Part shown: piece by piece, positions 1 to 64,000 of the stretch
Position numbering within the stretch: position 1 is the stretch's first letter
How the letters are laid out: the number at the start of each line of letters is the position of its first letter
From: Pseudomonas sp. LS.1a
GTDB lineage: Bacteria; Pseudomonadota; Gammaproteobacteria; Pseudomonadales; Pseudomonadaceae
Direction of reading: 5' to 3'
Assembly: GCF_022533585.1 (NCBI RefSeq)
Contig: NZ_CP092827.1
Coordinates: forward strand, 1,218,001 to 1,282,000
Length of the DNA stretch: 64,000 nucleotides
The notes under the pieces: model-generated
The model's database searches: none
What the model was told of the DNA's origin: nothing
What the model saw: only the letters and a program-made list of their open reading frames with translations
Translations under genes and position numbers: made by a program

Positions 1-643
1 CGCAGCCAAGCTGCTGCACATCGTGGCGGCCGTGCACCACGCCCTGGGCACCGTCGACCACGCTCAGCGCGCCTTGGGCGCGGGCATGGGCCAGCAGCGC
101 CGGCAGCGGCTGCCAGGTGCCCAGCACGTTGGACAGCTGGCTCACCGCCAGCACCCGGGTGCGTGGGCCGATCAGTTGCAGCGCCTGGTCCAGGTCGATG
201 CGGCCATGGGCATCCAGCGGTAGCACCACCAGGCGCAGGTTGCGCCGGCGCGCCAGCTGTTGCCAGGGCAGCAGGTTGGCATGGTGTTCCAGGGCACTGA
301 CGGCAATTTCGTCACCGGCCTCGAAGCGGTGTTCTAGGCCATAGGCCAGCAGGTTCAGCGCCGAAGTGGCGCCGTGGGTGAAGATGATCTGCCGCGAGTC
401 TGCCGCATTCAGCCAGGCGGCAACCTTGTCGCGGCTGGTTTCGAAGGCCTGGGTTGCCAGTGCGCCGGGCAAGTGCTGGGCTCGGTGCACGTTGGCTGCG
501 CCATGGCCATAGTAATGGCTCAGGGCATCGAGCAGGGCTTGCGGCTTCTGGGTGGTGGCGGCGCTGTCCAGGTAGGTCTGGTGTTGCCGTTGCAGGGCGG
601 CGATGGCGGGAAAATCGGCACGCCAGGGGGAGGGCTGGAACAT
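1..643 (-). CDS. csdA: Cysteine desulfurase, SufS/CsdA type (5' part only)
   Basis: PLP-dependent class V aminotransferase-fold enzyme that takes sulfur from cysteine for Fe-S cluster and other sulfur transfer. The first 214 codons are inside the window; the rest runs off the left edge. The N-terminus (MFQPSPWRADFPAIAAL) leads to the family segments YLDSAATTQKP, FTHGATSALNLLA, EHHANLLPWQ and VVDGAQGVVHG, the last carrying the aspartate that binds the PLP ring nitrogen. The PLP lysine and the active-site cysteine lie outside the window, so activity cannot be judged. It lies downstream of dapD on the same strand, separated by a terminator-like hairpin. The symbol is chosen over sufS because no suf genes are seen and csdA is the usual dapD neighbour in P. 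putida. Confidence 0.88.
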   Translation of the reverse strand, partial: MFQPSPWRADFPAIAALQRQHQTYLDSAATTQKPQALLDALSHYYGHGAANVHRAQHLPGALATQAFETSRDKVAAWLNAADSRQIIFTHGATSALNLLAYGLEHRFEAGDEIAVSALEHHANLLPWQQLARRRNLRLVVLPLDAHGRIDLDQALQLIGPRTRVLAVSQLSNVLGTWQPLPALLAHARAQGALSVVDGAQGVVHGRHDVQQLGC

Positions 644-661
644 GGTCACGGGGCCTGGAAT

Positions 662-694
662 GAAAATCGGGTCTGGCGTGGTGCCAGACCCGAT
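662..694 (-). terminator. Intrinsic terminator after dapD
   Basis: A perfect 12-bp inverted repeat (arms 666-677 and 683-694, ATCGGGTCTGGC / GCCAGACCCGAT) with a 5-base loop. Read on the minus strand it is followed by TTTT (665-662). It lies about 70 bases after the dapD stop and about 20 bases before the csdA start, so csdA must rely on readthrough or its own promoter. Confidence 0.7.
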
Positions 695-763
695 CTTAAC
701 ATTTCAAACGCTGAGAATCCGCTGTTGGCGAGCAAGCTCGCGCTTACAGGGGCTGAAGGATTC

Positions 764-1798
764 TCAGTTGTGCGCGTGCAGCGCCTCGTTCAGCTCGATG
801 GCCGACTTGTGGGTCTTGCACTCCACCGCGCCGTTCAGCGAGTTGCGGCGGAACAGCAGGTCGGTCTGGCCGGCCAGGTCACGGGCCTTGACCACTTTGA
901 CCAGCTGGTTGTTCTCGTCCAGCAGGTTCACCTTGGTACCGGCGGTGATGTACAGGCCGGCTTCGACGGTGTTGCGGTCACCCAGCGGAATGCCGATACC
1001 GGCGTTGGCGCCGATCAGGCAGCCTTCGCCAACCTTGATGACGATGTTGCCGCCGCCGGACAGGGTGCCCATGGTCGAGCAGCCGCCGCCCAGGTCCGAG
1101 CCCTTGCCGACGAACACGCCAGCGGAAACGCGGCCTTCGATCATGCCCGGGCCTTCGGTGCCAGCGTTAAAGTTGACGAAGCCTTCGTGCATGATGGTGG
1201 TGCCTTCGCCGATGTAGGCGCCCAGGCGCACACGGGCGGTGTCGGCGATACGCACGCCGGCCGGGACCACGTAGTCGGTCATTTTCGGGAACTTGTCCAC
1301 CGAGAACACTTCCAGCAGCTCGCCCTTCAGACGCGCTTCCAGTTGCAGTTCGGCCAGTTCGGCCAGGTCGACCGCGCCCTGGTTGGTCCAGGCCACGTTC
1401 GGCAGCAGCGGGAAGATGCCGGCCAGGCTCAGGCCGTGCGGCTTGACCAGGCGGTGCGACAGCAGGTGCAGCTTGAGGTAGGCCTCTGGGGTCGAGGTCA
1501 GTGCGGCGTCTTCGGCCAGCAGGGTGGCGACCAGCGGCTTGTGGCTTTCAGCCAGGCGGGTCAGCAGGGCGGCCTGGGCGGCATCCACACCCTTCACGGC
1601 TTCGGCCAGTTGCGCGGCCTGGGCGTTGCTGAAGGCGATGGCCTGGTTGCCACCTTGGTAACCGAGAACAGGGGCTACCGCGGCGACCAGTTCGGCGCTC
1701 GGGTTGAGCAGCGGTTGTGCGTAGAACACTTCCAGCCAGGCGCCCTGGCGGTTCTGGGAGCCGACACCGAAGGCCAGGCTGAACAGGGTATTGGACAT
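764..1798 (-). CDS. dapD: 2,3,4,5-tetrahydropyridine-2,6-dicarboxylate N-succinyltransferase
   Basis: Succinylates tetrahydrodipicolinate with succinyl-CoA in the lysine/diaminopimelate pathway, feeding lysine and peptidoglycan synthesis in the cytoplasm. The 344-residue product is of the long Pseudomonas DapD form. The C-terminal half (about residues 180-310) is a left-handed beta-helix of hexapeptide repeats, with segments such as GVRIADTARVRLGAYIGEGT and GGGNIVIKVGEGCLIGANAG. The frame is open for 30 more codons upstream, but MSNTLFSLAFG is the family N-terminus and an AGGTAAT element precedes this ATG. It follows the ArsC-like gene closely on the same strand and probably shares its transcript. 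DapC, the next enzyme of the pathway, is encoded at 4.9-6.1 kb. Confidence 0.96.
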   Translation of the reverse strand: MSNTLFSLAFGVGSQNRQGAWLEVFYAQPLLNPSAELVAAVAPVLGYQGGNQAIAFSNAQAAQLAEAVKGVDAAQAALLTRLAESHKPLVATLLAEDAALTSTPEAYLKLHLLSHRLVKPHGLSLAGIFPLLPNVAWTNQGAVDLAELAELQLEARLKGELLEVFSVDKFPKMTDYVVPAGVRIADTARVRLGAYIGEGTTIMHEGFVNFNAGTEGPGMIEGRVSAGVFVGKGSDLGGGCSTMGTLSGGGNIVIKVGEGCLIGANAGIGIPLGDRNTVEAGLYITAGTKVNLLDENNQLVKVVKARDLAGQTDLLFRRNSLNGAVECKTHKSAIELNEALHAHN

Positions 1799-1829
1799 GT
1801 GATTACCTCGTGCGAAATAGGGTAGGGGC

Positions 1830-2177
1830 TCAGGCCAGGGCAGCGGCGTACAGGTCAGGCTTGAAGCCGACCAGGGTACGCGCGCCAAGGTCGAGCACCG
1901 GGCGCTTGATCATCGACGGCTGGGCCAGCATCAGCTCGACGGCCTTGGCCTGGTCGAGGTCGGCCTTGCTGGCGTCGTCCAGCTTGCGGAAGGTGGTGCC
2001 GGCACGGTTGAGGATGACTTCCCAGCCGTGTTCGTCGCACCAGCGGTTCAGGCTGTCACGGTCGATGCCTTGGGTCTTGTAGTCGTGGAATTCGTAGGCA
2101 ATGGCCTGGTCTTCGAGCCAGGTACGTGCCTTCTTCATGGTGTCACAGGCTTTGATGCCGTAGAGCGTGTAGGTCAT
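1830..2177 (-). CDS. ArsC/Spx-family reductase (YffB-like)
   Basis: A 115-residue thioredoxin-fold protein of the arsenate reductase (ArsC)/Spx superfamily. It starts MTYTLYGIKACDTMKKAR, with the redox cysteine at position 11, and contains the DYKTQGIDRDSLNRW and MIKRPVLDLG stretches typical of this group. Members next to dapD are annotated ArsC-like, but arsenate reduction is not shown; a glutathione-dependent thiol reductase role is as likely. An in-frame ATG three codons upstream (2186) is an alternative start. The dapD start is 31 bases downstream on the same strand, which suggests an arsC-like/dapD operon. Confidence 0.85.
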   Translation of the reverse strand: MTYTLYGIKACDTMKKARTWLEDQAIAYEFHDYKTQGIDRDSLNRWCDEHGWEVILNRAGTTFRKLDDASKADLDQAKAVELMLAQPSMIKRPVLDLGARTLVGFKPDLYAAALA

Positions 2178-2303
2178 TGTGTGCATTGGGGATCACAGGC
2201 GGCCCCAACCTCTCCGTTTTCCGATTTCAGTCGCGGGATTATGCGGGAACGATCCTCGCGGCGCCACGCCCGTGGTGCCCATGTTTACTGATCAAGGTAT
2301 GTC

Positions 2304-2603
2304 TCAAGCGACCAGGCGCTGTACCGAACCGATGATCTTGTCACCGTGTTGCTGTTCAGCGGTGCGCAGATCGAAGGCGGTCTGCAGGTTGAGCCAGAAC
2401 TCGGGGGTGGTGTCCAGGCAGATGGACAGGCGCAGCGCCATGTCGGCGGAAACACCGCCCCGTTCACGCAGGATGTTGTTGACGGTTGGTGTGGCAACCC
2501 CTAGCGCCCGGGCCAGTGCCGCGGCGCTGAAACCCATCTCTTTCTGGAAGTCCTCACGCAGGACTTCTCCGGGATGAATCGGACGCATACCGTTCTTGAG
2601 CAT
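2304..2603 (-). CDS. graA: Antitoxin GraA (HigA family, XRE helix-turn-helix)
   Basis: A 99-residue antitoxin and DNA-binding autoregulator of the HigA/VapI family. The motif HPGEVLREDF near the N-terminus and a helix-turn-helix around residues 25-45 (AAALARALGVATPTVNNILR) mark the family. It lies 8 bases downstream of the toxin gene on the same strand. This toxin-first order is typical of higBA/graTA and the reverse of most toxin-antitoxin pairs. From my knowledge of P. putida GraTA, GraA neutralises GraT and represses the operon through the palindrome seen here at 2903-2919. The sequence looks intact. Confidence 0.9.
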   Translation of the reverse strand: MLKNGMRPIHPGEVLREDFQKEMGFSAAALARALGVATPTVNNILRERGGVSADMALRLSICLDTTPEFWLNLQTAFDLRTAEQQHGDKIIGSVQRLVA

Positions 2604-2611
2604 GATGCACC

Positions 2612-2890
2612 TCAGTGGTAATCGACAATTTCAACGTTAATCGGCCCGTTGTCGGTCCAGATAAAGCACAGGCGCCATTGGTCATTGACACGGATACTGT
2701 GCTGGCCTGCTCGGTTGCCGCTCAATGCCTCGAGACGGTTGCCAGGTGGCGACCGAAGGTCTCGCAGCTCTGTTGCGGCATCGAGCATGGCCAGTTTGCG
2801 TTCCGCAACTGACTTGATATCTGACCAACGCCGTGTCTTTCCATGAGTAAAAAGTGCTTCCGTGTCGGCACAGCTAAAGCTTCGAATCAT
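2612..2890 (-). CDS. graT: Toxin GraT (HigB/RelE family ribonuclease)
   Basis: A 92-residue RelE-superfamily toxin, a ribosome-linked mRNA interferase in HigB relatives. Visible family features are the basic stretch KTRRWSDIKSVAERKLA, the segment LEALSGNRAGQHSIRVNDQW and the C-terminal IVDYH. Its close match to remembered P. putida GraT and its position upstream of a HigA-type antitoxin support the name. GraT is known in P. putida as a chromosomal toxin that slows growth at low temperature and disturbs ribosome biogenesis. It is the first gene of the operon, read from a promoter at 2925-2952. Confidence 0.9.
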   Translation of the reverse strand: MIRSFSCADTEALFTHGKTRRWSDIKSVAERKLAMLDAATELRDLRSPPGNRLEALSGNRAGQHSIRVNDQWRLCFIWTDNGPINVEIVDYH

Positions 2891-2902
2891 GAGGCTGAAT
2901 GC

Positions 2903-2952
2903 TTAACGTTATTCGTTAAGGTTGATTATACGACGGGATCCCAGCAGTTCAA
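2903..2952 (-). promoter_or_regulatory. graTA promoter and GraA operator
   Basis: On the minus strand a -35 TTGAAC (2952-2947), a 16-base spacer and a perfect -10 TATAAT (2930-2925) precede graT. The palindrome TTAACGTTATTCGTTAA (2903-2919) sits just downstream at the predicted transcription start. It matches the GraA operator I recall for P. putida. Binding there would block transcription, giving autorepression. Confidence 0.8.
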
Positions 2953-3136
2953 GCCTGACTAGCGCAAGATGCTCGCCAACGTCAGTCACGTGCTGGGTAT
3001 CATCATGTTACATATTCATCCGCCACCTGCGACTATCGTGCAGCGGCCCCGAATCGCCCATCGCCGCTAACATATTGTTTCAATGGCGATGTTTCGCCTT
3101 GTTGTCGTTTCTGGTTCACAAAGGAAGCTTTCCCGG

Positions 3137-4783
3137 ATGCAGTCCGCCTACACCGTCCTCATCCTGCTGACGCTGGTCAGCGTGTCGAAGCTGGTCGGCC
3201 GCATGATTCCGCTGCCCTTGCCACTGGTACAGATCGCCGCCGGCGCCTTGCTGGCGTGGCCGACGCTGGGCCTGCATGTGGCCCTGGACCCCGAGTTGTT
3301 CCTGTTCCTGTTCCTGCCGCCGTTGCTGTTCGCCGACGGCTGGCGCATTCCCAAGCGCGAGTTGTGGCGCATTCGCGGGCCGGTGGTAGCGCTGGCCGTG
3401 GGCCTGGTGCTGTTTACCGTGGTCGGAGCCGGTTACTTCATTCACTGGCTGCTGCCGAGCATCCCGCTGCCAGTGGCCTTCGCCCTGGCTGCCGTGTTGT
3501 CGCCGACCGACGCCGTGGCGGTTTCGGCCATTACCCAGGACCGCCTGCCCACCCCGCTGATGCACATGCTCCAGGGCGAGGCCCTGATGAACGATGCCTC
3601 GGGCCTGGTGACCTTCAAGTTCGCCCTGGCAGCGGCGATCACCGGGGTATTCTCGCTGACCGACGCCAGCTTCAGCTTCGTTCTGGTCGCCCTGGGCGGC
3701 CTGGCGGTGGGTGTGGCCCTGAGCTGGTTGATCGGCCGCTTGCGCGCGTGGATGATCGCCCGCGGCTGGGACGACCCGGCCACCCACGTGGTGTTCATGT
3801 TACTGCTGCCGTTCGCTGCCTACGTACTGGCCGAGCGCCTGGGTGTGTCGGGCATTCTTTCGGCGGTGGCGGCCGGCATGATGCAGAGCTGGCTCGACCT
3901 GCTGCCACGGCAGACCAGTACGCGCCTGCTCAACCGCAGCGTGTGGTCGCTGCTGGAGTTCGCTTTCAACGGTCTGATCTTCCTGCTGCTGGGCCTGCAA
4001 CTGCCGGACATCATCAAGGCCGTGGTCAGCCATGAACCCACCGTCTGGCCGACCCTGGCCTGGCGCTGCCTGGACGTGGTGGCGATCTTTGTGGCGCTGA
4101 TCTTGCTGCGGTTCATCTGGGTGCAGAGCATCTGGCGCTCGATCGGTGTGGTACGCCGCTGGCGCGGCAAGCCGGCGCTGGTGCTGATGCCCACGGCGCG
4201 TTCCTGCTGGTTGCTGACCCTGGGCGGTGTGCGTGGTGCGGTCACCCTGGCCGGCGTGATGTCGATCCCGTTGCTGATGGGAGCAGGCAAGGCCTTCCCG
4301 GAGCGTGACCTGCTGATCTTCATTGCGGCCGGGGTGATCCTGCTGTCGTTGATCAGTGCCTGTATCGCGCTGCCGCTGCTGCTGCGCGGGGTGACCAAGA
4401 GCCCGGACGAGCGTTTGCACCAGGAAGTGCAGGAGGCCTGGCGGCGCACGGCCGAGGCGGCAATCCATGCGCTGGAGGCAGAGGAAGTGATCGACAGCAA
4501 TGCGCCACAGGATGCCGCGCAGGCGACCTTGGCAACCGAGTTGAAGGCGCGCTTGATGGCTGAGTACCGGGATGAGCTGGACAGCTACAATGACAGCGCC
4601 GAGGCCAAGGCCCTGGCTGAACAGATGGATTTGCTGGAGCGGCGTTTGCGCCTGCGTGCGCTACGGGCTCAGCGGCTGGAGCTGTATGAGCTGCACCGCA
4701 AGCATCTGGTGGGGGATGAAGTGGTGCGGCAGGTGCTGGGGGAGCTGGATATGAGTGAGGCAAACCTAGGGTCGGTCAGGTAG
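3137..4783 (+). CDS. Na+/H+ antiporter, CPA1 (NhaP) family
   Basis: A 548-residue inner-membrane cation/proton antiporter. The N-terminal 400 residues are a run of hydrophobic segments with the CPA1 signatures FLFLPPLLFADGWRI, LSPTDAVAVSAI and GEALMNDASGLVTFKFALA; the acidic ND pair in the last is the usual ion-binding site. A charged cytoplasmic C-terminal tail of about 130 residues, rich in Glu, Arg and Leu, follows. The start was chosen at MQSAYTV because AAGGAAG (3121-3127) lies 9 bases upstream; an in-frame ATG at 3083 lacks a site. It is read away from graTA and ends before a REP pair. Ion preference (Na+, K+ or Li+) cannot be told from sequence. Confidence 0.9.
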   Translation: MQSAYTVLILLTLVSVSKLVGRMIPLPLPLVQIAAGALLAWPTLGLHVALDPELFLFLFLPPLLFADGWRIPKRELWRIRGPVVALAVGLVLFTVVGAGYFIHWLLPSIPLPVAFALAAVLSPTDAVAVSAITQDRLPTPLMHMLQGEALMNDASGLVTFKFALAAAITGVFSLTDASFSFVLVALGGLAVGVALSWLIGRLRAWMIARGWDDPATHVVFMLLLPFAAYVLAERLGVSGILSAVAAGMMQSWLDLLPRQTSTRLLNRSVWSLLEFAFNGLIFLLLGLQLPDIIKAVVSHEPTVWPTLAWRCLDVVAIFVALILLRFIWVQSIWRSIGVVRRWRGKPALVLMPTARSCWLLTLGGVRGAVTLAGVMSIPLLMGAGKAFPERDLLIFIAAGVILLSLISACIALPLLLRGVTKSPDERLHQEVQEAWRRTAEAAIHALEAEEVIDSNAPQDAAQATLATELKARLMAEYRDELDSYNDSAEAKALAEQMDLLERRLRLRALRAQRLELYELHRKHLVGDEVVRQVLGELDMSEANLGSVR

Positions 4784-4807
4784 ACCGCAGGGGGCCGCTT
4801 CGCGGCC

Positions 4808-4893
4808 CTGTGGGAGCGGGTTTACCCGCGAATCAGGCGACGCGGTGCATGGCACCGGCAGTGCCGGTGTTCGCGGGTAAACCCGCTCCCACT
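4808..4893. repeat. REP pair (inverted)
   Basis: Two P. putida-type REP palindromes in opposite orientation (about 4808-4832 and 4870-4893, core GCGGGTTTACCCGC), joined by a short GC-rich linker. They fill the gap between the convergent antiporter and dapC genes. The whole can fold into one long cruciform and could end transcription from both sides. Confidence 0.85.
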
Positions 4894-4934
4894 GGCACTG
4901 CACAACACTCAAGAATTGTACGGCCCCTGTCGAA

Positions 4935-6131
4935 TCAGCGGTTCTGCAGGAATGCGCGAATCCGCTCCGCCGCCTCGATGCACTCGGCCAACGGTGCAAC
5001 CAGCGCCATGCGCACGCGGCCGGCGCCCGGGTTCACGCCATCCACTTCACGCGACAGGTACGACCCCGGCACCACCGTCACATGCTGGGCCTCGAACAGG
5101 TCGCGGGTAAACTCGGCATCGCCGCCGGGTACCTTGGCCCACAGGTAGAAGCTGCCATCCGGACGCTGCACGTCCAGCACCGGCTGCAGGATATCCAGCA
5201 CGGCATCGTACTTGGCGCGGTACTGGTCGCGGTTCTCGCGTACATGCGCCTCGTCCTGCCAGGCGGCGATGCTGGCCAGCTGGGTTTGTACCGGCATGGC
5301 GCAGCCGTGGTAGGTACGGTACAGCAGGAACGGCTTGATGATCTCGGCATCACCGGCGACGAAGCCCGAGCGCAGGCCCGGCAGGTTGGAGCGCTTGGAC
5401 AGGCTATGGAAAACCACGCAGCGCTTGAAGTCGCTGCGGCCCAGTTCCGCACAGGCCGTCAGCAGGCCCGGTGGCGGGGCGTCCTCGTCGAAGTACAGCT
5501 CGCTGTAGCACTCGTCGGCGGCAATCACGAAGTCGTGCTCGTCGGCCAGGGCGATCAGCTTCTTCAGGGTGGCCATCGGCACCAGTGCGCCGGTGGGGTT
5601 GCCCGGCGAGCACAGGAACAGGATCTGGCAGCGCTTCCACACTTCAGCCGGCACGGCGTCGAAGTCGGGGTTGAAACCGTTGCTTTCCAGGCACGGCAGG
5701 TAGTGCGGGGTGGCACCGGCCAGCAGGGCTGCGCCTTCGTAGATCTGGTAGAACGGATTGGGGCTGACCACCAGGCCGTCATCGGCGCGGTTGACCACGG
5801 CCTGGGTGAAGGCGAACAGCGCTTCACGGGTGCCGTTGACCGGCAGGATGTGGCGGTCGGCGTCCAGCCAGCCGGCCGGTACGCCAAAGCGCCGCTCGCA
5901 CCACTGGCCAATGGCCTGGCGCAGGGCCGGCAGGCCGATGGTGCTTGGGTACACCGCCAGCTTGTCGAGGTTGTCGGCCATGGCCTGGGCGACGAACGCC
6001 GGCGATTCGTGCTTCGGCTCACCGATCGACAGGGCGATGGCGCGTTTGTCCGCCGCAGGCTTCACGCTGCCCAGCAGGGCGCGAAGCTTCTCGAACGGAT
6101 AGGGCTGAAGCTGGGTCAAGGCATGGTTCAT
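4935..6131 (-). CDS. dapC: N-succinyldiaminopimelate aminotransferase
   Basis: Class I/II PLP aminotransferase of 398 residues that makes N-succinyl-LL-diaminopimelate from the keto precursor in lysine and cell-wall synthesis. It starts MNHALTQLQPYPFEKLRALL, as DapC proteins do. The PLP Schiff-base lysine is K246 in FHSLSKRSNLPGLRSG, and SPGNPTG (around residue 175) and AADECYSELYF are the usual cofactor segments. It is the last gene of the minus-strand cluster map-glnD-dapC, 30 bases after the glnD stop. The dapD-glnD neighbourhood supports DapC over other aminotransferases. Confidence 0.94.
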   Translation of the reverse strand: MNHALTQLQPYPFEKLRALLGSVKPAADKRAIALSIGEPKHESPAFVAQAMADNLDKLAVYPSTIGLPALRQAIGQWCERRFGVPAGWLDADRHILPVNGTREALFAFTQAVVNRADDGLVVSPNPFYQIYEGAALLAGATPHYLPCLESNGFNPDFDAVPAEVWKRCQILFLCSPGNPTGALVPMATLKKLIALADEHDFVIAADECYSELYFDEDAPPPGLLTACAELGRSDFKRCVVFHSLSKRSNLPGLRSGFVAGDAEIIKPFLLYRTYHGCAMPVQTQLASIAAWQDEAHVRENRDQYRAKYDAVLDILQPVLDVQRPDGSFYLWAKVPGGDAEFTRDLFEAQHVTVVPGSYLSREVDGVNPGAGRVRMALVAPLAECIEAAERIRAFLQNR

Positions 6132-6161
6132 CGGCGCAAGGTCTCGTCAATCGTCTAGTCG

Positions 6162-8864
6162 TTAAAAGGTCACGCGGGTAGGGCTGGCATCGCTGGCCTG
6201 GCCGGCCTGCAGCTGCTGGACGATGGCCTCCTGCAGGCGGCTGCACAGCTGTGGGTCGGACAGCGGCTGGTTGTCGGCATCGGTGATGAAGAACACGTCT
6301 TCCACCCGCTCGCCGAGGGTGGCGATCTTGGCGTTCTGCAGCGACAGGTCGAACTCCAGGAAGATCCGCCCCAGCCGGGCCAGCAGGCCTGGGCGGTCGG
6401 GTGCGGTGATTTCGAGGATGGTCACCGGTCGCTGGGCATCGTTGAGGATGGTCACCTGCGGCGGGAAGTCGAAGTGCTTGAGCTGGCGCGGCACCCGACG
6501 CTGGATGATGGTCGGGTAGTCCTCGGGGTTGCGCAGCGCTTCGGTCAGGCCGTCGCGAATCTGCTTGACCCGCTGCGGGTTGTCGCCGATCGAGCCGCCG
6601 TCGTTGTCCAGCACGATGTAGGTGTCGAGGGTGAACTGGCTGCTCGAGGTGATGATCCGCGCGTCATGAATGTTCAGGTTCAGCTGCGACATGGCCGCCA
6701 CCGTCACGGCGAAGAAGTCGTGCTGGTCGGGGGCGTAGATGAAGATCTGCGTGCCGCCCTCGAACTCGCGCTGAGTGGTTTCCTTGATCAGCACCAGCGG
6801 CCCGCCATCGGCCGGCTGCTGGAGTATCGCGTCACTGTGCCAGGCCACGTCGGCAGCGGTGTGCTTGAGGAAGTAGTCATCGCCCAGCTGTGACCACAGC
6901 TGCTCGACGTCGTCCGGGTCGGTGCCTTCGCGCACCAGGATGTCCAGCGCCGCCGATTGGGTCTGGCGAATCTGTTCTTCGCGGTCCAGCGGGTTTTCCA
7001 GGCCACGGCGCAGGGCGCGCTTGGTCTCGGTGTACAGCTGGCGCAGCAGGCTGGCCCGCCACGAGTTCCACAGGCTGGGGTTGGTGGCGTTGATATCGGC
7101 CACGGTCAGCACGTACAGGTAGTCCAGGCGCGTCTCGTCACCCACGTGCAGGGCAAAGTCGTTGATCACCTGCGGGTCGGACAGGTCCTTGCGCTGGGCG
7201 GTGGTCGACATCACCAGGTGGTTCTGCACCAGCCAGACGATCAGCCGGCTGTCCCAGGCGGGCAACTGGTGGCGTTCGCAGAACTTCTTCGCATCCACCG
7301 CACCCAGCTCGGAATGGTCGCCCTGGCGGCCCTTGCCGATGTCGTGATACAGGCCGGCCAGGTAGATCAGCTCGGGCTTGGGCAGGCGGCCCATGAGCTT
7401 GCTGGCCAGCGGGAATTTCTCGGACACCGGCGTGTATTGCAGCTTGCGCAGGTGCTTGATGAGGTTGAGGGTGTGTGCATCGACCGTATAGATGTGGAAC
7501 AGGTCGTGCTGCATCTGCCCGACGATCAGGCCGAACTCCGGCAGGTAGCGGCCAAGGATGCCGTAGCGGTTCATCCGCCGCAGGTTGCGGTGAATGCCGA
7601 TTTCGCACTTGAACAGCTCGATGAACAGGCTGGTGTTGCGGATATCGGTGCGGAAGGTGTCGTCGATCAGGTGGCGGTGCTCGCGCAGCAGCCGCACGGT
7701 ATCGGCACGTACACCCTTGATCTCGGGGTGCTGGGCCATCAGCACGAAGATTTCCAGCATGGCGAACGGCGTGCGCTTGAACACGTTCGGCCTGGTCGCT
7801 TCTATATATCCGTCATGCAGGCGGAAGCGCGCATTCAGCGGCTGGGTGGTGCCGCTGTCGTCATCGGCGAGGATGACCTCCTCGAAGTGCTGGATGATCA
7901 GGTCGCACAGCTGACTGATGCTCATCACCACCCGGTAGTACTGCTGCATGAACTGCTCGATCGCCCGCTTGGGGTTGTCGTCGCTGTAGCCCAGCAGTGC
8001 GGCGATGCTGCGCTGGTGGTCGAACAGCAGACGGTCCTCGGCGCGCCCTGCAAGCATGTGCAAGGCGTAGCGCACCTTCCACAGGAAGTCCTGGGACGAG
8101 GCCAGCAGCTCGTTCTCGCTTTCCAGCAGGAAACCTTCGCCGGCCAGCGCATGCAGGTTGAGGGTGCCGTACTGGCGGCGGGCCACCCACAGCACTGTCT
8201 GGATGTCGCGCAGGCCACCGGGCGAACCTTTCACATTGGGTTCGAGGTTGTACTCGGTGTCGTTGTACTTGTGGTGGCGGGCCTTGAGTTCGGCTCGCTT
8301 GGCCAGGAAGAAGTCCTTGCTCGGCCACATCTGCGCAGTGCTGGTCACCTCCAGCATGTGCTGGCGCAGGGTCTCGGGGCCGGCAATGGTGCGGCTTTCC
8401 ATCAGGTTGGTGATGACCGTCAGGTCAGCGCGGGCCTGTTCGGCGCACTCGTCGACGGTGCGCACGCTCTGGCCCACTTCCAGGCCGATGTCCCACAGCA
8501 GGGTGAGAAACCGCTCGATGGCGTCGCGGTACTGCTCATGCTCGGCAGCGCCCAGCAAAATCAGCAGGTCGATGTCCGAATGCGGGTGCAGTTCACCACG
8601 CCCGTAGCCACCCACCGCGACCAGGGCGATGCCGCTGTGGTCGCCCCAGTCGAACTGGTTCCAGGCCTGTTGCAGGATATTGTCGACGAGCCAGGCGCGG
8701 GCTTCGATCAGCGGGCGGATTTCGCTGCCACTACGGAAACGTTTGTCGAGCACCTCGCCGGCCTGGCGGATGGCTTTCTTGAAGGCGGCGATGGGGCTCG
8801 CCTTGAGGGCCAGTTCCGCCTGGAACTGGCCGCGGTCGAACAGCTCGGGGTCCACCTGGGGCAT
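6162..8864 (-). CDS. glnD: Bifunctional PII uridylyltransferase/uridylyl-removing enzyme
   Basis: The nitrogen sensor that adds UMP to PII (GlnB/GlnK) under nitrogen limitation and removes it when glutamine is high. The 900-residue protein has the full family layout. A nucleotidyltransferase domain carries [15 protein letters not shown] (residues 85-99). An HD phosphohydrolase domain carries [17 protein letters not shown] in the middle. Two C-terminal ACT domains follow, including [20 protein letters not shown] and [17 protein letters not shown]. No missing catalytic residue is evident. It sits between map and dapC on the same strand, the common Pseudomonas order. Confidence 0.96.
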
Positions 8865-8905
8865 CGCGTCACGTTCCTGTCGTGGGTTGGCCTGTGGGAG
8901 TGCGC

Positions 8906-9688
8906 TCAGGCCGAGGTGCGCGGGATGGTGTCGTCCTTGCGCAGGGTGAAGATCTCATAACCTGTCGCGGTCACCACCAGGGTGTGTTCCCACTGGGCCG
9001 AGAGCTTGCGGTCCTTGGTGATGGCGGTCCAGCCGTCGCCCAGCACCTTGGTGTCGGCCTTGCCCTGGTTGATCATCGGCTCGATGGTGAAGGTCATGCC
9101 TTCCTTGAGCTCCATGCCGGTGCCGGCGCGGCCGTAGTGCAGGATCTGCGGCTCTTCGTGGAATACCTTGCCGATGCCGTGGCCGCAGAACTCGCGCACC
9201 ACCGAGAAGCCGTTCTTCTCAGCGTGCTTCTGGATCACTTCGCCGATGTCGCCCAGGCGGCAGCCCGGCTTGACCAGTTCGATGGCCTTGTACATGCATT
9301 CCTGGGTGACCTTGGACAGGCGCTCGGCCCATACCGGCACGGTGCCGACGTGGAACATGCGGCTGGTGTCGCCGTGGTAGCCGTCCTTGATCACGGTGAC
9401 GTCGATGTTCAGCGTGTCACCGTCCTTGAGTGGCTTGTCGTTGGGGATGCCGTGGCAGACCACATGGTTGATCGAGGTGCAGATCGACTTCGGGTAGCCC
9501 TTGTAGTTGAGCGGTGCCGGGATGGCCTGCTGGACATTGACGATGTAGTCGTGGCACAGGCGGTCCAGCTCTTCGGTGGTGACACCGGGCTTGACGTGTT
9601 CTTCGATCATTTCCAGCACTTCGGCGGCCAGGCGGCCAGCGATGCGCATCTTCTCGATGTCTTCTGCGGTCTTGATGGTGACGGTCAT
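8906..9688 (-). CDS. map: Methionine aminopeptidase type I
   Basis: Removes the initiator methionine from nascent proteins with small second residues. The 260-residue protein has the complete dinuclear metal site: D96 (LNIDVTV), D107 (HGDTSR), H170 (CGHGIG), E203 (TIEP) and E234 (QWEHT), plus substrate histidine H79 (VVCHG). It lacks the N-terminal zinc-finger extension of type Ib enzymes. It is divergent from rpsB, an arrangement conserved in many gammaproteobacteria, and heads the map-glnD-dapC cluster. Confidence 0.97.
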
Positions 9689-9786
9689 TACAGGCTCTCT
9701 ACGGCGCCGTGAACGGCGCGAACAAACGGGAAAGGCCGGATTCTAGCAGAGCAGGGCACCGATCGGTCGGGATCCAGGTAGAGAAT

Positions 9787-9832
9787 TGGGGCTGCTGCGC
9801 AGCCCATCGCCGGCAAACCAGCTCCCACAGGA
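9787..9832. repeat. Degenerate REP-like element
   Basis: GGGCTGCTGCGCAGCCC is followed by a half copy of the REP motif (AGCTCCCACAGG). It lies in the map-rpsB gap and looks like a decayed single unit, without the partner seen at other sites. Confidence 0.5.
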
Positions 9833-9953
9833 ATCGCGTTACCCTTGAGGAAGCTGTCATCCATAGGGAGCATTCTGGCCTGTTTGGCGGGGTGCTGCAA
9901 AAGCCGCTGACGGACGCAACAGTATCCGGGTTCCGTTCGGCCGCGGTCTGTGG

Positions 9954-10101
9954 TATAAAATGCGCCGCTTTCGGGGACGACCCCGTCAGCACTTAACCCA
10001 CACACGTGTCGACACGATGACCTGGGTGCCCCGAGTTGCAGAATTCGCGGGTTGGTCATTGGGATACGTGGAGGCCCAACCCGACTTATCAAGGAACTAT
10101 C
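9954..10101 (+). promoter_or_regulatory. rpsB promoter -10 and S2 leader
   Basis: TATAAAAT (9954-9961) is a strong -10; a good -35 is not evident. About 135 bases of untranslated leader follow. Near its end GGGTTGG (10049-10055) can pair with CCAACCC (10076-10082), enclosing a G-rich loop 8 bases before the ribosome binding site AAGGAA (10091). Ribosomal protein S2 is known to repress its own rpsB-tsf mRNA through the leader in gammaproteobacteria. That this hairpin is the target is an inference. The rest of the 413-base map-rpsB gap shows only the REP remnant. Confidence 0.55.
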
Positions 10102-10839
10102 ATGTCCCAAGTCAACATGCGCGATATGCTGAAGGCCGGTGTGCACTTCGGCCACCAGACCCGTTACTGGAACCCGAAAATGGGCAAGTACATTTTCGGC
10201 GCGCGTAACAAGATCCACATCGTCAACCTGGAAAAAACCCTGCCGATGTTCAACGACGCTCTGTCGTTCGTAGAGCGCCTGGCCCAGGGCAAGAACAAGA
10301 TCCTGTTCGTCGGCACCAAGCGTTCCGCCGGCAAGATCGTCGCCGAGCAAGCTGCTCGTTGCGGTTCGCCGTACGTTGACCACCGTTGGTTGGGCGGCAT
10401 GCTGACCAACTACAAGACCATCCGCGCTTCGATCAAGCGTCTGCGCGACCTGGAAACCCAGGCCGAAGACGGCACTTTCGCCAAGCTGACCAAGAAAGAA
10501 GCCCTGATGCGCTCCCGCGATCTGGAAAAACTGGATCGCAGCCTGGGCGGTATCAAGGACATGGGCGGTCTGCCAGACGCTCTGTTCGTGATCGACGTTG
10601 ATCACGAGCGCATCGCGATCACCGAAGCCAACAAGCTGGGCATCCCGGTTATCGGCGTTGTCGATACCAACAGCAGCCCGGAAGGTGTTGACTACATCAT
10701 CCCAGGTAACGATGACGCCATCCGCGCTATCGAGCTGTACATGACTTCGATGGCTGACGCTGTCATCCGCGGCCGCAACAACGTTGCCGGCGGCACCGAA
10801 GTTTACGCTGAAGAAGCGGCTGCACCTGCTGCCGAGTAA
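10102..10839 (+). CDS. rpsB: 30S ribosomal protein S2
   Basis: A 245-residue small-subunit protein, starting [19 protein letters not shown] after AAGGAA (10091-10096). The family segments [28 protein letters not shown] and [20 protein letters not shown] are all present. Codon use is strongly biased, as expected for a ribosomal gene. It forms the classic rpsB-tsf unit with EF-Ts downstream. A terminator-like hairpin between them suggests that only part of the transcripts reach tsf. Confidence 0.98.
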
Positions 10840-10866
10840 TTAGACGCTAGCGTCGACTTGGCACGC

Positions 10867-10891
10867 AAAAAGGGGGCTCTGCCCCCTTTTT
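10867..10891 (+). terminator. Hairpin between rpsB and tsf
   Basis: Perfect 11-bp stem AAAAAGGGGGC / GCCCCCTTTTT with a 3-base loop, ending in a T-run. It works as an intrinsic terminator on either strand and probably lowers tsf relative to rpsB. Confidence 0.8.
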
Positions 10892-11025
10892 GCCACCTTG
10901 AAATCCTGCTGTCAGCATCGGCCCCGCATCATGGGCTCGCTGAGACAAACACAGCGGATTTGCAGAATTGAACGCCCGTGACGAACGGGTGGAATGGTTG
11001 AAAAACTTTCCAAGAGGATTTTGAA

Positions 11026-11889
11026 ATGGCAGCAATTACTGCAGCGCTGGTAAAAGAACTGCGCGAGCGTACCGGCGAAGGCATGATGGATTGCAAGAAG
11101 GCCCTGGAAAAGGCCGGCGGCGACATCGAAAAAGCCATTGACGACATGCGTGCCTCGGGCGCCATCAAGGCCGCCAAAAAGGCTGGCAACGTCGCTGCTG
11201 AAGGCGCTATCGCCGTCAAGACCGACGGTAAATCCGCCGTCCTGCTGGAAGTGAACTCGCAGACCGACTTCCTGGCCCTGCAAGACGACTTCAAGAACTT
11301 CGTTGCCGACAGCATCGAAGAAGCCTTCGCCCAGAAGCTGACCGATGCCGCTCCGCTGATCGCCTCGCGTGAAGCTGCTCGTGAAGCCCTGGTTGCCAAG
11401 TGCGGCGAGAACGTCAACATCCGTCGCCTGGTGCGCGTTGAAGGTGACGTTGTCGGTGCCTACCTGCACGGCAACAAGATCGGCGCTGCCGTTGTCCTGA
11501 AAGGCGGCGACGTCGACCTGGCCAAGAACATCGCCATGCACGTTGCAGCTTCGAACCCTGAGTTCCTGCTGCCGTCGGAAGTTTCGGCCGAAGCGATCGA
11601 GCGTGAGAAGGGCGTCTTCCTGCAGCTGAACGCTGACAAGATCGCCGGCAAGCCGGAAAACATCGTCGAGAACATGATCAAAGGTCGTATCTCGAAGTTC
11701 CTGGCCGAAGCCTCGCTGGTCGAGCAAGCCTTCGTCATGAACCCGGAAGTCAAGGTTGGCGAGCTGGCCAAGAAAGCCGGCGCTGAAATCGTTTCCTTCA
11801 CCTACTTCAAGGTCGGCGAAGGCATCGAGAAGCCAGTCGACAACTTCGCTGAAGAAGTTGCCGCTCAGGTCGCTGCTGCCAAGCAGTAA
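11026..11889 (+). CDS. tsf: Elongation factor Ts
   Basis: Guanine-nucleotide exchange factor that regenerates EF-Tu-GTP. The 287-residue protein starts with the UBA-like N-terminal domain (ITAALVKELRERTGEGMMDC) and the EF-Ts signature EVNSQTDFLA that contacts EF-Tu. A good ribosome binding site (AGAGGA, about 11011-11016) precedes the ATG. It follows rpsB and is ended by its own hairpin at 11911-11944, before pyrH. Confidence 0.98.
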   Translation: MAAITAALVKELRERTGEGMMDCKKALEKAGGDIEKAIDDMRASGAIKAAKKAGNVAAEGAIAVKTDGKSAVLLEVNSQTDFLALQDDFKNFVADSIEEAFAQKLTDAAPLIASREAAREALVAKCGENVNIRRLVRVEGDVVGAYLHGNKIGAAVVLKGGDVDLAKNIAMHVAASNPEFLLPSEVSAEAIEREKGVFLQLNADKIAGKPENIVENMIKGRISKFLAEASLVEQAFVMNPEVKVGELAKKAGAEIVSFTYFKVGEGIEKPVDNFAEEVAAQVAAAKQ

Positions 11890-11910
11890 GACAGCCCCGT
11901 CTGTCGCCCC

Positions 11911-11944
11911 AAAGAGGCTGCCCGCTCACGCGCGCAGCCTCTTT
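11911..11944 (+). terminator. Terminator after tsf
   Basis: Arms AAAGAGGCTGC (11911-11921) and GCAGCCTCTTT (11934-11944) form an 11-bp stem just after the tsf stop codon. Confidence 0.75.
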
Positions 11945-12069
11945 GTCAAAACGGCGAAGGGTTTATAAGGCCCGTCGTCGCTGGCACCGAAGCGGTGCCA
12001 CGCTACAGTTAGCAGGCTGCAAACAGCCCGCACGAATTTTCTAAAAGTACGCCGCAGGAGAGACTCGCA

Positions 12070-12813
12070 ATGGCTCAGCAGGTGAGTGGTCGCCAACCTC
12101 GCTATAAACGCATTTTGCTCAAACTTAGCGGCGAGGCCCTGATGGGCTCGGAAGACTTCGGGATCGACCCGAAAGTGCTGGATCGCATGGCCCTCGAAGT
12201 TGGCCAGCTGGTAGGGATCGGAGTCCAGGTCGGCCTGGTGATCGGTGGTGGCAACCTGTTCCGCGGCGCCGCGCTCAGTGCAGCCGGCATGGACCGCGTC
12301 ACCGGTGACCACATGGGTATGCTGGCCACCGTGATGAACGGCCTGGCCATGCGCGATGCGCTGGAGCGCTCGAACATCCCGGCCCTGGTCATGTCGGCCA
12401 TTTCCATGGTCGGTGTCACCGATCATTACGATCGTCGCAAAGCTATTCGCCACCTCAACTCCGGGGATGTGGTAATTTTCTCCGCCGGTACCGGCAACCC
12501 GTTCTTCACCACCGACTCCGCGGCCTGCCTGCGCGCCATCGAAATCGATGCCGACGTGGTGCTGAAGGCGACCAAGGTCGATGGTGTGTACACTGCCGAT
12601 CCATTCAAGGACCCGCATGCCGAGAAGTTCGATCACCTGACCTACGACGAGGTCCTGGATCGCAAGCTGGGTGTGATGGACCTGACCGCAATCTGCCTGT
12701 GCCGTGACCACAAGATGCCATTGCGGGTATTCAACATGAACAAGCCTGGCGCCCTGCTGAACATCGTGGTGGGTGGCGCTGAAGGTACTCTGATCGAGGA
12801 AGGCCAAGCATGA
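12070..12813 (+). CDS. pyrH: UMP kinase
   Basis: Hexameric bacterial UMP kinase of the amino-acid-kinase fold, making UDP from UMP and ATP. The 247-residue protein contains [13 protein letters not shown] near the N-terminus, GGGNLFRGA for phosphate binding, and the C-terminal [21 protein letters not shown] Shine-Dalgarno sequence (GCAGGAGAG) lies just upstream. Its stop overlaps the frr start in ATGA, so UMP kinase and ribosome recycling factor are translationally coupled. Confidence 0.97.
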
Positions 12814-13367
12814 TCAACGACATCAAGAAAGACGCGCAGGAGCGCATGACCAAGTCCCTCGAGGCCCTGGCTCGCAACCTGGCGGCAATCCGCACCGGTC
12901 GCGCCCACCCAAGCATCCTGGACAGCGTCAAGGTCCCGGCCTGGGGTAGCGAGATGCCGCTGAACCAGGTGGCCGCGATCACCGTCGAAGATGCCCGTAC
13001 CCTGAAGATCGTCGCCCACGACAAGAACCTCAGCGCCGCCATCGAGAAGGCCATCCTCACCTCCGACCTGGGCCTGAACCCGTCCAGCGCCGGTACCACC
13101 ATCCGTGTGCCGATGCCGGCCCTGACCGAGGAAACCCGCAAGGGCTACACCAAGCAGGCCAGTGGCGTTGCCGAGGATGCCAAGGTGGCCGTGCGCAACG
13201 TGCGCCGTGACGCCCTGGCCGACCTGAAGAAGCTGACCAAGGACAAGGAAATCAGCGAAGACGAAGAGCGTCGTGCCGCTGACGAGATCCAGAAACTGAC
13301 CGACAAGTACGTTGCCGAGGTCGATGCTGCCTTCAAAGCCAAGGAAAAGGACCTGATGGCCGTCTAA
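12810..13367 (+). CDS. frr: Ribosome recycling factor
   Basis: Splits the post-termination ribosome together with EF-G. The 185-residue length is standard. The N-terminus [20 protein letters not shown] and the segment [12 protein letters not shown] are family marks, and the C-terminal half is the long helical bundle. It overlaps pyrH by four bases and is 15 bases upstream of uppS, so it belongs to the pyrH-frr-uppS-cdsA-dxr transcript. Confidence 0.98.
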
Positions 13368-13382
13368 GGCCGGGGTTTTTTA

Positions 13383-14138
13383 ATGGAAAAGACCAAGCCA
13401 GCGGTGCCGTCCTCGGTGCCGCGTCATGTCGCGATCATCATGGATGGCAACAACCGCTGGGCGAAAAAGCGCCTGCTGCCCGGCGTCGCCGGGCACAAGG
13501 CGGGTGTCGACGCCGTTCGCGCGGTCATCGAAGTCTGTGCCGAGTCCGGGGTCGAGGTGCTGACCCTGTTCGCCTTCTCCAGCGAGAACTGGCAGCGCCC
13601 CGCCGAAGAGGTGGGTGCGCTGATGGAGTTGTTCTTTTCGGCCCTGCGCCGCGAGGCCAAGCGCCTCAACGAGAACAACATCAGCCTGCGAATCATTGGT
13701 GACCGTTCGCGTTTCCATCCCGAGCTGCAGGCCGCCATGCGCGAGGCCGAGGCGCTGACCGCCGGCAACAACCGCTTCATCCTGCAGATCGCGGCCAACT
13801 ACGGTGGCCAGTGGGACATCGCCCAGGCCGCCCAGCGGCTGGCGCGGGAAGTGCAAGCCGGGCACCTGCGCCCGGAAGACATCACCCCGGGCCTGCTGCA
13901 GACCTGCCTGGCAACCGGCGAACTGCCGCTGCCGGACCTGTGCATCCGCACTGGCGGCGAGCACCGCATCAGCAACTTCCTGCTGTGGCAGCTGGCCTAC
14001 GCCGAGTTGTACTTCTCCGACCTGTACTGGCCGGACTTCAAACACGAGGCCATGCGCAACGCCCTGGCCGATTTCGCTTCGCGCCAGCGCCGCTTCGGTA
14101 AGACCAGCGAGCAGGTCGAGGCTGGAGCTCGTGCTTAA
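13383..14138 (+). CDS. uppS: Isoprenyl (di-trans,poly-cis-undecaprenyl) diphosphate synthase
   Basis: Makes the C55 lipid carrier for peptidoglycan and O-antigen from farnesyl and isopentenyl diphosphates. The 251-residue protein has the signature HVAIIMDGNNRWAKKR, with catalytic D21 binding Mg2+ and diphosphate, and the C-terminal RTGGEHRISNFLLWQLAYAE. Its stop codon overlaps the cdsA start by one base (TAATG), consistent with coupled translation of membrane-lipid enzymes. Confidence 0.97.
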   Translation: MEKTKPAVPSSVPRHVAIIMDGNNRWAKKRLLPGVAGHKAGVDAVRAVIEVCAESGVEVLTLFAFSSENWQRPAEEVGALMELFFSALRREAKRLNENNISLRIIGDRSRFHPELQAAMREAEALTAGNNRFILQIAANYGGQWDIAQAAQRLAREVQAGHLRPEDITPGLLQTCLATGELPLPDLCIRTGGEHRISNFLLWQLAYAELYFSDLYWPDFKHEAMRNALADFASRQRRFGKTSEQVEAGARA

Positions 14139-14953
14139 TGCTTAAACAACGCATCATTACCGCGCTGATCCTGCTGCCGGTCGCGCTGGGTGGCTTCTTC
14201 CTGCTCAATGGTGGGGATTTCGCCCTGTTCATCGGCTTCGTGGTGACCCTCGGCGCCTGGGAGTGGGCGCGCCTGGCCGGGCTGATGGCCCAGCCGCTGC
14301 GCATCGCCTATGCCGTGGTCGTCGCCGGAGCGCTGATGCTGCTGTACATCCTTCCGGAGCTGGCACCCTGGGTGCTGGGTGCCGCAGTGATCTGGTGGGG
14401 GTTGGCCACCTGGCTGGTGCTTACCTACCCGCGCAGCAGTGAGCTGTGGGCCAGTGCTGCCTGCCGCTTGCTGATCGGCCTGCTGGTATTGCTGCCGGCC
14501 TGGCAGGGGCTGGTGCTGCTCAAGCACTGGCCGTTGGGTAACTGGCTGATCCTGTCGGTCATGGTGCTGGTGTGGGCTGCCGATATTGGCGCTTACTTCT
14601 CTGGCCGTGCCTTCGGCAAGCGCAAGCTGGCGCCACAGGTCAGCCCGGGCAAGAGCTGGGAGGGCGTGTATGGCGGCCTGGTGGTCAGCCTGGCGATTAC
14701 CTTGGTGGTCGGCATCAGCCGCGACTGGGGCTTCGGCCAGATCCTGCTGGGCCTGCTGGGTGCCGCGCTGGTGGTCATGTCTTCGGTGGTCGGTGACCTG
14801 ACCGAAAGCATGTTCAAGCGCCGTTCCGGCATCAAGGACAGCAGCAACCTGTTGCCCGGGCACGGTGGGGTGCTTGACCGCATCGACAGCCTGACCGCGG
14901 CGATCCCGATTTTCGCCGTGCTGCTGTGGGCTGCCGAATGGGGTGTGATGTGA
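14138..14953 (+). CDS. cdsA: Phosphatidate cytidylyltransferase (CDP-diglyceride synthase)
   Basis: Integral inner-membrane enzyme making CDP-diacylglycerol from phosphatidic acid and CTP, the branch point of phospholipid synthesis. The 271-residue protein is nearly all transmembrane helices. The C-terminal CDP-diglyceride synthase signature runs through [18 protein letters not shown] and [11 protein letters not shown], giving the metal and CTP site. The dxr GTG start overlaps its stop (GTGA). Confidence 0.96.
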
Positions 14954-16140
14954 GTCGTCCGCAGCGTATTACCGTGCTGGGGGCCACCGGCTCCATCGGC
15001 CTGAGCACGCTGGACGTCATCGCACGCCACCCCGACCGCTACCAGGTGTTCGCCCTGAGTGGCTATTCGCGTATCGACGAATTGCTGGCCCTGTGCGTTC
15101 GCCATCGCCCGGTGTTCGCCGTGGTGCCGAGCGCCGAGGCGGCCGCGCGACTGCGCGAAAGCCTGGCTGCGGCGGGCTGCGCCACCGAGGTACTGGAAGG
15201 CGAGGCCGGGCTGTGCCAGGTGGCTTCTGCGTCGGAAGTGGATGCGGTGATGGCGGCCATTGTCGGCGCCGCCGGCCTGCGTCCCACCCTGGCGGCGGTC
15301 GAGGCAGGCAAGAAGGTGTTGCTGGCCAACAAGGAAGCGCTGGTGATGTCCGGCGCGCTGTTCATGGAGGCGGTGCGGCGCAGTGGTGCCGTGCTGCTGC
15401 CGATCGACAGCGAGCACAACGCGATCTTCCAGTGCATGCCCGGCGACTACGCGCGCGGTCTGAGTGCCGTCGGCGTGCGCCGGATCCTGCTCACCGCCTC
15501 CGGCGGCCCGTTCCGCGAGACTCCCGTCGAGGCGCTGCTGGACGTCACCCCGGAACAAGCCTGCGCGCACCCCAACTGGTCCATGGGGCGCAAGATTTCC
15601 GTGGATTCGGCCAGCATGATGAACAAGGGCCTGGAGCTGATCGAGGCTTGCTGGCTGTTCGATGCCGCACCGGCCAGGGTCGAGGTGGTGGTGCACCCGC
15701 AAAGCGTGATCCACTCCCTGGTGGACTACGTGGACGGTTCGGTGCTGGCGCAGCTGGGTAACCCGGACATGCGCACGCCCATCGCCAACGCCCTGGCCTG
15801 GCCCGAGCGGATCGACTCCGGGGTGGCCCCGCTGGACCTGTTCGCCATCGCCCGTCTGGATTTCCAGGCGCCCGACGAACAGCGCTTCCCTTGCCTGCGC
15901 CTGGCGCGGCAGGCTGCCGAAGCCGGCAACAGCGCACCAGCCGTGCTCAATGCGGCCAACGAGGTTGCGGTCGAGGCATTTCTCCAGCGGCGTATCCGCT
16001 TCCCGGAGATCGCGGGTATGATCGAACAGGTGCTCGATCAGGAGCCCGTCGTACCGCTGCCGTCGCTGGACGCGGTGTTCGCCGCCGACCAGCGTGCCCG
16101 GGAGCTTTCCCGTGAGTGGCTGAGGCGTCACGGTCGCTGA
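14950..16140 (+). CDS. dxr: 1-deoxy-D-xylulose 5-phosphate reductoisomerase
   Basis: NADPH-dependent second enzyme of the MEP isoprenoid pathway, converting DXP to MEP. The 396-residue protein begins at a GTG that overlaps the cdsA stop; an in-frame ATG at 14926 would push the start into cdsA and adds residues not seen in the family. The NADPH site is [20 protein letters not shown], the Mg2+ and substrate site includes [11 protein letters not shown] and ASGGPFR, and [13 protein letters not shown] is also present. With ispD (35.5 kb) and ispF (39.5 kb), three MEP-pathway genes lie in this window. Confidence 0.96.
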
Positions 16141-16211
16141 TGCAGGCCCGCCACGGTTCACGAGGGGGCTGGGCATGATGCCAGCCCGCTGAACATCATT
16201 CGGAGATGGAT

Positions 16212-17564
16212 ATGACAGCGCTCTACATGATTATCGGCACCCTCGTAGCCCTGGGTGTGCTGGTCACTTTCCATGAGTTCGGCCACTTCTGGGTGGCGCG
16301 CCGCTGCGGTGTCAAGGTGCTGCGCTTCTCGGTGGGCTTCGGTACGCCGCTGCTGCGCTGGCATGACCGCCATGGCACCGAATTCGTGATCGCGGCGATC
16401 CCGCTGGGTGGTTACGTCAAGATGCTCGACGAGCGCGAGGGCGACGTGCCGTCGGCGCTGGTCGGCCAGTCGTTCAACCGCAAGTCCGTGCGCCAGCGTA
16501 TCGCGATCGTCGCGGCGGGCCCGGTTGCCAACTTCCTGCTGGCCATCCTGTTCTTCTGGGTGCTGGCGATGCTGGGTACCCAGCAGGTCCGCCCGGTGAT
16601 CGGTGCAGTCGAGGCTGGCAGCCTGGCAGCATCTGCAGGCCTGACCGCAGGTCAGGAAATCGTCTCCATCGACGGCAAGCCGACCAATGGTTGGTCCGCG
16701 GTCAATCTGCAGCTGGTCCGCCGTCTGGGCGAGAGCGGCACCTTGCAGGTTGGCGTGCGTGAAGAAGGTGCCAGTGCCGAGCGCCAACTGCAGGTGAAGC
16801 TGGATAACTGGCTCAAGGGTGCCGACGAACCGGACCCGATCCAGTCGCTTGGGCTGCAGCCTTGGCGCCCGGCGATCGTGCCGGTGTTGGCCGAGATCGA
16901 TCCGAAGGGCCCGGCTGCCGCTGCAGGCCTGAAAACCGGTGACAGGCTGCTGGCCCTCGATGGCGTGGCCGTGAACGAATGGCAGCAGGTGGTCGATGCC
17001 GTGCGGGCCCGCCCGCAAGCCAAGGTGGTGGTGCGTGTCGAGCGCGATGGTGCTGCGCTGGAGGTACCGGTCACCCTGGCGCGCAAGGGCGAGGGCAAGG
17101 CTGCCGGCGGCTATCTGGGTGCCGGGGTAAAAGGTGGCGAATGGCCTGCCAACATGCTCCGCGAAGTCAGCTACGGCCCGCTGGATGCGGTGGGTGAGGG
17201 GCTGTCACGTACCTGGAACATGAGCGTCCTGACCCTTGAATCGCTGAAGAAAATGCTGTTCGGGGAGCTCTCGGTAAAAAACTTGAGTGGACCGATAACC
17301 ATTGCTAAAGTGGCGGGCGCTTCAGCCCAGTCCGGCGTGGGGGATTTCCTGAATTTCCTGGCCTACCTGAGCATAAGCCTGGGGGTTCTTAACCTGCTGC
17401 CCATCCCGGTTCTGGATGGGGGGCATTTGCTGTTTTACCTGGTCGAGTGGGCGCGCGGTCGTCCGCTGTCGGATCGGGTGCAAGGTTGGGGGGTCCAGAT
17501 CGGTATCAGTTTGGTCATAGGGGTGATGTTGCTCGCCCTGATCAACGATCTGGGTCGACTATAA
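16212..17564 (+). CDS. rseP: Site-2 protease RseP (regulator of sigma-E/AlgU)
   Basis: Inner-membrane zinc metalloprotease that cuts the anti-sigma factor MucA/RseA after site-1 cleavage, releasing AlgU (sigma-E) under envelope stress. From the chosen start the protein has 450 residues. The zinc motif HEFGH is at residues 21-25 in the first membrane helix, two PDZ domains follow, and the third ligand motif NLLPIPVLDGGH is near the C-terminus. The ATG at 16212 is preferred because CGGAG (16201-16205) directly touches the alternative ATG at 16206. It is followed at 75 bases by bamA, whose product it helps supervise. Confidence 0.96.
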   Translation: MTALYMIIGTLVALGVLVTFHEFGHFWVARRCGVKVLRFSVGFGTPLLRWHDRHGTEFVIAAIPLGGYVKMLDEREGDVPSALVGQSFNRKSVRQRIAIVAAGPVANFLLAILFFWVLAMLGTQQVRPVIGAVEAGSLAASAGLTAGQEIVSIDGKPTNGWSAVNLQLVRRLGESGTLQVGVREEGASAERQLQVKLDNWLKGADEPDPIQSLGLQPWRPAIVPVLAEIDPKGPAAAAGLKTGDRLLALDGVAVNEWQQVVDAVRARPQAKVVVRVERDGAALEVPVTLARKGEGKAAGGYLGAGVKGGEWPANMLREVSYGPLDAVGEGLSRTWNMSVLTLESLKKMLFGELSVKNLSGPITIAKVAGASAQSGVGDFLNFLAYLSISLGVLNLLPIPVLDGGHLLFYLVEWARGRPLSDRVQGWGVQIGISLVIGVMLLALINDLGRL

Positions 17565-17638
17565 AGCTTCGCTCAATTGCGAAACCTGCCGTCTTGTCGC
17601 GGCGGGCTGTTTATTGCCAGTTGGAATAAAAGGACTTC

Positions 17639-19987
17639 ATGAAACGTCTGCTGCTAACTGCGGTCATGTCCGCACTGATGATCGCTGAAGTTCACGCCGA
17701 GTCCTTCACCATCTCCGATATCCGCGTCAACGGCCTGCAGCGGGTTTCCGCCGGCAGCGTCTTCGGTGCCTTGCCGCTGAACGTCGGCGACCAGGCCGAT
17801 GACCGCCGCCTGGTGGAGTCGACCCGTTCCCTGTTCAAGACTGGCTTCTTCCAGGACATCCAGCTGAACCGCGATGGCAATGTGCTGATCATCAACGTGG
17901 TCGAGCGCCCGTCGGTGTCGAGCATCGAGATCGAAGGCAACAAGGCGATCAGCACCGAAGACCTGATGAAGGGCCTGAAGCAATCTGGCCTGGCCGAAGG
18001 CGAGATCTTCCAGCGTGCCACCCTCGAAGGTGTGCGTAACGAGCTGCAGCGCCAGTACGTGGCCCAGGGCCGCTACTCGGCCGAGGTCGACGCCGAAGTG
18101 GTGCCGCAGCCACGCAACCGCGTGGCGCTGAAGATCAAGATCAATGAAGGTACCGTCGCCGCCATCCAGCATATCAACATCGTTGGCAACAACGTGTTCG
18201 ACGACGAGACCCTGGCGCAGCTGTTCGAGCTGAAGACCACCAACTGGCTGTCGTTCTTCAAGAACGACGACAAGTACGCCCGCGAAAAGCTCTCCGGTGA
18301 CCTGGAACGTCTGCGTTCCTACTACCTGGACCGTGGCTACATCAACATGGACATCGCTTCCACCCAGGTGTCCATCACGCCAGACAAGAAACACGTCTAC
18401 ATCACCGTCAACATCAACGAAGGCGAGAAGTACACCGTTCGCGACGTGAAGCTGTCCGGTGATTTGAAAGTGCCGGAAGACCAGGTCAAGTCGCTGCTGC
18501 TGGTGCAGCCTGGCCAGGTGTTCTCGCGCAAGGTGATGACCAGCACTTCCGAACTGATCACCCGTCGCCTGGGTAACGAAGGCTACACCTTCGCCAACGT
18601 CAACGGCGTGCCGCAGCCGAACGATGAAGACCACACCGTCGACATCATGTTCGTGGTCGACCCGGGCAAGCGTGCCTACGTCAACCGCATCAACTATCGC
18701 GGCAACACCAAGACCGAAGACGAAGTGCTGCGTCGCGAAATGCGCCAGATGGAAGGCGGCTGGGCTTCGACCTACCTGATCGACCAGTCCAAGACTCGTC
18801 TGGAGCGCCTGGGCTTCTTCAAGGAAGTCAACGTCGAGACCCCGCCGGTGCCGGGCACCGACGACCAGGTCGACGTCAACTACAGCGTCGAAGAGCAGGC
18901 CTCCGGCTCGATCACCGCCAGCGTCGGTTTCGCCCAGAGTGCCGGCCTGATCCTCGGTGGTTCGATCAGCCAGAGCAACTTCCTCGGTACCGGTAACAAG
19001 GTGTCCATCGGCCTGACCCGTTCGGAATACCAGACCCGCTACAACTTCGGCTTCGTTGACCCCTACTTCACTGCCGATGGCGTGAGCCTGGGCTACAACG
19101 CCTTCTATCGCAGCACCGACTACGACGACCTTGACGTCGACGTGGCCAGCTACGCGGTGGACAGCTACGGTGCCGGCGTCAGCCTGGGCTACCCGATCAG
19201 CGAGACCTCGCGCCTGACCTATGGCCTGAGCGTACAGCAGGACAAGATCAAGACCGGCAAGTACACCGTCGACGAGATCTTCGACTTCCTGGAGCAGGAA
19301 GGCGATAACTTCCTGAACTTCAAGGCCTCGATCGGCTGGTCCGAATCGACCCTGAACAAAGGCGTGCTGGCCACCCGTGGCCACTCGCAAAGTCTGACCC
19401 TGGAATCGACCATTCCGGGCAGCGACCTGTCGTTCTACAAGCTCGACTACCGCGGCCAGCTGTTCAAGCCGATCACCAATGACTACACCCTGCGTCTGCA
19501 CACCGAGCTGGGCTATGGTGATGGCTATGGCAGCACCTCGGGCCTGCCGTTCTACGAGAACTACTTCGCGGGTGGCTTCAACTCGGTCCGTGGCTTCAAG
19601 GACAGCAGCCTGGGCCCACGCAGTACCCCGAGCGACGGTACTCGACCGGGCACTCTTCGCGACCCGGATCAGGATCCGTTGCCGTTCGGTGGCAACGTGC
19701 TGGTGCAGGGTGGTGTCGAGTTGCTGTTCCCGCTGCCGTTCGTCAAGGACCAGCGTTCGTTGCGCACCTCCGTGTTCTGGGATGTGGGTAATGTGTTCGA
19801 CACCAATTGCGGCAACCAGCCTGATTGCGAGAAGGTCGGTTTCTCGGGCATGGCCAGTTCGGTCGGCCTGGGCGTGACCTGGATTACTGCACTGGGCCCG
19901 CTGAGCTTCAGCCTGGCGATGCCGGTCAAGAAGCCGGACGATGCCGACACCCAGGTGTTCCAATTCTCTCTGGGCCAGACCTTCTGA
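17639..19987 (+). CDS. bamA: Outer membrane protein assembly factor BamA
   Basis: Central Omp85 component of the BAM complex, which folds beta-barrel proteins into the outer membrane. The 782-residue precursor starts with a signal peptide (MKRLLLTAVMSALMIAEVHA), then five POTRA domains to about residue 420, then the 16-strand barrel ending in QVFQFSLGQTF with the terminal aromatic residue. The barrel motif VRGF occurs in FNSVRGFKDSS. AAAAGGA precedes the ATG. It lies between rseP and the periplasmic chaperone gene skp, a conserved order linking assembly and stress control. Confidence 0.98.
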   Translation: MKRLLLTAVMSALMIAEVHAESFTISDIRVNGLQRVSAGSVFGALPLNVGDQADDRRLVESTRSLFKTGFFQDIQLNRDGNVLIINVVERPSVSSIEIEGNKAISTEDLMKGLKQSGLAEGEIFQRATLEGVRNELQRQYVAQGRYSAEVDAEVVPQPRNRVALKIKINEGTVAAIQHINIVGNNVFDDETLAQLFELKTTNWLSFFKNDDKYAREKLSGDLERLRSYYLDRGYINMDIASTQVSITPDKKHVYITVNINEGEKYTVRDVKLSGDLKVPEDQVKSLLLVQPGQVFSRKVMTSTSELITRRLGNEGYTFANVNGVPQPNDEDHTVDIMFVVDPGKRAYVNRINYRGNTKTEDEVLRREMRQMEGGWASTYLIDQSKTRLERLGFFKEVNVETPPVPGTDDQVDVNYSVEEQASGSITASVGFAQSAGLILGGSISQSNFLGTGNKVSIGLTRSEYQTRYNFGFVDPYFTADGVSLGYNAFYRSTDYDDLDVDVASYAVDSYGAGVSLGYPISETSRLTYGLSVQQDKIKTGKYTVDEIFDFLEQEGDNFLNFKASIGWSESTLNKGVLATRGHSQSLTLESTIPGSDLSFYKLDYRGQLFKPITNDYTLRLHTELGYGDGYGSTSGLPFYENYFAGGFNSVRGFKDSSLGPRSTPSDGTRPGTLRDPDQDPLPFGGNVLVQGGVELLFPLPFVKDQRSLRTSVFWDVGNVFDTNCGNQPDCEKVGFSGMASSVGLGVTWITALGPLSFSLAMPVKKPDDADTQVFQFSLGQTF

Positions 19988-20031
19988 GGTCGGCCCTCGC
20001 TTAATGACAACGGTTTATCCAGGAGTGCATC

Positions 20032-20535
20032 GTGCGTAAGTTGACTCAACTGGCCGTAGTGGCCGCGGCGCTGGTCGCCACCCCGGCTTTCGCCGAAATG
20101 AAGGTTGCCGTCCTGAACTATCAGATGGCCCTGCTGGAATCGGATGCCGCCAAGAAATACGCGGTAGATGCCGAGAAGAAGTTCGGCCCGCAACTGACCA
20201 AGCTGAAAAGCCTGGAAAGCAGCGCCAAAGGCATTCAGGACCGTCTGATCAAGGGCGGCGACAAGATGCAGCAACAGGAGCGTGAGCGCCTGGAGCTCGA
20301 GTTCAAGCAGAAGGCCCGTGACTTCCAGTTCCAGTCCAAGGAGCTGAACGAAGCCAAGGCCGTTGCCGACCGCGACATGCTCAAGCAGTTGAAGCCGAAG
20401 CTGGATGGCGCTGTCGAGGAAGTGATCAAGAAAGGCGGTTACGACCTGGTCCTCGAGCGTGGCGCGGTTATCGATGTCAAGCCTCAGTACGACATCACCC
20501 GCCAAGTCATCGAGCGCATGAACCAAGCCCGTTGA
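20032..20535 (+). CDS. skp: Periplasmic chaperone Skp (OmpH family)
   Basis: Holdase that keeps unfolded outer-membrane proteins soluble on the way to BamA. It starts at a GTG after a CAGGAG site. The precursor has 167 residues with a signal peptide cleaved after TPAFA. A short beta segment ([15 protein letters not shown]) and a long charged coiled-coil region (about residues 45-130) form the tentacles of the trimer. Its stop lies one base before lpxD, so the two are tightly linked. Confidence 0.94.
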
Positions 20536-20536
20536 T

Positions 20537-21592
20537 ATGACCGTGACCATGACGCTAGGCCAGTTGGCCGAGGCCCTCGGCGCCACCCTCAAGGGGCCCG
20601 AGGCGCTGCAGATTACCGGGCTGGCCACCTTGCAGGAGGCTGGCCCCGGTCAGTTGAGCTTCCTCGCCAACCCGCAGTACCGCAAATTCCTGGATAACAG
20701 CCAGGCGGCCGCGGTGCTGCTGAAGGCGGCGGATGCCGAAGGCTTTGCCGGCAATGCGCTGATCGTCGCTGATCCTTATCTGGCCTACGCACGTATTTCC
20801 CACCTGTTCGACCCCAAACCCAAGGCTGTGGCGGGTATTCATCCCAGCGCCGTGGTTGCCGAGGACGCGCAGGTGGATGCCAGTGCCAGCATCGGGCCGT
20901 TCGCGGTCATCGAAAGCGGTGCGCGCATCGGGGCCAATGTCAGCGTGGGTGCGCACTGCGTGGTCGGTGCTCGTTGCGTGATAGGTGAGGGCGGCTGGCT
21001 GGCTCCGCGGGTCACCCTGTACCATGATGTGACCATCGGCAAGCGTGTGGTCATCCAGTCGGGTGCGGTGATTGGCGGTGAAGGCTTCGGCTTCGCCAAC
21101 GAGAAGGGCGTATGGCGCAAGATTGCCCAGATCGGTGGCGTGACCATCGGCGATGACGTCGAAATCGGCGTCAACACCGCGGTCGATCGTGGTGCGCTGT
21201 CGGACACGCGGATCGCTGACGGGGTCAAGCTCGACAACCAGATCCAGATCGCCCACAACGTGCAGATCGGCGAGCACACGGCCATGGCTGCCTGCGTCGG
21301 GATTTCCGGCAGCACGCGCATCGGCAAGCATTGCACCATTGCCGGCGGTGTCGGCATGGTGGGTCATATCGATGTCTGTGATAACGTTTTCGTGTCCGGG
21401 ATGACCATGGTGACCCGTTCGATCACCGAACCGGGTGCCTATTCTTCCGGCACTGCCATGCAGCCACTGGCTGAGTGGCGCAAGAGCGCCGCGCGTATCC
21501 GCCACCTGGACGACATGGCCAAGCGTCTCCAGCAGCTGGAAAAACGCGTCGATACCGTGACCTCAGGTGGCCAGCCGGCATCAGAAGGCTGA
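20537..21592 (+). CDS. lpxD: UDP-3-O-(3-hydroxyacyl)glucosamine N-acyltransferase
   Basis: Third enzyme of lipid A synthesis, adding the N-linked hydroxyacyl chain from acyl-ACP. The 351-residue protein has an N-terminal uridine-binding domain ([12 protein letters not shown]) and a central left-handed beta-helix of hexapeptide repeats with the catalytic-histidine region [13 protein letters not shown]-terminal helix with QQLEKRVD completes it. It lies between skp and fabZ in the conserved lpx cluster. Confidence 0.97.
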
Positions 21593-21706
21593 TACCATTC
21601 CCTGAGCAAGAGTGAACAGTCGCTAGCTGGCTCCTCTTTGGACTGCAAAAGGAGCGTGTGGTCAGCACCTGCGCTCCCTATTCTTATTACAGGCTTCCCC
21701 CCCGAA

Positions 21707-22147
21707 ATGATGGACATCAACGAGATTCGCGAATACCTGCCTCACCGTTACCCGTTCCTGCTGGTGGACCGCGTGACGGATCTGGACTACGAGGCCCAGA
21801 GCATTCGTGCCTACAAGAATGTCAGCATCAACGAGCCGTTCTTCAACGGCCATTTCCCGGCGCACCCGATCATGCCGGGCGTTCTGATCATCGAAGCCAT
21901 GGCCCAGGCCGCCGGTATCCTCGGTTTCAAGATGCTTGACGCCAAGCCGGCCGATGGCACCCTGTACTACTTCGTCGGCTCCGACAAGCTGCGTTTCCGT
22001 CAGCCGGTACTGCCGGGTGACCAGTTGGTGCTGGAAGCCAAGTTCCTCAGCCGCAAGAGCATGATCTGGAAATTCGAGTGCCGCGCCCTGGTCGACGGCA
22101 AGCCGGTTTGCTCGGCGGAAATCACCTGTGCGGAACGCTCCCTATGA
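21707..22147 (+). CDS. fabZ: 3-hydroxyacyl-ACP dehydratase FabZ
   Basis: Hot-dog fold dehydratase of fatty-acid elongation, competing with LpxA/LpxD for hydroxyacyl-ACP. The 146-residue protein starts [21 protein letters not shown], the family N-terminus, and holds the catalytic His and Glu in [20 protein letters not shown]. The frame stays open 23 codons upstream, but those residues are not family-like. The stop overlaps the lpxA ATG (ATGA), so the balance between fatty acids and lipid A is coupled at translation. Confidence 0.97.
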
Positions 22148-22920
22148 ATTCGATTGATCCTCGGGCCATTATCGACCCCTCGGCCAAGCTGGCCGACGGT
22201 GTCGAGGTCGGCCCCTGGTCGATCGTTGGCCCCGATGTGGAAATCGGGGAGGGCACCGTTATCGGCCCGCATGTTGTGCTCAAAGGGCCGACCCGCATCG
22301 GCAGGCACAACCGTATCTTTCAGTTTTCCTCGATCGGCGAAGACACCCCGGACCTCAAGTACAAGGGTGAGCCGACGCGCCTGGTGATCGGTGACCACAA
22401 TGTGATCCGCGAAGGGGTGACCATTCACCGTGGCACCGTCCAGGACCGCTCGGAAACCACCGTGGGCGACCACAACCTGATCATGGCCTATGCCCACATT
22501 GGCCACGACAGCGTCATCGGCAACCACTGCATCCTGGTCAACAACACGGCCCTGGCCGGCCATGTGCATGTGGGCGACTGGGCGATCCTGTCCGGCTACA
22601 CCCTGGTGCACCAGTACTGCCATATCGGTGCCCACGCGTTTTCGGGCATGGGCACGGCGATCGGCAAGGATGTCCCGGCCTTCGTCACCGTGTTCGGCAG
22701 CCCGGCCGAAGCCCGCAGCATGAACTTCGAAGGCATGCGTCGCCGGGGGTTCAGCGACGAGGTGATCCACGTACTGCGCCGTTGCTACAAGATCGTCTAT
22801 CGCCAGGGCCTGACCGTCGAGGACGCGCTCAAGGAGCTGGAGGAACTGGCTGCGAAGCACCCAGAGGTCGAGCTGTTCCGTCAGTCGATCGTGAACTCCG
22901 CCCGCGGTATCACCCGCTGA
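22144..22920 (+). CDS. lpxA: UDP-N-acetylglucosamine O-acyltransferase
   Basis: First lipid A enzyme, transferring a hydroxyacyl chain to the 3-OH of UDP-GlcNAc. The 258-residue protein begins [20 protein letters not shown] and is a hexapeptide-repeat beta-helix. The catalytic histidine region is [15 protein letters not shown] helical C-terminal domain contains [15 protein letters not shown]. It overlaps fabZ by four bases and is one base from lpxB. Confidence 0.97.
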
Positions 22921-22921
22921 C

Positions 22922-24049
22922 ATGGCGCAGCTTTGCGTAGCCTTGGTCGCAGGTGAGGCCAGCGGCGACATTCTCGGTTCAGGTTTGATGCGTGCCCTCA
23001 AGGCACGCCACCCCGACGTACGGTTTATCGGCGTTGGCGGTCCCTTGATGGAAGCCGAGGGCATGCAATCCTACTTCCCCATGGAACGCCTCGCCGTCAT
23101 GGGCCTGGTCGAAGTGCTGGGGCGTCTGCGTGAGTTGCTCAAGCGCCGCAAGCTGCTGATCGAGACCCTGATCGGCGAAAAGCCCGATGTGTTCATCGGC
23201 ATCGATGCCCCCGACTTCACCCTCAACATCGAACTGAAACTGCGCCAGGCCGGGATCAAGACCGTGCACTACGTCAGCCCGTCGGTCTGGGCCTGGCGGC
23301 AGAAGCGTGTGCTGAAGATCCGCGAAGGCTGCGACCTGATGCTGACTTTGTTGCCATTCGAGGCGCGGTTCTATGAAGAGCAGGGCGTGCCGGTGCGCTT
23401 CGTCGGCCACCCATTGGCCGATACCATTCCGCTCGAAGCCGACCGCCCGGCGGCGCGTGCCGCACTGGGCCTGGGCGAAGGGCCGGTAGTCGCGTTGATG
23501 CCGGGTAGCCGGGGCGGCGAAGTTGGGCGCCTGGGGGCGCTGTTCCTGGATGCCGCCGAACGGTTGCGCCAGCAGGTGCCGGGCGTGCGTTTCGTGCTGC
23601 CCTGCGCCAATGCCGCGCGGCGTGCCCAGGTCGAGCAGATGCTCGCAGGGCGCGAGCTGCCGCTGACCCTGCTCGATGGCCAGTCGCACCAGGCCCTCGC
23701 GGCCTGTGACGCGGTGCTGATCGCCTCGGGTACCGCCACCCTCGAAGCGCTGCTGTACAAGCGGCCGATGGTGGTGGCCTATCGCCTGGCACCGCTGACG
23801 TACTGGATCCTCAAACGCCTGGTAAAGAGCCCCTACGTGTCGTTGCCGAACCTGCTGGCCCAGCGCGTGCTGGTACCCGAGCTGCTGCAGGACGACGCCA
23901 CCAGTGAAGCCCTGGCCAACACCCTGGCGCCGCTGGTCGCCGATGGCAGCCAGCAGACCGAACGCTTCGACGAAATTCACCGCACCCTGCGCCGTGACGC
24001 CTCCAACCAGGCGGCCGAGGCGGTACTGGCCTTGCTCAAGGACCGCTGA
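22922..24049 (+). CDS. lpxB: Lipid-A-disaccharide synthase
   Basis: Family GT19 glycosyltransferase that joins UDP-2,3-diacylglucosamine and lipid X into the lipid A disaccharide at the inner membrane. The 375-residue protein carries the N-terminal [15 protein letters not shown] signature, [12 protein letters not shown] and the C-terminal nucleotide-site segments [12 protein letters not shown] and PMVVAYRL. It sits between lpxA and rnhB. Confidence 0.97.
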
Positions 24050-24050
24050 C

Positions 24051-24674
24051 ATGCAAATTGGACTGGACTTCAACCTGGTCGAAGACCTGGTCGCCGGCGT
24101 CGACGAAGTGGGCCGTGGCCCGCTGTGCGGCGCGGTGGTGACCGCGGCGGTGATCCTCGACCCGGCACGGCCGATCCTTGGCCTGAACGATTCGAAGAAA
24201 CTCACCGAAGCCAAGCGCGAGGCGCTGTTCGACGAGATCTGCGAAAAGGCCCTGAGTTTCTGCATCGCCCGCGCCGAGGTCGAGGAAATAGACCGCCTGA
24301 ACATCCTGCAAGCCACCATGCTGGCCATGCAGCGCGCCGTGGAAGGCCTGCACATTACACCGAAGCTGGCCCTGATCGACGGTAACCGCTGCCCGAAGCT
24401 GGCCGTACCGGCGTCGCCGGTGGTCAAGGGCGATAGCCAGGTGCCGGCCATCGCGGCGGCGTCGATCCTGGCCAAGGTGACCCGTGACCGGGAGATGAGC
24501 GCATTCGAGCTGATCTACCCGGGGTATGGCATTGGTGGGCACAAGGGCTACCCGACCCCGGTGCACCTTGAGGCGCTGGCGCGATTGGGGCCAACGCCCA
24601 TTCATCGGCGTTCCTTTGCCCCGGTGCGGGCAGCGTGGGATGCGCGTGAAGGTGTCACCGACTCCCTGATCTGA
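24051..24674 (+). CDS. rnhB: Ribonuclease HII
   Basis: Cuts the RNA of RNA-DNA hybrids and starts removal of single ribonucleotides from DNA. The 207-residue product has the family motif [12 protein letters not shown] with the first two acidic ligands, a further acidic ligand in LALIDGNR, and the [15 protein letters not shown] region. The start MQIGLDFNL lies one base after the lpxB stop. It is followed by a REP pair and then dnaE. Confidence 0.96.
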
Positions 24675-24679
24675 CCTAT

Positions 24680-24796
24680 GGGGCCGCCTTGCGGCCCTTC
24701 GCGGGCACGCCCGCTCCCACAGGTATAGCGCCGTTCCTGAGGGCGATGATATCCCTGTGGGAGCGGGCGTGCCCGCGAAGGGCTGCGAAGCAGCCC
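24680..24796. repeat. REP pair between rnhB and dnaE
   Basis: Inverted pair of REP palindromes with core GCGGGC(G/A)(T/C)GCCCGC (about 24698-24723 and 24754-24780), each extended by a GGGCTGC..GCAGCCC or GGCCGC..GCGGCC type hairpin. They lie between the rnhB stop and the dnaE promoter. Confidence 0.85.
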
Positions 24797-24817
24797 AAAA
24801 AACATCCCCATTTAAGC

Positions 24818-24823
24818 TACAAT
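24818..24823 (+). promoter_or_regulatory. Putative dnaE -10 element
   Basis: TACAAT lies 38 bases before the dnaE ATG, just after the REP pair. No convincing -35 is seen, so this is only a candidate. Confidence 0.35.
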
Positions 24824-24860
24824 CCCGCCCTTGTCGTTCAGCACTGCTACAGGATCTTCC

Positions 24861-28385
<3,525 letters not shown>

Positions 28386-28492
28386 ACCGACAAAAAATTT
28401 AATCTCGACCTGAATGCGCCTGATCCCTTAAGGTATGGCGCCAAACGGATCAACCGGCCGGCCGCCTGGCCGTAGACCCAAGACGGATGACT

Positions 28493-29440
28493 ATGAACCC
28501 GAATTTTCTCGATTTCGAACAGCCGATTGCCGACCTGCAAGCCAAGATCGAAGGCCTGCGCCTGGTAGGCAACGACAACTCGCTGAACATCAGCGATGAA
28601 ATTGCCCGTCTGCAAGACAAGAGCAACACCCTGACCGAAAGCATCTTCGGCAACCTGACCAGCTGGCAGATCGCCCGCCTGGCCCGTCATCCGCGTCGTC
28701 CTTACACCCTGGACTACCTGGAGCACATCTTCACCGAGTTCGAAGAACTGCATGGTGACCGCCACTTCGCCGACGATGCCGCCATCGTTGGTGGTACCGC
28801 GCGCCTGGATGGCAAGCCGGTCATGGTCATCGGCCACCAGAAGGGCCGCGAAGTGCGCGAGAAGGTACGCCGCAACTTCGGCATGCCGCGCCCTGAAGGC
28901 TACCGCAAGGCCTGCCGCCTGATGGAAATGGCCGAGCGATTCAAGATGCCGATCCTGACCTTCATCGACACCCCGGGCGCCTACCCGGGCATCGACGCCG
29001 AAGAGCGCAACCAGAGCGAGGCCATCGCCTGGAACCTGCGCGTGATGGCACGTCTGAAAACCCCGATCATCGCCACCGTGATCGGTGAGGGTGGTTCCGG
29101 CGGTGCGCTGGCCATCGGTGTGTGCGACCAGTTGAACATGCTGCAGTACTCCACCTACTCGGTGATCTCGCCGGAAGGCTGCGCCTCGATCCTGTGGAAG
29201 ACCGCCGACAAGGCCGCTGACGCGGCCGAGGCCATGGGCATCACTGCCGAGCGCCTGAAGAGCCTGAACATCGTCGACAAGGTCATCCAGGAGCCGCTGG
29301 GCGGCGCCCACCGTGACCCGGCGAAGATGTCGGAAAGCATTCGTGCCGACCTGGTACAGCAGCTGGACATGCTCGGCAAGCTCGACCACGACGCGCTGCT
29401 GGCCCGTCGTTACGATCGCCTGATGAGCTACGGTATCTGA
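28493..29440 (+). CDS. accA: Acetyl-CoA carboxylase carboxyltransferase subunit alpha
   Basis: With AccD it transfers the carboxyl group from biotin to acetyl-CoA, giving malonyl-CoA. The 315-residue protein has the crotonase-fold core with [40 protein letters not shown] and [13 protein letters not shown]. The ATG at 28493 is chosen over 28487 because GGA (28485-28487) then has a workable spacing. It ends the dnaE-accA pair and is followed by a REP pair. Confidence 0.97.
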
Positions 29441-29467
29441 TAGATCCCTGGGGCCGCTCTGCGGCCC

Positions 29468-29555
29468 TTGTGGGAGCGGGTTCACCCGCGAAGAAGGCGA
29501 CGCGGTGCATGGCACCGGCTGCGCCGGTGTTCGCGGGTAAACCCGCTCCCACAGG
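29468..29555. repeat. REP pair between accA and tilS
   Basis: Inverted REP units (core GCGGGTTCACCCGC and GCGGGTAAACCCGC) joined by the same linker type (CGACGCGGTGCATGGCACCG) as the copy near 4.85 kb. The two loci are therefore copies of the same composite element. Confidence 0.85.
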
Positions 29556-29588
29556 GTTCTCGGTTTTCTCAAGCCATGTGAGGCCCTA

Positions 29589-30872
29589 ATGATCAACCTC
29601 ACCCCCTGGCTCAACGCCCCGACCTGGTACATCGCCTTCTCCGGCGGCCTCGACTCCACCGTCCTCCTGCACCTGCTGGCCGATTACGCCCGCAGTCACG
29701 CATCGCCTCCACTGCGCGCCATCCACGTCCACCACGGCCTGCAAAGCGCCGCCGACGCCTGGCCCGCCCACTGCCAGACCGTCTGCGACAAGCTCGGCAT
29801 CGAACTCCAGGTCGTCCACGTCCAGGTCACTCCCGGCGCCAGCCTCGAACAGGCCGCCCGCGACGCCCGCTATGCCGCTTTCAAACAAGCCCTCGGTCCA
29901 GGCGATATCCTGTTCACCGGCCAGCACCGCGACGACCAGGCCGAAACCCTGCTGTTCCGCCTGCTGCGCGGCGCCGGCCTGCGTGGCCTGGCAGCAATGC
30001 CGGGGCAGCGGGTGCTAGGGCAGGGCAGCCTGGTCAGGCCATTGCTGGGCTGCTCCCGCCAGCAACTGCAGGACTACGCCCAGGCTAATGGGCTGGCCTG
30101 GATTGAAGATCCGTCAAACGCCGACACACAATTTGCCCGCAACTACCTGCGTGGCGAAGTGTTTCCGCTACTTCAGCAGCGTTGGCCGCAAGCCAGCCAG
30201 AATTTCGCCCGCGCCGCCGAGCACCTGGGCGAAGCCCTGGGCCTGCTGGACGAACTGGCCCAGGACGATCTGGCGCTTGCCGGGGAGGGCGCACCGGTGG
30301 CCTGGTCGGAGCTGGATTCCCTCGACCTGGCTACCCTGGTGGCGCTGTCGCCGGCCCGTCAGCGCAATGCCCTGCAACACTGGCTGAGCCGGCGCACCCG
30401 CCTGCCCGACACCCGGCACTGGGCAGGCTGGGCGGACCTGCGCGATGCCGCCGCCGATGCCCGGCCCGTCTGGCAGCTTGCCGATGGGCAACTGCTACGC
30501 AGCCATGGGCGCATCTGGTGGTTGAGCGGCGACTGGCTGCAGTTGCCCGCCGGCGAACTGGCCTGGGCCAATCCCGCCGAGCCTTTGCTGTTACCGGGCA
30601 ACGGCAGCGTGCGTCTTGCTGGCGCAGTGCCGCTGGACGGCCTGCGCATTGCCTACCGCCAGGGCGGTGAAGTGCTGGACCTCCCCGGCCGCGGCCGGCG
30701 CGACCTCAAGCGCCTGCTCAACGAGCTGCAGGTGCCGTTCTTCCTGCGTCCGCGCCTGCCATTGCTGTACCAGGGCGAGCGCCTGCTGGCGGTGGCCAAC
30801 CTGCCCGGGCGGGTGCAGGCGGATTGCCAGCTGTATTGGCAGTTGCCGACGAACGCGCAAGGTTTGAGCTGA
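29589..30872 (+). CDS. tilS: tRNA(Ile)-lysidine synthetase
   Basis: Converts C34 of the CAU anticodon of tRNA-Ile to lysidine, switching it from Met to Ile decoding. The 427-residue protein starts with the PP-loop SGGLDSTVLLHLL (about residues 19-31) and has HHGLQSAADAWP, GQHRDDQAETLLFRLLRG, and the C-terminal domains with DLPGRGRRDLKRLLNE. It stands alone between a REP pair and the pyrG promoter region. Confidence 0.95.
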   Translation: MINLTPWLNAPTWYIAFSGGLDSTVLLHLLADYARSHASPPLRAIHVHHGLQSAADAWPAHCQTVCDKLGIELQVVHVQVTPGASLEQAARDARYAAFKQALGPGDILFTGQHRDDQAETLLFRLLRGAGLRGLAAMPGQRVLGQGSLVRPLLGCSRQQLQDYAQANGLAWIEDPSNADTQFARNYLRGEVFPLLQQRWPQASQNFARAAEHLGEALGLLDELAQDDLALAGEGAPVAWSELDSLDLATLVALSPARQRNALQHWLSRRTRLPDTRHWAGWADLRDAAADARPVWQLADGQLLRSHGRIWWLSGDWLQLPAGELAWANPAEPLLLPGNGSVRLAGAVPLDGLRIAYRQGGEVLDLPGRGRRDLKRLLNELQVPFFLRPRLPLLYQGERLLAVANLPGRVQADCQLYWQLPTNAQGLS

Positions 30873-30896
30873 AGGGTACATTCGGGTAGACTACCC
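30864..30896 (+). promoter_or_regulatory. Putative pyrG promoter with palindromic -10
   Basis: TTGAGC (30864-30869), 17 bases, TAGACT (30887-30892). The -10 is the centre of the perfect palindrome GGGTAG-A-CTACCC (30884-30896). The element overlaps the end of tilS and would give a leader of about 240 bases before pyrG. The leader shows no gene. Confidence 0.5.
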
Positions 30897-31120
30897 TCCC
30901 TTCTTGATACAGCTTCTGTGGGTTCCGCGAAAACACAGGAGTTGCCGATTACCAAGCAGTTTTTTGCTGGGCTGATTCTTAAAATGACGAGCGAGCTCCA
31001 TGCCGGGGATACCCCTGGTCTGTACAGACGCGGCAGTTTTTCGAGATGCACTGTGATTGACGCAGGTGATCGGGGGCTTCGGCCTTCCTTCGCTTTCTCC
31101 GGCGGCGCTGGCCGCCTTAA

Positions 31121-33619
<2,499 letters not shown>

Positions 33620-33653
33620 AGCTCGATTCTCGGGTAAAGTACCGTCCGATCCA

Positions 33654-33675
33654 CCCCTGACCAGTCGGTCAGGGG
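33654..33675 (+). terminator. Hairpin after kdsA
   Basis: CCCCTGACC / GGTCAGGGG, 9-bp perfect stem with a 4-base loop. The following TTCCCTTC is a poor U-run, so termination may be partial. Confidence 0.55.
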
Positions 33676-33739
33676 TTCCCTTCACCCGGCCTGCCCACTG
33701 CAAGTCCGCCCGGTGAACGGCAAGAATTTCCTAAGCTAA

Positions 33740-35062
<1,323 letters not shown>

Positions 35063-35144
35063 GCAAGAGATGGTAAAAAGACAGCAGCCGGAGTTGTAGG
35101 AACGTTCGTACTGATCTTTCCTACATTCCAACGGGTTTCTGTCG

Positions 35145-35172
35145 ACGAAGCCTGGCCTCGGCCAGGCTTCGT
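35145..35172 (+). terminator. Hairpin after eno
   Basis: Perfect 12-bp stem ACGAAGCCTGGC / GCCAGGCTTCGT with a CTCG loop. There is no T-run, so it may be an mRNA-end stabiliser or partial terminator before ftsB. Confidence 0.55.
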
Positions 35173-35230
35173 GCTATTCAAGGCCCCGAAGTAAAAAGTA
35201 CCCGGCAGCCTTTTTAACCTGGATAACGTG

Positions 35231-35512
35231 ATGCGCAGTCCCTATTGGTTGTTCCTCGTCCTGCTCCTGCTGCTGGGTGGCCTGCAATACCGCCTGTGGG
35301 TGGGTAACGGCAGCCTGGCGCAAGTGACCGAGCTGAAGCAGCAGATTGCCGAGCAGCATGCCGAAAACGAGCGCTTGCTCGAGCGCAACCGCGTGCTCGA
35401 TGCCGAAGTGCTGGAGCTGAAAAAAGGCATGGAGACCGTTGAAGAACGGGCTCGCCACGAATTGGGAATGGTCAAAGAGGGCGAAACCCTCTTCCAGTTG
35501 CCACAAAAATGA
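35231..35512 (+). CDS. ftsB: Cell division protein FtsB
   Basis: Small bitopic divisome protein that forms the FtsQ-FtsL-FtsB complex. The 93-residue protein has one N-terminal membrane helix (YWLFLVLLLLLGGLQY) and a periplasmic leucine-zipper coiled coil (about residues 28-70). MRSPYWLF is taken as the start, with a GTG one codon upstream as the alternative. It overlaps ispD by four bases (ATGA). Confidence 0.93.
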   Translation: MRSPYWLFLVLLLLLGGLQYRLWVGNGSLAQVTELKQQIAEQHAENERLLERNRVLDAEVLELKKGMETVEERARHELGMVKEGETLFQLPQK

Positions 35513-36216
35513 TCGAAACGTTACCGGCCTTCTGGGCCGTGATTCCTGCTGCGGGCGTAGGTGCCCGCATGGCTGCCGACCGCCCCAAGCAGTACCTGGA
35601 GCTGGCCGGGCAGACTATTCTCGAGCACAGCCTCGACTGTTTTCTTGGCCACCCGATGCTCAAGGGCGTGGTGGTCAGTATTGCCGAAGACGACCCGTAC
35701 TGGCCTGGCCTGCGCTGCGCCAGCGACCCGCGCATCCAGCGCGCAGCGGGTGGCCGCGAGCGTGCCGATTCGGTGCTCAATGCCTTGCTGATGCTGCATG
35801 CCCAAGGGGCAGCGGACAGCGACTGGGTGCTGGTGCACGACGCCGCGCGACCGAACCTGGCGCGCAGTGATCTGGACAAGCTGTTGTCGGCGCTGGCGGA
35901 CGACCCGGTGGGTGGCCTGCTGGCGGTGCCGGCGCGCGATACCCTCAAGCGGGCCAATGCCGATGGCCGGGTGGGCGCTACCGTAGACCGCAGCACCATC
36001 TGGCAGGCCTATACGCCGCAGATGTTCCGCCTGGGGGCTTTGCATCGGGCGCTGGCCGAATGCCTGGTGTCGGATGTGCCGGTGACCGACGAGTCCTCTG
36101 CCATCGAGTGGTCCGGCCAGGCGCCGCGGCTGGTCGAAGGGCGCAGCGACAACATCAAGGTGACCCGGCCGGAAGACCTGGAGTGGTTGCGCCAGCGTTG
36201 GGCAGGGCGCCGCTGA
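35509..36216 (+). CDS. ispD: 2-C-methyl-D-erythritol 4-phosphate cytidylyltransferase
   Basis: Third enzyme of the MEP pathway, making CDP-ME from MEP and CTP. The 235-residue protein shows the nucleotide-binding start AVIPAAGVGARMAADRPKQY, VLVHDAARPNLA and the C-terminal NIKVTRPEDLEWL. In many genomes ispD is directly followed by ispF; here frmA-fghA and a LysR gene separate them. Confidence 0.96.
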   Translation: MIETLPAFWAVIPAAGVGARMAADRPKQYLELAGQTILEHSLDCFLGHPMLKGVVVSIAEDDPYWPGLRCASDPRIQRAAGGRERADSVLNALLMLHAQGAADSDWVLVHDAARPNLARSDLDKLLSALADDPVGGLLAVPARDTLKRANADGRVGATVDRSTIWQAYTPQMFRLGALHRALAECLVSDVPVTDESSAIEWSGQAPRLVEGRSDNIKVTRPEDLEWLRQRWAGRR

Positions 36217-36230
36217 ATTTCTTGCTCCTG

Positions 36231-36331
36231 TGCCGGCCTCTTCGCGGGTAAACCCGCTCCCACAGGTACAGCGCAAACCTGAAGGGATGTGCGATACCTG
36301 TGGGAGCGGGTTTACCCGCGAAGAGGCCGGT
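36231..36331. repeat. REP pair between ispD and the LysR gene
   Basis: Two inverted REP units (core GCGGGTAAACCCGC / GCGGGTTTACCCGC) with outer arms GCCGGCCTCTTC / GAAGAGGCCGG. They lie between convergent genes and probably end transcription from both. Confidence 0.85.
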
Positions 36332-36348
36332 CCAGCCAACACGCCGCT

Positions 36349-37245
36349 TCAGCCTTGCCGATACTCCGGCAACCCCGCCAATCCTTCCTTCAGGTAATCC
36401 ACCAACCGCCGCACCTTCGGCGACAGGTGCCGCTGCTGCGGATACAGCGCCCACACCGCCGTGTTCGGCGGTTGGTGCGCCTCCAGCAACGACACCAGCG
36501 CGCCACTGTTCAGGTGCTCCAGCACGTAATAATCCGGCAACTGGCACAGCCCCATCCCCTGCAGCGCCGCATCCAGCACCGCCTGCCCGCTGTTGCAGCG
36601 CCAGTTGCCCTGCACGCGCTGGCTGATCTCACGGCCGTCCTGCAGTAGTGCCCACAAGTCCGAACTGCCCACCAGGCAATTGTGCCGCGCCAGTTCCGAC
36701 AGGCTGTGTGGCCGACCATATCGTTCCAGGTAGGCCGGTGAGGCGCACAGGTACATGCGCCGAGGCGCCAGGCGGGTTGCTACCAGTCGCGAGTCGGCCA
36801 GCCGGCCCAGGCGGATGGCCAGGTCCATGCCTTCATGCACCAGGTCGAGGGTGTGGTTGCTCAGTTCCACATCCACCCGCAACTGCGGGTACAGCGCCAT
36901 GAACCGCGTCACCAGCGGCACGATGAAGCGCTCGCCATAGGCCACCGCGCAGGTCATGCGCAGCAACCCCTTGGGTTCGCTGGCCAGGTCGCCCATGGCG
37001 CGCAGGGCTTCCTCGCGGCCATCCTGCAGACGCTGGCAGTGTTGCAGGAATGTCTGCCCGGCCTCGCTCAGGGTCACCCGCCGAGTACTGCGGTACAGCA
37101 GGCGCGTCTGCAGCCGTTCTTCCAGCCGGGCGATCTGCCGGCTGATGTGCGACGAGGAAACCCCCAGGCGCTCGGCGGCCGCGGTGAACTGGCCCGACTC
37201 GGCCACGGCGACGAATTCGTCGATGCCTTCCCAGCGGCTGCTCAT
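36349..37245 (-). CDS. LysR-family transcriptional regulator
   Basis: A 298-residue LysR-type regulator with an N-terminal winged helix-turn-helix (FTAAAERLGVSSSHISRQIA, about residues 20-40) and a C-terminal substrate-binding domain. It resembles the DsdA/aaeR-like group that acts on neighbouring metabolic genes. It is transcribed away from frmA, with about 107 bases between the two starts. Control of frmA-fghA is therefore likely, but the ligand (formaldehyde, S-hydroxymethylglutathione or other) is unknown. Confidence 0.9.
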   Translation of the reverse strand: MSSRWEGIDEFVAVAESGQFTAAAERLGVSSSHISRQIARLEERLQTRLLYRSTRRVTLSEAGQTFLQHCQRLQDGREEALRAMGDLASEPKGLLRMTCAVAYGERFIVPLVTRFMALYPQLRVDVELSNHTLDLVHEGMDLAIRLGRLADSRLVATRLAPRRMYLCASPAYLERYGRPHSLSELARHNCLVGSSDLWALLQDGREISQRVQGNWRCNSGQAVLDAALQGMGLCQLPDYYVLEHLNSGALVSLLEAHQPPNTAVWALYPQQRHLSPKVRRLVDYLKEGLAGLPEYRQG

Positions 37246-37268
37246 TGATTATCCCTGCATGGCAATAA

Positions 37269-38465
<1,197 letters not shown>

Positions 38466-38473
38466 GGTTTGCC

Positions 38474-39328
38474 ATGAGCCTGGATAACATCTCCTGCCAG
38501 AAGAGCTTCGGCGGCTGGCACAAGCGTTACCGGCATCACTCCAAGGTGCTGGGCTGCGACATGGTGTTCGCCGTCTACCTGCCGCCGCAGGCCGAACAGG
38601 GCGAGAAGCTGCCAGTGCTGTACTGGCTCAGCGGCCTCACCTGTACCGACGAGAACTTCATGCAGAAGGCCGGCGCCCAGCGCCTGGCCGCTGAGCTTGG
38701 GCTGATCATCGTCGCCCCCGACACCAGCCCGCGTGGCGAGCAGGTGCCGGGCGACCCGGACGGCGCCTGGGACTTCGGCCTGGGTGCCGGCTTCTACCTG
38801 AATGCCACTCAGCAGCCCTGGGCCCAGCACTACCGCATGCACGACTATGTGGTGGAGGAGTTGCCTGCGTTGATCGAGGCACACTTCCCCGCCTCGGGCG
38901 AGCGCAGCATCAGTGGCCACTCCATGGGTGGGCATGGCGCGCTGGTGTGCGCCTTGCGCAACCCGGGGCGCTACCGCTCGGTGTCGGCGTTCTCGCCGAT
39001 CAGCAACCCCATGGATTGCCCGTGGGGCGAGAAAGCCTTCAGCCGCTACCTGGGTGAAGACCGTGCGCGCTGGCGCGAGTGGGATGCCAGCGTGCTGCTG
39101 GCCGAAACTCCGGCCGGCGAGTGCCCGCCATTGCTGGTGGACCAGGGCGACCGCGACGACTTCCTCGAGAAGCAACTCAAGCCTGAAGCCCTGGAGCAGG
39201 CGGCACGCAAAGGGGGGCATGAACTGATCTTGCGCCTGCAGCCTGGCTATGACCACAGCTACTACTTCATTGCCAGCTTCATCGAGGAGCATCTGCGTCA
39301 TCATGCGGTGGCTTTGGGGCGGGTGTAA
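38474..39328 (+). CDS. fghA: S-formylglutathione hydrolase
   Basis: Esterase D-family alpha/beta hydrolase that splits S-formylglutathione to formate and glutathione. The 284-residue protein has the nucleophile S150 in [11 protein letters not shown], an acid in VDQGDRDDF and the histidine in GYDHSYYF, so the triad is complete. It is the second gene of the frmA-fghA operon. Confidence 0.96.
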
Positions 39329-39353
39329 GGCGTAGCATCTTGGATGCCTGCAA

Positions 39354-39383
39354 GATCGAGCGCCGCCCGCGCGGCGCTCGATC
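39354..39383 (+). terminator. Hairpin after fghA
   Basis: Perfect 13-bp stem GATCGAGCGCCGC / GCGGCGCTCGATC with a 4-base loop, followed by CCCACAGG rather than a T-run. It is a REP-like unit or a transcript-end stem. Confidence 0.5.
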
Positions 39384-39447
39384 CCACAGGCGCAGACAAT
39401 GCGGTGCCAATCACCCCAGCCCCAATGCCTCAAAAGCAGGTAGAATC

Positions 39448-39476
39448 ACGCCCTGACTCATTCAGGGCGTTTTTCT
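39448..39476 (+). promoter_or_regulatory. Hairpin overlapping the ispF ribosome binding site
   Basis: Perfect 9-bp stem ACGCCCTGA (39448-39456) / TCAGGGCGT (39462-39470), 5-base loop, then TTTT and two bases to the ispF ATG. The only Shine-Dalgarno-like AGGG (39464-39467) lies in the 3' arm. The structure could act as an attenuator or a translation switch. TAGAAT (39441-39446) just before it is a candidate -10. Confidence 0.6.
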
Positions 39477-39950
39477 ATGCGTATTGGCCACGGCTACGAT
39501 GTGCACCGTTTCTGCGACGGTGATTTCATTACCCTGGGCGGGGTGCGTATCCCCCACAAATACGGCCTCCTGGCCCACTCCGACGGCGACGTACTGCTGC
39601 ACGCCCTGAGCGATGCCTTGCTTGGCGCGGCAGCGCTGGGCGATATCGGCAAGCACTTCCCCGACACCGACCCGCAGTTCAAAGGTGCCGACAGCCGCGT
39701 GCTGCTGCGCCATGTGGTCGGCATCGTCCAGGCCAAGGGCTGGAAGGTCGGCAACGTCGACGCCACCATCGTCGCCCAGGCGCCGAAGATGGCCCCGCAC
39801 ATCGAAACCATGCGCCAGCTGATCGCCGAAGACCTGCAGGTCGAACTCGACCAGGTCAACGTCAAGGCTACCACCACCGAGAAGCTGGGCTTCACCGGCC
39901 GCGAGGAGGGCATCGCCGTGCATTCGGTAGCCCTGCTGCTACCCGCATGA
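39477..39950 (+). CDS. ispF: 2-C-methyl-D-erythritol 2,4-cyclodiphosphate synthase
   Basis: Cyclises CDP-ME 2-phosphate to MEcPP in the MEP pathway. The 157-residue trimeric zinc enzyme starts [12 protein letters not shown] with zinc ligands D8 and H10, and has [20 protein letters not shown] with the third. The C-terminal [17 protein letters not shown] is family-typical. Its start codon follows a strong hairpin. The stop overlaps truD by four bases (ATGA). Confidence 0.97.
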
Positions 39951-40992
39951 CCGAACTGGAACTGCTGGGCCCGCGCGCATCGGGCGAACCACTGGGTACC
40001 GCCGTCCTCAAGGCGGTGGCTGAAGATTTCCAGGTCGACGAAGTGCTGGACATCCCGCTGTCGGGCCAGGGCGAGCACCTGTGGCTGTGGGTCGAAAAGC
40101 GAGACCTGAACACCGAGGAGGCCGCCCGCCGCCTGGCCCGTGCCGCTGGCGTGCCGGTGCGCACGATCAGCTACGCCGGCCTCAAGGACCGCCAGGCCCT
40201 GACCCGCCAGTGGTTCAGCCTGCACCTGCCGGGCAAGGCCGACCCGGACCTGTCGCGTGCCGAGGATGCCAGCCTGCGCGTGCTCAAGCAGGTGCGCCAC
40301 CAGCGCAAGCTGCAGCGCGGCGCGCATTCGGCCAACGGCTTCACGCTGCGCCTGACTGCCCTGGCTGCCGATCACCAGGCGGTGGATGCGCGCCTGGAAC
40401 AGCTCAAACAGCACGGCGTGCCCAACTATTTCGGCACCCAGCGCTTCGGCCACGGTGGTGGCAACGTTCACGACGCCCTCGACTGGGCCGCACGCAAGGC
40501 CCTGCCCGAGCAGCGCAACGTGCGCTCGCGGCTGCTGTCGGCCGGGCGCAGCTACCTGTTCAACCAGCTGTTGGCGGCCCGTGTCGCCGATGGCAGCTGG
40601 GCGCGGGCCCAGGTGGGCGACCTGCTGGCGTTCACCGACAGCCGCAGCTTCTTCCCGGCGGGTGAGGCGGAATGTGCCGACCCGCGCCTGGCGATTCTCG
40701 ACCTGCACCCGACCGGCCCGATGTGGGGCGCGGGCGATTCGCCGGCCGCTGGTGTCACTGCACAGTTGGAAAACGCCGTCGGCGCGCGTCAGCCGGCACT
40801 TTGCCAGTGGTTGACCCAGGCGGGCATGGATCACGAACGACGCATTCTGCGGCTCCCTATTGGCGGCCTTACGTGGCATTATCCCGAGCCTGATATCCTG
40901 CAACTGGAATTCGTCCTTCCGGCCGGATGCTTCGCCACCGTGGTGGTGCGCGAAGTCGTGGATCTGGTGTCGGCAGGGCAGACGGACAGCTC

Positions 40993-41005
<13 letters not shown>
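39947..41005 (+). CDS. truD: tRNA pseudouridine(13) synthase
   Basis: Forms pseudouridine 13 in tRNA-Glu and others. The 352-residue protein carries the TruD signature around [19 protein letters not shown], with the catalytic Asp of LKDR, and [14 protein letters not shown] and [13 protein letters not shown]. It overlaps both neighbours (ispF by 4 bases, surE by 13), so ispF-truD-surE-pcm is one tightly packed operon. Confidence 0.95.
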
Positions 41006-42416
<1,411 letters not shown>

Positions 42417-42571
42417 ACACTGCGGGTTCGAGCTACGCGATATTTTTGCGCCAGCACCGAATTCTTGCAGCAGCGCCCTGTCTATCTGGCGGGGTGAAGC
42501 GCTAGCGCACAGCTTGCACCAAGGCTTTGCAGCAGTCCTTCACCAACCCTGCCAATGCGGGCGGGCTTGGT

Positions 42572-42577
42572 TATAAT
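42572..42577 (+). promoter_or_regulatory. Candidate nlpD promoter -10
   Basis: A consensus TATAAT lies 61 bases before the nlpD GTG. No clear -35 is seen. The pcm-nlpD gap of about 220 bases shows nothing else I can name. Confidence 0.35.
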
Positions 42578-42637
42578 TGCAACAATATTGCATTTCTTGT
42601 CTTCATATCGTTTTTCGGCACCATGAGGGGAGCGCGG

Positions 42638-43495
42638 GTGGGTCACACAGTCATTCGGCAGCGCAAGGACGGGTCGGGTTTCACGCTTCTGGTGATTGCA
42701 CTGGCCATGGGCACGCTACTGGTAGGTTGCTCGAGCACCAGCAGCAACAGCGCGCGGGTGGTCGACCGCAGTAACACCGTGCCCAAGCGCCCGGCGGTAA
42801 CCACCGGGCAGTACATCGTCAAACCTGGCGATACGCTGTTCTCCATCGCCTTCCGTTATGGTTGGGACTACAAGGAGCTGGCCGCGCGCAACGGCATCGC
42901 GGCGCCTTACACCATTCGCCCGGGGCAAGCGATTCGTTTCAGCAGCGGCTCTACCGGCAGCACCACGGTGGTGTCCAGCCCGTCGTCGTCGAGCAAGACC
43001 ACGGTCATCCGGCGGCCTGTGGGAAGCACCGCCACAGCCCCTGCCAACACCAGCAAACCGGCCACGCCGGTAGCCTCCAGCAGCGCCCCGGTGGTCGCTA
43101 CCGTGCCTGCTGCGGAGCGCGCGGTAGGCGGCTGGACCTGGCCTGCCAACGGCGTGCTGATTGGAAAATTCGCTTCAAACGGTAGTTTGAATAAAGGCAT
43201 TGATATCGCCGGTGATTTGGGACAGCCTGTTTTTGCTGCGTCTGATGGTGCAGTGGTTTACGCCGGGAGTGGCTTGAGGGGCTACGGCGAACTGATCATC
43301 ATCAAGCACAGCGATACCTACGTCAGTGCCTACGGCCATAACCGCAGGCTGTTGGTTCGGGAGGGGCAGCAGGTCAAGGCAGGGCAGTCGATTGCTGAAA
43401 TGGGGTCCACGGGCACTGATCGGGTGAAGCTGCATTTCGAGATTCGCCGCCAGGGTAAACCCGTCGATCCGCTCCAGTTCCTGCCACGTCGTTGA
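42638..43495 (+). CDS. nlpD: LysM/M23 (LytM) lipoprotein NlpD
   Basis: Outer-membrane lipoprotein that activates a cell-wall amidase during division. Chosen GTG start with GAGGGGAG 5 bases upstream gives 285 residues. There is a basic N-terminus and a signal helix ending in lipobox LVGC (C31). A LysM domain (YIVKPGDTLFSIAFRYGWDY, about 59-103), a Ser/Thr/Pro linker and a C-terminal M23 domain follow. The usual first metal histidine is replaced (NKGIDIAG), so the domain is degenerate, as in known NlpD proteins: a regulator rather than a peptidase. The rpoS promoter region lies inside this gene. Confidence 0.93.
   Translation: MGHTVIRQRKDGSGFTLLVIALAMGTLLVGCSSTSSNSARVVDRSNTVPKRPAVTTGQYIVKPGDTLFSIAFRYGWDYKELAARNGIAAPYTIRPGQAIRFSSGSTGSTTVVSSPSSSSKTTVIRRPVGSTATAPANTSKPATPVASSSAPVVATVPAAERAVGGWTWPANGVLIGKFASNGSLNKGIDIAGDLGQPVFAASDGAVVYAGSGLRGYGELIIIKHSDTYVSAYGHNRRLLVREGQQVKAGQSIAEMGSTGTDRVKLHFEIRRQGKPVDPLQFLPRR
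43174..43191 (+). promoter_or_regulatory. PsrA box inside nlpD, upstream of rpoS
   Basis: TTCAAAC-GGTA-GTTTGAA is a perfect 7-bp inverted repeat with a 4-base spacer. It matches the known PsrA target (G/C)AAAC-N2-4-GTTT(G/C) in the P. putida and P. aeruginosa rpoS promoters. TTGATA at 43200-43205 directly follows and could be the -35 of the main rpoS promoter. Confidence 0.75.
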
Positions 43496-43603
43496 CCGTT
43501 GTGCCCGGCCTGTTCCTGTGATGTAGAGGGGACAGGCTCCAGCGCTGCCAAGGAGATAGGTGCCGCTCGAGTCTGAGTTCGAACTCAGCAAAGGACTATA
43601 ACA

Positions 43604-44611
43604 ATGGCTCTCAGTAAAGAAGTGCCGGAGTTTGACATCGACGATGACGTCCTCCTGATGGAGACGGGCATCGTTTTGGAAACGGATGTGGTGTCAGACG
43701 AACCTGCTGTATCTTCGGTTCGGACGAGGGCCAAGTCGGGCTCTTCGCTCAAGCAACACAAGTACATCGATTACAGCCGGGCGCTCGATGCCACCCAGCT
43801 GTATCTCAACGAGATCGGATTCTCGCCTCTGCTTTCGCCGGAAGAGGAAGTGCACTTTGCGCGCTTGTCGCAAAAGGGCGACCCTGCCGGCCGCAAGCGC
43901 ATGATCGAAAGCAACCTGCGCCTGGTTGTAAAAATTGCCCGTCGTTACGTGAATCGCGGCCTGTCGCTGCTCGACCTGATCGAGGAGGGTAACCTGGGGC
44001 TGATCCGTGCGGTCGAGAAGTTCGACCCGGAGCGTGGTTTCCGTTTCTCGACCTATGCGACCTGGTGGATTCGCCAGACCATTGAGCGGGCGATCATGAA
44101 CCAGACCCGCACCATCCGCCTGCCGATCCACGTGGTCAAGGAACTGAACGTCTACTTGCGTGCGGCGCGCGAGCTGACCCAGAAGCTGGACCACGAACCC
44201 TCGCCAGAAGAAATCGCCACCCTGCTGGAAAAGCCGGTCGCCGAGGTCAAGCGCATGCTGGGCCTGAACGAGCGGGTGTCTTCGGTGGATGTATCGCTCG
44301 GCCCGGACTCGGACAAGACCCTGCTCGATACCTTGACCGACGACCGTCCGAGCGACCCGTGCGAACTGCTGCAGGATGACGACCTGTCGCAGAGCATCGA
44401 CCAGTGGCTGGGAGAGTTGACCGACAAGCAGCGTGAAGTGGTGGTGCGTCGCTTTGGCCTGCGCGGGCATGAAAGCAGCACCCTGGAAGATGTTGGCCTG
44501 GAGATCGGCCTGACCCGTGAGCGGGTGCGGCAGATCCAGGTCGAGGGGCTCAAGCGTTTGCGCGAGATCCTCGAAAAGAACGGCCTTTCCAGTGAGTCGT
44601 TGTTCCAGTAG
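43604..44611 (+). CDS. rpoS: RNA polymerase sigma factor RpoS
   Basis: Stationary-phase and general stress sigma factor, 335 residues. Sigma-70 regions are in order: 1.2 ([20 protein letters not shown]), 2 ([20 protein letters not shown]), 3 ([20 protein letters not shown]) and 4 ([20 protein letters not shown] helix-turn-helix). Lies 108 bases after nlpD. Control is expected by PsrA at the box in nlpD and, through the Rsm system, by the downstream RsmZ RNA network. It ends with a strong terminator. Confidence 0.98.
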
Positions 44612-44629
44612 CGCAAGCCTGCAACACAA

Positions 44630-44657
44630 AGCGCCCCGATGATTTCGGGGCGTTTTT
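44630..44657 (+). terminator. rpoS terminator
   Basis: CGCCCCGA (44632-44639) pairs with TCGGGGCG (44645-44652), followed by TTTTT. Confidence 0.85.
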
Positions 44658-44689
44658 GTATGTGGCGATCAGAGGTGCCCCATTCAAAA

Positions 44690-44818
44690 TTGCCGGGGGC
44701 GCTTTGCGCCCCTTTCGCGACACAAGGCCGCTCCCACAGGTACTTCATCGCCTTTGAATGCACCACTATCCTGTGGGTGCGGCCTTGTGTCGCGAAAGGG
44801 CTGCAAAGCAGCCCCAAG
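44690..44818. repeat. REP-like inverted pair after rpoS
   Basis: Long inverted repeat whose arms read GGGGCGC..TTTCGCGACACAAGGCC and its complement at 44783-44818, with CCTGTGGG units in the middle. It uses a different core (GCGACACAAGGCCGC) from the other REP pairs in the window. Confidence 0.75.
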
Positions 44819-44852
44819 ACATTATGTACTGCGCTACCCCAGTAACATCGCG

Positions 44853-44870
44853 TGTAAGCCTTTGCTTACT
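44853..44870 (+). promoter_or_regulatory. GacA upstream activating sequence of rsmZ
   Basis: TGTAAG-CCTTTG-CTTACT matches the GacA box TGTAAG-N6-CTTACA with one difference. Its centre is about 180 bases upstream of the predicted RsmZ start, the distance known for rsmZ in pseudomonads. Confidence 0.85.
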
Positions 44871-45042
44871 TGTTTTGTAAGCCTTCTATGTACGCTTCAG
44901 TAAATCATTGTCGTATCCAGAGCCTGCGTTTTCCCAACACATTGAAAAACCTGGCTTATTCAGCTGTGAGGAAATGTGTCACCTGCAACACCCTGTGAGG
45001 TTTCGCGGTTGCCGGCCCTGCTCAAGTCGCTAGTATTCGAAC

Positions 45043-45175
45043 TGTGCACAGGGACATGCACAGGCTTTCAGGAGGAAGGCCAAGGACATCGCAAGAGGCG
45101 ATTTCATCAGGATGATGTTTGGGACAAGCAGGGACTACGGAAAAAATGTGGGCGGGTCAAACCGCCCCTTTTTTT
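45043..45175 (+). ncRNA. rsmZ: Small regulatory RNA RsmZ
   Basis: GacS/GacA-controlled RNA that binds and sequesters RsmA/RsmE (CsrA family). Promoter TTGCCG (45009-45014), 16 bases, TAGTAT (45031-45036). Within about 133 bases there are eight GGA motifs (at 45052, 45071, 45074, 45084, 45110, 45122, 45132 and 45139), several placed in hairpin loops. It ends in the terminator GGGCGG / CCGCCC with seven or more T. Position between rpoS and fdxA is the conserved rsmZ site. The exact 5' end is an estimate. Confidence 0.88.
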
Positions 45176-45190
45176 GTCCGCAGAAAAACA

Positions 45191-45214
45191 AAAAAGGCCC
45201 CGAGGGGCCTTTTT
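45191..45214. terminator. Bidirectional terminator between rsmZ and fdxA
   Basis: AAAAAGGCCCC / GGGGCCTTTTT, 11-bp stem with a 2-base gap. It serves the minus-strand fdxA and backs up the rsmZ terminator. Confidence 0.85.
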
Positions 45215-45229
45215 CGTGTCCGGACGCTA

Positions 45230-45553
45230 TCAGCGCTCCAGGTCTGCAATCTTGCCAGTCTTGCCATCCCACTCTTCAGCGTCCGGCAGGGCGTCCTTAC
45301 GCTCGGTGATGTTCGGCCAGATTTCCGCCAGTTCGGCGTTCAGCTCGATGAAGTTCTCCATGCCCGCAGGCACTTCGTCTTCCGAGAAGATGGCTTGCGC
45401 TGGGCACTCCGGCTCGCACAGGGCGCAGTCGATGCACTCGTCCGGGTGGATGACCAGGAAGTTCGGGCCTTCGTAGAAGCAGTCCACCGGACAGACTTCC
45501 ACGCAGTCGGTGTATTTGCATTTGATGCAGTTGTCGGTGACGACGAAGGTCAT
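45230..45553 (-). CDS. fdxA: Ferredoxin I, 7Fe type
   Basis: A 107-residue soluble electron carrier with one 3Fe-4S and one 4Fe-4S cluster. The N-terminal cysteines C9, C17, C21 and C25 of [20 protein letters not shown] and the second set in [14 protein letters not shown] are all present. The acidic C-terminal tail is typical of Azotobacter-type FdI. It lies downstream of mutS on the same strand, with its own start signal GGAGAG, and ends at the shared terminator with rsmZ. Confidence 0.96.
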
Positions 45554-45693
45554 TTCTAATTCTCTCCTCAGGCGACGGCGGCGGCCCTTCCTCTCAGGGC
45601 CGCGCGGTTTACGGGTATGTGGCTGCAGGCCAGGCTAATAGCCTGCAGCACCAGCAAACCGCGGCGGATTCTACCAGCTTGTAGTGGGCGCCG

Positions 45694-48267
45694 TTATAAC
45701 AGGTTCTTTAGTTGATATAGCATTTCGATAGCTTGACGCGGGGTCATGTCGTCCAGCTGCAGCTTGCCCAGCTTCTCGATGGCCGGGTGTGGCAGGCTGG
45801 CGAACAGGTCGCTCTGGTGCGGGACCTGTGGCACGTCCTTGGCCTTTTGGGCCGGGGGTTGTTCATGCGGCAGGCTGGTGGTTTCCAGCCGCCCCAGGTG
45901 TTCGCGGGCACGCTGGATGACGGCCGTTGGCACGCCGGCCAGCTGTGCCACGGCCAGGCCGTAGCTCTGGCTGGCAGGGCCAGGCAGCACGTGGTGCAGG
46001 AACACGATGCGTTCGTTGTGCTCGGTGGCGTTCAGGTGCACATTGGCCACCAGTGGCTCGCTTTCCGGCAGCACGGTGAGCTCGAAGTAGTGCGTGGCGA
46101 ACAGCGTGTAGGCACGCAGTTGGGCCAGGCGCTCGGCGGCGGCCCAGGCCAGCGACAGGCCGTCGAAGGTGCTGGTGCCGCGGCCCACTTCGTCCATCAG
46201 TACCAGGCTGCGGTCGGTGGCGTTGTGCAGGATGTTGGCGGTTTCGCTCATCTCGACCATGAAGGTCGAGCGGCCGCCGGCCAGGTCGTCGCTGGAGCCG
46301 ATGCGGGTGAAGATGCGGTCGACCAGTGACAGCTCGCAGCTGGCTGCCGGCACGAAGCTGCCGATGTGCGCCAGCAGCACGATCAGGGCGGTCTGGCGCA
46401 TGTAGGTGGACTTACCGCCCATGTTCGGGCCGGTGATGATCAGCATGCGCGTGCTGTTGTCCAGGTTCAGGTCGTTGGCCACGAATGGCGTGGTCAGTAC
46501 CTGTTCCACCACCGGGTGGCGGCCCTGCTCGATGCGCAGGCATGGCTCGTCGACGAAGCGCGGGCAGTTCAGGTCGAGGTTCAGCGCACGTTCGGCCAGG
46601 TTGCTGAGCACGTCCAGTTCGGCCAGGGCGGCGGCGCTGTCCTGCAGCGGTGCCAGGTGACTGATCAGGGTTTCCAGCAGGGCGTCGTAGAGCATCTTCT
46701 CGCGGGCCAGGGCGCGGCTCTTGGCCGACAGCGCCTTGTCCTCGAACGCCTTCAGCTCCGGGGTGATGAAACGTTCGGCGCCCTTGAGGGTCTGGCGGCG
46801 GATGTAGTCGCCCGGGGCCTGCTCGGCCTGCTTGGTCGGCAGCTCGATGAAGTAGCCATGCACGCGGTTGTAGCCGACCTTGAGGTTGGCCAGGCCGGTG
46901 CGGGCCTTTTCCCGGGCTTCCAGGTCGATCAGGAACTGGCCGGCGTTCTCGCTGATCGCCAGCAACTCGTCCAGTTCGTTGTCATAGCCGGCCTTGAGCA
47001 CGCCGCCATCGCGGATCACCGCCGGCGGGTTGTCGATGATCGCCCGCTCCAGCAGGCTGGCCAGTTCGGGGTAGGTGCCGGTAATGGCAGCCAGGCGCGC
47101 CAGGTGCGGCGCCTCCAGCTCGGCCATGGCGTTCTGCAGCTCGGGCAGCGCGCCCAGGGCATCGCGCAGGCGTGCCAGGTCGCGTGGGCGGGCGTTGCGC
47201 AGGCCGATTCGGGCGAGAATCCGCTCGATATCGCCAATTTCCTTGAGCTGCGGCTGCAGCTTCTCGAAGCGGTAGCCGTCGAGCAGGCAGCGGATCGAGT
47301 CCTGACGTGCCTGCAGCACCTTGAGGTCGCGCAACGGGCGGTTCAGCCAACGGCTCAGCAAACGGCTGGCCATGGCGGTCTGGCAGCGGTCGATCACCGA
47401 CTGCAGGGTGTTGTCACGGCCGCCGGCCAGGTTGATGTCCAGCTCCAGGTTGCGGCGGCTGGCGCCGTCGAGGATGACCGTGTCGTCCAGGCGTTCGTGG
47501 CGCAGGCTGCGCAGGTGCGGCAGGGCAGTGCGCTGGGTTTCCTTGGCGTAGATCAGCAGGCAGCCGGCTGCACCGATGGCCAGGGTCAGCTTGTCGCAGC
47601 CAAAGCCTTTGAGGTCCTTGGTCGCGAACTGTTGGCACAGGGCCTTGCGCGCCGAGTCGCGGTCGAAGTCCCATGGCGCACGGCGACGGGCCCCGGGACG
47701 TTTCTCGGCAGGCAGGTCGCGCGGCCAGTCGTCGGGGATCAGCAGCTCGACCGGGTTCAGGCGCTCGAGCTCGGCCAGCAGGTTTTCCCAGCCCTTGATC
47801 TCCTGCACGCTGAAGTTGCCGCTGGTGATGTCCAGCACGGCCAGGCCGAACAGGCGCTCGTCACCGAGCAGCGCGGCAATCAGGTTGTCGCGACGCTCGT
47901 CGAGCAGGGCCTCGTCGCTGACCGTGCCGGGGGTGATGATGCGCACCACCTGGCGCTCCACCGGGCCCTTGCTGGTGGCGGGGTCGCCGATCTGCTCGCA
48001 GATCACCACCGATTCGCCGAGCTTGACCAGCTTGGCCAGGTAGCCTTCCAGCGAATGGAACGGAATCCCGCACATGGGGATGGACTGGCCGGCCGACTGG
48101 CCGCGCGCGGTCAGGGTGATGTCCAGCAGTTTTGCGGCTTTTTTCGCATCTTCGTAGAAGATTTCGTAGAAGTCGCCCATGCGGTAGAACATCAGCTGGT
48201 CCGGGTGCTGGCTTTTCAGCTTCCAGTACTGCTGCATCATCGGGGTGTGTGCGGAAAGATCAGACAT
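45694..48267 (-). CDS. mutS: DNA mismatch repair protein MutS
   Basis: Mismatch recognition ATPase, 857 residues. It has the N-terminal mismatch-binding domain with [20 protein letters not shown] (the FYE mismatch contact), connector, levers and clamp. The C-terminal ABC-type ATPase has Walker [15 protein letters not shown], the Walker B region [20 protein letters not shown] and FATHYFELT. The C-terminal tetramerisation tail is present. In pseudomonads the mutS to cinA-recA interval is a known tailocin site, as here. Confidence 0.98.
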
Positions 48268-48402
48268 TCAGGGCCTTACAGCGGGTGATCTGGTTGGCGT
48301 TTGTGAAACCGGCAATGGTACAGGCTTTTTCGAGCTGATGCAGGCGCGGCGCTGCATGCATCATCACGGTGCGGTGTGCATTGCATTTCATGCCTTGTGC
48401 CT

Positions 48403-48422
48403 GCATTATGCATGCTATGCAA
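48403..48422. promoter_or_regulatory. TGCAT-type operator upstream of the tailocin repressor
   Basis: TGCATTATGCATGCTATGCA contains the 11-base palindrome TGCATTATGCA and overlaps the repressor start codon. More TGCAT units occur at 48354-48362 and 48378-48386. The same motif recurs after the repressor gene (49278-49306), which suggests an autoregulated repressor with two operator regions. Confidence 0.6.
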
Positions 48423-49154
48423 AAACGCAACGTAGCCACTGTCCTCAGAGCACTGCTCGATCGCCACGGCCTGTCCCCGACGGAGCTGTATCGACGCACG
48501 GGTGTTCCTCAATCCACCTTGTCGCGGATTCTCGGCGGCAAGATCGTCGACCCGTCCGACAAGCACGTGTCGAAGATCGCCGAGTACTTCGGCGTGAGCA
48601 CCGAACAATTGCGTGGCCGCGCCGAGCTTGGCGAGTCTCGCGAAGCCGCGCTGCCGGCCCATGGTCATGCCGACCTCAGCGACATAAGCCTGTGGGACGA
48701 TGAAACCCCCGTCGAGGATGACGAGGTGTCGGTACCTTTCCTTCGCGAGGTTGAATTGGCAGCGGGATCAGGAAGATTCGTCATCGAAGAGAGCGAGCGT
48801 GCGCGCCTGCGCTTCGGCAAGCGCAGCCTGCGCCACAACGGCGTGCAGTTCGACCAGGCCAAGTGCGTGACCGTGCGTGGCAACAGCATGCTGCCAGTGC
48901 TGCGGGATGGCGCGACGGTGGGGGTGAACACCGGCAAGTGTGCGATCGGCGACATCATCGATGGCGACCTCTACGCCATCAACCATAATGGTCAGCTGCG
49001 CGTGAAGCAGGTCTATCGGCTGCCTACCGGCATTCGCCTGCGCAGCTTCAACCGCGACGAGCATCCCGACGAGGACTACAGTTTCCAGCAGATGCAGGAT
49101 GAGCAGATCAGCCTGCTCGGGCATGTGTTCTGGTGGGGCATGTACGCGCGCTGA
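48417..49154 (+). CDS. Tailocin/phage repressor, XRE plus S24 LexA-like (PrtR type)
   Basis: Likely repressor of the tailocin genes. From MQKRNVATV it has 245 residues. An N-terminal helix-turn-helix (about 20-45, TELYRRTGVPQSTLSRIL) is joined to a C-terminal S24 self-cleavage domain. The expected cleavage pair A116-G117 (LAAGSGR), nucleophile S157 (VRGNSMLP) and general base K197 (LRVKQVY) are all present, so RecA-stimulated autocleavage after DNA damage is expected. In-frame ATG 48408 is an alternative start. P. aeruginosa PrtR represses the activator prtN, but no prtN-like gene is seen here; this protein may act directly on the tailocin promoter. Confidence 0.88.
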   Translation: MQKRNVATVLRALLDRHGLSPTELYRRTGVPQSTLSRILGGKIVDPSDKHVSKIAEYFGVSTEQLRGRAELGESREAALPAHGHADLSDISLWDDETPVEDDEVSVPFLREVELAAGSGRFVIEESERARLRFGKRSLRHNGVQFDQAKCVTVRGNSMLPVLRDGATVGVNTGKCAIGDIIDGDLYAINHNGQLRVKQVYRLPTGIRLRSFNRDEHPDEDYSFQQMQDEQISLLGHVFWWGMYAR

Positions 49155-49169
49155 TGCCCCCGACCCAAG

Positions 49170-49194
49170 AAACCCGCTACGGCGGGTTTTTTTT
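49170..49194 (+). terminator. Repressor gene terminator
   Basis: AAACCCGC-TACG-GCGGGTTT followed by five more T, 16 bases after the repressor stop. Confidence 0.9.
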
Positions 49195-49277
49195 CGCCTG
49201 CAGAAAATCCCTACAAGGCAGGCCGTGCATGGCCTACATGCATAACAGCAAAAAATAACGCATAGAAATTTGAAGAA

Positions 49278-49311
49278 ATGCATTGACTGCATATGCATTA
49301 ATGCATAGCCT
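49278..49311 (+). promoter_or_regulatory. Putative tailocin promoter covered by TGCAT operators
   Basis: ATGCATTGACTGCATATGCATTAATGCATAG region. A consensus-like -35 TTGACT (49283-49288) lies between TGCAT units, and TAGCCT (49306-49311) could be the -10 at 17 bases. Four TGCAT/ATGCA units cover the promoter. A further ATGCAT is at 49238-49243. Confidence 0.6.
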
Positions 49312-49629
49312 GTGTCTCAAGCCGGACGGAAACCGGTTGTTACACAGGCAGCGATGGACAGGCCTCAACTGTCCAGAGGGTTGGCAACTGGCCCGGGTGT
49401 GCAGCGTAAAGCACCACGATCAGTTATCCGGCGGGCAGGCAGCCGCGGTCGGAGTCACCAATTTGTAGCGGAACCGCACGGCGTCACCAGGCGTGGCCGG
49501 CGGTTCGTCAACGCATTACTAAAGAGCCTGGCGAGCCGGGCTTTTTGGAATGCCGATCTTTTGCAACACAGCATACCCACCACCGATCTGTTGGCGCTTG
49601 CCAACAGGCATTACACAGGAGACAGGACA
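49312..49629 (+). other. Tailocin operon leader with hairpin
   Basis: About 320 bases with no recognisable gene between the promoter and the holin. The same frame as the holin is open here, but the encoded residues look non-coding (Arg/Gly-rich, no domain). At 49525-49546 AGCCTGG-CGAG-CCGGGCT is followed by TTTT, a terminator-like stem (one G-T pair) in the leader. This may be an antitermination target. Confidence 0.55.
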
Positions 49630-49968
49630 GTGACGAACGAGCAACAGGCGTTACTCGAGATGCCGCTCTGGCTGGTAATCGTCCTGGCATTGCTGGGCGG
49701 TTTGAGCGGCGAAATGTGGCGGGCCGACAAGGCCGGTGCCACCGGTTGGTCGCTGCTGCGACGGCTGGCGCTGCGCTCCGGGGCCTGCATGGTCTGCGGG
49801 GTATCGACAGTGATGCTGCTGTATGCCGGCGGCCTGTCGATCTGGGCGGCCAGTGCCTTCGGCTGCCTGACGGCGGTCGGCGGCGCCGATGTTGCCATGC
49901 GCTTGTATGAACGCTGGGCGATCCGGCGCCTGGGCTTGCGCGACAGCACACAGCCCGACGAGCGATAA
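49630..49968 (+). CDS. Phage-type holin
   Basis: A 112-residue small membrane protein that would permeabilise the inner membrane to release the endolysin. It starts at a GTG with AGGAGA upstream. Hydrophobic segments are MPLWLVIVLALLGGLSG, SGACMVCGVSTVMLLYAGG and LSIWAASAFGCLTAVGGADV, then a basic tail (YERWAIRRLGL). It resembles the LydA/phage holin superfamily III proteins found first in Pseudomonas tailocin operons. The endolysin and spanins are at the other end of the cluster. Confidence 0.82.
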   Translation: MTNEQQALLEMPLWLVIVLALLGGLSGEMWRADKAGATGWSLLRRLALRSGACMVCGVSTVMLLYAGGLSIWAASAFGCLTAVGGADVAMRLYERWAIRRLGLRDSTQPDER

Positions 49969-49979
49969 GGAGAATATGC

Positions 49980-50477
49980 ATGAGCGAACTGGCCATTTTG
50001 CATGGCGCAGTGACGGCAACCATTCGTGAGGCAATGCCGGAGCTGGCATCGGTAGATACCTATACCGCCGTAGGAAATGTTCCAGAGCGGCCCTCGCTGC
50101 GCCACGGCATCGTCCGCATGACGGCCGATGCGGCACCGCGGGATGGCCGCTCGGTGTTGATTGCCACCTTCGAGGCGGATATCACCGCCGACAGTGCCAA
50201 TCCAGAGGCGCGGCTCCAGGGCAGCCTGCTGGCCGCGCAACTGATGGACCTGCTACGCCAGCAGCATTGGGCGCTGGAATTCGTCGAAGCCAGCCGCAAC
50301 CTGCAGGCGCAGTTCCAGGGTAACGCCTGGACTGTGCGCTGGGACCAGCCGGTGCTGCTTGGCGAGCCGCGCTGGAACTGGCCGGATCAGCCGCCCGGTA
50401 GCCTGGTACTGGGTTTTGCACCCGATACCGGGCAGGGTAACGAAGCACACTATGTTGCGCCGGAGGACCTGGCATGA
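49980..50477 (+). CDS. Unrecognised conserved tailocin protein
   Basis: A 165-residue protein I cannot name. It starts [20 protein letters not shown] after AAGGAG (about 49967-49972) and has no signal peptide or membrane helix. Composition is balanced and alpha/beta-like, with Trp-rich C-terminal WRD/WDQP and WNWPDQPPG segments. The equivalent position, between holin and baseplate V, holds a hypothetical gene in the related Pseudomonas tailocin clusters I remember. It overlaps V by four bases (ATGA), so it is probably a tail part or assembly factor. A tail-terminator-like role is a guess. Confidence 0.7.
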
Positions 50478-51034
50478 GCTACGTCACAGCAATGCATGAC
50501 CGCATGCTGGCGTGCATGGTCATCCCCTGCCGGGTGGTTGCGCTGGACCTTGCCGCGGCCAGGGTCCGGGTGTCCGACGGTAGCGGCTGGACCAGCGCCT
50601 GGTTGCGCTGGCACGCCCAGGCGGCCGGCCAGGCCAGGCACTGGCGGGCGCCCAGTCTGGGTGAGCAGGGTGTGTTGCTCAGCCCCAGCGGCGAGCCGGC
50701 CCAGGGCACCTTCCTGCCTGGCCTGTATGGCAATGCCGGTGGCGCAGCGGACAACCGTGGGCATACCGAAGTGTGGCGCTTCGCCGATGGCGGTTCAATC
50801 AGCTACGACTGGCAGGCCAGCCACTATGACATCCAGCTGCCGGCTGGCAGCGCGACCATCAAGGTTGGCGCCGGCACGGTGCAGGTCAGCGACGGTGCGA
50901 TCAGCCTGCAGGCCGCAACCATCAACCTCTCCGGCAATGTCACGATCGATGGCCCGCTGCAGGTCAGCGGTGATATCAACGGCGGTGGGCGGATCATCGA
51001 TACCGCCGGCAACACGGCCAACCACAAACACTGA
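50474..51034 (+). CDS. Baseplate assembly protein V (spike)
   Basis: Tail spike protein of the P2 gpV family that forms the piercing tip under the baseplate. 186 residues: an N-terminal OB-fold ([34 protein letters not shown]), then a beta-helical needle ([20 protein letters not shown]). The C-terminal HKH matches the HxH motif that binds iron at the tip of P2 gpV. It overlaps the preceding gene by four bases. Confidence 0.9.
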
Positions 51035-51038
51035 ATCG

Positions 51039-51059
51039 AGCCCGCCCATGCGGGCTTTT
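51039..51059 (+). terminator. Intra-operon hairpin after V
   Basis: AGCCCGC-CCAT-GCGGGCT followed by TTTT. It lies between V and the W leader peptide and may set V against the downstream genes. Confidence 0.65.
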
Positions 51060-51077
51060 TCATATCAGGAGAATGCC

Positions 51078-51110
51078 ATGCATACCCATGAACAGGGAGG
51101 CTTACCATGA
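51078..51110 (+). CDS. Possible 10-codon leader ORF (MHTHEQGGLP) before W
   Basis: ATG at 51078 has its own strong site CAGGAG (51066-51071). The ORF of ten codons ends in a TGA that overlaps the W start codon in ATGA (51107-51110). The W start also has GGGAGG (51095-51100) inside this ORF. Translational coupling is plausible. It could instead be a chance frame. Confidence 0.35.
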   Translation: MHTHEQGGLP

Positions 51111-51433
51111 TCGGCATGGACCGCCGCACCGGTCAGCCCTTGGCCGGCATCGATCACCTGCGCCAGTCCATCGAAGACATCCTCACTACACCGCTGGGCA
51201 GCCGGCGCATGCGACCGGAGTACGGCAGCCAGCTGCGGCGTTTCGTCGATTTGCCGGTCAACGAGGGCTGGAAAAGCGCCGTGCAGGCCGAGGTGGCCCG
51301 CGCACTGGGCCGCTGGGAGCCGCGCCTGCAGCTGCAGCGGGTCAAGGTAGTCGCGGTGATCGGTGGCCAGGTCAGCCTGGCGCTCATCGGCCGCTACCTG
51401 GGCGACGACGCGCTGGTGGAGGTGAGCGTATGA
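51107..51433 (+). CDS. Baseplate assembly protein W (gp25-like)
   Basis: A 108-residue member of the gpW/gp25 family that makes the baseplate wedge and nucleates sheath assembly. The family core IDHLRQSIEDILTTPLGSRR and MRPEYGSQLRRFVDLPVN is clear, with the lysozyme-like conserved E-P-R type segment WEPRLQLQRVKV. It overlaps J by four bases. Confidence 0.93.
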   Translation: MIGMDRRTGQPLAGIDHLRQSIEDILTTPLGSRRMRPEYGSQLRRFVDLPVNEGWKSAVQAEVARALGRWEPRLQLQRVKVVAVIGGQVSLALIGRYLGDDALVEVSV

Positions 51434-52311
51434 GCCAGGTCGACCTGTCGAAACTGCCAGCACCACAGCTATTGGAGGACCTTGACTACGAAGCGCTCTA
51501 CCAGGCCGATCTGGACACTTTCCGCAGCTACCTCGGCGACGGCTGGACCGCCAATCTGGAAAGCGACCCGGTGACCAAGCTGCTCGAGGTCGGCGCCTAC
51601 CGCAAACTGCTCAACCGGGCACGCATCAACGATGCCGCCAAGGCGCTGCTGCTGGCTTACGCCCAGGGCAATGACCTTGACCAGCTGGCGGCCAATGTCG
51701 GCCTGCAGCGCCTGGTGATCGAGGCCGAAGACCTAGCCAGCGTCCCGCCAGTCGAGGCGTTGCTGGAATCGGACGATGCCCTGCGCGAGCGGGTGCAACT
51801 GGTTTATGAAGGCCTGACCACGGCCGGCCCGCGCAACAGTTACATCCTGCATGCCCGCAACGCTTCGGGACAGGTGGCTGACGCCACCGCCGAAAGTCCG
51901 TCGCCGGCCGTGGTGGATGTCACCGTGCTGAGCCTGCAAGGCAACGGCGAGGCCAGTACCGAACTGCTGGCGCAGGTGGCGACCTACTTGGATGACGATG
52001 ATATCCGCCCCGTTGCCGACCGGGTCACCGTACGCAGCGCCGAGGTGTTGCCCTACCGCATCGATGCCGTGCTGTATCTGGCCGACAACGGCCCGGAGTA
52101 CGAAGCGATTCTCGCCGAATGCCAGCGCCGCCTGCAGGCCTGGATCAACCCGCGCAGGCGTCTGGGCGTGGAAGTGGCGCGCTCTGGCATCGATGCGCAA
52201 CTGCACATCGATGGAGTCAGCCGGGTCGAGTTGAATGGCTGGGCCGACATTCGCCCGAGCAAGGCGCAGGCGGCCTGGTGCAGCGGCTTCACCTTGAAGC
52301 GGGGTAGCTGA
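51430..52311 (+). CDS. Baseplate assembly protein J
   Basis: A 293-residue wedge protein of the P2 gpJ/Mu gp47 family. N-terminus MSQVDLSKLPAPQLLEDLDY leads to SDPVTKLLEVGAYRKLLNRARIN. The middle has YILHARNASGQVADA and the C-terminus the family RVELNGWADIRPSKAQAAW. It overlaps W and is followed by I after one base. Confidence 0.93.
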   Translation: MSQVDLSKLPAPQLLEDLDYEALYQADLDTFRSYLGDGWTANLESDPVTKLLEVGAYRKLLNRARINDAAKALLLAYAQGNDLDQLAANVGLQRLVIEAEDLASVPPVEALLESDDALRERVQLVYEGLTTAGPRNSYILHARNASGQVADATAESPSPAVVDVTVLSLQGNGEASTELLAQVATYLDDDDIRPVADRVTVRSAEVLPYRIDAVLYLADNGPEYEAILAECQRRLQAWINPRRRLGVEVARSGIDAQLHIDGVSRVELNGWADIRPSKAQAAWCSGFTLKRGS

Positions 52312-52312
52312 T

Positions 52313-52921
52313 ATGCAGAGCCTGTTGCCGCTCAACCGCACCGCGCTGGAGCGGGCCATCGAAGTGGCTGCGGACGAGGACCTCAAGGTCAGCCTGCGCC
52401 AACTCTACAACCCGGATACCTGCCCGGCGCATCTTCTTTATCAGCTGGCCTGGGCCTGGTCGGTGGACCGTTGGGAGGACAGCTGGAGCGATGAGATCAA
52501 ACGCTCGGTGATCCGCTCGGCGTTCTTCGTCCATGCCCACAAAGGCACCCTGGGTGCGCTCCGGCGGGTGGTGGAGCCCTTCGGCTACCTGATCGAGGTG
52601 CAGGAGTGGTGGCAGACCACGCCGCCTGCTCAGGCGGGCACGTTCGCCCTGAAGATCGGCGTTTCCGATACGGGCATCAGTGAAAGCACCTATCAGGAAC
52701 TGTCTGCCCTGATCGACGACGCCCGGCCGGTCAGCCGCCACCTGACCGGCCTGGTGATCAGCCTCGAAAGCCGTGGCGCCCTTCATTTCGGCTGCGCGAT
52801 CCAGGACGGCGACGAACTGGACATCTACCCACTGGCGCCCCGTGACATCGAGGTCATCGGCATGGTGGGGCGTGGCGGCCGTGAACACACAATCGATACC
52901 TTGGACATTGCACATGGTTGA
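52313..52921 (+). CDS. Tail protein I
   Basis: A 202-residue baseplate protein of the P2 gpI family. Segments LLPLNRTALERAIEVAADED, LLYQLAWAWSVDRWEDSW and FFVHAHKGTLGALRRVVEPF are typical. It connects the wedge to the fibres. It overlaps the fibre gene start by eight bases. Confidence 0.92.
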   Translation: MQSLLPLNRTALERAIEVAADEDLKVSLRQLYNPDTCPAHLLYQLAWAWSVDRWEDSWSDEIKRSVIRSAFFVHAHKGTLGALRRVVEPFGYLIEVQEWWQTTPPAQAGTFALKIGVSDTGISESTYQELSALIDDARPVSRHLTGLVISLESRGALHFGCAIQDGDELDIYPLAPRDIEVIGMVGRGGREHTIDTLDIAHG

Positions 52922-55331
52922 CCAGACTTCTCAGTTCTACGCCATCCTCACCAACGTGGGCGCGGCGAAACAGGCCAATGCCGATGCCTTGGGCATTGCC
53001 TGGAAAATCACCCAGATGGGTGTCGGCGATGCCAAAGGCACCGATCCTACCCCCAATGCCACCCAGACCAGCCTGATCAACGAATGGCGCCGCGCGCCGT
53101 TGAACCAGCTGAAGGTGGATGACAAGAACAGCGCGATCATCATTGCCGAGCAGGTCATCCCGGCCGACGTTGGCGGCAAGTGGATTCGCGAAATTGCGCT
53201 TTACGATGCCGATGGCGACATGGTTGCCGTGGCCAACTGCGCGCCGACCTACAAGCCGTTGCTGAGCCAGGGGTCGGGACGTACCCAGGTGGTGCGGATG
53301 AACCTGGTGGTCAGCAGCGCCAGCAATGTGCAGTTGAAGATCGATCCGGCAGTGGTGCTGGCGACCCGGGAGTGGGTTACCGAGGAACTGGTCAGGCAGG
53401 ATTTCAAGCATTCGGTGGTGGCGGCGACTACGGCGAACATTGCCCTGACCGGGTTGCAAACGGTTGATGGCGTGGCGCTGACTACCGGGGCGCGGGTGTT
53501 GGTGAAGAACCAGACCGCAGCCAAGGATAATGGGATCTACAAGGTTGCTGCCGGGGCCTGGAGTCGCAGTAGCGATGCTGATACTGATGCCAAGGTAACA
53601 CCAGGGTTGCTGGTGTTGGTGGAAAAGGGCTCGGTCAACGGCGATAGTGCCTGGCAATTGATCGCTGATGATTCGCTTTCGCTGGGCGTCACTGCACAAG
53701 TTTATGAAATGGCTTTTGGTCGCACTGGTGTGGCGGCGGGCATTTATCGCAGCGTGACTGTGGACAAATATGGAAGGGTAACTGCTGCTAGTAATCCCAG
53801 CACTGTTGCCGGCTATGGCTTGACCGATGTGTACACCAAGGCCCAAGTAGATGCAGCTTTGACGTTGAAGGCTCCGTTGGCAAACCCGACCTTTACCGGG
53901 GCCGCGAAAGCGCCGACGCCTGCGTTAACCAGTGACGATACGACTGTTGCCACCACAAACTTTGTCCAGCGGGTGGTCGGTTCGCTGGGCTGGGGGAGTT
54001 ATGGTGTATCGACGAGCAATATGCCAGCAGGCACTGACCTTAACAGCATGGTCACACCTGGCTCCTACGGCCAGACAGCAAATGTCAACGCAACGCTTGC
54101 ATTGAATTATCCGGCACCGTTGGCTGGAACACTGTTGGTGCAAGCTGCAAACACGTCGATCATAACTCAGGTTTATTGTATTTATAATACGGGGCAGGTG
54201 TTCAGTCGTTCATGTTATGCTAATACTTGGTCCAAGTGGTCGGAACTTTGCGTTACCGACTCTCCGGCACTGCGTGGCGTACCCACCGCGCCAACGGCTG
54301 TGAAGGGAAACAGTACCAGGCAGCTTGCGACTACTGAATTCGTTCAAGAAGCGGTTGCCGGTCTGGTGGATTCGGCGCCTGCGGCGCTTGATACACTGAA
54401 CGAACTCGCGGCAGCGCTGGGTAATGATCCGAATTTTGCCACGACCATGACCAATACACTGGCGACGAAAGCTGCAAAGTCGACAACGTTAGCTGGTTAT
54501 GGGATTGTCGATGGCTATACCAAGGTTCAAGTAGATAGCGCGCTCACCCTCAGAGCACCTTTGTCTAGCCCTGCACTTACAGGAACTCCAACCGCGCCGA
54601 CTGCGGCCAACTTTACCAGCACGAAGCAGTTGGCAACTACTGATTGGGTACAGGGGCGTGGGGTGCAATATTCCAGTATCACGACCCGAACGGGGGCAGG
54701 TACGCTAGCCGGGGTGGTGACACATGTGGGCGGAATAGTCCATTTCTGGGGTGCCTATTCTATGGGGTATACACTGCCTAATAGTGCAGCCTTGAATATC
54801 CCGGTTGGTGCTGTTGTACGTGTTCAGAACTGGAGTCCCTATAGCCTTTCGATTGGTGTTCAAGGTACTGATAAAATTCAAACGGGGCTCAATGTCGGTC
54901 AGGTAAAAATCATTGCCATTCCACCTGATACATTTGTAGATGCAAGGTATTACGGGGAAGAAACCTGGATTATGGACGGAACGGGGGTCGAAGGTAGCAG
55001 GCTCCCTTGGCTTTTTAATTCAGGCAGTACCAACGGGTACCATAAATTCCCCAGCGGCTTGATTATCCAGTGGGGCAGCTCCGCCATCGCTACCCCTGCG
55101 TCACCTGTAGTGACAGTGACATTTCCCATTACCTTCCCCAATCGGTGTACGCACTTGAATGAGCACGATGCTGCCGGCATAGCGGGGGTAACCCGCTCGT
55201 TCTGGCAGTTCAGGAATCAGGGTAACAGCAGCTTTGAAGCCCTTAATTTATGCTCGATTACCGCCGGCTCACCTCCGGTCTTGAATGCTCCGGTCAATGC
55301 AGCGTGCCTGTGGTACGCAGAAGGTTTCTAG
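52914..55331 (+). CDS. Tail fibre protein (gpH-like)
   Basis: 805-residue receptor-binding fibre. Residues 1-150 are the conserved attachment domain of P2-like fibres (FYAILTNVGAAKQANA, WRRAPLNQLKVDDKN, KWIREIALYDADGDMVAVAN). The shaft has a repeated module YGxxDxYTKxQVDxALTLxAPLxxPxxTG at about 53810 and 54490, and three copies of APTxxxxxxTxxxATTxFVQ (about 53910, 54289, 54594). The C-terminal part (from about 54.1 kb) is visibly AT-richer than all neighbours, a sign of exchange, and ends FPNRC..NAACLWYAEGF. The tip decides which strains are bound; target unknown. Confidence 0.92.
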   Translation: MVDQTSQFYAILTNVGAAKQANADALGIAWKITQMGVGDAKGTDPTPNATQTSLINEWRRAPLNQLKVDDKNSAIIIAEQVIPADVGGKWIREIALYDADGDMVAVANCAPTYKPLLSQGSGRTQVVRMNLVVSSASNVQLKIDPAVVLATREWVTEELVRQDFKHSVVAATTANIALTGLQTVDGVALTTGARVLVKNQTAAKDNGIYKVAAGAWSRSSDADTDAKVTPGLLVLVEKGSVNGDSAWQLIADDSLSLGVTAQVYEMAFGRTGVAAGIYRSVTVDKYGRVTAASNPSTVAGYGLTDVYTKAQVDAALTLKAPLANPTFTGAAKAPTPALTSDDTTVATTNFVQRVVGSLGWGSYGVSTSNMPAGTDLNSMVTPGSYGQTANVNATLALNYPAPLAGTLLVQAANTSIITQVYCIYNTGQVFSRSCYANTWSKWSELCVTDSPALRGVPTAPTAVKGNSTRQLATTEFVQEAVAGLVDSAPAALDTLNELAAALGNDPNFATTMTNTLATKAAKSTTLAGYGIVDGYTKVQVDSALTLRAPLSSPALTGTPTAPTAANFTSTKQLATTDWVQGRGVQYSSITTRTGAGTLAGVVTHVGGIVHFWGAYSMGYTLPNSAALNIPVGAVVRVQNWSPYSLSIGVQGTDKIQTGLNVGQVKIIAIPPDTFVDARYYGEETWIMDGTGVEGSRLPWLFNSGSTNGYHKFPSGLIIQWGSSAIATPASPVVTVTFPITFPNRCTHLNEHDAAGIAGVTRSFWQFRNQGNSSFEALNLCSITAGSPPVLNAPVNAACLWYAEGF

Positions 55332-55339
55332 GAGTAGCC

Positions 55340-55780
55340 ATGAATAAAATTTATGTAAGCGCAGCCAATAAGGCTTTCTACGATAGTGCAGTTCATACGG
55401 AAGATCAGTTGCCCGCAGATGCGACAGAAATAAGCAGGGACCTTCATCGGTCATTATTGGATGGCGTCAGCGGTCAAGCCCGAATGATTGATTTTACTTT
55501 AAGTCCACCTGTACTGATAGATCTTCCAGAGCCCACGCAGGAAAGGCTGGCCTCGTTAGAAGAGGGATGGCGAGACAGTCGGTTACGTCACACTGACGAT
55601 CTTGTCACGCGGCATCGAGACGAACGCGAAATGGGGGGATTAACGACCCTGACCAGTTCCGAATTCATGATGCTGATGAATTATCGAAAAGCGCTACGTG
55701 ACTGGCCGCAATCGGATCTGTTTCCGGATAGCAGGTATCGTCCAGCAGAACCGCTTTGGATCTCTTCACTCACCAAGTAA
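55340..55780 (+). CDS. Tail fibre assembly chaperone
   Basis: A 146-residue protein of the caudoviral tail-fibre assembly family that helps fold the fibre tip. The C-terminal motif LMNYRKALRDWPQSDLFPDS..YRPAEPLWI is diagnostic. AGGAG lies just upstream. The gene is AT-rich like the fibre tip before it, suggesting that both moved as a unit. Matching of chaperone to fibre tip is known in phages and tailocins. Confidence 0.85.
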   Translation: MNKIYVSAANKAFYDSAVHTEDQLPADATEISRDLHRSLLDGVSGQARMIDFTLSPPVLIDLPEPTQERLASLEEGWRDSRLRHTDDLVTRHRDEREMGGLTTLTSSEFMMLMNYRKALRDWPQSDLFPDSRYRPAEPLWISSLTK

Positions 55781-55818
55781 TGCCCTACACCTTGGGGCTT
55801 TTTTTGCCACACCCTCCA

Positions 55819-55842
55819 GGCCCTGCACCCGCAGGGCCTTTT
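55819..55842 (+). terminator. Hairpin before sheath gene
   Basis: GGCCCTGC-ACCC-GCAGGGCC followed by TTTT, after the chaperone and before FI. A weaker one (GCCC..GGGGC with T7) lies at about 55783-55807. The sheath and tube genes may need their own promoter or an antitermination system. Confidence 0.65.
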
Positions 55843-55868
55843 CATACCTGAACCCGGAGTAAACCTAC

Positions 55869-57035
55869 ATGAGTGGATTCTTCCACGGCGTCACCGTAAC
55901 AAACGTCGACACCGGCGCTCGCAGCATCGTGCTGCCTTCCTCTTCGATCATCGGTCTGGTCGACACCTTCACCGAGGGCGCCGACGCCACGGCCAAGGCC
56001 AACGACCTGGTGCTGATCACCAGCGAGCGTGAAGCGGTCGCCGCCTTCGGCGAAAACGCGGCCATCACCAAGGCCTGCCGCGCCATCTACACCCGCGCCA
56101 AGGCGGTCATCGTCGCCTGCGGCGTGGCCAAGCTGGACGATGCAGCGGAGCAGACCGCCGCGATCATCGGCACGGTGCAGGCCGACGGCAAACGCACCGG
56201 CCTGCAGGCGCTGCTCGACGGCAAGAGCCGTTTCAACGCCCAGCCACGCCTGCTGGCTGCCCCGCGGCACAGCGCTACCCAGGCGGTGGGCACGGCACTG
56301 GTGGCCCTGGCCGACAAGCTGCGCGGCATCGCCATCATCGACGGCCCCAACACCACCGACCAGGCGGCTATCGACTACGCGAAGAACTTCGGCGCCAAAC
56401 GCGCCTTCCTGGTCGACCCGGGCGTGCAGTACTGGGACAACGGCGAGGAAGCCACCGTCGATGCACCCGGTTCGGCCTGGGTCGCCGGCCTGTTCGCCTG
56501 GACCGATCGCGAATACGGTTTCTGGGCCTCGCCCTCGAACAAGGAATTCGTCGGCATCACCGGCACCACTCGCCCGGTGGAGTTTCTCGATGGCGATGAC
56601 AGCTGCCGCGCCAACCTGCTGAACAACGCCAACATCGCCACCATCATCCGCGATGACGGCTTCCGCCTGTGGGGCAACCGCACCCTGTCGAGCGACCCGA
56701 AATGGGCGTTCGTCACCCGCGTACGGACCATGGACATCGTCATGGACGCGATCCTCTACGGCCACAAGTGGGCCGTCGACCGCGCCATCACCGCCACCTA
56801 CGTCAAGGACGTCACCGAGGGCCTGCAGGCCTTCATGCGTGACCTGAAGAACCAGGGCGCGATCATCAATTTCGAGGTCTTCGCCGACCCGGAGCTGAAC
56901 ACCGCCAGCCAGCTCGAGCAGGGCAAGGTGTACTGGAACATTCGTTTCACCGACGTGCCGCCTGCCGAAAACCCCAATTTCCGTGTCGAAGTCACCAACC
57001 AGTGGCTGACCGAAGTCCTCGATTCCGCCGCTTAA
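55869..57035 (+). CDS. Tail sheath protein FI
   Basis: 388-residue contractile sheath subunit. The P2 FI-type N-terminus GFFHGVTVTNVDTGARSI is followed by VLPSSSIIGLVDTF, FLVDPGVQYWD, the central VAGLFAWTDREYGFWASPSN and the C-terminal PNFRVEVTNQWLTEVLDSAA used for arm exchange between rings. The presence of a sheath shows a contractile (R-type) particle. It is followed 13 bases later by the tube gene. Confidence 0.95.
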   Translation: MSGFFHGVTVTNVDTGARSIVLPSSSIIGLVDTFTEGADATAKANDLVLITSEREAVAAFGENAAITKACRAIYTRAKAVIVACGVAKLDDAAEQTAAIIGTVQADGKRTGLQALLDGKSRFNAQPRLLAAPRHSATQAVGTALVALADKLRGIAIIDGPNTTDQAAIDYAKNFGAKRAFLVDPGVQYWDNGEEATVDAPGSAWVAGLFAWTDREYGFWASPSNKEFVGITGTTRPVEFLDGDDSCRANLLNNANIATIIRDDGFRLWGNRTLSSDPKWAFVTRVRTMDIVMDAILYGHKWAVDRAITATYVKDVTEGLQAFMRDLKNQGAIINFEVFADPELNTASQLEQGKVYWNIRFTDVPPAENPNFRVEVTNQWLTEVLDSAA

Positions 57036-57048
57036 GGAGCGCATTTAC

Positions 57049-57558
57049 ATGGCAATGATTCCCGAAACCCTGGCCAACCTGAACCTGTTCGTCGATGGCG
57101 TCAGCTTCCAGGGTGATGTACCTAGCCTGACCCTGCCCAAACTCACCCTGAAGATGGAGGAACACCGCCCCGGCGGCATGGACATGCCGGTCGAAATGGA
57201 CCTGGGCATGGAAAAGCAGGAAGCGGCCTTCACCACCACCGGTGTGCGCCGCGAAGCGCTGAAGTTCTTCGGCCTGGCCGACGGCAGTGGCTTCAACGGT
57301 ACGTTCCGCGGCGCCTTCAAGGGCCTCAAGGGCAAGATCAACCCGGTAGTGGTGACCCTGCGTGGCACGCTCAAGGAAATCGACATGGGTGACTGGAAGT
57401 CCGGTGACAAGGCCGAGATCAAGCACAGCGTCGGCCTGACCTACTACAAGCTCGAAGTCGATGGCCGCCTGATCTATGAAATCGACGCGCTGGGCATGAA
57501 GCGCGTGATCGATGGCGTCGACCAGTTGGCTGCCCAGCGTGCCGCGCTCGGCTTGTAA
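57049..57558 (+). CDS. Tail tube protein FII
   Basis: 169-residue tube subunit of the P2 FII family. Start MAMIPETLANLNLFVDGVSF and segments KLTLKMEEHRPGGMDMPVEM, GAFKGLKGKINPVVVTLRG and KHSVGLTYYKLEVDG are typical. It is closely followed by the tail assembly chaperone E. Confidence 0.95.
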   Translation: MAMIPETLANLNLFVDGVSFQGDVPSLTLPKLTLKMEEHRPGGMDMPVEMDLGMEKQEAAFTTTGVRREALKFFGLADGSGFNGTFRGAFKGLKGKINPVVVTLRGTLKEIDMGDWKSGDKAEIKHSVGLTYYKLEVDGRLIYEIDALGMKRVIDGVDQLAAQRAALGL

Positions 57559-57568
57559 GGAGATGACC

Positions 57569-57871
57569 ATGGCTCAAGTGAAGAAGCAGCCTCAATGGCT
57601 GACCCTGAGCGCCGATCGCGTCACCGTGCGCCTGTCGCGCCCCAGCGAAGCAAATGGTGTTCAGGTCGACAGCCTGTCGCTGCGGGCACCGACCGTGCGG
57701 GACATCCGCAACGCCCATGCCGGGGGTGTGGATGATGACGAGCAGCGCGAACTGAACCTGTTCGCGTCGCTGGCCGAGGTTGGCATCAAGGACCTCGAAG
57801 GCCTGGCCCTGAAGGACTATAGCCGTCTGCAAAGCGGTTATTTTCGCCTGGTGCAGGACGACGAACTTTGA
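57569..57871 (+). CDS. Tail assembly chaperone E
   Basis: 100-residue protein of the phage tail assembly chaperone (gpE/E') system, encoded between tube and tape measure. It begins MAQVKKQPQWLTLSADRVTV; ATG 57569 is chosen because AAGGAG ends right at the other ATG (57563). The product ends QDDEL and the stop TGA is part of a shift-prone CTT TGA C, so this is the short form of a frameshift pair. Confidence 0.88.
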   Translation: MAQVKKQPQWLTLSADRVTVRLSRPSEANGVQVDSLSLRAPTVRDIRNAHAGGVDDDEQRELNLFASLAEVGIKDLEGLALKDYSRLQSGYFRLVQDDEL

Positions 57872-57983
57872 CCCGGGCCGGCAAAAGGCCGCCGCTCGGC
57901 GGCTGGCCAAGGAGCTGAATTTTTCTGCGAGCGAGATCATGACCATGTCGTACAGCGACATGGTCTGGTGGCTCGCCCCGTGA
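57569..57983 (+). CDS. E-E' fusion by +1 frameshift (predicted)
   Basis: Reading CTT, skipping the T and continuing GAC CCG... from 57870 adds 37 codons to E, giving about 137 residues. The extension includes KAAARRLAKELNFSASEIM and ends MSYSDMVWWLAP, the sequence type of the E' part in this family. The shift site 57866-57872 is CTT TGA C, identical to the E. coli prfB +1 site. In P2 and lambda the same pair is made by -1 frameshifting. AGGA is 7 bases upstream, farther than in prfB. Frameshifting is inferred, not measured. Confidence 0.7.
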
Positions 57984-57996
57984 CAAGGAGGAACCT

Positions 57997-59991
57997 ATGG
58001 CGAACACAGAGGTGTTCTCGCTCGGGCTCGGCGTCACCGTCATGAACCCTGTGGGCCAGGCCATCGAACTGCTGCGCCGGGACGTCGAACGCCTGCGCCG
58101 GCAGGCTGACGGCACCCGGCTTGGCCGGCTCATCGGCGAAGTGATCCGGCTGGGGTTGGAGCTCGGCAAAGTACGTCAGGTCGAACGCCAGCTGGCGCTG
58201 GACCAGGAACAGCAAGAGGAAGGGCCCATCGCCGGGTTGGGCGATGAGGCCGATGCCGTTGAGCGTTTACGCCAGCATTACCTGATGCTGGACCAGGTGA
58301 TTGCCGGGCTGGCGCAGCTCAAGCCGCTGCAGGGCCAGATGACGGTCAATGTCTTTCAGCAGTGGCACTCGGTCGTGCAGGGGCCAGTGGGACCCGGCAA
58401 GCTGCAAGCGCCTGCGCAGGCCCTCGCGCAGGCTCCCGGGCAGGCACCCGGCACGGATGCAGGTGACGACTCGGGCAACCTCGGCAAGGCCCTCGCGATG
58501 GCCGCCGGGGGTGGTGGGGTTGCTATCGCTGGCGTCATGCGCAAGCTGCCGCCGGAACGACAGCGTGCGATACGCGAGCGTGTTTCGAAGGAGTGGCGGG
58601 ACAACCGTGTCGAAACCTTCGGCAAGCTGGCCAAGGTGCTAATCAGCGCTGAGGACGGCGAAGAAAGGGCACGCGGCGTCGGCGCTGCAGTCGGCGAAAT
58701 CGGCGGTCGCGTGCTGGGCGCGATGGCACCTCTGCTGTTCAAAGGCAAAGGTAAAGCGATAGGCAGAACCTCGAGCACAGGTACAAGCAGAGGGAAACGT
58801 CAGAGCAGACGTGAAAGCCGGCGCAAGGCTCAAATCAAGGCGCAAAAAGAAGCTGCACGGAAGCAGAATGCTCAACAGGCGGCAGAGCAGAAGGAGGAAG
58901 AGACCGCGCAAGAGCAGTGGGCCAGGTTTGGCGGCCAGGTGGGCGAGGCTGCGGGTGATCAGGTCGGCGGTGCGCTGTTCAACTGGTTTGCGCAGGAGGA
59001 TGAGCCCACGCCACACAGCAAAGGAACGCCTTTGGCGGCCGAGGCGCAAGCTGCTTCCGAGAGGGGGGCTTCGCTACCTTTGATCGCCACAGGCAGGCAG
59101 CTGCCATTGGCAGGAACGCTGTTCAAGCGCGCGCCACTGACGGCAGTGCTGGATACCTCGCTGCAGGTGGCCGATATCTACCAGGGCGACGCCACGCCCG
59201 AAGAGAAGCTGGAAGGCTATGGCGAGGCTTTAGGCGGGCTGGGTGGCAGCTTGGCCGGCTCTTCGGCCGGATGGCTCGGTGGCGCGGCAGCCGGTGCCAT
59301 GATCGGTTCGGTGGTGCCCGGTTTAGGAACAGTGATCGGCGGCGCCATCGGCGGCCTGCTGGGGAGCCTGGGTGGTGGTTATCTGGGCGGCATGGGCGGT
59401 GAATTCGTCGGCGGCGCGTTAGGCAAGGCTGTGGCATCCGTGGCCGGCTCCGATGCGCCAGGGATGAGCAAGGGCGTTACCGGCTCCCCTGACCAGACAG
59501 CCCGATTGCAGAAAAATGTCAGCACTCCGGCAGCGTTGACTGCGACTTCGAGCGCGCAACGGGTCGGCAGCTTGGCCGGTTCATCGGTCGGTGGGCTCGG
59601 TGGTGCGGCAGCGGGCGCCATGATCGGTTCGGTGATACCGGGTATGGGAACAGTGATTGGGGGCGCGTCAGGCAAGTCCCTGGCATTCGTCTCCGGCTTC
59701 GATGCGACTGGGGCGAGCCAGGACGTTGCCGGTTTCCCCGACCAGGCAAGCCGATTGCAGAAAAGCGTCACGCCTGCACCGCCAGCTATTTCGACACCGC
59801 CATCACCGGCTGTGGCTACGCCCTCCATCAACCAGCAATTCACCTTCACCGCCAACATGCCGGTGACCTTCAACAACAGTTTCGATGACCCGACCACCCT
59901 GCAACAACTGGAAGCCATCGCCCGGCGCGTGCTCGACGACTTGATGCGTCAGGCGCGCGCGGTGCAGATGGTCGATCAACCACAGCCATGA
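57997..59991 (+). CDS. Tail tape measure protein
   Basis: 664-residue protein whose length should set the tail length. It starts MANTEVFSLGLGVTVMNPVG, with a charged helical N-terminal part, then an Ala/Gln/Lys/Glu-rich coiled-coil around residues 250-310, then Gly/Ala-rich hydrophobic segments. A duplicated block (GSLAGSS..GGAAAGAMIGSV..PG.GTVIGGA) occurs 107 codons apart (59245 and 59566). The C-terminus has FTANMPVTFNNSFDDPTTLQ. Position after E/E' fits. Confidence 0.88.
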   Translation: MANTEVFSLGLGVTVMNPVGQAIELLRRDVERLRRQADGTRLGRLIGEVIRLGLELGKVRQVERQLALDQEQQEEGPIAGLGDEADAVERLRQHYLMLDQVIAGLAQLKPLQGQMTVNVFQQWHSVVQGPVGPGKLQAPAQALAQAPGQAPGTDAGDDSGNLGKALAMAAGGGGVAIAGVMRKLPPERQRAIRERVSKEWRDNRVETFGKLAKVLISAEDGEERARGVGAAVGEIGGRVLGAMAPLLFKGKGKAIGRTSSTGTSRGKRQSRRESRRKAQIKAQKEAARKQNAQQAAEQKEEETAQEQWARFGGQVGEAAGDQVGGALFNWFAQEDEPTPHSKGTPLAAEAQAASERGASLPLIATGRQLPLAGTLFKRAPLTAVLDTSLQVADIYQGDATPEEKLEGYGEALGGLGGSLAGSSAGWLGGAAAGAMIGSVVPGLGTVIGGAIGGLLGSLGGGYLGGMGGEFVGGALGKAVASVAGSDAPGMSKGVTGSPDQTARLQKNVSTPAALTATSSAQRVGSLAGSSVGGLGGAAAGAMIGSVIPGMGTVIGGASGKSLAFVSGFDATGASQDVAGFPDQASRLQKSVTPAPPAISTPPSPAVATPSINQQFTFTANMPVTFNNSFDDPTTLQQLEAIARRVLDDLMRQARAVQMVDQPQP

Positions 59992-60000
59992 GGAGAACCC

Positions 60001-60846
60001 ATGACCTACCTGGAACAGCTGCAAGGTGGCCTGTATGCACTGGTCAAGGCGGGCGAGGCGGGGCGTCGGCGTGCCGACGCCATGCTCGAGCCGATGAACC
60101 AGGCGGTCGGCCACACCAGGGAGGCGGCCGCTGAGCTCGAAGCCCTGCCATGGATCGGCCCGGTGATCGGCAAGCGCCTGCAACGCACCCTGCGCGCCAT
60201 GGACTCGGCCAGGCAGCGCGTCGACAAGGTGATCGCCAAGTACGACCAGACCCTCGATGTGGTGCGCAAGGTGCGCGATCGCGTTGGGGCCTTCACCGAA
60301 CAGCTGGGCAAGGCCGGAGCGGCTGTGCGGCGGGTGATTGGTGATGTGCGTTCGGTCGCCAGCGGTGTACTGTCGACCTTTGGCCTCGCGCCTGAAGCCA
60401 CACCTGCGGCGCAAGCGATCACGCCGTTCCCGCACCTGCTGGTACTGCAGCCGCTGAAGGCCAACACAGCGCCGTATTACTTCAACCTCGACACCGCAGC
60501 CTTCGATCAACTGCGCCGGCAAACGCGCTTTCGCTGGGCTGGGCAAGAACGTTTGAGCCGCGAGAATGCCCAGCAGGCGGTGGGTCTGGGGGAAGAGACC
60601 ATCAATATCCGTGGCGCGATCTTCCCGGGCTTCAAGGGCGGACTGGGCCAGTTGCAGGCCCTGCGTGGCATCGGCCGCCAACTGCTGCCCCTGTCATTGA
60701 CCACCGGCTATGGCGAAGTGCTTGGCACCTGGTGCCTGACCCGCATCGAGGAAGAGCAGGGCGCCTTGCTGGCTGGCGGCATTGCGCGCAAACAAGGTTT
60801 CTCACTGGAGTTCGTCAGTTATGGACAAGACTTGCAAAACGTCTGA
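60001..60846 (+). CDS. Tail protein U
   Basis: 281 residues. The C-terminal half is the P2 gpU family (PYYFNLDTAAFDQLRRQTRF, RWAGQERL, GLGQLQALRGIGRQ, GYGEVLGTWCLTRIEE), a tail-completion protein. The N-terminal half, about 130 residues of charged helix, is an extra part not in the minimal gpU. AGGAGA precedes the start. It overlaps the X gene by 26 bases. Confidence 0.88.
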   Translation: MTYLEQLQGGLYALVKAGEAGRRRADAMLEPMNQAVGHTREAAAELEALPWIGPVIGKRLQRTLRAMDSARQRVDKVIAKYDQTLDVVRKVRDRVGAFTEQLGKAGAAVRRVIGDVRSVASGVLSTFGLAPEATPAAQAITPFPHLLVLQPLKANTAPYYFNLDTAAFDQLRRQTRFRWAGQERLSRENAQQAVGLGEETINIRGAIFPGFKGGLGQLQALRGIGRQLLPLSLTTGYGEVLGTWCLTRIEEEQGALLAGGIARKQGFSLEFVSYGQDLQNV

Positions 60847-61027
60847 GGGCGACCTGCTCGACACCCTCTGTCACCATTATTACGGGCATCTCGATGGCAG
60901 CGTCGAAGCGGTGTTGCAAGCCAACCAGGGGTTGGCCGATGAGTCTCAGCCATTTCGCAGCGGCGTGACGCTCCGCTTGCCGGCGCTGGCGCTGTCACCG
61001 GCCAACGCCATACACCTGTGGGGCTGA
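60821..61027 (+). CDS. Tail protein X (LysM-like)
   Basis: 68-residue tail protein of the P2 gpX family, short and LysM-like (LLDTLCHHYYGHLDGSVEAV, LRLPAL, IHLWG). It begins MDKTCKTSEG inside the end of the U gene, with GGAG 10 bases upstream. Binds the cell wall or the tail tip. Confidence 0.82.
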   Translation: MDKTCKTSEGDLLDTLCHHYYGHLDGSVEAVLQANQGLADESQPFRSGVTLRLPALALSPANAIHLWG

Positions 61028-61031
61028 TGCC

Positions 61032-62066
61032 ATGCAGCCACAATTTCGCATCCACGCCGACGGCAAGGACATCACTGCGCTGATCAACGATCGCCTGTTG
61101 CTGCTGCGTTCCACTGACAGGCCGGGCATGGAATCGGATGACTTCGAGCTGCGCATCGATGCACGAGACGGCACTGTGGCCGTGCCGGCTCGCGGCGCCC
61201 TGATCGAGGTGCATCTGGGTTACGCCGGCCAGCCGTTGACCCGGCTGGGGCGTTACACCGTCGATGAAGTCGAGTTGCTCGGCCCACCCGACACCCTGGT
61301 GATCCGTGGCAAGGCCAGCGATCTGCGCGGCAGTGGCCGGACCATCCGCAACGGGAGCTGGGAGGCCGTACCCTTGCAGCGCATCGTCGCCGAAATCGGT
61401 GCACGCAATGGCTGGCAGGCAATCTGCCCGGTGCCCACGCTGGTGCCGCGGGTGGATCAGGTCAACGAATCGGACTTCAATTTCATCACCCGCCTGGCGC
61501 GCCAATTCGACAGCACCGCCAAGGTGGCAAATGGCCAATTGCTGGTGCTGCCGCGCCAGAGCGGGCAGAGCGCCAGTGGCAAATCCCTGGGCGTGGTCGG
61601 CATTGCCCGTGGCGAGGTCAGCCAATGGTACTTCCGCCTCGATGACAAGGCTGCGCGCAAGGCTGTGCGCACCCGTCATCTTGACGTAGCCAGTGGCGAG
61701 GTGCGGACCATCGAGCTGGTCAACGATGAGGCCGCTGAGGGGCAACGGCCGGTGCATACCGACCGTCACCTTTACCCCAACCGTGCTGCCGCCGAGCAGG
61801 CAGCCAGGGCTCGCTTGGCCAGCTTCAACCGCGATACCGCCCATGTGCGCCTGGACTTGCCTGGGCGCACCGACCTGTTCGCCGAGCGCAGCATCGACTT
61901 GCAAGGTTTTGTCGATGGCCTCGACGGGCAGTACCAGATCGACTCGGTGGAGCACGTGTTCACCAGCTCGGGCTGGCGCACCACCGTGCAAGGCAATGGC
62001 GGCAAGTCAGGCAAGGTAAAGACCAAGGGCGCAGCGCCCCACCGCCAGGCCGCCATCAAGGCTTGA
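61032..62066 (+). CDS. Late control/tail protein D (gpD)
   Basis: 344 residues of the P2 gpD family, a hub/baseplate protein related to gp27 and VgrG. FRIHADGKDITALINDRLLL at the N-terminus and VNESDFNFITRLARQFDSTA in the middle are typical, as is RIDARDGTVAVPARGALIEV. Although named late control protein, its conserved role is structural. It starts four bases after X. Confidence 0.92.
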   Translation: MQPQFRIHADGKDITALINDRLLLLRSTDRPGMESDDFELRIDARDGTVAVPARGALIEVHLGYAGQPLTRLGRYTVDEVELLGPPDTLVIRGKASDLRGSGRTIRNGSWEAVPLQRIVAEIGARNGWQAICPVPTLVPRVDQVNESDFNFITRLARQFDSTAKVANGQLLVLPRQSGQSASGKSLGVVGIARGEVSQWYFRLDDKAARKAVRTRHLDVASGEVRTIELVNDEAAEGQRPVHTDRHLYPNRAAAEQAARARLASFNRDTAHVRLDLPGRTDLFAERSIDLQGFVDGLDGQYQIDSVEHVFTSSGWRTTVQGNGGKSGKVKTKGAAPHRQAAIKA

Positions 62067-62090
62067 GGGTGATGCAAAGGAGTGTCAGAC

Positions 62091-62639
62091 ATGCTCACTG
62101 AAGCGCAATTGCTACACATTTTGCCGAACGCCCGCCCTGTAGCGGGCGTTTTTCTTTCTGCACTGAACCTAAGCCTGCCACGTTGGGAAATTGACAACCC
62201 CAAGCGCGTGGCGGCGTTCATCGCCCAGGTCGGCCATGAGTCAGGCCAGTTCCGTCATGTGAAGGAGCTGGGCAATGACCGCTACCTGGCCCGCTATGAC
62301 ACCGGCAGCCTGGCCCTGCGCCTGGGTAATACACCCCAGGCTGATGGCGATGGCCAGCTGTATTGCGGGCGCGGTCTGATCCAGGTTACCGGGCGCAACA
62401 ATTACCTGGCCTGCAGCCGCGCGTTGTTTGGCGATCAGCGCTTGCTGGCGCAACCGCAACTGCTCGAACAACCACGCTGGGCCTGTGAATCAGCGGCATG
62501 GTTCTGGCATTCGCGTGGGCTCAATGCCCTGGCTGACCGGGGCGAGTTCAATCGCATCACGCGCCATATCAATGGTGGGCTCAATGGGCTGGATGATCGC
62601 CTCAAGCTTTGGGCGCGGGCCCGCGAGGTGTTGTGTTGA
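62091..62639 (+). CDS. Endolysin, glycoside hydrolase family 19
   Basis: 182-residue chitinase-class (GH19) muralytic enzyme. AAGGAG ends 8 bases before the ATG. The catalytic Glu is in FIAQVGHESGQFRHVKELGN, and YCGRGLIQVTGRNNY is the substrate-binding block; the C-terminal LWARAREVL is family-typical. No signal peptide, so it needs the holin. A terminator-like hairpin lies in codons 13-22. It is followed by Rz with overlapping start. Confidence 0.93.
   Translation: MLTEAQLLHILPNARPVAGVFLSALNLSLPRWEIDNPKRVAAFIAQVGHESGQFRHVKELGNDRYLARYDTGSLALRLGNTPQADGDGQLYCGRGLIQVTGRNNYLACSRALFGDQRLLAQPQLLEQPRWACESAAWFWHSRGLNALADRGEFNRITRHINGGLNGLDDRLKLWARAREVLC
62127..62157 (+). terminator. Terminator-like hairpin inside the endolysin gene
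   Basis: Perfect 9-bp stem AACGCCCGC (62127-62135) / GCGGGCGTT (62142-62150), 6-base loop, then TTT C TTT. It lies within the coding sequence, so part of the transcripts may stop before the endolysin. Confidence 0.6.
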
Positions 62640-63118
62640 GCCGGTGGCAACTGGGGCTGGGCGGGGGCTTGCTTCTGCTGTCCGCAGCGCTGGCCTGGCA
62701 GATTCAGGGTTGGCGCTATGGCCAGCAGCTGGCGCAACAGGCGCAAGCCCAGGCGGACGCCGAGGCTTCCCGGCTGCTCGCCGAACGTGAGCGGCGTCAG
62801 ATGCTCGAACGACGCCTGGAAGAAAGTGAAACCCGTCATTTCAAGGAACTTGCCGATGTTCAGCAGTCTCAGGCTCGCCTGCGTGATCGCCTTGCTACTG
62901 CCGATCTGCGCCTGTCGGTCCTGGTCGAACGCGACACCCTCCTCGACACAGTGTCTGCCGCCGCCAGCGCCGGCGGCGTGGATCATGCAACCGTACGTGC
63001 CGGACTTGAGCCGACGCATGCTCGACGAATTATCGCCATCACCGATGAGGGGGACCGGGGATTGATTGCGTTACGGGCCTGCCAGGCTTATGTGCGGGAG
63101 GTGCGTGGTGAGCTTTAG
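62633..63118 (+). CDS. Rz-like inner-membrane spanin
   Basis: About 161-residue spanin subunit that disrupts the outer membrane together with Rz1. It starts at GTG or the next TTG (62636) after GAGGT, overlapping the endolysin stop. There is an N-terminal membrane helix (LGLGGGLLLLSAALAWQI) and a long periplasmic coiled coil rich in Gln, Arg and Glu (about residues 35-90). The Rz1 partner is embedded in another frame. Confidence 0.88.
   Translation: MLSRWQLGLGGGLLLLSAALAWQIQGWRYGQQLAQQAQAQADAEASRLLAERERRQMLERRLEESETRHFKELADVQQSQARLRDRLATADLRLSVLVERDTLLDTVSAAASAGGVDHATVRAGLEPTHARRIIAITDEGDRGLIALRACQAYVREVRGEL
62856..63065 (+). CDS. Rz1-like outer-membrane lipoprotein spanin (embedded)
   Basis: 69-residue ORF nested in Rz in another frame. 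AAGGAA (62843-62848) lies 7 bases before the ATG. The protein begins MFSSLRLACVIALLLPICAC, a short signal peptide with lipobox ICAC, then a Pro-rich stretch (PPPAPAA). This matches the o-spanin of phage lambda type, whose gene is also embedded in Rz. Confidence 0.8.
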   Translation: MFSSLRLACVIALLLPICACRSWSNATPSSTQCLPPPAPAAWIMQPYVPDLSRRMLDELSPSPMRGTGD

Positions 63119-63209
63119 TGCCTGTCTCGACGCGTCTGGCGCCTGTAAGGCTTGCACTCGAAAGCCGCAAAAATGCTACGGTGTCCCACTCCCGTCAAGG
63201 AACCCCGAC

Positions 63210-63692
63210 ATGGACCCGATCACCGTCCTCGCCACCCGCCTCGGCGAACATTTGCGCCGCTTCAACGCGCAGGTCACCACTGCTGAGTCCTGCACCGGCG
63301 GAGGCATAGCCGAAGCCATCACCCGCGTGCCCGGTAGCTCTGCCTGGTTCGAGGCTGGCTATGTGACCTATTCCAATGCCCAGAAAACTCGCCAGTTGAA
63401 CGTGCCTGCGGCGCTGTTCGCCGAGGTTGGCGCAGTCAGCCAGGAAGTGGTCGAGGCCATGGTCCGTGGTGCCCAGGCAGCCAGCGGCGCGCGCTTTGCG
63501 GTGGCGGTGAGCGGGGTTGCCGGGCCGGACGGTGGTTCGCCGGCCAAACCGGTGGGTACCGTGTGGCTGGCCTGGGGTGACGGTAGCCGCGTGTTCAGCG
63601 AGCGGCGCCAGTTCGATGGCGACCGCGAAGCGGTACGCCGACAGACGGTGATCGCCGCGTTAGACGGCTTGTTACAGCTTGGTGCCGAGTAA
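63210..63692 (+). CDS. cinA: CinA-family nicotinamide-nucleotide amidohydrolase (PncC domain)
   Basis: 160-residue single-domain CinA C-terminal (PncC) protein that deamidates NMN in pyridine-nucleotide recycling. The segments [36 protein letters not shown] and [16 protein letters not shown] are the family. It starts at MDPITVL after CAAGGAA. It lies directly before recA, as is usual in pseudomonads, and is the right flank of the tailocin. Confidence 0.93.
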
Positions 63693-63719
63693 ATCGAAGA
63701 CAGGGGTTTGCGCGGGCGC

Positions 63720-63752
63720 TTGCCTGTGGAATAATACTGGCTACTTATACAG
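63720..63752 (+). promoter_or_regulatory. recA promoter with LexA (SOS) box
   Basis: LexA box CTGGCTACTTATACAG (63737-63752; CTG-N10-CAG). TTGCCT (63720-63725), 16 bases, and TACTTA (63742-63747) form a possible promoter whose -10 is covered by the box. recA starts 44 bases downstream. Confidence 0.8.
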
Positions 63753-63795
63753 GTATTCCGGCCGTCAGGGCCAAGTCGAACACGTGAGGATTTCA

Positions 63796-64000
63796 ATGGA
63801 CGACAACAAGAAGCGCGCCTTGGCTGCGGCCCTGGGTCAGATCGAACGCCAATTCGGCAAGGGCGCGGTCATGCGCATGGGCGACCACGAGCGCCAGGCT
63901 ATCCCTGCCATCTCCACCGGCTCGCTGGGCCTGGACATTGCCCTGGGCATCGGCGGCCTGCCAAAAGGCCGTATCGTCGAGATCTACGGTCCGGAATCGT
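63796..64000 (+). CDS. recA: Recombinase RecA (5' part only)
   Basis: First 68 codons of RecA, the DNA strand-exchange protein and coprotease for LexA and S24 repressors. It reads [20 protein letters not shown] and [12 protein letters not shown], the start of the Walker A loop, then leaves the window. GTGAGGA precedes the ATG. The LexA box upstream makes it SOS-induced, which ties it to tailocin release via the self-cleaving repressor. Confidence 0.98.

Follow-up and report, generated by a model that had tools for sequence, protein, structure and literature searches.

A conserved TTT_C site points to +1 recoding of the tail assembly chaperone gene in Pseudomonas tailocins

The tail assembly chaperone gene of a Pseudomonas tailocin, gene E, is probably recoded by a slip of tRNA-Phe from UUU to UUC, which would carry ribosomes into the +1 frame and leave the following codons read in both frames; from sequence comparison we put the probability of this reading at about 0.78. 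The proposed shift site, TAT_TTT_CGC, lies at 57839..57847 on the forward strand of the window, that is, of the whole 64,000-nucleotide stretch of Pseudomonas sp. LS.1a that was analysed, and the slip would lead from TTT (57842-57844) to TTC (57843-57845). Three observations carry this reading: an invariant TTT_C, a dual-coding signature and a constant length of the downstream extension, E'. An earlier sequence-only reading had proposed a prfB-like shifty stop at the end of E. Its joining of E to E' by a +1 shift has stood, but the slip at CTT_TGA that it described, with dependence on release factor 2 (RF2), has not.

Results and discussion

A tail chaperone gene in an R-type tailocin

Gene E (57569..57871, forward strand, as are all features below; stop TGA at 57869-57871) encodes a tail assembly chaperone of 100 aa, with matches to PF10109 (Phage_TAC_7, E-value 1e-20) and phrog_166. 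It lies between the genes for the tail tube (57049..57558; PF04985, E-value 1e-58), itself preceded by the tail sheath gene (55869..57035; PF04984/PF17482), and for a probable tape measure protein (57997..59991; phrog_794, 7.5e-20), which has the Shine-Dalgarno (SD) sequence AAGGAGG at 57985-57991 and for which the Pfam search gave no significant match. Baseplate, fibre, gpU and gpD genes, an S24 repressor and a GH19 enzyme were also matched in the neighbourhood, and no head gene was found among the window ORFs searched, which are a subset of all ORFs. The element is flanked by genes that we take, by recognition of their translations, to be mutS and cinA/recA. Judged by this content, P2-like tail genes with a repressor and a lysis enzyme at the mutS-cinA/recA position, the element is an R-type tailocin. 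Part of PMC2647930 describes a P2-like element at the same spot in P. fluorescens SBW25.

The end of E reads GAA CTT TGA CCC (57863-57874), the E frame closing with LVQDDEL and the stop. The heptamer CTTTGAC is present at 57866-57872 (CTT 57866-57868, TGA 57869-57871, C 57872), preceded by an AGGA (57855-57858) 7 nt before CTT, and the +1 frame continues for 37 codons (57870-57980) that read DPGRQKAAARRLAKELNFSASEIMTMSYSDMVWWLAP and end in MSYSDMVWWLAP, followed by the stop TGA at 57981-57983; the heptamer, the 37-codon continuation and the AGGA had been noted from the letters and proved accurate. The heptamer is common genome-wide (198 forward and 182 reverse occurrences) and by itself unremarkable. 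Openness of the +1 frame is likewise uninformative as regards chance, being expected at 0.963 given E; the frame is not fortuitous because it is open and conserved as protein in all 92 Pseudomonas loci first examined. A chaperone gene followed by a conserved out-of-frame extension just before the tape measure gene, as found here, is what characterises a frameshifted tail chaperone.

E' lies in the +1 frame in Pseudomonas and mostly in -1 elsewhere

Frameshifts in tail assembly chaperone genes are a classic example of conserved recoding, mostly in the -1 direction. The earlier claim that E is joined to E' by a shift to +1, unlike the -1 shifts of P2 and lambda, was borne out among relatives. 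Of 298 genomes of the genus that were searched, 92 contain E (126 match rows), and E' is in +1 in 92 of the 92 loci examined first, so that a P2- or lambda-like -1 shift on a slippery run does not describe them; the E' protein is strongly conserved in these loci up to a Trp-Trp end. Sixteen remaining places in the genus were examined later, and 14 agree, with TTT_C and a +1 E'. L339, a weak match (E-value 7e-4) whose E is 30% identical, carries TTT_CAA followed by an E'-like reading in +1 with a single Trp, so the signal may predate the tailocin clade. L340, a weak and divergent match from the same genus (E-value 1e-3), ends GGT TTT TTC, and its E'-like reading looks -1.

Among viral contigs, 79 of the 80 loci (the best 80 of 591 viral relatives) are in +1 and one ends inside E'. 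The tailed phages give another picture: in the seven inspected (Mica, Murka, ep3, Persinger, KA2-1, Mano and MQ-4; 8 of the 31 phage records with a match were examined) E' is in -1, and in Mica and Mano the annotation includes a joined frameshift product of a length that agrees with -1. Loci outside the family (L117-L145) were judged by eye, L125 and L130 giving no E match. For 23 of them, from other genera of the order and class, the E'-like reading is in -1 in 21 and in +1 in L127, and L121 gave no clear frame call. Since relatives outside the family are mostly -1, we regard -1 as the common state, from which the Pseudomonas family differs; on these comparisons the +1 direction is real and unusual.

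Two single records deserve mention in their own right. L127, from another genus of the order, reads TTT TTT CGT CAT TAA with its E'-like sequence in +1, perhaps through an independent switch. The E/E' locus L282 is of Pseudomonas-like type and comes from a record titled Pantoea sp. Cy-639, which may be a mistaken title or a sign that the element was transferred.

TTT_C is invariant and opens a dual-coded stretch

An in-frame TTT_C (57842-57845 in the window), 24 nt upstream of CTTTGAC, is present in all 175 +1 loci, each of which also has the +1 frame open from this TTT to Trp-Trp. Because the 175 loci were picked for a +1 E' ending in Trp-Trp, irrespective of TTT_C, the count is a true test. 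So is the corresponding one for clusters, where Phe is TTT in 81 of 81, against 29 of the 87 Phe codons elsewhere in E (Fisher P = 1.8e-23, a nominal value since the clusters are related). Further loci were collected once the TTT_C site had been proposed. A scan of genome contigs found TTT_C in 80 of 80 loci (the best 80 of 162 relatives), 42 of them new; its pattern asked for Tyr-Phe-Arg-Leu in the E protein, so that it was neutral between TTT and TTC, though loci lacking this Phe may have escaped it. In a neighbouring genus, which includes R-pyocin-like loci, TTT_C occurs in 17 of 19 loci. The exceptions, L243 and L244, are two copies from one genome with the same sequence over the stretch examined; no frame gives an E' in them, and the aligned Phe codon is TTC, followed by ATG.

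The 272 TTT_C loci (175 + 80 + 17, with 38 repeats among the 80) represent 215 distinct sequence windows and 107 clusters at 90%; L112, L116 and L131 were left out as repeats, and L166, which has TTT_C, because its contig ends inside E'. TTT_C is present in all 107 clusters by construction, and the other counts made on them are results. The codon after TTT is CGC in 81 clusters, CGT in 22, CTG in three and CGA in one. The codon before it is TAT in 82 of 107, and where Tyr stands at this place it is written TAT in 61 of 78 clusters, versus 15 of 84 codons elsewhere. The distance from Phe to the Trp-Trp of E' is 41 residues in 104 clusters and 40 in the other three, whereas the E stop varies from 21 to 69 nt after TTT. 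A constant length beside a wandering stop fits translation of the E' frame from TTT, and not a slip at the E stop. Counted from the proposed shift, the E' extension of the window has 45 codons and the stop TGA at 57981-57983 (57846..57983).

Synonymous variation changes abruptly at the same codon. In the 68 clusters whose E stop lies 27 nt after TTT, its ratio to expectation in E is 0.93, 0.94, 0.99 and 0.87 in four upstream blocks, then 0.00 at TTT, 0.51 and then 0.37 across the six codons that follow, 0.83 at GAR and 0.25 at NTT. Synonymous pair differences at the Phe codon number 0, against 1012 expected, and the codons upstream are nearly free. The drop covers the dual-coded stretch of the window (57845..57869), where E reads RLVQDDEL (57845-57868) and the E' frame AWCRTTNF (57846-57869), so that an in-frame UUU_C stands at the start of the overlap, as in signals of the influenza PA-X kind. 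This evidence should be read with the caveat that dual coding and a conserved RNA element leave partly similar signatures, and +1-frame changes are more conservative than random ones by a small margin only (mean BLOSUM62 1.38 versus 0.79).

Proposed mechanism

How would UUU_C act? Most ribosomes would translate E and terminate at the TGA at 57869. In a minority, peptidyl-tRNA-Phe on UUU (57842-57844), with CGC waiting in the A site, would slip by +1 and re-pair with UUC, to which its GAA anticodon is better suited, and translation would then run on as A-W-C-R-T-T-N-F-D-P... into E'. A 137-aa E+E' would be made alongside the 100-aa E, giving a long and a short chaperone. In tailed phages, such a pair assembles the tube around the tape measure. 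We infer from the conservation described above that the shift takes place, at some rate, and that the fusion acts as a chaperone. By anticodon reading, only two codons in the open +1 stretch of the window allow P-site re-pairing, TTT (to TTC) and CTT (to TTT). The fusion would have 137 aa with either, differing at residues 93-100, which would be AWCRTTNF after a slip at UUU_C and RLVQDDEL after one at CTT_TGA.

The UAU so often found ahead of UUU may be of help; PMC3498833 discusses how the E site affects +1 shifting, and UAU also precedes the prfB slip codon (PMC13245932, in the part concerned with that site). With CGC the most used Arg codon here, there is no obvious reason for the A site to be slow. 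SD-like motifs 4-16 nt ahead of TTT occur in 9 of 107 clusters, and the 60-nt stretch downstream folds no better than shuffled sequences (mean z -0.11; n = 27 of the 107 clusters); with SD-like motifs rare and structure lacking nearby, shift efficiency could be very low. The chaperone shift of phage Mu is given as -2 in a passage of PMC3498833. A -2 shift at TTT was set aside here, judging from codon pairing, as tRNA-Phe would face AUU.

When 129 nt downstream are folded, the same comparison gives z = -2.25 (n = 27 of 107 clusters), a signal that probably comes from a distant hairpin in E'. There, the inverted repeat GACCATGTCG-TACAG-CGACATGGTC (57941..57965) forms a perfect 10-bp stem with a 5-nt loop, beginning about 97 nt past the proposed shift and ending about 30 nt before the ATG of the tape measure gene. 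Pairing is kept in 98.5% of cells in 20 distinct rows, with compensatory changes in relatives and a covariation of 0.122 versus 0.046 in shuffled alignments (0/500), and 8.11 of the 10 pairs are retained on average over 81 clusters. By this covariation, 57941-57965 is a conserved RNA hairpin.

The shifty-stop motif is not conserved

Conservation of CTTTGAC across tailocins, a check that the sequence-only reading had itself named, went against a slip at this site. CTT_TGA ends E in 33 of the 92 genus loci; the rest have GTT_TGA (14), CTG_TAA (11), GTT_TAA (10), CTT_TAA (7), GTT_TAG (3), GAT_TAA (3) or other combinations (11). In the 107 clusters, which were built from TTT_C loci, an NTT-stop is found in 78 and absent from 29. 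GTT replaces CTT in many loci, and re-pairing there would take a first-position mismatch. The dependence on RF2 fares no better, as the stop is not fixed (TGA 57, TAA 19 and TAG 2 among the 78 NTT-stop clusters). Many relatives have AAGA where the window has AGGA, and none of these 78 clusters (0 of 78) has a prfB-like SD at the spacing seen in prfB. By the relevant part of a prfB survey (PMC12421855), the slippery sequence and SD of prfB are nearly invariant and every stop is RF2-readable; the tailocin loci have neither a conserved CTT_TGA_C, nor an AGGGGG-like SD 3 nt upstream, nor a stop that is always RF2-readable. The comparison is fair, since prfB of the host carries the canonical CGGGGGTATCTTTGAC. 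All CUU-stop +1 entries in RECODE are prfB, according to a statement in a 2024 tool paper (PMC10885494).

Some relatives act as natural tests. In L256 (a single sequence) E stops at a TAG directly before GTT TGA, so that in-frame ribosomes cannot reach the motif, and E' is intact. In L045, L050, L055 and L057 a sense codon (CAA, CAC or CAG) follows CTT instead of TGA, and the Phe of E' is kept as TTC. These loci retain E' without a usable CTT_TGA, and the only invariant re-pairable site is TTT_C. In 18 of 18 printed ORFs with tandem E, the first copy has Ser, Ala or Thr for Phe, and TTT_CG occurs only in the last copy, before E'. A separate mechanism for the E' lineages that have CTG TAA and lack an ATG is moot, because TTT_C is present in them too. 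With the motif, the stop identity and the SD all unconserved, and E' kept where the motif is lost, we rejected the prfB-like shifty stop as the main site.

The tandem loci (L066, L068-L071, L073, L074, L325-L334 and L337) have E doubled in one open frame of about 200-253 aa, a double chaperone ahead of a +1 E'. Two further E/E' copies in the genome that holds the window, L002 and L003 (G000:C1:2726765 and 3688835), are 60% identical and have TTT_CTG, CTG TAA and an ATG in the E' frame.

Why, then, does the end of E resemble prfB? What reads GAA CTT TGA C in the E frame is AAC TTT GAC, or Asn-Phe-Asp, in the E' frame. The Phe-Asp of E' (TTT GAC) puts a TGA into the E frame, which is why E ends there, and the prfB-like look arises because these codons overlap the E stop. 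We conclude from this overlap that CTTTGAC (57866..57872), the site first proposed, is a by-product of E' encoding Phe-Asp. The loci with CTG TAA have Cys-Asn for Phe-Asp in the E' frame, and here too the E stop falls out of the E' codons. NTT begins with what is the third base of an E' codon, and this base is mostly C or G (CTT 42 and GTT 24 of 81 clusters), as GC-rich third positions would lead one to expect. TGA is followed by C or T, Asp being encoded by GAC or GAT. The E'-frame Phe at the end of E is nearly always TTT, far above the use of TTT for Phe elsewhere, and it is possible that a stop there is favoured by selection, or that slipping at CTT_TGA adds something. With the slip placed at UUU_C, the link between CTTTGAC and release factors is probably a coincidence.

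Alternative readings

A main slip at the stop codon would have peptidyl-tRNA-Leu move from CUU to UUU while UGA awaits RF2, as in prfB, joining L100 to D101. The exact CTTTGAC of the window speaks for it, and so does the prfB site of the host: such a site works in P. fluorescens SBW25, where, in the experiments reported in part of PMC13245932, changing CUU to CUA lowered the shift more than spoiling the SD. An NTT-stop is found in 70 of the 92 genus loci, in 37 of 78 clusters NTT has a loose SD-like motif 4-16 nt upstream, and Leu before Asp-Pro would align, by eye, with Leu before Ser-Pro of the -1 relatives. We nevertheless consider this reading unlikely, given the NTT-stop missing from many clusters, the TAA and TAG stops, the common GTT, the lack of prfB-like SDs and the survival of E' in L256 and the L045-type loci; it also leaves unexplained the invariant TTT_C and the synonymous suppression that starts there.

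The two sites might instead work in tandem, a constitutive slip at UUU_C being supplemented by an RF2-sensitive one at CTT_TGA to give two 137-aa fusions that differ in residues 93-100. That TTT and CTT are the only re-pairable codons of the open stretch, and that TTT is over-used at the end of E, would agree with this, but the second site is often lost in relatives, and we hold tandem use to be a shade less likely again. It is also conceivable that no fusion is formed and that E' is a small protein of its own, started by re-initiation or internal initiation. Loci of the L002, L045, L072 and L081 types do have an E'-frame ATG close to the junction; in the window, however, this frame has no ATG, GTG or TTG from -56 to +70 relative to the E stop, well inside E', and TTT_C would be left unexplained, which makes separate synthesis highly improbable. 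A slip at UUU_C is the reading that we retain.

Comparison with known recoding signals

The P2 E/E+E' and lambda G/GT pairs likewise have a C-terminal extension in an overlapping frame with the shift near the end of E, and P2 also has a PF10109-type E between its tube and tape measure genes. P2 and lambda shift by -1, P2 on a T run (passages of PMC5009743 and PMC3931495), whereas the shift proposed here is +1 on UUU_C. The prfB shift is also +1 and shares with the window CTTTGAC and the UAU before its slip codon; it differs in that the tailocin loci have no AGGGGG SD at 3 nt, no fixed stop and no conserved motif, and their invariant site is elsewhere. Influenza A PA-X (UCC_UUU_CGU) slips from UUU to UUC while CGY occupies the A site, as proposed here, and, in the parts of PMC3498833 and PMC5009743 that describe it, likewise has no evident stimulator and an overlapping downstream frame. 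Gene and host are unrelated, and for PA-X the site and direction on UUU_CGU were given by mass spectrometry, a P-site slip on UUU_C being favoured (PMC3498833, in the section on this signal), whereas here they come from sequence comparison.

According to the tail gene passages of a 2016 review (PMC5009743), tail assembly shifts are -1, with that of the haloarchaeal myovirus HSTV-2 probably +1. HSTV-2, by that account, and the Listeria phage PSA also have +1 shifts in tail genes, but that of PSA is at CCC_UGA in the tail shaft gene, not a chaperone, and HSTV-2 is likened here by the description in the review. Our literature search (tailocin/pyocin, shifty stop and tail chaperone frameshift), which covered few subscription papers, turned up no description of the site, which does not establish priority.

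Conclusions

On balance we favour the view that chaperone recoding in the Pseudomonas family, once a -1 shift on a T run, became a +1 shift on UUU_CGY with little change of position within E, and that the +1 signal also operates in the R-pyocins of the P. aeruginosa group. L093 and L226-L241, which we read as R-pyocin-like by their likeness to a P. aeruginosa record, have E' in +1 from TTT_CGC. In one record, OQ658366, only E is annotated, with nothing annotated between E and the next tail gene; E' is possibly a missing protein in well-studied tailocins. The case also counsels caution, since overlapping codons can generate a prfB-like heptamer. If our reading is true, the influenza PA-X signal would have in this locus a natural counterpart from bacteria, one that operates with neither a stop codon nor a Shine-Dalgarno sequence nor nearby structure, and the locus family would be a natural data set on a +1 signal reduced to its minimum. 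A large bacterial lineage with +1 shifting at UUU_C would show that the direction of the shift can flip while the fusion is kept.
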